From a bacterium (GTDB lineage Bacteria > Cyanobacteriota > Vampirovibrionia > Gastranaerophilales > Gastranaerophilaceae): 36,189 bases of DNA. Below the pieces are notes generated by a model. The model saw only the letters and a program-made list of their open reading frames with translations, did not search any database and was not told the DNA's origin. Numbering within the stretch: position 1 is the first letter of the stretch; every line of letters begins with the position of its first letter. Both the position numbers and the translations under genes were made by a program. Shown here piece by piece: positions 1 through 36,189 of this stretch. Where the stretch lies: assembly GCA_024408765.1 (NCBI GenBank), contig JAKSUR010000009.1, positions 1-36,189 on the forward strand, read 5' to 3'.

Positions 1-140
1 ATACGAGCTGCGTCTTCCGGTTTTAAACCGGGATCGTTGATTGCAACATACTCTATTTCATTGAAAATACCTTCTCTGATAGCTGCTCTCAATGTGTTTC
101 TTCCAATTCTTCCGAATCCGTTAATTGCTACTTTTACCAT
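1..140 (-). CDS. gapA: Glyceraldehyde-3-phosphate dehydrogenase, N-terminal part (cut by window edge)
   Basis: This is the first 46 codons of a minus-strand gene that runs off the left edge. The translation begins [20 protein letters not shown], the Rossmann NAD-binding start of type I GAPDH with its GFGRIGR dinucleotide loop, and continues to a VAINDPG segment after the second strand. GAPDH interconverts glyceraldehyde-3-phosphate and 1,3-bisphosphoglycerate in cytoplasmic glycolysis or gluconeogenesis. The ATG at 138-140 follows a good Shine-Dalgarno sequence (AAGGAG) 8-9 nt upstream. Catalytic Cys and His lie outside the window, so activity and exact type (glycolytic or NADP-linked) cannot be judged. 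The family call is very secure. Confidence 0.95.
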
Positions 141-184
141 AATTTTCACTCCTTCTTATTAGTAAAACTTCTCTTAACAGATTA

Positions 185-213
185 AGTGTAATGCAAACAC
201 AAAAAGTAATCAA
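185..213 (-). promoter_or_regulatory. Candidate sigma-70-type promoter for gapA
   Basis: Read on the minus strand, TTGATT (208-213) is followed after 17 nt by TACACT (185-190). This predicts a start site near 178 and a leader of about 38 nt that contains the gapA Shine-Dalgarno sequence. The rest of the 141-313 intergenic stretch is AT-rich and also holds TATAAT at 287-292 on the plus strand, a likely -10 for the divergent glycoside-hydrolase-like gene, with only a weak -35 (TTGTTT). No other structure is apparent there. Confidence 0.45.
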
Positions 214-322
214 GATAACATTTTATTTTACTGTTACATGTTCAAACATAAGGCTTTCTCTTATTGTTTTTATTTTTTAATAGACATATAATATTTTTGT
301 AACCGTTGGGGAAATGATTTTA

Positions 323-2155
323 ATGAAGAGAATAATTTGTTTTATATTTTTTGTAGTAGTATCTTTTTTTAGTCCGGTACTTGCCGGAAATTTGTTTGAA
401 GTGTATTCACCTGCAATAAATGAAATTGTGTTTAGAGAATCATCTTATCCACTTGATGTAATAGATCCCGTTGCTTCTACAAATTCTAATGGTGCAAACT
501 ATCCGGGGCTTCGTGGCGCAAATCAGCTTGTCGTGTATACCTCAGCATTTGGATTTCGCACGGGAACTAATGAATTTGGAACAGAAGCAATTATAAACGA
601 CGACACGGTTACATCACTTAGCGGTGCGGATTCCCTTATTCCTGTTAACGGTGCAGTTATAAGCGGTCATGGAAAGGCAAAATCATGGATTAACGAAAAT
701 GTTATGGTTGGTGCAAAAATATTTATTGATGTCGAAAATAAGACAATTACTTCTTATATTACTTCAGAAACATTTTTGTATGCGGCAAAAGAGCGAGTTA
801 AAGAAGTGCAGGAAATGCTGGCTTTTTATTGCAAAAATTGTTTAAATTATAACGGCAAACGCACAGAACAAAATTTAAGCAAAGCACAAGATTTTATTTA
901 CAAGGCACAAAATGATTCCGAGGATTCACAAAAATATTCTTCGAAAGCAATTGAGTACGCAAATCAAGCTATGTCAACTGTTGTTCCTTATGATTGTTCC
1001 GAGCTTAAAGGCGTTTGGATTCGACCGACTTATTACAATAAAAAAGATATCGAAACTGTTTTAGATAATATGCAAAGCATTGGTATTAATAATGTGTTTT
1101 TGGAAACTTATTATCACGGAAAAACAATATTCCCTTCAAGAACAATGGAAAAATATGGCTTTGTCAAGCAATATGAGGATTTCGTCGGATTTGATCCGCT
1201 AAAAACATGGATTAATGAAGCTCATAAAAGAGGAATAAAAGTTCATGTGTGGTTTCAAACTTTTTATGTCGGAAATACTCCTCCGGAAACAAATCCAATG
1301 TATATTCTTGCAGTACATCCAGAGTGGACTAACAGACAAAAGAAAAATGCATTTTCCGAGAAAATACCTTATTCGGTTTCTGAACATAACGGTTATTTTA
1401 TTGATCCGGCAAATCCTGATGTGCAAACATTTTTATATGAACTTTTGTGTGAAATCGTTAATCGCTACAAACCTGACGGTATAAATCTTGATTATATAAG
1501 GTATCCTCAATCCTTAACTCCGAATTATTCAAATTATGATTTATCAAACTGGGGTTATACAGAATATGCAAGAAATGAGTTTAGAGGGATATATGGAACT
1601 GATCCGATGGAAATTGATATCAATAATCCCTTATGGTCATATTGGAGATTTTACCGTATGTCAAAAATAACTGATTTTGTAAAAAAAATAAGTTATTTAT
1701 GCAGAAGTAACAAAGTAACTTTAACCACTGTAATATTTCCAAACAGGGCAAATGCAATAGATACAAAACTCCAAGATTGGAAAAGTTGGTCAATTAACAA
1801 TTTTGTTGACGGATTTACACCTCTGTTTTTAACCTGCGATGACAAAACTGAAGCTAATTTGGCAGAAGAAATCATACGCAACAAATCTGCTGCCACAAAA
1901 ATATATGCAGGTTTGTTTGTAACTTTTATGAACGGAGCTAATACTGATTTAATTAAGCAAATTCATACATCAAGAAAATATAATTTTAATGGTATTATTA
2001 TATTCGATTATGCCCATTTTGGCGAAAATTACGTTGATGTTTTAACTCAAAGTATATTAAAACCAAACGGTCGTGACATTGTTATAAGCGGTTCCGGCTA
2101 TAATAAACCTACAATCATTCAATTTAAATCAAGAGGTTCAGGGCGTGGAAGATAA
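323..2155 (+). CDS. Secreted family-10 glycoside-hydrolase-like protein (GHL10/DUF187)
   Basis: This is a 610-aa exported protein. Residues 1-22 form a Sec signal peptide (KR, a hydrophobic core, then PVLAG). Residues from about 230 to the C-terminus match the GHL10 (DUF187) TIM-barrel family: an L-K-G-V-W-I-R-P first strand, an F-L-E-T-Y strand, a G-I-K-V-H-V-W-F strand, then F-I-D-P-A and I-N-L-D-Y-I-R-Y-P strands. Proteins of this family are putative polysaccharide-acting enzymes of the envelope; the true substrate is unknown. A separate domain of about 200 residues precedes the barrel and includes a helical linker. An ATG three codons upstream (314) is possible, but GGGG lies only 2 nt before it; from 323 it lies 11 nt away. 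The 3' end overlaps the next gene by 11 bp. Confidence 0.8.
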   Translation: MKRIICFIFFVVVSFFSPVLAGNLFEVYSPAINEIVFRESSYPLDVIDPVASTNSNGANYPGLRGANQLVVYTSAFGFRTGTNEFGTEAIINDDTVTSLSGADSLIPVNGAVISGHGKAKSWINENVMVGAKIFIDVENKTITSYITSETFLYAAKERVKEVQEMLAFYCKNCLNYNGKRTEQNLSKAQDFIYKAQNDSEDSQKYSSKAIEYANQAMSTVVPYDCSELKGVWIRPTYYNKKDIETVLDNMQSIGINNVFLETYYHGKTIFPSRTMEKYGFVKQYEDFVGFDPLKTWINEAHKRGIKVHVWFQTFYVGNTPPETNPMYILAVHPEWTNRQKKNAFSEKIPYSVSEHNGYFIDPANPDVQTFLYELLCEIVNRYKPDGINLDYIRYPQSLTPNYSNYDLSNWGYTEYARNEFRGIYGTDPMEIDINNPLWSYWRFYRMSKITDFVKKISYLCRSNKVTLTTVIFPNRANAIDTKLQDWKSWSINNFVDGFTPLFLTCDDKTEANLAEEIIRNKSAATKIYAGLFVTFMNGANTDLIKQIHTSRKYNFNGIIIFDYAHFGENYVDVLTQSILKPNGRDIVISGSGYNKPTIIQFKSRGSGRGR

Positions 2156-2342
2156 TGAAGTCGGTAATATCAGTAAGCGAAAATTCCTTGGTATATGGTT
2201 TGATTGTTGCGGAACTTATGGCAGAATATACAAAACAAAAGACGGAACAATGTACAGAGGCAGATGCCCAAGGTGTTTACGTCCGGTACAAGTGAAAATC
2301 GGCGGTGAAGGTACAAATAGGAGGTTTTTTCGTGGTAGCTAG
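2145..2342 (+). CDS. Small zinc-ribbon-like protein (65 aa)
   Basis: This short protein has a C-C pair at residues 21-22 (FDCCGTYGRIY) and a CPRC knuckle at about 41-44 (GRCPRCLRPV), so four cysteines could form one zinc site. The charged C-terminus ends in a T-N-R-R-F-F run. The start is GTG with AGAGG 8 nt upstream. It overlaps the upstream hydrolase gene by 11 bp and the downstream peptidase by 11 bp, so the three are probably translationally coupled. The function is unknown. The compact invariant look (G-x-Y-x-R-I-Y, G-T-x-Y-x-G-x-C-P-R-C) suggests a conserved family, and an RNA- or protein-binding ribbon is plausible. There is no membrane or signal segment. Confidence 0.65.
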   Translation: MEDNEVGNISKRKFLGIWFDCCGTYGRIYKTKDGTMYRGRCPRCLRPVQVKIGGEGTNRRFFRGS

Positions 2343-3579
2343 TTTGAACGATTTAAGAAATCAAAATGAAGTTTTAGATATTTTTTGTAATCTTGTTTCA
2401 ATTCCGTCTCCTTCTTTAAAAGAAGAAAAAGTCGTTGAATGGATTTTGGATTTTTGCAAAAAAAATAACATAGATGGGAAAATTGATAATTATGGAAATA
2501 TTTATATTAATATTCCGCCGACTGACTCATCGAAAGAGCCGATTATGTTATCTTCACACATGGACGTCGTGGGAGATGACAGCCCGATTGATATTTATTT
2601 GGATGAAAATAATTTTATTCATGCGAAAGGCAGAACCCTTGGCGCTGATGATAAAGTAGGTGTTGCATGTGCTTTGATGCTTGCAAAAGATTTGACAAGA
2701 AATTCTGATAAATATTCTCATGGCGGATTGGAAATTACGTTTACAAGAGATGAAGAAACCGGCATGAGCGGAGTTGAACATGTTGAGTTTGAAAAAATTA
2801 AGTCAAAATATATTTTAGTATGTGATGCGGATAAACTTGGACAATTACAAATTTCAGGTGCAAGTTATACTAATGCAAAAATTATAGTTAAAGGTTTAAA
2901 AGGCGGACATTCAGGAATTGATATAGGAGATTCAACCAGATTGAACGCTGCAAAATTAACCGCAGAATTAATTGCAGAATTTCCGCAAGGTGCATATTAT
3001 TCTGATGAAACAGGCGTTATAACTTCTTGTAACATCGGTGCGATTGTTGCGGGCGGTATACAAAATTCCGTTGCTTCAATTGTTGAAAAAGGTATTAAAA
3101 CAAATGATTATATTACTGAAATTATGAAAAAAACTTCCACAAATATAATAAATACGCTGGGCATGGTTTCATATTCCATTCGGAGTGCCTCAGTTGAAAA
3201 AGAAAATGAACTTAAATCTTTGATGGTATCAATTGTTGATAAATTTAATCAAAAATATAAAGGATTTGCAGAAGCTTCAATTGAATTCGAGGTGCATTTG
3301 CTTCCGTTTGAAAAAGCTGATGATGACAGAATAGAAAAAGTACATACAAAAGCTTGTGAAAAAGTTGGTATTAAAAATGAAATATCTTCATTCCATGCCG
3401 GTGCTGAAACGCATATATATTGTCATAACAAAAATGCGAAAGGTGAAACATTCATGCCTTCACTTTTAGGACTGGCGGATATATATAATATGCATTCCGC
3501 TTCTGAAAAAGTTGATTATAAAAGTTTACTCAAAGGCTATGAAGTTATAAAAAACACATTTATAAGTTTTAATAAATAG
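2332..3579 (+). CDS. M20 family peptidase, PepT-like (tripeptidase/aminopeptidase)
   Basis: This is a 415-aa zinc aminopeptidase of clan MH, cytoplasmic, presumably releasing N-terminal residues from short peptides. Visible active-site motifs are SSHMDVVGDD (His76, Asp78), TLGADDKVG (bridging Asp106), TRDEETGMSG (Glu pair 141-142) and CDADKLG. The dimerisation domain begins near GLKGGHSGIDIG, and the C-terminal metal-His segment is in NMHSASEKV. I chose a GTG start at 2332 because a perfect AGGAGG lies 7-8 nt upstream; the in-frame ATG at 2305 has no such site. The last codons of the zinc-ribbon gene overlap this start. PepT is the nearest known family, but the natural peptide length specificity is not evident. 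Confidence 0.85.
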   Translation: MVASLNDLRNQNEVLDIFCNLVSIPSPSLKEEKVVEWILDFCKKNNIDGKIDNYGNIYINIPPTDSSKEPIMLSSHMDVVGDDSPIDIYLDENNFIHAKGRTLGADDKVGVACALMLAKDLTRNSDKYSHGGLEITFTRDEETGMSGVEHVEFEKIKSKYILVCDADKLGQLQISGASYTNAKIIVKGLKGGHSGIDIGDSTRLNAAKLTAELIAEFPQGAYYSDETGVITSCNIGAIVAGGIQNSVASIVEKGIKTNDYITEIMKKTSTNIINTLGMVSYSIRSASVEKENELKSLMVSIVDKFNQKYKGFAEASIEFEVHLLPFEKADDDRIEKVHTKACEKVGIKNEISSFHAGAETHIYCHNKNAKGETFMPSLLGLADIYNMHSASEKVDYKSLLKGYEVIKNTFISFNK

Positions 3580-3631
3580 CAAAAAAAATTTATATATTTT
3601 AGTAGTAATTGTCATTACTCAGGAGATAAAA

Positions 3632-4006
3632 ATGAAAACATTAAGTATAAATCCATTTAATTTAAAACAGGTAAAATGTGCATTACGCAAACAAAAGCAT
3701 GTTGAAATTCCAACCACACTGCCACCCGAACTTTATGATAAACTAAAAGGTGTTCAAGGTTCATTAGACTATATGGCAACCAATCTTGGCATGAATATTA
3801 ATATCCGTTCATTTTCCGATTTCCCATTTAATAAATTGTGTATGTTTGAGTGTGATCGTGGCAAGAAATGGTATTATACACGAATATATGCTAATAATGA
3901 CGAATTAGAAATAACAAAATTAATATACAAAGCGGCAAGTTATACTTATCCGCAAAAACCTGACCCGTATGAGTCTGCAAAAAAACATTTTAATATTAAT
4001 CGTTAA
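3632..4006 (+). CDS. Uncharacterised 124-aa protein
   Basis: I do not recognise this protein. It starts MKTLSINPFNLKQVKCALRK and is basic and soluble, with no signal peptide or TM segment. It contains a P-T-T-L-P-P-E-L segment, a central predicted alpha/beta region and a K-W-Y-Y-T-R-I-Y strand. The ATG has AGGAG 6 nt upstream, so it is probably expressed. It is separated from the peptidase by 52 bp of AT-rich DNA and its last 11 bp overlap the convergent adk gene. The N-terminal I-N-P-F-N-L run loosely recalls the F-K tag of other proteins in this window, but it is too divergent to include with them. Confidence 0.6.
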   Translation: MKTLSINPFNLKQVKCALRKQKHVEIPTTLPPELYDKLKGVQGSLDYMATNLGMNINIRSFSDFPFNKLCMFECDRGKKWYYTRIYANNDELEITKLIYKAASYTYPQKPDPYESAKKHFNINR

Positions 4007-4655
4007 TAACTTTTAATAATCTGTTCCAAACTTCTTCGATTGTGCCATTTGCATTAATTTTACGCAAAACACCTTTATTTTTATAAAATTCAATCAATGG
4101 TGCGGTTTGTTCAAAGTAGGTGTTAAATCTTTCCTTTGCAATTTCTTCCGTATCATCAGTTCGTGTTTTAAGCTCGACATTACATTTGTCACAAATATTT
4201 TCAATTTTTGAAGGTTTGAATTTTTTGTTATAAATTTCTCCGCATTTTGGACACGATTGACGGTGAATAATTCTTTCGGCGAGAATTTCTGTATCAATAT
4301 CAAAATATACTGCAATTAGAGAAGCCTCAATATCTTTGTCAATTTTGTCATTGATTTCATCAAGTTTTAAAGCTTGCTCCATACTTCTTGGATATCCGTC
4401 AAGAACATAACCGTTATTACAATCTTGTTCTGCAAGACGTTTTCCTATTATAGTCGCTACCAAATCAAGCGGAACAAGATGACCTTGGTCAATATGAAAT
4501 TTTGCGATTTTTCCTTCTTCTGTTTCTTTTGCAATTTCCGCTCTCAAAAGAGAGCCAGTATCAATATGCGGAAACCCAAAATATTCAGCTAATCTGCCTG
4601 TTTGTGTACCTTTTCCGCACGCAGGCGGGCCTAAAAAAATCAACTCTTTCTTCAT
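3996..4655 (-). CDS. adk: Adenylate kinase with zinc-type LID
   Basis: This 219-aa enzyme catalyses AMP + ATP to 2 ADP. The P-loop is GPPACGKGTQ (residues 9-18), with Ala-Cys in place of the common Gly-Ala. Other family features are HIDTGSLLRAEI (AMP site), GYVLDGYPRSMEQA and the LID, which carries four cysteines in CPKCG...CDKC near residues 134-157, as in zinc-binding long-form kinases of Gram-positives and thermophiles. TRTDDTEE follows the LID. The start has AGGAG 8 nt upstream. It lies 34 bp downstream of folC on the same strand, so the two probably form an operon. The 3' end overlaps the convergent 124-aa gene by 11 bp. Confidence 0.95.
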   Translation of the reverse strand: MKKELIFLGPPACGKGTQTGRLAEYFGFPHIDTGSLLRAEIAKETEEGKIAKFHIDQGHLVPLDLVATIIGKRLAEQDCNNGYVLDGYPRSMEQALKLDEINDKIDKDIEASLIAVYFDIDTEILAERIIHRQSCPKCGEIYNKKFKPSKIENICDKCNVELKTRTDDTEEIAKERFNTYFEQTAPLIEFYKNKGVLRKINANGTIEEVWNRLLKVIND

Positions 4656-4689
4656 TAAAAGGACTCCTTGTACTTTATAAATTATAAAC

Positions 4690-5847
4690 CTAAAACTTCA
4701 TTTTGCCAATCATATAAAAAGAACCACAAATGATGTTTAATTTATCATCATCAAGGTTTAAACTTTTAGTATATCTATTTGTTTTATACATACACGCATT
4801 ATTCAATTCTTCATAAGTACATGCATTTGGATAATCAAATTCATTAAAGTATATTTCGTCATCTTCTTTGAATAAAATTTCTATCATTTGCTTGTAATCT
4901 TTTGTGTTTAAGCATCCAAATACAAAGCGTCTTTTTATATCAGGAAAATAATAATCAAGATTTTCTCTTAAAGCTTTTATTCCGTTTGGATTGTGAGAAG
5001 CATCAACAATCAGGTTTTTATCTTTGAAATATTGAAATCTGTATGGATTATTAACTTTTGGTAAAGCTTTTAATATTAATTCTTCATTTATTTCAGGAAA
5101 AACATAGTTTATAGCCGTTAATGCAAGTGAAAGATTTTCTGTTTGATGAAGTCCTTTGAGGGAAAGTGCATCAATAAATTTTTTGTCCACCGAAGGTGAA
5201 ACCAAAATGAACATTGAATTGAGTTTGTCTGCCGTATCTTTTATGACTTCATAACTTTCGGATGTTATAACGGTAGAATTTGATTTAATTATACCTGCTT
5301 TTTCATAAGCAATTTGTTCTTTTGTGTTTCCCAATTTATCAGTATGATCTAAGTCAATTTTTGTTATTATTGAACAAAGATTCTCCTTAATAACATTTGT
5401 TGCATCAAGCCTTCCGCCTAATCCTGTTTCTAATATCACTATGTCAACTTGATTATCGTTAAAATATAAAAACATTATTACGGTAAGAATCTCAAATTCT
5501 GTTAAGTATATTTTTAATTCTTTTGTTTTATTGTATATTTTTTCGAAATATTCGGAAAAAATTTTTTTTGATATTTCAACTCCTGAAATTTTTATACGCT
5601 CAGTATATTCATAAATATGAGGACTTGTATAAAGTCCTGTTTTAAACCCGGCTTCTCTTAATATTGAATCCAAAATTGTGCAAACTGATCCTTTGCCGTT
5701 TGTGCCTGCAACATGAATATATTTTAAATTGTTTTCAGGATTTCCAAACTCTTTTAGAACAGCAGAAATTCTATCCAAACCTGTTTCTATATAAAACATT
5801 TCCTTTGAATGAAGTTTTTTAATTGTACTTTCATAACTTAAACTCAT
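4690..5847 (-). CDS. folC: Folylpolyglutamate synthase / dihydrofolate synthase (FolC)
   Basis: This 385-aa Mur-ligase-type enzyme adds glutamate to folates and, in bifunctional forms, makes dihydrofolate. Motifs visible are HVAGTNGKGSVCTILDS (P-loop), GLYTSPHIYEYTERIKI, ILETGLGGRLDATN, a carbamate-Lys region in YEKAGIIK, and VDASHNPNGIKALRENL in the C-terminal domain. It is somewhat shorter than E. coli FolC (about 420 aa), mainly in the C-terminal domain. There is no Shine-Dalgarno sequence before the ATG; instead TAAAAT sits 6 nt upstream, suggesting a leaderless transcript. It is followed by adk after 34 bp. The gene is divergent from the GNAT-like gene across a 54-bp spacer. Confidence 0.93.
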   Translation of the reverse strand: MSLSYESTIKKLHSKEMFYIETGLDRISAVLKEFGNPENNLKYIHVAGTNGKGSVCTILDSILREAGFKTGLYTSPHIYEYTERIKISGVEISKKIFSEYFEKIYNKTKELKIYLTEFEILTVIMFLYFNDNQVDIVILETGLGGRLDATNVIKENLCSIITKIDLDHTDKLGNTKEQIAYEKAGIIKSNSTVITSESYEVIKDTADKLNSMFILVSPSVDKKFIDALSLKGLHQTENLSLALTAINYVFPEINEELILKALPKVNNPYRFQYFKDKNLIVDASHNPNGIKALRENLDYYFPDIKRRFVFGCLNTKDYKQMIEILFKEDDEIYFNEFDYPNACTYEELNNACMYKTNRYTKSLNLDDDKLNIICGSFYMIGKMKF

Positions 5848-5853
5848 ACTTAA

Positions 5854-5859
5854 ATTTTA
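5854..5859 (-). promoter_or_regulatory. Candidate -10 element of a leaderless folC promoter
   Basis: TAAAAT on the minus strand is followed by TTAAGT and then the folC ATG at 5845-5847. No purine-rich ribosome-binding site exists in the 54-bp divergent spacer. No convincing -35 is seen at 16-18 nt, so this call rests on the spacing it shares with holA, mutS, the prenyl synthase and the tolC-like gene. Confidence 0.35.
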
Positions 5860-5901
5860 CAATAAATAGCAAAATTTTTATTTTTGAATTTTTAAATTGA
5901 T

Positions 5902-6453
5902 ATGGATTCAATAAGTTTTAAGGCAAATTTAGTAAATAATGCAGTTATAAAATATCGCAAACCGAATAAATTATATAGCGATTTATCTGTGTCTATTGTC
6001 AGAATGACGAACACGAAAAGTGATCAGAATGCAATTCGTAAAATTGCAACTCTTTGGAGAAATATATCAGGCAAGCAAGAATATACTTTTGCTGATATAA
6101 TGTATCAAAGAGTCTTTAATCGTTCAAGTAAAATTATATATGCTTTAACAACTCAATCATCAAATTATAAAAAACTTTGTCCGGAAGAAGTGTTAGGTAT
6201 GGTTGAATTTAATCATAATAAAAAGAACTGCATTATTGACTGTGTGCAAACCCGACCTGATTGTATAAATTCTGAAAATAAGAATCCGTACAAAGGAATA
6301 GGAGCGGCAATGATGCTTTCTTTAATAAATTTAACAGATTGCAGAAAATTCTATCTATATTCAAAAGAGGAAACAATGAAATTTTATGAAAAATTAGGTT
6401 TTAAAGTCAGCAATCGAGAATTATCTTGTCCTTTAATGGTTTATGAAAAATAG
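5902..6453 (+). CDS. GNAT-like N-acetyltransferase with N-terminal FKAN tag
   Basis: This 183-aa protein ends in a recognisable GNAT core. Motif A appears as N-P-Y-K-G-I-G-A-A-M-M-L-S (about residues 128-140, acetyl-CoA pyrophosphate loop) and motif B as F-Y-E-K-L-G-F-K (161-168), preceded by a V-L-G-M-V-E-F strand. The first ten residues, MDSISFKANL, are not part of the fold. They resemble the N-terminal F-K-S tags of the two cargo proteins at 16.7-20.3 kb. The substrate is unknown. There is no Shine-Dalgarno site before the ATG and only AT-rich sequence upstream. It stands alone between divergent folC and the convergent hydrolase operon, whose stop lies 2 bp away. Confidence 0.7.
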   Translation: MDSISFKANLVNNAVIKYRKPNKLYSDLSVSIVRMTNTKSDQNAIRKIATLWRNISGKQEYTFADIMYQRVFNRSSKIIYALTTQSSNYKKLCPEEVLGMVEFNHNKKNCIIDCVQTRPDCINSENKNPYKGIGAAMMLSLINLTDCRKFYLYSKEETMKFYEKLGFKVSNRELSCPLMVYEK

Positions 6454-6455
6454 AC

Positions 6456-7118
6456 CTAAATTTCTCCCGTTACACCAATTTTCATAATGACCGGCATTTT
6501 ACCCTTTTCTCGAATTTGTCGTTCAAAATCCGATATATCAACTTTTATTGCATCAAATGTATCATAATGCATAGGTATAACAGCAGTAACGCCAAGCCAT
6601 TCTGATGCTTGCACTGCCGCTTCTATATCCATTGTATAAGTTCCGCCTATAGGAAGCATTGCGGCATCAGGTTCATATAATTCACCTATTACTTTCATTT
6701 CCGAATTAAGTGATGTATCGCCTGCATGGTAAAAAGAATGACCGGCAACCTCAAAAACAAAACCGCAAGGACATCCTCCATAAGTACCGTCACTAAAAGA
6801 ACTCGAATGAAAAGCAGGAACGGCAATAAACTTAAAATCACCGTAGTCTTGCCACGCACCAAGTCCTATTCCGTTTGTTCTAACTCCAAATTTTGCACAA
6901 TAATTGGCAAGTTCAAAAATTCCAGTTATTCTTGCACCTGTTTTTTGAGCAATTTCTATTGCACTTCCCAAATGATCACCATGAGCGTGTGTTACAAAAA
7001 TATCTGTTACACCGTCAGGATTGTAATTAGGACATTTGACCAGAAACGGGTCTATAAGAATCTTGTGTTCTTTTGTTACAATTTCAAATGCACTATGACC
7101 AAGGTATGTTAGTTTCAT
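6456..7118 (-). CDS. UPF0173-type metal-dependent hydrolase
   Basis: This 220-aa metallo-beta-lactamase-fold protein opens MKLTYLGHSAFEI, typical of UPF0173. The binuclear metal site is seen as T-H-A-H-G-D-H (His44, His46, Asp48, His49), followed by P-A-F-H-S-S, the Y-H-A-G-D-T-S loop and the C-terminal I-P-M-H-Y strand. Length matches the family (about 225 aa). The substrate is unknown. Its start lies 26 bp inside the upstream HxlR gene, with GGAGAAG 7 nt before the ATG, so the two are translationally coupled. This suggests the regulator responds to or controls the same small-molecule stress or metabolite. Confidence 0.85.
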   Translation of the reverse strand: MKLTYLGHSAFEIVTKEHKILIDPFLVKCPNYNPDGVTDIFVTHAHGDHLGSAIEIAQKTGARITGIFELANYCAKFGVRTNGIGLGAWQDYGDFKFIAVPAFHSSSFSDGTYGGCPCGFVFEVAGHSFYHAGDTSLNSEMKVIGELYEPDAAMLPIGGTYTMDIEAAVQASEWLGVTAVIPMHYDTFDAIKVDISDFERQIREKGKMPVIMKIGVTGEI

Positions 7119-7455
7119 TGTTGTACTTCTCCATTAATTTGCGTAATCTTTTGTACTCTTTTCCCCATTTTGTCATTGAATCCAAAACAGGTTTGAGTGT
7201 ATATCCGATATCTGTTAAATAATATTCAATTTTGACAGGTTGACCCTCATATTCTTCTCTTACAATTAATCCGTCAGTTTCCATCTCCCTAAGACAAGCT
7301 GTTAATACTTTTGCTGTGCAACCAAGCTTTTTCTTAAGTTCCACAAAACGCATTTCTTTTATAAGTAGCTCTTTTATAATAAGTAATTTCCATTTTGCAC
7401 CAACAAGTTCTAAAAGAACTATTAGCGGATTTGTGGACAATTTTTTATCAGACAT
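7093..7455 (-). CDS. HxlR-family winged-helix transcriptional regulator
   Basis: This 120-aa protein shows the HxlR pattern: L-V-G-A-K-W-K-L-L-I-I-K-E-L, then M-R-F-V-E-L-K-K-K-L-G, a recognition helix around A-K-V-L-T-A-C-L-R-E-M-E, and the wing V-K-I-E-Y-Y-L-T-D-I-G-Y. These dimeric regulators usually sense electrophiles, aldehydes or redox state. The usual N-terminal sensor cysteine is absent; cysteines occur in the HTH (G-C-T-A, A-C-L). The start ATG at 7453-7455 has GAGG 9 nt upstream, better than upstream in-frame starts at 7464 or 7485. It begins one base after the stop of the 107-aa gene and overlaps the hydrolase gene downstream. Confidence 0.88.
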   Translation of the reverse strand: MSDKKLSTNPLIVLLELVGAKWKLLIIKELLIKEMRFVELKKKLGCTAKVLTACLREMETDGLIVREEYEGQPVKIEYYLTDIGYTLKPVLDSMTKWGKEYKRLRKLMEKYNNETNIPWS

Positions 7456-7456
7456 A

Positions 7457-7780
7457 TTATTCATCCTCTTTGTTTTTTTCTGCAAAATTCCACAAATCGT
7501 TAAGTTTATCTTTTATACCAAACCTTCCAAACCATTTTACAACAAATCTTTCTTCATAACCCAACCCCCCATTAATCTTACTAAATCCATTAAGTAAAAA
7601 TGTAGCTTCTGAAATTGAAATTCTTATAATAACATGTGGAAGAGGATTTTTAGAAGGATCCATCCAAATTTTTAGATTATTATACTTTGCGTTGCTAACA
7701 GATTTTATGTTGTGTGCATCAGATTGCTCTTGTATAATAAAATCTTTTATGCTGTCTTCCATATCTTTGAATGTAGTCAT
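7457..7780 (-). CDS. Uncharacterised 107-aa protein, first gene of the HxlR operon
   Basis: This protein is not recognised. It is a small soluble protein with no signal or TM segment, a predicted amphipathic N-terminal helix, a central strand V-I-I-R-I-S-I-S-E-A-T-F, a glycine-rich turn (I-N-G-G-L-G-Y) and an aromatic C-terminal helix (V-V-K-W-F-G-R-F-G). An AGGA lies about 10 nt before the ATG. The stop codon is 1 nt from the HxlR start, which fixes it as part of that operon. The pattern resembles a small alpha/beta sensor or binding protein, but I cannot support a function. Confidence 0.6.
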   Translation of the reverse strand: MTTFKDMEDSIKDFIIQEQSDAHNIKSVSNAKYNNLKIWMDPSKNPLPHVIIRISISEATFLLNGFSKINGGLGYEERFVVKWFGRFGIKDKLNDLWNFAEKNKEDE

Positions 7781-7870
7781 TTCTCAATATCCTAAAATAT
7801 CTTGTTTTTTTAGTATACCACATTTTTAATTTTGTGTATAATAATGTTTATAATCTAAGGAGAATAAATA

Positions 7871-8881
7871 ATGCTTGTTGTAATGAATTCAAATGCAACA
7901 GAGGAACAAATATCAAATGTTGTAAAATCTATAGAAGCAAAAGGTTTCGAAGCAAGAATTTCCAGAGGCGAAGTAAAAATAGTGATTTCAGCTATCGGAA
8001 GTAAACAAACCGATAAGCGTGACTTTGAACTACTTTCCGGTGTGACTGAGGTTATTCAACTTACAACAAGTTATAAACTTACCACAAGAGCTTTTAAATC
8101 TGAAGATACAATTGTAGAAGTCAACGGAGTTAAATTCGGCGGTAAATATGCAGGCATGATTGCAGGCCCTTGTGCAGTTGAAACTTATGAGCAAGTAGAT
8201 GAAACCGCTAAAAAACTTTCCGAAACAGGCGTTAAAATTCTTAGAGGCGGAGCTTTTAAACCGAGAACAAGTCCGTATGCTTTTCAAGGAATTGGCGAAG
8301 AAGGTTTAAGGATACTCAGAAGCGTTGCTGATAAATACAAAATGGCAATTGCTACTGAAATAACAGATGTTTCTCAAATAGATATGTTTATGAAATATGT
8401 TGACATATTTCAAGTTGGTGCAAGGAACATGCAAAATTTTAACTTGTTGAAGGAACTTGGAACAATTCATAAGCCGATTATTCTAAAAAGAGGACTTTCT
8501 TCGACTTATGAAGAATGGTTAATGTCAGCAGAATACATTATGGCAGGCGGAAACGGTCAAATTATACTGTGCGAAAGAGGTATAAGAACCTTTGAAACTT
8601 ATACAAGAAATACGCTCGATTTGGCCGCAATACCGGTTATCAAGAAATTAAGCCATCTGCCTATTATAGTTGATCCTTCTCACGGAACAGGTTTGAGAGA
8701 TAAAGTTGAACCTATGTCCAGAGCCGGAATTGCGGCCGGATGTGACGGATTAATTATAGAAGTTCATTACAATCCGGATTGTGCATTATGTGACGGTGCT
8801 CAATCTTTGTATCCGGAACAATATGAACAACTGTATAGAGAGATAAAGCTCATTGCTCCTATTGTCGGAAAAGAAATTTAA
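7871..8881 (+). CDS. aroF: 3-deoxy-7-phosphoheptulonate (DAHP) synthase, type I-beta
   Basis: This 336-aa enzyme condenses phosphoenolpyruvate and erythrose-4-phosphate, the first step of the shikimate pathway. An N-terminal ferredoxin-like regulatory domain (residues 1-70, MLVVMNSNATEEQISNVV) precedes the barrel, as in Thermotoga-type DAHP synthases, where it mediates Tyr/Phe feedback. Barrel motifs are IAGPCAVET (97-105), KILRGGAFKPRTSPYAFQG, FQVGARNMQNFNLL, KPIILKRGLSSTYEEW and VDPSHGTG. The ATG follows AAGGAG. A separate chorismate mutase domain is not present. The next gene starts 63 bp downstream with a long-spaced Shine-Dalgarno sequence, so co-transcription is possible. Confidence 0.94.
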   Translation: MLVVMNSNATEEQISNVVKSIEAKGFEARISRGEVKIVISAIGSKQTDKRDFELLSGVTEVIQLTTSYKLTTRAFKSEDTIVEVNGVKFGGKYAGMIAGPCAVETYEQVDETAKKLSETGVKILRGGAFKPRTSPYAFQGIGEEGLRILRSVADKYKMAIATEITDVSQIDMFMKYVDIFQVGARNMQNFNLLKELGTIHKPIILKRGLSSTYEEWLMSAEYIMAGGNGQIILCERGIRTFETYTRNTLDLAAIPVIKKLSHLPIIVDPSHGTGLRDKVEPMSRAGIAAGCDGLIIEVHYNPDCALCDGAQSLYPEQYEQLYREIKLIAPIVGKEI

Positions 8882-8944
8882 TTAATATAAAGCTTTGTAT
8901 TGAGTTGTTGATAAATAGAATAATGTTAGGAGTTTTTAGTATAA

Positions 8945-9730
8945 ATGGATTGTACCGTAGATGCACTTATAAATAATCTTAAAGAATTAAAAGACCTGTA
9001 TTCTGCAACCGGTATAAAAGTTGAATTTGAAGACGAAGGTGCTACTTCAGAAGATTTAATAATTTTAAAAAAAATATCAGATGAAGCCGGATTGAATTTG
9101 TCAGTTAAAGTTGGTGGTTGCGGTGCATTAAGAGATGTGCGAGAAGCTTTTTACGCAGGCGCAAATGCAATTGTTGCACCGATGATAGAATCTCCTTATG
9201 CGGTTAAAAAATATATTAATACTATAAAAAGTGTTTATGAAAATTTTGAAAACGGTGAAACTAAATTCTATATAAATATAGAAACAAAAAACGGATTAGA
9301 ATATTTAGATGAAATTTTAAATTGCGAAGATGCAAAATATATATATGGAATTGTTTTAGGAAGAACTGATTTGTCAGAATCCCTTGAACTAAATAATTCT
9401 ACCGATTCTTCCATTATTGAAAATATTGCAGATAAAACAGCTTTACTTGTAAAAAAATATCATAAGGAATTTATAATTGGCGGAGGTATTTCACCACTAT
9501 CAGTTCAAATGTTTAATAAATTAAAACTAATAGATAAATATGAAACCAGAAAAATTATTTTTAATGCTAAAAACCCGCTTATACATATAAACGCACAAGA
9601 AGGTATACTGAAAGCTCTTCGTTTTGAACTAATGTGGATAAAAAACAAGGAAAGCAGAAATATATTAACAAAAAATGATGTTGAACGGATTAAAGTTCTT
9701 GAGGCGAGATGTAGTGTTTTGTCTTTATAA
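8945..9730 (+). CDS. HpcH/HpaI aldolase/citrate-lyase family protein
   Basis: This 261-aa protein has the phosphoenolpyruvate/pyruvate-type TIM barrel of the citrate lyase beta/HpcH family. It shows a strand ending V-K-V-G-G-C-G, then A-G-A-N-A-I-V-A-P-M-I-E-S-P-Y-A-V, then I-N-I-E-T-K-N-G (the Mg-ligand Glu) and V-L-G-R-T-D-L-S (Asp ligand). The basic residue that starts many CitE proteins is not evident, so the substrate is unknown: candidates are a citramalyl- or malyl-CoA-like thioester or a keto acid. AGGAG lies 12 nt upstream, a rather long spacing. It lies directly downstream of DAHP synthase and converges with the BioY gene 32 bp beyond its stop. Confidence 0.7.
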   Translation: MDCTVDALINNLKELKDLYSATGIKVEFEDEGATSEDLIILKKISDEAGLNLSVKVGGCGALRDVREAFYAGANAIVAPMIESPYAVKKYINTIKSVYENFENGETKFYINIETKNGLEYLDEILNCEDAKYIYGIVLGRTDLSESLELNNSTDSSIIENIADKTALLVKKYHKEFIIGGGISPLSVQMFNKLKLIDKYETRKIIFNAKNPLIHINAQEGILKALRFELMWIKNKESRNILTKNDVERIKVLEARCSVLSL

Positions 9731-9735
9731 CATGT

Positions 9736-9752
9736 TCTTTTTTGTAAAAAGA
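9736..9752. terminator. Weak bidirectional hairpin between convergent genes
   Basis: A perfect 7-bp inverted repeat, TCTTTTT-TGT-AAAAAGA, lies between the stops of the aldolase gene (9730) and bioY (9763). It is almost pure A/T, so stability is low, but it reads as a stem plus T/A-rich tail in both directions. It may be just compositional. Confidence 0.25.
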
Positions 9753-9762
9753 TTTATATTAA

Positions 9763-10440
9763 TTAGCACATAACAATCCATAGCAAACGTTTTGTCCAAC
9801 GTCCCAAATATATTCCAAGCACTGTGAAGAATATATCATAAAAAATTTGTATACCGCTTTGCATAGCAATCCAACCAAAAACTATATCCATTGGTGAATG
9901 TTTTAGTGTTGAAATAAAGAGCATGTATAAAATTCCCAAAATATGAATCGCTCCAACGCCAAGTGTTGCCATAAGTACAATTCTTAAAAAGTCAGTTTTA
10001 ATTTTCAAAAGGGTACCGGTAAAAAATATTGCAGGTATGAATGCAAGAATATATCCAAATCCATATTCAAAAAGATATGAGATTCCGCCTCCCAATGCAA
10101 ATATCGGGAAAAACATTCCAAGCATAATATATCCTAATATTGCAAGTATTCCGAATTTTCTTCCCAAAAGTGCAACTATAAAAAATACCATGGGTATTTG
10201 CGGAATATATCTGTATGTTTTTGTAAAATGATGTACAATTTGGGCCTCAGTAGGATTTTGTCCTAAAAATACAAATCCGTCTGCCGGTATGATTGGGTGA
10301 TGCAATGTAACTTGCGTAAAAGTTGCAACAATAAGAAGTAATATGCTTAAACAAGTTATTATCAGAGTTCCCAATGTTACTTTTATCGGTTCTCCGTTAT
10401 ATTTAAAACTATTTAATTGTTTTTCCAATCTTCTTGTCAT
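9763..10440 (-). CDS. BioY-like biotin transporter S-component
   Basis: This 225-aa integral membrane protein has six predicted TM segments. The BioY pattern is visible in L-L-G-R-K-F-G-I-L-A-I-L-G-Y-I-M-L-G, F-P-I-F-A-L-G-G-G-I-S-Y-L and G-F-G-Y-I-L-A-F-I-P-A-I-F-F-T-G. BioY binds biotin, alone or with ECF-type EcfT/EcfA, which are not in this window. An extended hydrophilic stretch after TM1 (about residues 45-75) is longer than in typical BioY, and the protein has a cytosolic N-terminal extension. Its ATG overlaps the rimI stop as ATGA, marking it as the last gene of the operon that starts at 13304. Confidence 0.72.
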   Translation of the reverse strand: MTRRLEKQLNSFKYNGEPIKVTLGTLIITCLSILLLIVATFTQVTLHHPIIPADGFVFLGQNPTEAQIVHHFTKTYRYIPQIPMVFFIVALLGRKFGILAILGYIMLGMFFPIFALGGGISYLFEYGFGYILAFIPAIFFTGTLLKIKTDFLRIVLMATLGVGAIHILGILYMLFISTLKHSPMDIVFGWIAMQSGIQIFYDIFFTVLGIYLGRWTKRLLWIVMC

Positions 10441-10973
10441 TTTATTTCTATATGTTGTTTTAAATTTTCTTTATTATTTATAAATCTTGACTTAAATTTA
10501 TCGTAAAAAATATTTTCTGTCCACATAATAAGTGCATTTTCGTTATTATCCTGATAATAACCTTTTCTTGTACCGAGTGATGAAAAACCGTATTTATGGT
10601 AAAGTTCTATTGCAGGTATGTTTGATTCTCTAACTTCGAGCGTTAAATATTTAATTTTATTTTCATAACAATTCTCTAATATTTTTATAATCAACGCTTC
10701 GCCGATATGTTTACGTCTGTAATTTGGTTTAACTGCAATCGTAGTAATGTGTCCTTCGTCTAAAATATTCCACGTTCCTGCATAAGCTACAATCTTACCT
10801 TCAACTGTTTTAGCACAATAATATTTTGCAAGGTTGTTGTTCATTTCATCATAAAAAGATGATTTTGACCAATGATGCTTTCCATAAGATTCTGCTTCAA
10901 TTTGAATAACCTCATCAATATCATCAGTTTTCATTTGTGAAATATATATTTCAAAGCTTGTATTTACGGACAT
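10437..10973 (-). CDS. rimI: RimI-like ribosomal-protein alanine N-acetyltransferase
   Basis: This 178-aa GNAT protein matches the RimI pattern: early M-K-T-D-D-I-D-E-V-I-Q-I-E, then H-H-W-S-K-S-S-F, G-H-I-T-T-I-A-V-K-P-N-Y-R-R-K-H-I-G-E-A-L (motif A, acetyl-CoA loop R-R-x-x-I-G), L-T-L-E-V-R-E-S-N-I-P-A-I-E-L-Y-H-K-Y-G-F and G-T-R-K-G-Y-Y-Q-D-N-N-E-N-A-L-I-M. RimI acetylates the N-terminus of S18 (and often others). The ATG at 10971-10973 lies inside the end of the hicB-like gene, so it is coupled; a TTG four codons upstream is a weaker start. The C-terminal tail of about 25 residues beyond the fold is extra. Confidence 0.88.
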   Translation of the reverse strand: MSVNTSFEIYISQMKTDDIDEVIQIEAESYGKHHWSKSSFYDEMNNNLAKYYCAKTVEGKIVAYAGTWNILDEGHITTIAVKPNYRRKHIGEALIIKILENCYENKIKYLTLEVRESNIPAIELYHKYGFSSLGTRKGYYQDNNENALIMWTENIFYDKFKSRFINNKENLKQHIEIK

Positions 10974-11248
10974 AGGCTTTCCCAATCTATATCTTCATCC
11001 GTTTCTTCACCGGGCTCTATTATATGCTCTCCATCCTCCAACATAAGCATCAACGATAGACGAAGCTGCTTTTTATAATTTTCTAATGCCTTTTCTCTTG
11101 TCTTTGCACAAAATGCAAAACTCGGAATTTCTTTTATTTCAATGTAATGATAAGGATTTCCGTTAAAATCTAAATCAGTACCTTCAATAAGTGTCCAATT
11201 AAGATTTAAATAATAATCTAAATCCTTTTTTACGCTGTCATCACTCAT
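10964..11248 (-). CDS. HicB-like protein without HicA partner
   Basis: This acidic 94-aa protein has the HicB-type partial RNase-H fold: Y-H-Y-I-E-I-K-E-I-P-S-F-A-F-C-A, then K-T-R-E-K-A-L-E-N-Y-K-K-Q-L-R-L-S-L, then a final D-G-E-H-I-I-E-P. These align with the family's e-i-P-g-f-x-a-x-G-x-T-x-e-E-A and P-x-P positions. No DNA-binding domain is attached, and no HicA-sized toxin (about 60 aa) lies on either side. It overlaps GerMN by 8 bp and rimI by 10 bp. It may be a housekeeping HicB-fold protein rather than an antitoxin. Confidence 0.7.
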   Translation of the reverse strand: MSDDSVKKDLDYYLNLNWTLIEGTDLDFNGNPYHYIEIKEIPSFAFCAKTREKALENYKKQLRLSLMLMLEDGEHIIEPGEETDEDIDWESLCP

Positions 11249-11843
11249 CTAACGACCTTTCATTTAACGGTTGTTTTATCATTACACCTTCTCCGCCAAT
11301 TACGTTTGCTTGTTTTCCGTTAATAAATAAATATACAGGCAAAGAAGTATTTGCATTTGCTGTTTTTATAATCTGTTCTATTCGCATATAAGTGCTTTCT
11401 GCACCGCCACCTGTTTCAAAATCAGAAGATAAGTCTATCATAATAGTATTTGCAGATTCTCTAACCGAAAGAAGTTTTGTTCCTGATGGTATCTCCGATG
11501 TAAAACCTTTTGATTTTTCCCATTTAGAAGGAGCTGATAAAAGAGAGTTAATTGCATATTCAAAACATGAAATTTCTTCCGTTGATTTGCACAATCTGTT
11601 AACTGCCCTAATATTGCCTGTTTTGTCAATAATATATATTTTAATATTTTTGTTTTCAAGTTTATTTTTTACGGTTTCTTCCTTATTCTTTATGTCGTTA
11701 TTCAAAGGAGAATATTCGCTATCTTGTCTGTTTTGATAATTAAATTCGGGAATTTTAAAATCTTTACCCCAAAATGCAATATAAACATACATAACTGTTA
11801 TAACAATCAGCAGAAACAGTCCGAATTTTTGAGATGAATTCAT
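11241..11843 (-). CDS. GerMN-domain membrane-anchored protein
   Basis: This 200-aa protein has an N-terminal TM anchor (residues 8-27, F-G-L-F-L-L-I-V-I-T-V-M-Y-V-Y-I-A-F-W), a low-complexity linker of about 50 residues and a GerMN (sporulation/germination) domain. Typical GerMN features are Y-I-I-D-K-T-G-N-I, E-Y-A-I-N-S-L-L-S-A-P-S, I-P-S-G-T-K-L-L-S-V, I-M-I-D-L-S-S-D-F and a late L-P-V-Y-L-F-I-N-G-K. The domain is widespread in non-sporulating bacteria, especially cyanobacteria, as an envelope protein; exact binding partners are unknown. The ATG directly follows the DUF2993 stop and has AAGGAG 9 nt upstream. Confidence 0.78.
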   Translation of the reverse strand: MNSSQKFGLFLLIVITVMYVYIAFWGKDFKIPEFNYQNRQDSEYSPLNNDIKNKEETVKNKLENKNIKIYIIDKTGNIRAVNRLCKSTEEISCFEYAINSLLSAPSKWEKSKGFTSEIPSGTKLLSVRESANTIMIDLSSDFETGGGAESTYMRIEQIIKTANANTSLPVYLFINGKQANVIGGEGVMIKQPLNERSLDE

Positions 11844-12668
11844 TTATTTATCTCCTTTTATATACATTTTACCATTAACAATCAAAGTATCATTATCTAT
11901 CTTTATACTTTTAATTCTGACATCACAATTTTTATCTTTCAAAAGAGCAATTGTAAAACTCAGTGGATCAATATAACTAATAAGGTTCGCAACTTTTTGT
12001 GAGGGAAGATTTCCGTATATATTATCAAACGCAATATTACACATTTTTACGGTATTGCTAACAACTTTTAAGTTGCTTGAAACCATAAAGGTTCTGTCTT
12101 TTTCTCTCGGAGAAATCGGGAAATTATATGACATTATTATGTACAACTTCTCGTTTTTAATTTTTACTTTTACTTCATTAAGCATAAACATCGGAAATGC
12201 TTTTTTATTAATTTTTCTAAGAATTTTTGCATATTCTTCTGTTTTTAAAGCTTCATTTATAGTATTTTCAGTAATATTGGCAGTATAATCAGCCTCTATA
12301 TCAGACCGAAATTTTATGGGATTTTGATTATAATCCACCCAATTGTAGTCCGAAACTGTTTTTACATTATAATAAGGTATCTCAATTCCATCAACATTAA
12401 CATTTATTCCTGTAACTTCAAGGTATTTAAAAATACCTGCCTTCATACTTTTTAATGTATAACCTTCAAATTTAACTTTATATTTTCCGGGTGCCTCTTT
12501 TTTTATAGCTTTTTTTATTGCCATTTCCACCATTTTTTCAGCTAACGGATTCATCAGAGCAATATGATTTTTTGCTTTTAAATATTCTTCACTCAGCACA
12601 TCATTTGCCGAAAAAACAGGCGATAGAGTTATTAAAAACAATATTAACAATATTAAATTCTTTTTCAT
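11844..12668 (-). CDS. DUF2993 (LmeA-like) exported lipid-binding protein
   Basis: This 274-aa secreted protein has a clear signal peptide (MKKNLILLILFLITLSPVFSA). The mature part follows the DUF2993 pattern: V-K-F-E-G-Y-T-L-K-S-M-K-A-G-I-F-K-Y-L-E-V-T-G, I-E-I-P-Y-Y-N-V-K-T-V, then I-T-E-N-T-I-N-E-A-L and V-K-V-K-I-K-N-E-K-L-Y-I-I. DUF2993 members include mycobacterial LmeA and are common in cyanobacteria; they bind phospholipids in the envelope. Compare with the other envelope genes of this operon (GerMN, the 204-aa gene). The Shine-Dalgarno is AAGGA at 9 nt. Confidence 0.72.
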   Translation of the reverse strand: MKKNLILLILFLITLSPVFSANDVLSEEYLKAKNHIALMNPLAEKMVEMAIKKAIKKEAPGKYKVKFEGYTLKSMKAGIFKYLEVTGINVNVDGIEIPYYNVKTVSDYNWVDYNQNPIKFRSDIEADYTANITENTINEALKTEEYAKILRKINKKAFPMFMLNEVKVKIKNEKLYIIMSYNFPISPREKDRTFMVSSNLKVVSNTVKMCNIAFDNIYGNLPSQKVANLISYIDPLSFTIALLKDKNCDVRIKSIKIDNDTLIVNGKMYIKGDK

Positions 12669-12689
12669 ACTCTCAATTCCTTATAATTT

Positions 12690-13304
12690 TTACACATTGC
12701 CTTCTTTAACATTTTTAAAAAATTCATCTGTTATAAGCTGTGAATATTTTTTCTTTTCGCTCACGGAAATAATAATTTTTTCCGAATTATCAGATGTTTT
12801 TAGACTGCCTACGATTCCTGTAATATCAGAAATTGGAAATCTGCTTGACTTGGCTTCAAATTTGGCATAAGGAATTGTTTGTCCGTATGCATACATATTA
12901 CCTTTTGAAATGATTTTTATATCTTTAAAAGAAATTGACTGATACTTAAAATTTGATACTAAATCTTGTAATTTGTTTTCTAATTCATTACTTTTTATAT
13001 CCTCTTTGGAAAGCAAAATTTTATTTCCCGAATCAATAATACACATTCTTTGCCCTGAATTTTTATGTTCGGCAAGCACTGCTTTGTAGCCGAGAATACC
13101 AACTGCATTGTCTATTTTAAACTCCTCATGCAAATTGGTAAAATCACCTATTGCTCTCGCTTTGTCTGCTGATTTTTGTTGAATAAAATCCGATATTCCT
13201 GACACTACCGTCTCTACATATTTTTGACCGCCAATAGCGTTAAAACCAATAAAAGCAAGTGCTATCAAAAAACTGTTAAAAATTATTTTTATCATTCTAA
13301 ACAT
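12690..13304 (-). CDS. Membrane-anchored protein of unknown function (204 aa)
   Basis: The start ATG at 13302-13304 has GAGGTG 6-8 nt upstream; the GTG at 13313 overlaps that site and is less likely. One N-terminal TM segment or signal anchor (residues 3-22: R-M-I-K-I-I-F-N-S-F-L-I-A-L-A-F-I-G-F) precedes a soluble domain with mixed strands and helices and a C-terminal K-K-K-Y-S-Q-L-I helix. I cannot assign it to a family. It lies 21 bp upstream of the DUF2993 gene as the first gene of the six-gene minus operon, and is divergent from mutS across only 39 bp. An envelope role is likely from context. Confidence 0.65.
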   Translation of the reverse strand: MFRMIKIIFNSFLIALAFIGFNAIGGQKYVETVVSGISDFIQQKSADKARAIGDFTNLHEEFKIDNAVGILGYKAVLAEHKNSGQRMCIIDSGNKILLSKEDIKSNELENKLQDLVSNFKYQSISFKDIKIISKGNMYAYGQTIPYAKFEAKSSRFPISDITGIVGSLKTSDNSEKIIISVSEKKKYSQLITDEFFKNVKEGNV

Positions 13305-13307
13305 AAC

Positions 13308-13336
13308 TTGCACCTCAACTTTATATTATGTACAAT
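13308..13336 (+). promoter_or_regulatory. Candidate leaderless promoter of mutS
   Basis: TTGCAC (13308-13313) is followed by a 17-nt spacer, then TACAAT (13331-13336), then 7 nt and the mutS ATG. It lies in a 39-bp divergent spacer with no ribosome-binding site on the plus strand. The -35 match is poor (3 of 6). Confidence 0.35.
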
Positions 13337-13343
13337 TATAACT

Positions 13344-15911
13344 ATGACAAAACCTGAAATCAATCATATAATGAGTAAAGATGTTGTACCCGAAGATACA
13401 ACTGATGTTATGCGTCAATATTTAAAAATCAAGAAGGAAAACGCCGGATCGATTTTATTATACAGATTGGGTGATTTTTATGAAACTTTTTTTGAAGATG
13501 CAGAGCTTCTTTCAAAAGAACTTCAATTGACATTGACGGGTAAAGACGCAGGGAAAATATTGGGACGAATTCCACTCGCAGGTATTCCCGCTAAAGCTGT
13601 TGAAGGTTATATTGAAAAACTTATAACCAGAGGACACAAAATTACTATATGTGAGCAGTTAGAAGATCCGAAATTAGCTAAGGGGCTTGTCGAAAGAGGT
13701 GTGGTAAGAATTATAACTCCGGGAACAATCTATGAAAGCAATTATTTAAACCAAGTCAGCAATAATTATATGTGTGCGGTTTTTGAAGAGAAAGGTTCTT
13801 GGGGGTTTGCATATACAGATATATCAACCGGTGAATTTAAAGCTTCAAAACTTTCTTATGAAGTTTTATTAACCGAGCTTGCAAGAATACAACCATCAGA
13901 AATAATTGCAAAATCTAAAAAATTAAAACTTGAACCGTTTCAAATTGTACCGGAAGAAACGGTCGATTTACCTGATGAAATTATTAGTAATTACAATTGT
14001 ACAAAAGTTCCTTCAAAAATATTTGAAGATTCTTTTGCACAAAACAACTTAAAAGCGGTGTACAAAATTGATAATTTAGATGTGCTTGAATATAAAGGAA
14101 ATGAACTCGCATACAGAACGTCAGCAGGTTTATTGGCATATATTTGGGAAAATATGAAAAACGGTTTCCCTAAATTTCAAAAAATCGAATTGTATGAACT
14201 TTCTCAATATATTTTAATGGATGCAAATACAAGAAAGAATCTTGAACTTACAGAAACATTAAGGGATAAGAATAAATGCGGTTCGCTTTTGTGGGCAATA
14301 GATAAGACTTCAACAAGCATGGGGGCAAGACTCCTCAAAAACTGGGTTTGTCAGCCTTTGAAAAATATTGATGAAATCTTAAAAAGGCAGAATATTGTTA
14401 AAGTCCTTTTTGATAATTCTTCTTCAAGATACGAAATTCAAAATATTTTAAGATATATTTATGATATTCAAAGACTTTCTTCCAGAATGAGTAACGGTTC
14501 TGCTAATCCAAGAGATTATTTGAGTTTGAAATCTGTATTGTCATTGTTACCTGAACTTGTTAAGGCAGTTAAATCCGCAAATCTTGATATCTTTAATTTT
14601 ATAGAAGGTGAACTGGAAAATATAATAAATTATTCAATTTTAATTGAAAAAACTATAGATGAAAATGCTCCGATTACTATTAAAGAAGGCGGAGTTATAA
14701 AAAAAGGTGTAAATGAAAATCTTGATTATTTAAGAGAATTAATGCAAAATGGCGAAAATTGGTTAAAGCAATTTGAAGAGCAAGAAAAACAAAAAACGGG
14801 GATAACTACACTTAAGGTTAGATATAATAAAGTATTCGGATATTATATAGAAGTAACGAATTCTCATCTTGAAAAAGTTCCTGCCGATTACATAAGAAAA
14901 CAAACTTTGACCGGAGGAGAAAGATTTATAACAGATGCTTTGAAAAAACATGAAGAAGAAGTATTAACCGCACAAGTTAAAGCTAATGAACTTGAATATA
15001 AGATATTTTCAAATTTTAGAGAGTATTCAAAAGAATTCGTTGATATTATAAGAGATATAGCGCAAGCAGTTGCAGAGTTGGATGTCTATGCTTCCTTTGC
15101 TGCTGTTGCAACAGAGCAGAATTACGTTTGCCCTCAAATTGATGACAGCACTGATTTTATAATCAAAAACGGCAGGCATCCTGTTCTGGAAAAAATACTT
15201 CCGCTGGGGGCTTATGTACCTAATGATTTGGAATTATCAACGGACAACACAAAAACACAATTTATGATTCTTACGGGCCCAAATATGGCAGGTAAATCAA
15301 CCTATATGAGGCAAAACGCACTAATTATTTTGCTTGCTCAAATAGGGTCTTATGTTCCTGCGGATTATGCTAAAATCGGAATTACAGACAAAATTTTTAC
15401 CAGAGTCGGCGCAAGTGATGATTTGACGCTGGGAAAATCTACTTTTATGGTTGAAATGTCCGAAACAGCATATATATTAAACCGTGCTACAGAAAAAAGT
15501 TTTGTTTTAATAGATGAAATAGGCAGAGGAACAAGCACTTATGACGGAGTCGCAATTGCTTGGGCTGTTGCGGAATACATTGCTTCAACCATAAATGCAA
15601 GATGTATTTTTGCAACACACTATCATGAATTAAATATTATGACCGAAACTTATCCGCAAATAAAAAATTACAGAATAACTGTTTCCGAACAAAATGGTGA
15701 AATAGAATTTTTGAGAAAAATTGTTCAAGGCGGAGCAAGTAAGAGTTACGGAATACAAGTTGCTAAAATGGCGGGATTACCTAAAACTGTTATTACACGT
15801 TCCGAAGAATTAATGAATAAAATACAAAAGAATTCTTCTAAGAGAATTAATGTAAAGCAAAAAAATGCCGATTCTCTTGTTGTTGACGAACCTCAATTAA
15901 ATTTATTTTAA
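13344..15911 (+). CDS. mutS: DNA mismatch repair protein MutS
   Basis: This 855-aa protein recognises base mismatches. The domain I mismatch wedge Phe-X-Glu is in G-D-F-Y-E-T-F (F45-Y-E47). The connector, lever and clamp domains follow, and the ATPase shows GPNMAGKSTYMRQ (Walker A, near residue 645), D-D-L-T-L-G-K-S-T-F-M-V-E-M, L-I-D-E-I-G-R-G-T-S-T (Walker B) and F-A-T-H-Y-H-E-L. The C-terminus is D-E-P-Q-L-N-L-F, where Q-L-N-L-F matches a beta-clamp-binding motif. I use ATG 13344; the frame is open upstream to 13224, but that part lies inside the divergent gene and is not MutS-like. ATG 13371 is also possible. No Shine-Dalgarno exists; TACAAT lies 7 nt before the ATG. It is followed by speB after 12 bp. 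Confidence 0.95.
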   Translation: MTKPEINHIMSKDVVPEDTTDVMRQYLKIKKENAGSILLYRLGDFYETFFEDAELLSKELQLTLTGKDAGKILGRIPLAGIPAKAVEGYIEKLITRGHKITICEQLEDPKLAKGLVERGVVRIITPGTIYESNYLNQVSNNYMCAVFEEKGSWGFAYTDISTGEFKASKLSYEVLLTELARIQPSEIIAKSKKLKLEPFQIVPEETVDLPDEIISNYNCTKVPSKIFEDSFAQNNLKAVYKIDNLDVLEYKGNELAYRTSAGLLAYIWENMKNGFPKFQKIELYELSQYILMDANTRKNLELTETLRDKNKCGSLLWAIDKTSTSMGARLLKNWVCQPLKNIDEILKRQNIVKVLFDNSSSRYEIQNILRYIYDIQRLSSRMSNGSANPRDYLSLKSVLSLLPELVKAVKSANLDIFNFIEGELENIINYSILIEKTIDENAPITIKEGGVIKKGVNENLDYLRELMQNGENWLKQFEEQEKQKTGITTLKVRYNKVFGYYIEVTNSHLEKVPADYIRKQTLTGGERFITDALKKHEEEVLTAQVKANELEYKIFSNFREYSKEFVDIIRDIAQAVAELDVYASFAAVATEQNYVCPQIDDSTDFIIKNGRHPVLEKILPLGAYVPNDLELSTDNTKTQFMILTGPNMAGKSTYMRQNALIILLAQIGSYVPADYAKIGITDKIFTRVGASDDLTLGKSTFMVEMSETAYILNRATEKSFVLIDEIGRGTSTYDGVAIAWAVAEYIASTINARCIFATHYHELNIMTETYPQIKNYRITVSEQNGEIEFLRKIVQGGASKSYGIQVAKMAGLPKTVITRSEELMNKIQKNSSKRINVKQKNADSLVVDEPQLNLF

Positions 15912-15923
15912 CAAGGAGATTTT

Positions 15924-16760
15924 ATGTTAAAAGGACCTTTTTTAGACAGAAATTGGATGGGAGAAAATAAAAATTATAATACAGCAAATGTAATTATGCT
16001 CGGACTCCCGTTTGACGGAACTGTATCCTATCGTTCGGGATCAAGGTTTGCGCCCGAGCAAATAAGGCTTGCAAGTTGGGGGTTGGAAGAATATTCTCCT
16101 TATTTTGATAAACATTTACAGGATTGTAATTTCAATGATGTTGGAGATTTAGAATTTCCTCTCGGAAACACGGTAAAATCACTTGATTTAATAGAAGAAA
16201 ATGTAAAAAACATATACAAAGACGGGAAAAAAGTATTGGGAATCGGTGGCGAACATCTTGTTACACTTCCTGAAATTAAAGCAATAAAAGGTTTTTATGA
16301 CAATTTGGCAATTATACATTTTGATGCTCATACAGATTTAAGAGAAGAATATTTGGGCGAAAAACTTTCTCATTCTGCCGTAATTCGTCATTGCAGTGAA
16401 ATAATCGGGTTTGAAAATATTAAACAAATTGGTATTCGTTCAGGCATGAAAGACGAATTTGAGTTGATGAAAAAGTATAATACACTTGCAAAAAAATATG
16501 AAGATTTGGATATTTTAAGAGAAAAGAATGTATTTGTAACCGTTGATTTAGATGTTTTAGACACTTCAATTATGCCCGGGACAGGAACTCCTGAAGCCGG
16601 CGGTTTAAATTTTAATGAACTTATCGGTTGGTTTAAATATATAAAAGATTTTAATATAATAGGTGCGGATGTTGTGGAATTATCACCTGATTATGATGCA
16701 TCAGGCGTATCAACCGCAGTTGCCACCAAAGTCATCAGAGAAGTCCTCATGCTTTTCTAA
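15924..16760 (+). CDS. speB: Agmatinase-family ureohydrolase
   Basis: This 278-aa ureohydrolase-fold enzyme probably splits agmatine into putrescine and urea. Metal ligands are seen in G-G-E-H (residues 108-111, Glu replacing the usual Asp), F-D-A-H-T-D-L-R (134-138) and V-D-L-D-V-L-D (Asp208, Asp210). The loop T-G-T-P-E-A-G-G-L is typical of agmatinases over arginases. AAGGAG sits 6 nt upstream. It is 12 bp downstream of mutS. A copy of the last 220 bp, with 12 differences, recurs at 18512-18731, and the minus-strand HNH-like gene overlaps its last 51 bp. Formimidoylglutamase or a guanidino-acid hydrolase are alternatives. Confidence 0.85.
   Translation: MLKGPFLDRNWMGENKNYNTANVIMLGLPFDGTVSYRSGSRFAPEQIRLASWGLEEYSPYFDKHLQDCNFNDVGDLEFPLGNTVKSLDLIEENVKNIYKDGKKVLGIGGEHLVTLPEIKAIKGFYDNLAIIHFDAHTDLREEYLGEKLSHSAVIRHCSEIIGFENIKQIGIRSGMKDEFELMKKYNTLAKKYEDLDILREKNVFVTVDLDVLDTSIMPGTGTPEAGGLNFNELIGWFKYIKDFNIIGADVVELSPDYDASGVSTAVATKVIREVLMLF
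16541..16760. repeat. Tandem-unit repeat A, left copy (speB 3' end)
   Basis: This is the 3' 220 bp of intact speB. It aligns without gaps to 18512-18731 with 12 mismatches (94.5% identity by my count). Three mismatches are non-synonymous (N to S, G to S, K to N) and the rest silent. It marks the left edge of the first of two consecutive cargo units. Confidence 0.9.
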
Positions 16761-18263
16761 AATATTTTCATATTCACTTGATACGTTATTAATTTCATCA
16801 TCAGGTGTATAGCTTTCAAAAAATTTTAAATCTTTTTGATTTTTTGTAATAAATGCTTTTAGTTCTTTTATTTGAAGTTCATTATTTAAAATTATTTTAT
16901 TATCTTCACAATGACTTTGTTGAGCAATTTTAAGATTTTGCATTTCAAGTTTTTTTATTTTTAATAAATTCTTTTTTATTTTATCTTCTGTTAATTTTGT
17001 AATATTTATCATGTAATCGCCAATATTTGGATTAATTGCACCATTTGTATAGCTGTTTAACTTGCCGGCTACTATAATTGGCCAACGAACAAGTGCTTCG
17101 TCTTTGATTTGACCGTTCAAAATTCTGGTCATTATACTATCAATTTGTTTTTGGATATAGCCATTTACTTCAGGATGGAATTTTATATATTCATCATCGC
17201 ATTTTTGATTTCCTTTTGCGGAATTACACATTTTACACATTATGATAGTATTGTAAACATTATCTTTACCACCTCTTGATAGGGGAATGATACGACTGCC
17301 TGTACTTCCAAACGCTCCTATAATATTGTTTAAAATTTCAGCATCGCTCCAATTGTCGTCATGTGCTGTAATAAAGAAATCATATTCGGTAGGATATTCC
17401 GCATTTATTTGTTCGAGTTCTTCCATAACCATACTCTTTATATCTTGATATGGCTCGGACTTTAGTGCTTCGTCATATAATTTTTTAATTTTTAAGATTA
17501 TAGTATTATTATTTTTTTCGGTATATATAATATTTTTTGCTTTCATTTCAATTGACATAAAATATAAAAAATCTTTACGATTTTCGGGGCTAATAATTTT
17601 TAATATTTTATCAAAATGATAATTTAATTTATTATAAAAATTCTTTGATGCTGATTCATCATTAGCTTTGTTTGCATTGTATATTTCATCCATTTGAATT
17701 ATTTCTGACAGTGTTTTATCAGGATATTTTTTTGCATAAACATCCAATTGCTCGTAAGCACGCAATGGTGAGCCATCTAAATATTTTTTGAATTTATTAC
17801 AGTTGTTCATAATCATATTAGCAGATAAAAGTTCTTTACGAGAATCGAACAACATTTTCTTAAATGAATGTTTGGCAAATCTTTCGGTATCATAGTTATT
17901 ATCAGATTTGTTAATAGCTTCTTTTGAAAATAAATTTCTTACTTTTTGGTAATTTTGTTCATCACTTTGCAAGATTGTATCTAAAGAATCATTAGGATAT
18001 TGTTTTGAAAGCTGATTCAATATATTCCAAAGATTTGGCTTCTCTTTCCATTGTTCCATAAAACCTTTTCTAATCATTTCGGATAATGGCTTGGCTATTT
18101 CGCTGAATGTTTTTGCTAAACTATCTAAACGAATAACTTTTCGGTTACAAATTGCACAATTCATATTAATATTATGCAATGTTTTATAGTTGCGATAACT
18201 GGCGTGGAAACAAATTTTGTTATATTTACTTTTAAAAATAGGTCTATTTACTGATATGTCCAT
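16710..18263 (-). CDS. Cargo gene 1: FKS-tagged protein with split, degenerate HNH-like zinc motif
   Basis: This is a 517-aa protein with no signal peptide or TM segment. An N-terminal tag R-P-I-F-K-S-K (residues 7-13) is followed by C-A-I-C (36-39). A long helical region (about 45-290) separates this from the HNH-like segment S-R-I-I-P-L-S-R-G-G (323-332), N-V-Y-N, C-K-M-C-N-S-A-K-G-N (343-352). In ordinary HNH nucleases the first cysteine pair lies close to a D-H-I-x-P motif; here it is more than 280 residues away and D-H reads S-R. The zinc fold may form without catalysis. The C-terminal 17 codons and stop are read from the antisense strand of speB. GGAGG lies 13 nt before the ATG. It occupies the same slot as the gene at 18753-20333. 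Confidence 0.7.
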   Translation of the reverse strand: MDISVNRPIFKSKYNKICFHASYRNYKTLHNINMNCAICNRKVIRLDSLAKTFSEIAKPLSEMIRKGFMEQWKEKPNLWNILNQLSKQYPNDSLDTILQSDEQNYQKVRNLFSKEAINKSDNNYDTERFAKHSFKKMLFDSRKELLSANMIMNNCNKFKKYLDGSPLRAYEQLDVYAKKYPDKTLSEIIQMDEIYNANKANDESASKNFYNKLNYHFDKILKIISPENRKDFLYFMSIEMKAKNIIYTEKNNNTIILKIKKLYDEALKSEPYQDIKSMVMEELEQINAEYPTEYDFFITAHDDNWSDAEILNNIIGAFGSTGSRIIPLSRGGKDNVYNTIIMCKMCNSAKGNQKCDDEYIKFHPEVNGYIQKQIDSIMTRILNGQIKDEALVRWPIIVAGKLNSYTNGAINPNIGDYMINITKLTEDKIKKNLLKIKKLEMQNLKIAQQSHCEDNKIILNNELQIKELKAFITKNQKDLKFFESYTPDDEINNVSSEYENILEKHEDFSDDFGGNCG

Positions 18264-18376
18264 TTTTAGGCTTATTCCTCCAGTATTTAAAAATTTCTGA
18301 TATGGATAGTTTAATTGTGTTGTTTATTTTCATAATACTTTCCATAATAATTATTCTAAATCTTATAAAAATAATT

Positions 18377-18511
18377 TTTGCTAATTGATATATAAAAAAT
18401 TTGAAATAGTTAAAAATGTATTATAAAATATTTTATATACAGACAAGGAGAGGTTAATGAGAAGATTTTTTAAAACAGGATTGGTAGTTGCGTCATTTAT
18501 GTATTTATCAC
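18377..18511. repeat. Tandem-unit repeat B, left copy (ctpA promoter and first 18 codons)
   Basis: The 135 bp are identical to 20377-20511 except for one base (T at 18498 against A at 20498). The repeat includes the ctpA promoter, Shine-Dalgarno and first codons. Weaker ungapped similarity continues left to about 18351. The right end is the fusion point to speB sequence. Confidence 0.92.
18401..18429 (+). promoter_or_regulatory. Duplicated ctpA-type promoter now facing cargo 2 antisense
   Basis: TTGAAA, 17 nt, TAAAAT is an exact copy of the ctpA promoter at 20401-20429. It would drive rightward RNA through the 21-codon ctpA remnant and the speB fragment into the antisense strand of cargo gene 2. 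Confidence 0.5.
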
Positions 18512-18522
18512 CGTTGATTTAG
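18457..18522 (+). pseudogene. ctpA 5' remnant fused out of frame to speB
   Basis: This remnant starts at an intact ATG with AAGGAGAGG upstream and encodes the first 18 residues of the CtpA signal peptide (one substitution, L14F). It crosses the junction at 18511/18512, reads three residues (P-L-I) in the wrong frame of speB and stops at TAG. The peptide of 21 residues is a truncated signal sequence and almost certainly not functional, though the translation signals remain intact. Confidence 0.8.
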
Positions 18523-18731
18523 ATGTTTTAGATACTTCAATTATGCCCGGGACAGGAACTCCGGAAGCCGGCGGTTTGAGTTTTAACGAGTTAATCAGTT
18601 GGTTTAATTATATAAAAGATTTTAATATAATAGGTGCGGATGTTGTGGAATTATCACCTGATTATGATGCATCAGGCGTATCAACCGCAGTCGCCACCAA
18701 AGTCATCAGAGAAGTCCTCATGCTTTTTTAA
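18512..18731 (+). pseudogene. speB 3' fragment (tandem-unit repeat A, right copy)
   Basis: This fragment encodes the last 73 codons of the agmatinase with the natural stop. It lacks the N-terminal 205 residues, including G-G-E-H and D-A-H-T-D, and cannot be active. An open frame from an internal ATG (18543) exists only because the coding sequence is still little changed. It is not in frame with the ctpA remnant to its left. Most of the 12 differences from the intact copy are silent, so it derives from a functional gene of a related lineage, or has changed little since duplication. Confidence 0.9.
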
Positions 18732-18752
18732 GTGCCTTTCTCCACGGATGAA

Positions 18753-20333
18753 TTACCATATGGCACATTCACAATATAAATCCGTTAATTTCCATATGTC
18801 GTGCAAAAAGGAAGTATCACCTGTTTTTCCTGCCTTTTCAAGCATTTCTATTATAGGCCGGATATTAATTTCATTTAATCTAAGCTTATGTGGTGGCTCA
18901 ATATACTGTCTATCTTCAAGTCTATAATGATTATGGTATTCCGCAACACGTGAGCTCCAAGGCAGTATATAATTTATGAGCTCTTCACATATACCAGAAC
19001 CAAATACTTTAATCCATAAGTTTGGATACTCGGCAATTTTATTAACTATAACTTGAGCCTTATATGAATAGTTGTCATATAACAATCCGGAAAGCATATC
19101 ATCTATGATTTTTTTTAATTTTTCCTTCTGATCTATTAAATCAGGATATTTTTCAATTGTCTCTACCAGTTTATTACAAAGTTTATCGAGGGCATAACTA
19201 TCGGTACTACTACGATCCCAACTCTTAAACCAATCGTAAATTATTTTTTCAATTATTTTGTGTCGATCTGCAAATTTTTTTTCATAATTGTCTATATGAA
19301 CACTCATCTTTGTTTTTTGATTCTTGTTAATATTAAGTTTAACTAATTCTTTATATAACAGATAACGTTGCCGGTCTGTTCCACACAGATTTGAACTATA
19401 ATCGAGCATTTCCGATGATAAATCATATAGCAAAGGGATGTCCTCCGGTGATTTCATTAAAGTATCATGATTATTTACATGCTTTGAAGCTAATACCAAT
19501 CTATCATTGTATTCCTGAGGCAGGCTATTTTTAATTGAATTAATTATTTGGGTTTTTTGATTATCAGGTAAATATTGCAAAACATAATCTAAAACATTTA
19601 ATCTATCGTTGTCTTTTGCATTATAAATTTTAAATAACATATTTGGATTTTCTTTAAAAATAGTATTCAAGCTTTCGATAAATTTAGGGTTAAAATTATT
19701 TTTCTGTCCGCTTATTAATTTTGATAATACAGGTGTATTATCTTCACCAACCTTTGTTGTATATAAATCAAACAAACCATTTGTATCATTCTGTTTTATA
19801 TAGATATCATTTAAATTTTTTAAGGTGTTATACGATATTAAATCATTATTATTAATTCTGTTAATAAGAGCATCTTTTTCTTTGTTTTGAGGATATAATT
19901 TATTTTCAAGTTTATCTATTTCTACTTTCTGCTGATATATTATATTTTTATCATTATTGATTGTTGACTTCAAACTGTTTATCGTTTCGGTATCTTTAAT
20001 TACATTAGATTCAAAATCATTTAATAACATATCTTCACGTTTTTTATTCTTATTTACAATTAGACCTGTTCCGACAGCAGAGGTTGTTGCTAAACCAATT
20101 CCGAGATATTTAGCAGTATTATTGTTATCATTATTAGCCAGATACCCGCCGACCATTGCTGATAAAACGCATATTGCCGAATAAATGAAATTGCGTGGTC
20201 TTTTTACGATATTAACGCTTGTTTTCGATTGAAGTGCAGTATGAGTTAAGTTACTTTTAAAATTCGGATTATTTTGATTTGCATACTCATTTTTATAATA
20301 GTTTTTTAAATTTGATGTGCTGTCTATTTTCAT
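18753..20333 (-). CDS. Cargo gene 2: FKS-tagged protein with two TM segments and coiled coil
   Basis: This is a 526-aa protein of unknown function. I start it at ATG 20331-20333 because AGGAGGT lies 3-4 nt upstream; the frame is open seven codons further. The tag N-P-N-F-K-S-N-L lies at residues 22-29. Two hydrophobic segments (about 49-65, F-I-Y-S-A-I-C-V-L-S; and 76-93, Y-L-G-I-G-L-A-T-T-S) form a hairpin. A charged coiled coil (about 100-160) and a long helical region rich in Asn/Lys follow, ending C-E-C-A-I-W. No catalytic motif is recognised. It is similar in length and orientation to cargo gene 1 and occupies the equivalent position between an speB end and a ctpA start, but I see no convincing sequence similarity between them beyond the tag. 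Confidence 0.68.
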   Translation of the reverse strand: MKIDSTSNLKNYYKNEYANQNNPNFKSNLTHTALQSKTSVNIVKRPRNFIYSAICVLSAMVGGYLANNDNNNTAKYLGIGLATTSAVGTGLIVNKNKKREDMLLNDFESNVIKDTETINSLKSTINNDKNIIYQQKVEIDKLENKLYPQNKEKDALINRINNNDLISYNTLKNLNDIYIKQNDTNGLFDLYTTKVGEDNTPVLSKLISGQKNNFNPKFIESLNTIFKENPNMLFKIYNAKDNDRLNVLDYVLQYLPDNQKTQIINSIKNSLPQEYNDRLVLASKHVNNHDTLMKSPEDIPLLYDLSSEMLDYSSNLCGTDRQRYLLYKELVKLNINKNQKTKMSVHIDNYEKKFADRHKIIEKIIYDWFKSWDRSSTDSYALDKLCNKLVETIEKYPDLIDQKEKLKKIIDDMLSGLLYDNYSYKAQVIVNKIAEYPNLWIKVFGSGICEELINYILPWSSRVAEYHNHYRLEDRQYIEPPHKLRLNEINIRPIIEMLEKAGKTGDTSFLHDIWKLTDLYCECAIW

Positions 20334-20376
20334 ATTACCTCCTATGATAGTCATTCTAAAAACTCTAAAAAAAATA

Positions 20377-20511
20377 TTTGCTAATTGATATATAAAAAAT
20401 TTGAAATAGTTAAAAATGTATTATAAAATATTTTATATACAGACAAGGAGAGGTTAATGAGAAGATTTTTTAAAACAGGATTGGTAGTTGCGTCATTAAT
20501 GTATTTATCAC
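20377..20511. repeat. Tandem-unit repeat B, right copy (ctpA promoter and first 18 codons)
   Basis: This is the native position of the ctpA 5' end. It matches 18377-18511 at 134 of 135 positions. The repeat copies are exactly 2000 bp apart. Confidence 0.92.
20401..20429 (+). promoter_or_regulatory. Promoter of ctpA
   Basis: TTGAAA (20401-20406), 17-nt spacer, TAAAAT (20424-20429), with a start site predicted near 20436 and the AAGGAGAGG ribosome-binding site in a leader of about 20 nt. It probably drives ctpA-recJ and the following membrane gene. It is divergent from cargo gene 2. Confidence 0.55.
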
Positions 20512-21662
20512 TTAATACGGCTTTTGCCGCTACTCCTGCCGAGCTTTATGATGATGTTTGGAAATTGGTTAATAAAAAATATTATGATCCTTCTAACAAT
20601 TCGCAAGACTGGGCAAAATGGAGATACAGATATGACCACAAATTAAAAACAGCTGATGACGCTTATGTTGCAATAGATACAATGCTTGCAAGCCTTAATG
20701 ATCCGTATACAAGATTTCTGCAACCAAAAGAATTTTCGGAAGAAACTCAATCAATAAAAGGTTCTTTAAAAGGTATCGGAACTCAAATCGGTTTAAGAGA
20801 TGGAAATTTGGTTATTATTGCACCATTGGAAGATTCTCCAGCTGAAAAAGCAGGACTGCAAGCTGATGATCAAATTTTGGAAATCAACGGTGAAAGCACA
20901 AAAGGAATCAATATAGATGCTGCTGCGGATAAAATCAGAGGAGAAAAGGGTACTACCGTAACACTTTTAATTCAGAGAAAAGGTGTTCCCAATAAATTAT
21001 ATAGTATTATAAGAGATGAAATTGAAATAAAATCAGTTTCTTGTAAACCTCCGTTTGAAACGAGTGTTATCCCTAATGATATTCAATACATCAGGCTAAG
21101 TTCTTTTATGAGTAAGAATGCAGCCTCGGAAATTGAAACCATTTTAAATTCGGCAACCGATAAAAAAGGGTTTATACTGGATTTACGCTCCAATCCCGGA
21201 GGGCTTTTAACGAATGCAATTTATATATCTGACATGCTTTTAAATGGCGGAGTAATTGTAAGTACTGTTGACAGGGACAGATATAAAAGTACAACGAGGG
21301 CAAGATATTCACAAACAACCCAAAAGCCCATTGTTGTATTAATTAATAAGGGTTCGGCTTCTGCCAGCGAAATTTTGAGCGGTGCTTTGAAAGATAACCA
21401 TAGAGCTACAATTGTAGGTGAACAATCTTTCGGTAAAGGTCTTGTGCAAGAGATAAACAAACTTCCTGATGAAGCAGGCATGAATATTACTATTCAAAGG
21501 TATTTGACACCATCAGGTGCGGATATTCATAAAAAAGGCATAACTCCTGATATTATGGTAGAATTAACTAAAGAGAATATCGAAGCAAAAGATGATGTTC
21601 AATTAAAAAAAGCTATTGAAGTATTGAAAGAGATAACATGCCTTGCACAACTGAATGGATAA
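20457..21662 (+). CDS. ctpA: Carboxy-terminal processing protease (S41 family)
   Basis: This 401-aa exported serine protease cleaves envelope proteins near their C-termini; in photosynthetic cyanobacteria the family matures PsbA, but a general role is expected here. A signal peptide (residues 1-24, ending T-A-F-A) is followed by an N-terminal helical domain, a PDZ domain (about 100-180, with G-S-L-K-G-I-G-T-Q-I-G and S-P-A-E-K-A-G-L) and the S41 core. The core shows L-D-L-R-S-N-P-G-G-L, the nucleophile in G-S-A-S-A-S-E (299-305), and general base Lys327 in F-G-K-G-L-V-Q. The last 25 bp overlap recJ. Its first 18 codons and promoter are duplicated 2 kb upstream. Confidence 0.95.
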   Translation: MRRFFKTGLVVASLMYLSLNTAFAATPAELYDDVWKLVNKKYYDPSNNSQDWAKWRYRYDHKLKTADDAYVAIDTMLASLNDPYTRFLQPKEFSEETQSIKGSLKGIGTQIGLRDGNLVIIAPLEDSPAEKAGLQADDQILEINGESTKGINIDAAADKIRGEKGTTVTLLIQRKGVPNKLYSIIRDEIEIKSVSCKPPFETSVIPNDIQYIRLSSFMSKNAASEIETILNSATDKKGFILDLRSNPGGLLTNAIYISDMLLNGGVIVSTVDRDRYKSTTRARYSQTTQKPIVVLINKGSASASEILSGALKDNHRATIVGEQSFGKGLVQEINKLPDEAGMNITIQRYLTPSGADIHKKGITPDIMVELTKENIEAKDDVQLKKAIEVLKEITCLAQLNG

Positions 21663-23971
21663 TTAAGAGCGATAAAAATGATAAAAAGTCTGTAATTGAC
21701 AGACTTTTGGACATTAGAGGAATCAAAGGGGAGGATGCAAAGAGAGAATTTTTGCATCCTCATGAAATTACATTAACACATCCTAATGCTTTCTGTGATA
21801 TGAAAAAAGCTGTTGAAAGAATTGTAAAAGCAATTGACGATAAAGAAAAAATACTTATATACGGAGATTTTGATGCTGATGGTGTTACTTCAACTTCTGT
21901 ACTTGTAAAAACATTTAGTTATCTCGGAGGAGAGGTTGATTATTATATTCCTGACAGAGATTCAGAAGGTCACGGACTTAACACAAAAGCTCTTGTACCG
22001 TATCTCAAACCAAATCAAGCCAAGCTTATTATTACAGTAGATAACGGGATAAGCAGTTTTGATGAAGTTAAATTTATAAATAGTTTTGGTAAAGATGTAA
22101 TAATAACCGATCACCACGAAGCACCTGAACAATTGCCTTTAGCTTATGCAATCATAAATCCTAAAGCAATCAATGCCCTTGATGAAAAGCTTACATCTAA
22201 TCAAATAGAGAGTTTAACTTCACTTGCAGGTGTTGGCGTTGCATTTAAACTCGCACAAGGGGTTTTAGAGCATTATGACAAGCTTGAATACAGTTATGAA
22301 CTCTTACCGTGTGTTGCAGTCGGGACAATTGCTGATGTAGTACCTCTAATCGGTGAAAATCGTTATTTAGTGACAAAAGGACTTGAATTAATTGCTCAGG
22401 GAAAACATTATGGTTTAAAGAGAATGCTTGATGTTGCCGGAATTAATACAGAAAACGGTTTGACGGCAGAGCAAGTAGCTTTTACAATCGCACCGAGGAT
22501 TAATGCATCAGGAAGACTTGATAATGTTGATTCAGCGGTAAAACTTATGATTTCCGAAAACAAACAGGAAATCGAAATGATGATTATGAATCTTGATAAT
22601 TTTAACAAGGTTCGACAGGAATTGTGTAGCGAAACATTTGAAGAAGCTGATTCAATCTGGCAGTCAACAGGAATGAGAGATAACGCAATTGTTTTGTACA
22701 AAGAAAATTGGCATATCGGAATAATCGGGATAGTTGCATCTAAGTTTGTTGAAAAGTATTATAAGCCAACTTTTATAATGAATTATTCTCCCGAAAAAAG
22801 ACTTTTTCGCTGTTCTGCAAGAGGGGTAAAAGAATTAAATCTTTATGATATTATGACAACGATTTCAGAATATTTTGAAGGATACGGAGGACATCAACTT
22901 GCGGGCGGATTCTCTTTTAGCGAAGAAACAGCAACCTTTGAAACAGTAAAAAAAGCGTTGAACAAAGTTGTTGATGAAATGCTTGGAGGACAAATTCTGA
23001 AACCATCGCTTGATATAGATTTGGAATTAAACATTGAGGATGTTGATATTTCCTTAATGGAAGAAATATCTCAACTTGAGCCGTTTGGTGCGTCTAATCC
23101 ATCACCTTCATTTGTGTTAAAAGATTTGACTTTAAAACAAAAAAAATTGATGGGTTCGACAAAAGAGCATTTAAAATTATCAATTGATACGCCAACAGGA
23201 ACAAAAGATTGTGTTTGGTGGTCAAGAGGGGATATTCCCTTGATAACCGGTGACAAATTTGACATGGCTTTTGCACCGCAACTGAATACTTTTAACGGTG
23301 TAACAAACATTCAATTGATTGTAAAAGATATTCATTCTGAGGCTTTAAAAGAGGAAGAAAAATCAAAAATAAAAATTTACGATAACAGAAAAAAAACAAA
23401 TATTTTAGCGCAAGTTGAAGATTACATAAAAAATACAAAGCTTGGAGTTTCCGTATTTGTTGAGGACAAGGCCGTTTTGGATATGCTAAAACCGTATGAA
23501 AATATTATGAAACATGTAATTAACAGAAATACGGCAGATAAAAACGATATTTTAATGTTTTTTGACTATCCATGTTCTGAGGATTTATATGATGAAATTC
23601 GTCAAACGGTTTGTGCAACATCAATTCATTATATGAATTATCAATCATTTGTGGTTGATATGAATATGATAATTAAAACTTTTGCAGGTATGATTAGGTA
23701 TTCATTTAATAATCAGAAAGGCAGATTTGATATAAAAAGAGCATCGGCTGCACTTGGTGTAACAGATGAAGTTTCTGAACTTTTGCTGGATATTTTTGCG
23801 GAAGTCGGTATGATTAAAATACAATCTAATGATGAAAATATTTATGAAATAGATTTAGCAGGAAATGTTGATTTATCAAAAGTGTGCGGAACGGTAAAAT
23901 ACGAAGAATTTGTGGAATTAATGAATTCAATAAATGAATATAAAAACAGTTTTATGAAAATTGAGTTATAA
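21638..23971 (+). CDS. recJ: Single-stranded-DNA exonuclease RecJ
   Basis: This 777-aa DHH-family 5'-3' exonuclease acts in recombination and mismatch/base-excision repair. Motifs are Y-G-D-F-D-A-D-G-V-T-S (76-82 for the DFDADG core), D-N-G-I-S-S, D-H-H-E-A-P-E, G-V-G-V-A-F-K-L and the DHHA1 motif G-G-H-Q-L-A-G-G-F. An OB-fold follows (about 450-570). The remaining C-terminal extension of about 200 residues ends in a helical segment around F-D-I-K-R-A-S-A-A-L-G-V, like the RecJ C-terminal domain of Firmicutes-type proteins. The start lies 25 bp inside ctpA with AAAGAGA upstream, so translation is coupled. Confidence 0.93.
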   Translation: MPCTTEWIIKSDKNDKKSVIDRLLDIRGIKGEDAKREFLHPHEITLTHPNAFCDMKKAVERIVKAIDDKEKILIYGDFDADGVTSTSVLVKTFSYLGGEVDYYIPDRDSEGHGLNTKALVPYLKPNQAKLIITVDNGISSFDEVKFINSFGKDVIITDHHEAPEQLPLAYAIINPKAINALDEKLTSNQIESLTSLAGVGVAFKLAQGVLEHYDKLEYSYELLPCVAVGTIADVVPLIGENRYLVTKGLELIAQGKHYGLKRMLDVAGINTENGLTAEQVAFTIAPRINASGRLDNVDSAVKLMISENKQEIEMMIMNLDNFNKVRQELCSETFEEADSIWQSTGMRDNAIVLYKENWHIGIIGIVASKFVEKYYKPTFIMNYSPEKRLFRCSARGVKELNLYDIMTTISEYFEGYGGHQLAGGFSFSEETATFETVKKALNKVVDEMLGGQILKPSLDIDLELNIEDVDISLMEEISQLEPFGASNPSPSFVLKDLTLKQKKLMGSTKEHLKLSIDTPTGTKDCVWWSRGDIPLITGDKFDMAFAPQLNTFNGVTNIQLIVKDIHSEALKEEEKSKIKIYDNRKKTNILAQVEDYIKNTKLGVSVFVEDKAVLDMLKPYENIMKHVINRNTADKNDILMFFDYPCSEDLYDEIRQTVCATSIHYMNYQSFVVDMNMIIKTFAGMIRYSFNNQKGRFDIKRASAALGVTDEVSELLLDIFAEVGMIKIQSNDENIYEIDLAGNVDLSKVCGTVKYEEFVELMNSINEYKNSFMKIEL

Positions 23972-23983
23972 GGAAGGACAATA

Positions 23984-24595
23984 ATGATTGATTTTATAAA
24001 AAAACATCTTGATTTTAAGATTTACGGAGTTACTTGGTTAAGTATATTAACTGCGATAGCAATAATTCCGTGTGTCTTATTTTTACCTGAACGATTCGGA
24101 TACGAAAACGGACTTTTGGAAAATATACAAATGGTGGTGCTTTTTTGTGGACTTTATTTTGCATTTACTTCAAAAGTTGATAAAAAGTTTTTTGTTTTTG
24201 CAGGATTGGTTTTGACAATATTAATGCTTAGAGAAATAAATTGCGGACGTACTTTATTTTTTCCTGTTCCCGGAGTAGAAAATGCGTTTTATAGTTGGAA
24301 GGATATTAAATACGGATATCTTGCACATCCTTTGTACGGACTGTATATAGCATCTGTTGCCGTTTATTTTTTGTGGAATAAGTTATTTTTGAACTTTTGG
24401 AATATAGTTAAAAATACAAAACTTCCGTTTTGGAATATATTTTTAATGATATTAGGTATGGGGCTGGGGTTGTATGCAGAGCATGGAATGGAAAATATGG
24501 TGTTGGAAGAAATAACAGAACTTTTGTTCTATATTTCGCTTGTCGGCATAATCTGCCTTTATTCGAGAAATAAAAACTTTATTATTGACCAATAA
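23984..24595 (+). CDS. Multi-pass membrane protein of unknown function (203 aa)
   Basis: About six TM segments are predicted (L-S-I-L-T-A-I-A-I-I-P-C-V-L-F; M-V-V-L-F-C-G-L-Y-F-A-F; F-V-F-A-G-L-V-L-T-I-L; L-Y-G-L-Y-I-A-S-V-A-V; I-F-L-M-I-L-G-M-G-L-G-L; E-L-L-F-Y-I-S-L-V-G-I-I). Polar residues stand out in otherwise hydrophobic segments: L-R-E-I-N-C-G-R-T-L-F at the third and A-E-H-G-M-E-N-M-V-L-E-E-I-T-E before the sixth. This clustering of His/Glu/Arg near the membrane could be a catalytic or metal site. I do not recognise the family. It has AAGGAAGG 8 nt upstream, follows recJ by 12 bp and overlaps the convergent holB by 14 bp. Confidence 0.7.
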   Translation: MIDFIKKHLDFKIYGVTWLSILTAIAIIPCVLFLPERFGYENGLLENIQMVVLFCGLYFAFTSKVDKKFFVFAGLVLTILMLREINCGRTLFFPVPGVENAFYSWKDIKYGYLAHPLYGLYIASVAVYFLWNKLFLNFWNIVKNTKLPFWNIFLMILGMGLGLYAEHGMENMVLEEITELLFYISLVGIICLYSRNKNFIIDQ

Positions 24596-25430
24596 GTTTT
24601 AAGCAAACATCATCAAAAATATTTAATGGTTTGATATCAAGTTTTGCCTGTTTTTTAGCTTCTTCAATTATTTTTATATGTTTGATAAATTCTGTATTTT
24701 TAGGATTATTTTTTAATATATTTAAAATATAATTTTGTATTCCTTCAAGTACGGCATTTGTTGATGTTTCTTTAGCTTTATCAGCAAGTTTTTGCGAAAT
24801 TTCAAAAACCTCTTTTCGCTTAAAAGTCCAATAATTTTCAAATAATCCCGAAATTATTGAATAATCGTAATCTATTTCTTTAAGTGACGGAACAAAAAAA
24901 CATTGTGAGCGTGAAATTATTGTCGGTAAAACATCTTCAATATATCTGGTTAAAAATATAAAGGTAATTCCGCTTTGAGGTTCTTCTATAATTTTAAGTA
25001 AAGCATTAGCCGCATCAGCTTGGAAATTTTTGGGATTTAATCCTGCTATGTTTCCGTTTTCGTCTCTGTCACAAAATATGAAAACTCTGTGAAATTCGGA
25101 GGCAGATACCAGTCGTTCTTTTATCATTCGTGATTGCTTAATGGAAATTACCGTTTTTGAATCATCATCTTCGGGTTTATTGTCCACTTTTGAAATTGTC
25201 ATAATTTCAGGATGTGTATTTTCTCTAATCCATTTACAATTTAAACAATCACAATCGTCTGATTTGTCATTTTTGCAGTTTAAAAATCTTGCTATTTCTT
25301 TTGCAAGTGTGTATTGTGAATCTAAATCGTTTCCGTAAAACAATATGCTTTGCGGAAGCGGATGATTTTCTGCAGAAAGAATATTTGTAAAATAATTGGT
25401 TAAAAACGGATATTTATCTGATAAGAGCAA
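24582..25430 (-). CDS. holB: DNA polymerase III delta-prime subunit (HolB-like)
   Basis: This is a 282-aa clamp-loader AAA+ subunit. The P-loop position reads F-Y-G-N-D-L-D-S-Q-Y-T-L-A-K and lacks GKT, as expected for delta-prime, which does not hydrolyse ATP. A zinc knuckle is present with cysteines 52, 60, 62 and 65. Further motifs are A-D-A-A-N-A-L-L-K-I-I-E-E-P and I-I-S-R-S-Q-C, the SRC arginine-finger motif that acts on the neighbouring subunit. The start is TTG at 25428-25430, chosen because GGAGGT lies about 6 nt upstream. It overlaps holA by 17 bp. The C-terminal collar is shorter than in E. coli (334 aa). Confidence 0.85.
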   Translation of the reverse strand: MLLSDKYPFLTNYFTNILSAENHPLPQSILFYGNDLDSQYTLAKEIARFLNCKNDKSDDCDCLNCKWIRENTHPEIMTISKVDNKPEDDDSKTVISIKQSRMIKERLVSASEFHRVFIFCDRDENGNIAGLNPKNFQADAANALLKIIEEPQSGITFIFLTRYIEDVLPTIISRSQCFFVPSLKEIDYDYSIISGLFENYWTFKRKEVFEISQKLADKAKETSTNAVLEGIQNYILNILKNNPKNTEFIKHIKIIEEAKKQAKLDIKPLNIFDDVCLKLIGQ

Positions 25431-26373
25431 TTTCCACCTCCGAAATCAGGTCAAGAGCCATACCTGATTTGATTTTACATTCCGCACTATATAAATTTTG
25501 TTTTAATCTCACTAAATCTGCTGTTGACGTATTTTTAAGTTTTTGAAGCGTCTGTTTGACAACATATTCATGCATTCCGACAATTTTTGAAAGTTCTGAT
25601 GGCGAAGCCGAGCTTGTTTTTAAAAGAATCCATTTTCTCAACATTGTTTGAATAGCAGCAAGAATTTTAAGCGGATATTGCTTATCGGTAAGCTTTTTAA
25701 ATTCCAAAAGTGCTTTATCTTTTTTGTTTTTCATAATAAGCTCAGTTATATTGAACAAAGCCTGATTTGAAACGGAAATATCTTCAACCATATTTTTTGT
25801 TACGGTTTTTTCAGGATAAGCCATAAGCTTCAATTTATCCAATTCAACATCAAACTGTCTTAAATTATTTCCTAAATATTCTACTAAAAGATCAACCGCA
25901 TCATTTTTCAAAATTAAATCTTTTTTCTTAGCCAATTTTCTTACCCAATTGGCAATTTCATCTGTTTTATATGTTTTAAATGCTTGAAACTCCTCGCAAT
26001 TAAACTTGCTCAATATTTTATAAAGTTTTCTTCTTGTATCCAGTTTTTTCCCTTCTTCTCTGTCAAGCTTAACCACAAAAACTACATTTAAAGCTTCGGG
26101 GTTGTTTTTGAGAGCATCTTCTATGTCTGCAAGTTCATTATCTTCAAAATAAGTTTTTTGAGAAGAAAAATATTTATTGGAATTAATAATAAATAAACTA
26201 TCTCCAAACATCATAGGAGGAGTTCTTAGAATATTAATTAAATCAGGATATTCAGGGTTATCATAAACTTGATAACTCATTGATAAAAAATCAGGATTAA
26301 GCTTTGAACGCATTGTCTCAATTTGCGAATCAATCAAATAATCTTCATCACCATAATAAAAATATACAGCCAT
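25414..26373 (-). CDS. holA: DNA polymerase III delta subunit
   Basis: This 319-aa protein is the clamp-opening subunit of the clamp loader. It starts M-A-V-Y-F-Y-Y-G-D-E-D-Y-L-I, the characteristic N-terminus, then shows L-R-T-P-P-M-M-F-G-D-S-L-F-I-I and V-V-F-V-V-K-L-D, and in the C-terminal collar Y-L-G-N-N-L-R-Q-F-D-V-E-L-D-K-L. The frame is open six codons further, but the ATG at 26371-26373 starts the conserved fold. No Shine-Dalgarno is present; TATAAT lies 6 nt upstream, consistent with a leaderless mRNA. holB follows with overlap, so these two clamp-loader subunits are made together. Confidence 0.88.
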   Translation of the reverse strand: MAVYFYYGDEDYLIDSQIETMRSKLNPDFLSMSYQVYDNPEYPDLINILRTPPMMFGDSLFIINSNKYFSSQKTYFEDNELADIEDALKNNPEALNVVFVVKLDREEGKKLDTRRKLYKILSKFNCEEFQAFKTYKTDEIANWVRKLAKKKDLILKNDAVDLLVEYLGNNLRQFDVELDKLKLMAYPEKTVTKNMVEDISVSNQALFNITELIMKNKKDKALLEFKKLTDKQYPLKILAAIQTMLRKWILLKTSSASPSELSKIVGMHEYVVKQTLQKLKNTSTADLVRLKQNLYSAECKIKSGMALDLISEVEIALIR

Positions 26374-26379
26374 ACAAGT

Positions 26380-26408
26380 ATTATAAACCAAAGTCTTTAA
26401 AGTGGAAA
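26380..26408 (-). promoter_or_regulatory. Candidate leaderless promoter of holA-holB
   Basis: On the minus strand TTTCCA (26403-26408), 17 nt, TATAAT (26380-26385), then ACTTGT and ATG. The -10 is a perfect consensus. The -35 lies immediately after the plsY stop codon, so it is placed to separate holA transcription from plsY. Confidence 0.5.
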
Positions 26409-26409
26409 T

Positions 26410-27018
26410 CTATCGTACTTTGTTTTCGTTGCCTTCAATCAGTCTTTTTATATTTTCTCTGTGCAAATAAACAATATATAATGCTCCGACCGCACAATAC
26501 ACAACATAAGCAATCGGAGATTTTAAAAAGTACATTATAAAAGGTGAAAGCAAAAGAGCTATAACAGAACCTACAGATACATATTTTGTTGTATAAGTTA
26601 TAATTGACCATATTAAAGCGATTAATATTCCTGCATATAAATTTAGTGCCAATATTGTACCGACACCGGATGCAACGGATTTTCCTCCTTTAAATTTTAA
26701 AAAACAAGGCTTGCTGTGTCCCATTATAACTGATATTGCGGAAAGAACCGGCATTAATCCTATTGAAATTCCTGCTGTTGCATATGTTTTTGCAAGCAAA
26801 ACCGGCAATGCACCTTTAAAAGCATCTAAAAGCATAACGATAAAAAACCATTTTTTACCCAAAACACGTTTAACATTTGTAGCACCTGTTGAGCCTGAGC
26901 CTACAGTTCTTATGTCCTGACCTGTTTTTGACTTTACTATCAAATATCCTGTAGGTATTGAACCTATTAAGTATGATATGATTATTACAATTGTTGTTTG
27001 CAATATTAAACTTAACAT
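26410..27018 (-). CDS. plsY: Acyl-phosphate:glycerol-3-phosphate acyltransferase
   Basis: This 202-aa integral membrane enzyme makes lysophosphatidate from acyl phosphate, the first acylation in phospholipid synthesis. The three PlsY motifs are seen: S-I-P-T-G-Y-L-I-V-K, G-S-G-S-T-G-A-T-N-V-K-R (phosphate-binding loop), and F-K-G-G-K-S-V-A-S-G-V-G; later positions include Y-L-H-R-E-N-I-K-R-L. Five to seven TM segments alternate with these loops. AAGGAG sits 8 nt upstream of the ATG. The gene is 33 bp downstream of polA on the same strand, probably in one operon. The acyl-phosphate synthase PlsX is not in this window. Confidence 0.94.
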   Translation of the reverse strand: MLSLILQTTIVIIISYLIGSIPTGYLIVKSKTGQDIRTVGSGSTGATNVKRVLGKKWFFIVMLLDAFKGALPVLLAKTYATAGISIGLMPVLSAISVIMGHSKPCFLKFKGGKSVASGVGTILALNLYAGILIALIWSIITYTTKYVSVGSVIALLLSPFIMYFLKSPIAYVVYCAVGALYIVYLHRENIKRLIEGNENKVR

Positions 27019-27051
27019 TAAATTACTCCTTTTATAACATTGACTGTTTTA

Positions 27052-29736
27052 CTATCCTTCTTTCCAAGATGAACCGATATTTATATCAAGCTCCAAAGGA
27101 ACTTTCAACGGTTGCTCTAATTCCATAGCTGTTGTTACTAATTCTTTAACTTCTTCAAGTTCATTTTTCGGAACTTCAAAAACAAGTTCGTCATGCACTT
27201 GCATAATCATTTTTGTTTTTAAATTTCTTTTCTCAAGTTCATTCTGAACTCTTATCATTGCCATTTTAATTAAATCCGCTGCAGTGCCTTGCAGAGGCTG
27301 GTTAATCGCAGCTCTGTGGGCAAATTCACGTATTTGGTAATTCGGACTCATTAATTCTGATGAAAGATATCTTTTCCTGCCGAAAATAGTTTGAACATAA
27401 CCGTATTTATTAACAAAATCCGTTTCATAAAGCATATAATCTTTAACTTTTGGATAGTTTTCAAAGTATTTATCAATAAATTCTTGTGCTTCATCATTTG
27501 TAATTCCGAGATTTTTTGCAAGTCCGTATTTTGATTGACCATAAACTATTCCAAAATTAACAGCTTTTGACTTTCTTCGCATTTCTTTTGTTACTTCACT
27601 TATATCTACTCCGTACACCTTCGAAGCTGTAAGAGTGTGTACATCTATGCCGGATTTGAATGCGTTAATTAGATTTTCATCCTCAGAAACATGCGCCAGA
27701 AGCCTTAATTCAATTTGTGAATAATCCGCTGAAAGAATTACATAATTTTCTTTGTCATTTGCACAAAAAGCACCCCTAATCTTGTTTCCTTCTTCTGTTC
27801 TAATCGGAATGTTTTGTAAATTAGGGTTAGAAGAAGATAATCTGCCGGTTACGGTTAATGCTTGATTGTATGTTGTATGTATCCTTCCGTCTTTTTTACT
27901 GACAAGAGCCGGTAATGAGTCTGTGTATGTTGATTTTAGCTTGGAAAATTTTCTGTGTTGCAGTATATAATCACAAATTTCATATTCCTCCGCCAGTTCT
28001 TCCAATACTTCTGCCCCTGTTGAGCGTGATTTCTTTTTCTTTTTCGTTTTTAATTCAAGTTTGTCAAACAAAATTTCCGCAACTTGTTTTGGAGAATTAA
28101 TATTAAAGGGCTCTCCTGCAAGTTGATAAATAATATCTTCAAGTTCAGCAAGTTTATCTGTCATATAATCCGATAATTCTTTTAAATAAGAATTATCAAT
28201 TGAAACTCCTGCATGCTCCATTTTAGCCAAAACCATTGTGAGAGGAATTTCTATATCATTTACCAATTTTTTTTCATCATTATCCAGATTTTGAGCCCAA
28301 TATTTGTGTAAATCCAATATTGCAGAAGCTTCATCACATAATAATTCCACAGTGTTTGTTGCTGATATGATATGATTTAAAAAGTCCAAAGATTGTGCCT
28401 CTATCGTATGTTTTCGATTAGGATCTTTAACATAGCTCGCAAGCAAAACATCATAAAATAAGCCCTTATATGCAATATCATTGTTTAAAAATAAATGATA
28501 ATCCGATTTTGCATCATAAGCTACTTTTTTAGGAAGGTTGTTTTCAAATACAGGTTTTAAATTTTGCAGATATTTTTTGTCAAAATAATAATTATTCCCG
28601 TTTGAAACTGCTATTCCGTCAATTTCGCCATCTCTTAAACCGATTCTGTAACTGATTATATCAGAAGCTTTTATTTTATCTACGATTTCATTAATATTAT
28701 TGTCATCAACCTCAATAAATTCAATATTTTTATCTGAAACAGTTTCTTTAATCGCTTGTGTAAAAAGATTTTGCTGAATATCTTCTTTTATAGTTTCTTG
28801 TCTTGTAAATATAGCAAGATTTTCTTGTTCGGGTTTTTCATCAGAATTAAATGAGGCAAGAATTTTGTCTATATTTTTTATAAAAGTATAAAACTGCATT
28901 CTTCTTAAAAACTCCGAAACTTTGTCAAGGTTTGGAAGTGTAACACAAGCTTTTTTTATATCAAAATTTACATCAACATTTCTTATTATTGTAGCCAAGT
29001 CTTTTGATAAAACAGCAATTTCTTTTTGGGTACAAATTTTTTCTTTTATTGCTTTTTCAGGGATATTTTCGCAATCAGCAAGTAATTCTTCCAAATGAGG
29101 ATATCTGCTTAAAAGTTTTTGTGCTGTTTTTTCTCCGATACCTCTTATCCCCGGAATGTTGTCCGAAGTATCTCCTCTTAATCCTTTATAATCAATAACT
29201 TGATTCGGATACACTCCAAGCTTTTCATATACTTTATTCCAATCATATTCAATTAATTCACCTTTTGAAGGTATAAGAACTTTGACCGTACCTTCTTTGT
29301 CAATAAGCTGAAAACTGTCTTGATCGCCTGTTAAAATAAGTGTATTATTTCCGGCATCAGAAGCTATTTTTGAGATTGTACCTATAACATCATCTGCCTC
29401 ATATCCTTCTTTTGTATAAATCGGTATATCAAAAGCCTGCAAACCTTCAACAATTGTGCCTATTTGACATCTTAAAGTGTCCGGCATGGTTTCTCTGTTA
29501 GCCTTATATTTTTCATATTTTTCTACTCTGAAAGTTTGTCTGCCAACGTCAAATGCTACAGCTATAAAATCAGGTTTGATTTTTTCAAGCAAATCAAAAA
29601 TGGCTTTGAAAAATCCGTATACAGCCCAAGTCGGCTCGTTGTCGGCATTTTTTAAGGCTGTTCTTTCAAGCGCATAGTATTGACGAAAAGCAAGTGCGTG
29701 GCCGTCTATTAAAATCAAAGTCTTTTTATCAGACAT
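27052..29736 (-). CDS. polA: DNA polymerase I
   Basis: This is an 894-aa polymerase. The 5' nuclease domain (about 1-290) shows I-D-G-H-A-L-A-F-R, Y-E-A-D-D-V-I-G-T, G-D-Q-D-S-F-Q-L and the H3TH region G-I-R-G-I-G-E-K-T-A. The middle domain (about 330-500) has a 3'-5' exonuclease fold, but the exo I position reads I-S-Y-R-I-G-L-R-D-G-E instead of D-x-E, so proofreading is probably lost. The polymerase domain has motif A (S-A-D-Y-S-Q-I-E-L-R, near 673), motif B (R-R-K-S-K-A-V-N-F-G-I-V-Y-G, near 718) and motif C (Q-V-H-D-E-L-V-F, near 847). AGGGAG lies upstream of the ATG. plsY follows. Confidence 0.95.
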   Translation of the reverse strand: MSDKKTLILIDGHALAFRQYYALERTALKNADNEPTWAVYGFFKAIFDLLEKIKPDFIAVAFDVGRQTFRVEKYEKYKANRETMPDTLRCQIGTIVEGLQAFDIPIYTKEGYEADDVIGTISKIASDAGNNTLILTGDQDSFQLIDKEGTVKVLIPSKGELIEYDWNKVYEKLGVYPNQVIDYKGLRGDTSDNIPGIRGIGEKTAQKLLSRYPHLEELLADCENIPEKAIKEKICTQKEIAVLSKDLATIIRNVDVNFDIKKACVTLPNLDKVSEFLRRMQFYTFIKNIDKILASFNSDEKPEQENLAIFTRQETIKEDIQQNLFTQAIKETVSDKNIEFIEVDDNNINEIVDKIKASDIISYRIGLRDGEIDGIAVSNGNNYYFDKKYLQNLKPVFENNLPKKVAYDAKSDYHLFLNNDIAYKGLFYDVLLASYVKDPNRKHTIEAQSLDFLNHIISATNTVELLCDEASAILDLHKYWAQNLDNDEKKLVNDIEIPLTMVLAKMEHAGVSIDNSYLKELSDYMTDKLAELEDIIYQLAGEPFNINSPKQVAEILFDKLELKTKKKKKSRSTGAEVLEELAEEYEICDYILQHRKFSKLKSTYTDSLPALVSKKDGRIHTTYNQALTVTGRLSSSNPNLQNIPIRTEEGNKIRGAFCANDKENYVILSADYSQIELRLLAHVSEDENLINAFKSGIDVHTLTASKVYGVDISEVTKEMRRKSKAVNFGIVYGQSKYGLAKNLGITNDEAQEFIDKYFENYPKVKDYMLYETDFVNKYGYVQTIFGRKRYLSSELMSPNYQIREFAHRAAINQPLQGTAADLIKMAMIRVQNELEKRNLKTKMIMQVHDELVFEVPKNELEEVKELVTTAMELEQPLKVPLELDINIGSSWKEG

Positions 29737-29788
29737 AATATACTCCCTTATGTAAATAATATCATAAAGGTTTTTATATGTCAGATAC

Positions 29789-30955
29789 TTAATTATCCTC
29801 TTTTAAATACTTAACAAAATAGGAAGTAACTGCAGGAATAAATGTTAAAATCAAAAGCACATTTAAAATTCCGAATCGTTCGGCAACAGTCCCCAGCCCT
29901 GTCAATAATAGTGCTATTGTTCCCCAGCAGAAGCCGTTTATAAATCCTGAAACAATGCTTTTATATTTTGGAAGAAGTTTCTGCGACCATACAAGAGTTA
30001 CCGGCTGTGCTAACATTGTTGTAAAACCGATTATTCCGAACATAAACATAGAAAATACAGGCATTGTTTTGTAAGTCAATGTAAAAATAATCATCATGGG
30101 AAATGTTGCCCACATTGAAAAATATATTATACGTTTTGAACCAAAAGCTTTTTCAGCATAAGGACTTACAAAAGAACCTATTGCTCCTGCAAAAACAAAT
30201 AAAAACAAAGCAAATCCTATATAAAAAGGAGTATATCCCATTGATTTCCATAAAAACGGAAGCAAAATGCATGTGCTGTTTGTTACAAGAGATTTCATCA
30301 TTGCAACTAAAATTAATAAGTCCATTTGTTTTTCGGAAAGAATTTCTTTAAAAGATTTGAAAAAATCTTTGTGCTTAGGACTGCTTATTGTGTTCGATAA
30401 TTTAGGAACAAAAAAGAACATTGAAAATGCAAAAACAAGACCCAAAATGGAAGCATAACAAACTTTATCCAACCCCACTGTTTGTGTAATATATGCAGCA
30501 AGCAAAGGCCCGATTGCAAAACCTACCGAACCAAGACTCACAAAGACTCCCATGTTACCTGAACAATTTTCTTTTGAAAAAAGATTTACAAATCCCAGTG
30601 ATTGCGGGTGAAAAAAACTTCCTCCCAAGCATCCTAAAATCATAAATACTATAAGTAGCGGAATATTTGGTGCGGATGCCGCCAGCGGAATAAAAGTTGA
30701 TGCAAGTATTAAACCCCAAAATATAAAAAATCTTTTGTAGATATTATCGGCAAAAAAGCCAAAAACAGGCTGTAACATATTAGAACAAATTTGAGTAATT
30801 GCAACAATAACAGTGGCCAATGCCATTGAAAAACCAAGTTTCGAAGCTATAAAAGGCATAAGTGGGTTAATAAATCCGCCATAGATATCACAAATGCAGT
30901 GGGCTATGGTAAGCCAAATAATTGCACTTTTACAATTTTTAAAAACACGCTCCAC
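29789..30955 (-). CDS. MFS exporter, fosmidomycin-resistance (Fsr)-like
   Basis: This 388-aa protein has twelve predicted TM helices of the major facilitator superfamily. The N-terminal H-C-I-C-D-I-Y-G-G-F-I-N-P-L-M-P and G-G-S-F-F-H-P-Q-S-L-G-F-V-N motifs are characteristic of the Fsr branch, as is F-G-F-F-A-D in loop 2-3. Members export fosmidomycin and other compounds; the physiological substrate is usually unknown. The start is GTG (30953-30955) with AAAGGGA about 9 nt upstream. It stands as a single gene between polA and the XRE-type regulator, with 80 bp upstream. Drug export is plausible but not shown. Confidence 0.8.
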   Translation of the reverse strand: MERVFKNCKSAIIWLTIAHCICDIYGGFINPLMPFIASKLGFSMALATVIVAITQICSNMLQPVFGFFADNIYKRFFIFWGLILASTFIPLAASAPNIPLLIVFMILGCLGGSFFHPQSLGFVNLFSKENCSGNMGVFVSLGSVGFAIGPLLAAYITQTVGLDKVCYASILGLVFAFSMFFFVPKLSNTISSPKHKDFFKSFKEILSEKQMDLLILVAMMKSLVTNSTCILLPFLWKSMGYTPFYIGFALFLFVFAGAIGSFVSPYAEKAFGSKRIIYFSMWATFPMMIIFTLTYKTMPVFSMFMFGIIGFTTMLAQPVTLVWSQKLLPKYKSIVSGFINGFCWGTIALLLTGLGTVAERFGILNVLLILTFIPAVTSYFVKYLKEDN

Positions 30956-31035
30956 TTTATTCTGTCCCTTTGAAAATATTATATTTCAACAGAAATTTGT
31001 AATCAAATTAATATTTATGAGCGTTATTATAATTT

Positions 31036-31596
31036 TTATTGTTGTTTAAGTAAATATTTCTTTGCGCAATCAAACATCGAATTTACCAATTCAGTATTAG
31101 AATATATGTTTAGCCCTGCGGACTCTAAAACTTGTTTCAATCTTGTTTCCCACATGCTATAAAGTTCTTCATTCGGGATATTAAGTGTTTTTCCGATTAA
31201 TTTTAATTCTTTATAATCAATAGGAAGCGGAATCGCACCTCGAAGCATATCAACTATATCAAGTCTTTTTTTTCTGGGAAAAGATTTTAAAAAATTTACA
31301 ACCGAAAGTTTATTTTCTTTTAAATAATCTTTTATTATTTCTACCGATTCATCAACTAAAATAGGTTCTTGCGGAATTCTGTATTCACCGAATTCATCGG
31401 GATTAATTTCCATAACAGTGGAAATTCTCTCAATAGTTGTTCCTCTGGTAGAAAATGGTACGGTTTCATCAATCAGGTTGTATACATAAGAAAGAGTAAC
31501 TCCAATCATTTCCGCAAAATCACGTTTATGTAAAGATGCCTTATTTAAAAATTTTGCAACTTTTTCCGAGCTTTTTTCTGGAATTATTTGTTTCAT
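31036..31596 (-). CDS. XRE-type helix-turn-helix protein
   Basis: This 186-aa protein has a Cro/C1-type HTH at about residues 12-65: K-V-A-K-F-L-N-K-A-S-L-H-K-R-D-F-A-E-M-I-G-V-T-L-S-Y-V-Y-N-L, followed by T-T-I-E-R-I-S-T-V-M-E-I-N-P-D-E-F. The remainder is helical and contains a second, HTH-like repeat (E-L-K-L-I-G-K-T-L-N-I-P-N-E-E-L). The start at 31594-31596 is preferred since GAGG lies 8 nt upstream; an ATG two codons earlier is too close to it. Its target is unknown. It lies between lepB and the MFS exporter, both on the same strand, and might regulate the exporter. Confidence 0.75.
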   Translation of the reverse strand: MKQIIPEKSSEKVAKFLNKASLHKRDFAEMIGVTLSYVYNLIDETVPFSTRGTTIERISTVMEINPDEFGEYRIPQEPILVDESVEIIKDYLKENKLSVVNFLKSFPRKKRLDIVDMLRGAIPLPIDYKELKLIGKTLNIPNEELYSMWETRLKQVLESAGLNIYSNTELVNSMFDCAKKYLLKQQ

Positions 31597-31629
31597 AATC
31601 ATTACCTCATAATTTACATAAATCTGTTA

Positions 31630-31635
31630 ATTATA
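31630..31635 (-). promoter_or_regulatory. Candidate -10 for the XRE-type gene
   Basis: TATAAT on the minus strand lies 34 nt before the ATG in the 128-bp spacer between lepB and the XRE-type gene, giving room for a leader with the GAGG site. I found no clear -35. The spacer also holds an imperfect palindrome (31682-31693, AACTGTACTGTT, 10 of 12 paired positions) and the exact palindrome CTAAATTTAG (31666-31675); either could be an operator for the HTH protein. Confidence 0.35.
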
Positions 31636-31724
31636 AGATAAGTTAATTTAAAATTTTTTATAATCCTAAATTTAGATATACAACTGTACTGTTTTTATAA
31701 AGTCTAAAATTATAAATAAATGTT

Positions 31725-32375
31725 TTATCTGCCGTCACTTAATATATTGATTCTGTTTAAAGGCCAAAATATAAATACGGCCCTTCCTATAAATCTGTTT
31801 TGCGGTAATGTCCCCCAATATCTGCTGTCCTGCGAATTACCACGATTATCACCCATCATAAAATATTCACCTTCGGGAATAATAAAAGGGCCGCAATACA
31901 TATTTTCTCTGCATTTATTAAAGTCATATTCGCTCATGATATATTCTTCATTGAGCGGAGTATCATTTATGTAAACTTTGTATGCACCATTTTCTTCTTG
32001 TTTAATCTGTATTTTTTCTCCGGGAAGTCCTATTACACGTTTTATATATGCAATATCTTTGCAGAAAAACCCTGTTAATCGGCTAAATACAGACCAAGGA
32101 TCGGTTTTAAGTTTTACAAACGGAGGGTAAAATATCATAACATCACCTCTTTGGGGGGTGTTTTCAAATTTGTGTATATCCAAGATATTATGATATTTTG
32201 TAAGTTTTTCAACTACAATTCTATCACCTTCCAAAAGTGTAGGTCGCATTGACCCTGACGGAATCCAACGTAATTCTGCTATAAAAAATCTTATTAATAT
32301 AACGTCAACTACGACAAAGACAATTGTATCAACCGTTTCTTTTAAACCTGCTTTAAATTTCTCTTTATCTATCAT
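31725..32375 (-). CDS. lepB: Signal peptidase I
   Basis: This 216-aa inner-membrane protease removes Sec signal peptides. One N-terminal TM helix (about residues 16-33) precedes the catalytic Ser42 in I-P-S-G-S-M-R-P-T-L, and the general base Lys112 in A-Y-I-K-R-V-I-G-L-P-G-E. The conserved G-D-N-R-G-N-S-Q-D-S-R-Y-W-G segment follows. Length and order match the single-TM bacterial type. The ATG overlaps the stop of the prenyl synthase (ATGA), so the two are coupled. Its likely clients in this window include CtpA, DUF2993, M16 and the TolC-like protein. Confidence 0.95.
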   Translation of the reverse strand: MIDKEKFKAGLKETVDTIVFVVVDVILIRFFIAELRWIPSGSMRPTLLEGDRIVVEKLTKYHNILDIHKFENTPQRGDVMIFYPPFVKLKTDPWSVFSRLTGFFCKDIAYIKRVIGLPGEKIQIKQEENGAYKVYINDTPLNEEYIMSEYDFNKCRENMYCGPFIIPEGEYFMMGDNRGNSQDSRYWGTLPQNRFIGRAVFIFWPLNRINILSDGR

Positions 32376-33151
32376 AATTTGTTAATTAAATCCTCTAATT
32401 CAAATTTATAAATATTTTTTGGCATTAAATTTATCAGCTCTCTTAACTCCTCTTTATAATTATCTGATAAAATTTTACTCTTTTCAATACCAAAAATATC
32501 TTTTGCTGTACAAATCCTATTTTTTTTATCATTTTCTGATGAAAATTCTTCAAAATCGTTTTTAATTTGATAACACAAACCAAACAATTCTCCGAATTTT
32601 TCTGCATTTACGACATCAAGATTAAGAAGAATTGACATACTTTTTAATATAGCAATAAAAAGGCTTGCTGTTTTATTTTTACAAATATCCAAGTAATCTC
32701 CTTCTGAAGGAATTTTGTTTCTGAAGAAATACTGTTTAATTTCAGCCTTTGCCATATTCTGAATTGTTTGGTTAAAAATATTCATAATGTTGGAATTATC
32801 AATTTCCAACAGCAATTTAACAGCTTGTGAAACCAAATAATCACCGCTCAAAATTGATATTTTTGACGTAAACTTTTTCCCTATTGTACTTTCACCACGT
32901 CTAAAATCAGAGTCATCAATAACATCATCATGCAATAGTGATGCGTTATGTATAAGTTCTGTTGCAACCAATACGCTGTATATATTGTCATCAACATCTT
33001 TCTCATAAGCTTTTGCATACAGAAGTGCGACTTTTGAACGTATACGCTTTGAACCGCAATTTAAAAATTTTTCCAATTCGCAATTCGGCAATAAATTTTC
33101 AATAGATTCAGAAAGTTTTTTATCAATAATTATAAGCTCTTTTTCTAACAT
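32372..33151 (-). CDS. Short polyprenyl diphosphate synthase with altered second Asp motif
   Basis: This 259-aa protein has the trans-isoprenyl diphosphate synthase fold but is about 60 residues shorter than usual. It keeps G-S-K-R-I-R (residues 33-38), H-N-A-S-L-L-H-D-D-V-I-D-D (first Asp motif, DDVID at 75-79), F-R-R-G and the K-N-K-T motif. The second Asp-rich motif reads Q-I-K-N-D-F-E-E (N198, D199, E202) instead of D-D-x-x-D, so metal binding is altered. It may be a regulatory or low-activity subunit, or make a short or medium chain (quinone or carrier side chain). No Shine-Dalgarno is seen; an extended -10 (TG-A-TATTAT) sits 6 nt before the ATG. Confidence 0.78.
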   Translation of the reverse strand: MLEKELIIIDKKLSESIENLLPNCELEKFLNCGSKRIRSKVALLYAKAYEKDVDDNIYSVLVATELIHNASLLHDDVIDDSDFRRGESTIGKKFTSKISILSGDYLVSQAVKLLLEIDNSNIMNIFNQTIQNMAKAEIKQYFFRNKIPSEGDYLDICKNKTASLFIAILKSMSILLNLDVVNAEKFGELFGLCYQIKNDFEEFSSENDKKNRICTAKDIFGIEKSKILSDNYKEELRELINLMPKNIYKFELEDLINKL

Positions 33152-33157
33152 ATAAAA

Positions 33158-33166
33158 ATAATATCA
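33158..33166 (-). promoter_or_regulatory. Extended -10 of a leaderless prenyl-synthase-lepB promoter
   Basis: On the minus strand TG-A-TATTAT is followed by TTTTAT and then ATG (33149-33151). No ribosome-binding site precedes the ATG and the -35 is not recognisable, which is tolerated by extended -10 promoters. It lies in a 60-bp spacer after the M16 gene stop. Confidence 0.45.
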
Positions 33167-33211
33167 CAAAATGTAATGTATTAATTTTACCCAATAGTAT
33201 ATATAATATTT

Positions 33212-35785
33212 TTATTTTACAACGGATTCGACATATATATTGTTAAAATATTTATTTGCTACGCTCAAAATATCCGAAGCTGTAACATTATCAATCATTT
33301 TTATGTATTCGGGAAGAAAATCATATCCAAATCCCAACACTTCAAAGTTTCCTGTCGCTGATGCTTTGTCGGAATTCGTTTCCAATGCAACTATAAAGCC
33401 TCCCTTTAATCTTTCTTTTGCCTCATTTAATTCTGTATCAGAAACAAATTCAATTTTTAATCGTTCTATTTCTTTTTTAATTTTTTCTTTTGAATAGTTC
33501 AGTGTTTCCGGATTTGTACCGATATAAGCAACAAAATTACCACCAAGCTTCTTCGGTGTATATGACGAACCTAATTGATAAGCCAATCCGTCTTGTTCAC
33601 GAAGATTTCTGAAAAGTCTTGAACTCATACCGCTACCGAGCATGGTATTTAAGACTTTTAATGTTACAAAATCTTTTTTGTTATTAACTCCCGCTGTTTG
33701 CCAACCAAGAAAAAGCCACGCAGTTTTTAAATCTTTTATTGATTGAGCAATTTCTTTGTGCGAGGTTAATTTAGTTACTTTATAATCAGAGTAATTGAAA
33801 ATTGGCATATTTTTATCTCTAAAAATTGAACCGAATGCATTAATCATTTTTTCATCAGAAATATTTCCGTTTACGGATATAACAATATTCTTTGAATCAA
33901 AAATTTTATTATAATATTCAAGAATATCGTTTCTTGTAACAGAAGAAATGTATTTTTCTATTATCTTGTTGGTATGTGAGTAAACACTGTTTTCAAATAT
34001 CATTGTTTTATAATTTTCAAAAGCGACATTCATAGGAATATCTCGTTTTTGTTTAATAACTCCAAGTATTTCAGAACGCTTCTTTTCAATTTCATAATCG
34101 TCAAAAACAGCTCTGTTTAATATTTCATCTAAGATTTCAACAGTCAAATCTATCGCAGAGGTTGTTGTTTGAACATTTATCACAAATGTATCTTCTGTGC
34201 ATGAAGGAGATATTTTGATTCCGTTTTCATCCATGATTTGAGCCAATTCTTGTGCCGAATACTTTTGTGTGCCCTTTAATAATAAAGCAGAAGTCATTGT
34301 GCCTTCGCCGATTTTCTTTTCTAAAAATTCTCCGCCTTTTGCGAAAATGCTTATTGCAATAATATCGTTATTTCTATGATTATTTACAAGTAAAGTTGAT
34401 TTGTTATCAACAACATATTTTGTAATTCCATCATTTTCCGAGATTTTTTTTGCGGAATGTCTTTGTTTATCACCTTGAGAAACTTTACAATCAGTTGATT
34501 TTGGCAATAACATTGAAACCGCACTTCTGTTTACACCAAGATATTTTTGAGCAACCTTTTGAATATCAGATAAATTAACATTGCTTATATTTTGAAGATA
34601 ATTTTTGTACAAATCCGAATTGCCTGTAAGTGCCATAATATATCCGAGTTCTGAAGCTATATTAGAGGTTGATTCTCTTGAATAATAAGTATCTTGTTCG
34701 ATTATTTTTTTTGCGGTATTCAATTCTTCTTCCGTTACGCCGTATTTTTGAATATTTTCAATTTCATTAAAAATCGATTTTTCAATTTTTTCCGAATTTA
34801 AAGGATTAAAATTTGCACTTATGCACAAAATCCCGTCATCACGAAAGCTTCCGTTGCTTGATGATATTGAATATACCAACCCTTTCTGTTCTTTAATATT
34901 CCGATAGAGTCTTGAAGTTTTACCTCCGCCCAAAATTTGTCCCAGTAAATCAAGCGCATAAGTTTCGTTATCGTCAATTGGGACTGTACGAAATCCAATC
35001 ATCATATACCCTGTTTCGGTATCTGTATATTCAACTTTCCTTTTTGGAGAAATGAGCAAATGCTCTTTTTTAAATGTTTTTTTGAAAGGTTTTCTATACT
35101 CTTTATTAAAATATGTATTAACTTTTTCAATAACAGATTGAGTATCAACATCTCCGACAACAAGAGTTACCATATTTGACGGTGAATAAAATTTGTTAAA
35201 ATAATCCAAAATTTCTTCTCGTCTTATAGTTGAAATAATATCAGCAGAGCCGATAACTTTTCTTTTGTATGGATGTTGTGTGTACATCAATTCATTAAGA
35301 TTTTCAGACACTTTTTTTGAAGGTGTATTTATATCTTTGGAAATTTCTTCAAGCACGACTTTTCTTTCTTTTTCAAGTTCGTTTCTCGGAATTTGCGGAT
35401 TTAAAAGCATGTCGGAATGAAGTTCTAATGCAGTGTCAAAGTGTTCGGAGGGAATTGTTATATAATAGTGCGTATAATCTTTACTTGTTGCCGCATTCAC
35501 AATTGCACCTTTGGATTCGAGTATTCTGTCAAAATCACCTGTGGGGTGTTGTTTTGTGCCTTTAAAAAACAAATGCTCCAGAAAATGAGCAACACCGCTA
35601 TTTGAATCATTTTCGTTAATTGAACCTGTTTTTACCCAAGTATCAATTGTAACAATCGGGTTTGTCTTAACTTCTTCTACAATAAGAGTTTGTCCGTTTG
35701 AAAGTTTATGTACAGTAAAATCAGCCGCATAAACATACGCTGAAAAACACATTATGAATATGACTGCAAAAAAATGTCTTAACAT
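33212..35785 (-). CDS. Periplasmic M16 (pitrilysin-type) zinc protease, two-domain
   Basis: This 857-aa exported protease has a signal peptide (residues 1-20, ending Y-V-Y-A). The active domain has the inverted zinc motif H-F-L-E-H (67-71) with the downstream Glu in V-V-L-E-E-I (about 146-147). The second half repeats the fold but its zinc motif position reads as L-L-K-G-T-Q-K, so it is the inactive partner, as in other full-length M16 proteins. A R-L-Y-R-N-I-K-E-Q-K-G-L-V-Y segment and its repeat S-R-L-F-R-N-L-R-E-Q-D-G-L-A-Y are the substrate-gripping R/Y motif. The ATG at 35783-35785 has GGAGG at 4-5 nt. It diverges from the TolC-like gene. Confidence 0.92.
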   Translation of the reverse strand: MLRHFFAVIFIMCFSAYVYAADFTVHKLSNGQTLIVEEVKTNPIVTIDTWVKTGSINENDSNSGVAHFLEHLFFKGTKQHPTGDFDRILESKGAIVNAATSKDYTHYYITIPSEHFDTALELHSDMLLNPQIPRNELEKERKVVLEEISKDINTPSKKVSENLNELMYTQHPYKRKVIGSADIISTIRREEILDYFNKFYSPSNMVTLVVGDVDTQSVIEKVNTYFNKEYRKPFKKTFKKEHLLISPKRKVEYTDTETGYMMIGFRTVPIDDNETYALDLLGQILGGGKTSRLYRNIKEQKGLVYSISSSNGSFRDDGILCISANFNPLNSEKIEKSIFNEIENIQKYGVTEEELNTAKKIIEQDTYYSRESTSNIASELGYIMALTGNSDLYKNYLQNISNVNLSDIQKVAQKYLGVNRSAVSMLLPKSTDCKVSQGDKQRHSAKKISENDGITKYVVDNKSTLLVNNHRNNDIIAISIFAKGGEFLEKKIGEGTMTSALLLKGTQKYSAQELAQIMDENGIKISPSCTEDTFVINVQTTTSAIDLTVEILDEILNRAVFDDYEIEKKRSEILGVIKQKRDIPMNVAFENYKTMIFENSVYSHTNKIIEKYISSVTRNDILEYYNKIFDSKNIVISVNGNISDEKMINAFGSIFRDKNMPIFNYSDYKVTKLTSHKEIAQSIKDLKTAWLFLGWQTAGVNNKKDFVTLKVLNTMLGSGMSSRLFRNLREQDGLAYQLGSSYTPKKLGGNFVAYIGTNPETLNYSKEKIKKEIERLKIEFVSDTELNEAKERLKGGFIVALETNSDKASATGNFEVLGFGYDFLPEYIKMIDNVTASDILSVANKYFNNIYVESVVK

Positions 35786-35851
35786 AGATCCTCCATAAAA
35801 CAAGATATTTATATAATATTACATATTAAAATATTTTACCAGCTAACCGAG

Positions 35852-35880
35852 GTGACATTAAAAATTCTTCGTGTTAAAAT
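35852..35880 (+). promoter_or_regulatory. Leaderless promoter of the TolC-like gene
   Basis: GTGACA (35852-35857), 17-nt spacer ending in TG-T, then TAAAAT (35875-35880), then 7 nt and ATG. Both -35 and -10 differ from consensus by one base, and an extended TGn is present. This is the best-formed promoter in the set of SD-less genes. Confidence 0.6.
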
Positions 35881-35887
35881 TTTTCTG

Positions 35888-36189
35888 ATGAAAAAGTTTA
35901 AAACATTAGCTATCACATTTACTTTATTAATTTTGTGTGCAAATAATGTTATTGCGCATGGTGATGATGATTTGGATTTTTTCCATGAAGTTACAATTAG
36001 TAAAGATAAACCTTTAACAATAATCGATTGTGTTTCTCTGGCTTATCAAAACAGCCCTAAAATCAAGAGAGAAAAATATAATCTTGATATAGCACAAAGT
36101 AACTTAGGAATAGCGAAATCGGGATATTTCCCTGTAATAAATGCAGGAGTTGGAATTAGGACATCTAAAGGGAATATTTCTGTTTGTGA
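35888..36189 (+). CDS. TolC-family outer-membrane protein, N-terminal part (cut by window edge)
   Basis: The first 100 codons are visible and run off the right end. Residues 1-22 form a Sec signal peptide (KKFK, hydrophobic core, N-V-I-A). The mature part opens with an acidic stretch (H-G-D-D-D-L-D), then L-T-I-I-D-C-V-S-L-A-Y-Q-N-S-P-K-I-K, then I-A-Q-S-N-L-G-I-A-K-S-G-Y-F-P-V-I-N-A-G-V-G. This is the usual first helix pair of TolC-like efflux proteins, where A-L-x-N-N-P and A-R-A-x-Y-x-P recur. It indicates an outer membrane. No ribosome-binding site is present before the ATG. Confidence 0.82.
   Translation, partial: MKKFKTLAITFTLLILCANNVIAHGDDDLDFFHEVTISKDKPLTIIDCVSLAYQNSPKIKREKYNLDIAQSNLGIAKSGYFPVINAGVGIRTSKGNISVC

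Follow-up and report, generated by a model that had tools for sequence, protein, structure and literature searches.

The stretch of DNA analysed here (the window; 36,189 nucleotides of contig JAKSUR010000009.1, assembly GCA_024408765.1, from a member of the Gastranaerophilaceae) encodes, between speB and ctp, a protein that carries the four zinc cysteines of an HNH nuclease in two widely separated pairs, and serine and arginine in place of the catalytic residues. HNH domains are among the commonest nuclease folds and are normally compact, with both zinc knuckles lying within a few dozen residues of each other. The locus raises two questions, namely whether the distant cysteine pairs can form one zinc site and whether the protein still cuts. 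The gene, the parts of its product and the flanking genes are:

15924 to 16760, plus strand: speB (arginase/agmatinase family), convergent with the split-HNH gene, whose 3' end it overlaps with its own by 51 nt.
16710 to 18263, minus strand: the split-HNH gene (cargo 1), from the ATG at 18263 to the stop at 16710, encoding 517 aa.
18129 to 18188, minus strand: region of the first zinc knuckle, residues 26-45, with C36 and C39 at 18147-18158.
17310 to 18128, minus strand: predicted helical insertion of 273 residues (46-318; DSSP on the model), leading from the first knuckle to the beta-beta-alpha core.
17208 to 17309, minus strand: beta-beta-alpha core, residues 319-352 (strands 319-324 and 339-343, helix 344-350), from the Pfam match and the model.
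17292 to 17297, minus strand: S323-R324 in the position of the catalytic E/D-H, from residue check and alignments.
17223 to 17252, minus strand: N338 to N347, including the second knuckle C343xxC346, from residue check and alignment.
16809 to 17021, minus strand: long C-terminal helices, residues 415-485, in the model.
20457 to 21662, plus strand: ctp, an S41 peptidase with a PDZ domain (Pfam).

Direct inspection of the translation confirmed the residues on which the initial annotation had relied: the zinc cysteines as C36/C39 and C343/C346, the sequence S-R-I-I-P (S323, R324, I325, I326, P327) in the motif position, and the retained N338 and C-x-x-C-N (ending in N347). The two C-x-x-C motifs, starting at residues 36 and 343, are the only ones in the protein, which also contains H301-D302-D303. 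Among the nuclease models in Pfam, only HNH ones match: PF01844 (HNH) scores 23.6 bits against a cut-off of 21.4, over residues 325-353 only, which makes the protein a member of this family, and PF14279 (HNH_5) stays below its cut-off (25.1 versus 27.5). With PF01844 above its cut-off and both pairs of cysteines shared by relatives, the motif is not a chance resemblance, and we ruled out chance C-x-x-C pairs. The NCBIfam IscB model reaches 22.8 bits against a cut-off of 175, over residues 325-373 only, so that the protein does not appear to belong to the Cas9/IscB group. PHROGs matches of the protein and its relatives are mostly to HNH models and lie over the HNH core; none of the PADLOC families matched the window protein, with scattered weak matches for some relatives. 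From residue 324 onward the protein follows the ordinary HNH core register, and the distances from R324 to N338 (14 residues) and from N338 to C343 (5 residues) equal those of H54-N68-C73 in the Gme HNHE enzyme, as given in the available text of PMC3765158. The first knuckle alone is displaced: C41 and D53 of Gme HNHE are 12 residues apart in the same text, whereas 284 residues separate C39 from S323.

Searches for homologues placed the protein in a family with members in 146 of 152 Gastranaerophilales genomes, as against 0 of 187 other Cyanobacteriota (E <= 1e-15), within a phylum sample of 339 in which six members of the order had no match and the kinship of 173 non-matching genomes was read from the sort order. 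A search with the window protein itself hit 70 of 115 related genomes; profile A2 (29 rows) hit 366 of the 383 genomes of the order at E <= 1e-6, a lenient level that may take in unrelated HNH proteins. In the samples searched, the split-HNH family is restricted to Gastranaerophilales, an order of non-photosynthetic cyanobacteria of the gut. The literature searched held no description of it, and a phage origin was set aside after a scan of viral contigs with profile A4 returned no relative. The window's own genome, a draft of 1.58 Mb in which the window is contig C103, has three members, namely the window protein and two others, on contigs C82 and C25, that keep E-H and have neither knuckle complete. 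Among four close members, dN/dS is 0.10-0.16 in four of six pairs (dS being saturated, and the other two pairs not computable) versus 0.02-0.04 for ctp, which marks the family as functional but fast-evolving. Nearly every genome of a gut order carries it, and its function is testable.

The wide spacing of the knuckles recurs throughout this family. In alignment A1 (19 members), C36, C39 and C346 are invariant and position 343 is C or H; Y180, P181, E187, I310, G332, N338 and P395 are invariant as well. We then counted knuckles after collapsing identical or overlapping sequences. A first set of 96 complete members (one fragment, L014, of the 97 being left out) contained 72 with both knuckles, 24 with neither and none with a mixture, explained by a single change on the tree. 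With more subfamilies added, and with the first knuckle scored as kept if it read C..C or C..H and the second if it read C..C or H..C, the 141 of 152 members complete at both ends comprised 101 with both, 36 with neither and four with the first only, three of these four reading C-x-x-D at the second. The two knuckles thus share one fate in 137 of 141 relatives, though their co-loss represents few independent events (two changes on the tree for knuckle 1, four for knuckle 2). The spacer measures 176-291 residues in 83 of the 96 members, those with both ends readable, and 283 in the window protein. Judged from these alignments, the split is a trait of the family and not a peculiarity of the window protein. 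Members of a CPYxG subfamily (L020, L023, L032, L002 and others) have lost three of the four zinc cysteines and keep E-H; they are possibly zinc-free HNH proteins.

At the catalytic position, E/D-H is kept in 138 of the 141 members, including all 36 without knuckles, where it reads E-H; on this ground we regard the active site of the family as constrained. The initial annotation had expected D-H at this point: the column is indeed replaced in the window protein, but the family consensus is E-H and only sometimes D-H. An HNH family that keeps its active site despite an insertion of 176-291 residues between the knuckles would show how far the zinc site can be separated from catalysis, and the knuckle-less members that keep E-H bear on the same point. 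Three proteins lack E/D-H: the window protein, with S-R, and the products of L080 and L164, a tandem pair between ctp and speB in genome G064, one with K-R and the other with K-S. The G064 proteins have lost other core residues too. One of them is 23% identical to the window protein, and the window protein's nearest relative, L004, has E-H, so that the losses look independent; the smaller, 96-member tree likewise places two changes at E/D-H. E/D-H is absent in 3 of the 17 core-subfamily members versus 0 of the 79 others (Fisher test, relatedness ignored). Of the conserved columns, 42 of 56 are intact in the window protein and 48 of 54 in L004.

In GVE2 HNHE the mutation H93A abolishes nicking, according to the available text of PMC5304195, and since it is the general-base histidine that is lost, the window protein is expected not to cut. 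Having lost both this histidine and the acidic metal ligand, the window copy should be inactive by analogy with known HNH mutants, and from its residues it is most likely a catalytically dead nuclease. The earlier proposal of a non-cutting derivative of a nuclease is in this respect likely to be right, and a dead copy would serve as a natural negative control. Relatives with E/D-H, on the other hand, are probably active and would use a divalent metal to nick or cut nucleic acid; recognition or oligomerisation may be the task of their helical insertion and of the helices at the C-terminus. Our preferred reading, held with moderate confidence, is that the protein is an inactive member of an order-restricted, split-zinc HNH family, present at speB-ctp as a decaying copy or a nucleic-acid-binding remnant, and that it most likely survives in one of these two forms.

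The intact reading frame and the retention of all four cysteines, N338 and N347 are as compatible with a retained function as with recent decay. The same features would be expected if the dead HNH had taken on a new task in nucleic-acid binding or blocking, perhaps as a decoy or inhibitor of active alleles, and were kept by selection. It also suits this account that all three members without E/D-H belong to the speB-locus subfamily and that the family evolves fast (median amino-acid identity 30% for the cargo, versus 81% for speB and 87% for ctp). Against it, the three proteins share no common replacement (SR, KR and KS), and the G064 pair has lost other core residues; we consider selective recruitment unlikely.

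As to the surroundings of the gene, every one of the 17 complete core-subfamily members adjoins speB, ctp or both, and is convergent with speB where the two share a contig. Three genomes (G047, G010 and G026) have cargo-less loci in which speB and ctp are adjacent, less than 100 bp apart; elsewhere in the genus, many genomes showed no ctp in the stretch of up to 6 kb examined downstream of speB. Judging by its sequences, the speB-ctp locus is fast-evolving, and its cargo would be exchanged and stacked. Four genomes have a contig that ends where the cargo locus meets speB or ctp (L192/L193 in G059, L175/L176 in G048, L213 in G016 and L214 in G038), which suggests strain variation there. In G059, contig C13 runs as far as the speB stop and shares exactly 141 nt with the beginning of C52; in G016 the contig breaks off 59 nt upstream of ctp, and in G038 95 nt upstream of it.

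In the window, a second cargo gene and copies of both flanks lie between cargo 1 and ctp:

18316 to 18511, plus strand: duplicate of the start of ctp (upstream region plus first codons), matching 20316-20511 at 92% identity and almost identical from about 18378.
18499 to 18731, plus strand: repeat of the speB 3' end, with 94% identity to 16528-16760.
18753 to 20354, minus strand: cargo 2, a 533-aa protein unrelated to cargo 1 (reading frame and Pfam).

Between speB and ctp, the interval 16528-20511 thus contains a stack of two cargo genes that are not related to each other. At about 18499-18511 the second speB copy joins the ctp fragment around AATGTATTT, a short sequence that both parents contain. 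The speB copies differ in 12 codons, eight of them synonymously, where 77% non-synonymous changes would be expected (p 0.0017). Because of this synonymous excess, the second copy looks like the allele of another strain and not like a decayed duplicate. The layout would result if a circularised piece (speB 3' end, cargo, ctp 5' end) had arrived and integrated, and also from a tandem duplication followed by exchange; given the contig ends in G059, G016 and G038, an assembly artefact joining two strains may also be the source of the stacked cargo. Cargo 2 has no Pfam match above cut-off that would point to a function, and its relatives are confined to one of 65 genomes of the genus (its own) and three of 239 in the family, again including its own, the other two being weak.

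Cargo 1 and cargo 2 share an N-terminal F-K-(A/S) motif with the protein encoded at 5902-6453 of the window and with that at 895-2070 of L221, some of these proteins being unrelated. Within the HNH family, F[KG][AGS] is enriched about ten times 15-30 residues before Cys36 (13 in 1410 residues) and occurs within 60 residues before Cys36 in 14 of 96 members. It is possibly a sorting signal; as an export signal it was set aside as too weak at this frequency.

Two further readings give the locus a more active part. In the first, which is speculative and in our view unlikely, the gut order would possess a private nuclease family with a helical sensor inside the HNH zinc site, where binding to the insertion opens or closes the active site; active and dead versions would make up a hypervariable conflict locus at speB-ctp, with dead copies as blockers or immunity-like partners. 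In the second, the split-HNH nuclease would be a selfish, homing-like element that inserts at speB-ctp, and the dead copy a stage of decay in a homing cycle. The constant site of the core members, the cargo-less loci, an interrupted split-HNH copy in G059 and the flank duplications in the window are what such an element would leave. However, cargo distances track those of ctp (Mantel r 0.64, p 0.0004, 12 genomes) and of speB (Mantel r 0.65, 14 genomes), and the cargo therefore appears to be mostly inherited in place, diverging fast. Paralogues elsewhere, moreover, are mostly not at the speB-ctp site, and we rate a homing-like element as rather improbable.

There remains the first question, that of the zinc site. 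The AlphaFold2 model of the window protein (mean pLDDT 84.0, pTM 0.77) consists of helices and two strands (319-324 and 339-343) followed by a helix at 344-350, and so contains a beta-beta-alpha arrangement. Foldseek gave no match at E <= 0.001 for this model or for that of the compact relative L077 (pLDDT 84.0, pTM 0.78), and the VIA-align comparison is a second look at Foldseek's own candidates only. In it, residues 19..408 of the window model superpose on the HNH domain of AceCas9 (8d2k, 557..673) with 113 residues aligned, an rmsd of 3.3 and a Z of 10.0, values of 8-10 lying in the chance range for helical models. The matched stretch of AceCas9 is a contiguous 117 residues; since 310-408 of the model holds 99 residues only, at least 14 aligned residues come from before residue 310. 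Most other matches of the window model concern the long helices at 413-496. For L077, the first two matches are AnaCas9 (4oge/4ogc; Z 8.3 and 8.0, within the same chance range), with 41..328/329 on 549..665/666, and 15 of the best 50 are Cas9 HNH domains, all beginning at model residue 41-47. The zinc ligands of AnaCas9 are Cys566, Cys569, Cys602 and Cys605; residues 58 and 61 of L077 would coincide with 566 and 569 only where the alignment begins without a gap.

The Cas9 superposition, together with the co-occurrence of the knuckles, supports a single zinc site shared by both C-x-x-C pairs and interrupted by a helical insertion, and bears out the large helical insertion within the zinc fold that the initial annotation had envisaged. 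A helical domain of roughly 180-290 residues would separate the first knuckle from the beta-beta-alpha core, and the C-x-x-C near the N-terminus would fold back to complete the site with the C-terminal one. The four cysteines are present and co-vary; their joint site is a prediction from the superposition. It could also be that the pairs are independent, the N-terminal one belonging to another small zinc site or to none. HMM alignments to PDB chains do stop short of the first knuckle, even with the HNH parts joined: profile A7, built from both, matched PDB chains and Pfam models over the C-terminal core only, and therefore neither supports nor excludes the first knuckle. The predicted fit to a contiguous Cas9 HNH and the shared fate of the knuckles argue against independence, which we find quite improbable.

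That the protein still cuts, with His301 or with Asn338/Asn347 in a different metal arrangement, is very improbable: His301, N338 and N347 are present, but the mutant evidence cited above speaks against activity, and the substitution by His301 proposed initially was rejected because its column varies in A1 (with H, K, Y, R or M). In L004, L005 and L008 a histidine stands there beside an intact E-H, so that its origin is not a compensation for the missing catalytic residue.

Among known proteins, the HNH domains of type II-C Cas9 (AceCas9, AnaCas9) offer a close structural parallel, with the same beta-beta-alpha core and two cysteine knuckles; the models superpose on them over 109-113 residues, with the N-terminal part included, and the asparagine after the last cysteine is shared with AnaCas9 Asn606, according to the available text of PMC5304195. 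The Cas9 domain is contiguous, whereas that of the window protein is interrupted by about 270 residues, and the window protein, unlike Cas9, has no RuvC domain found with Pfam and no Asp/Glu-His pair. Gme HNHE (Gmet_0936, 4h9d), a Mn-dependent HNH nicking enzyme and the best single PDB match of the joined profile, has the same family register of D/E-H, N and CxxCN. The available text of PMC3765158 gives it an overall length of about 110 residues, within which Cys38/41 and Cys73/76 lie near each other; it has no helical insertion and an intact active site, and differs from the window protein in both. Relatives within the Gastranaerophilales (for example L004, L063 and L077) have the split knuckles and the helical insertion of the window protein and, unlike it, E-H or D-H. 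The window carries a probably inactive copy of an HNH family whose zinc site is predicted to be split by a helical domain.
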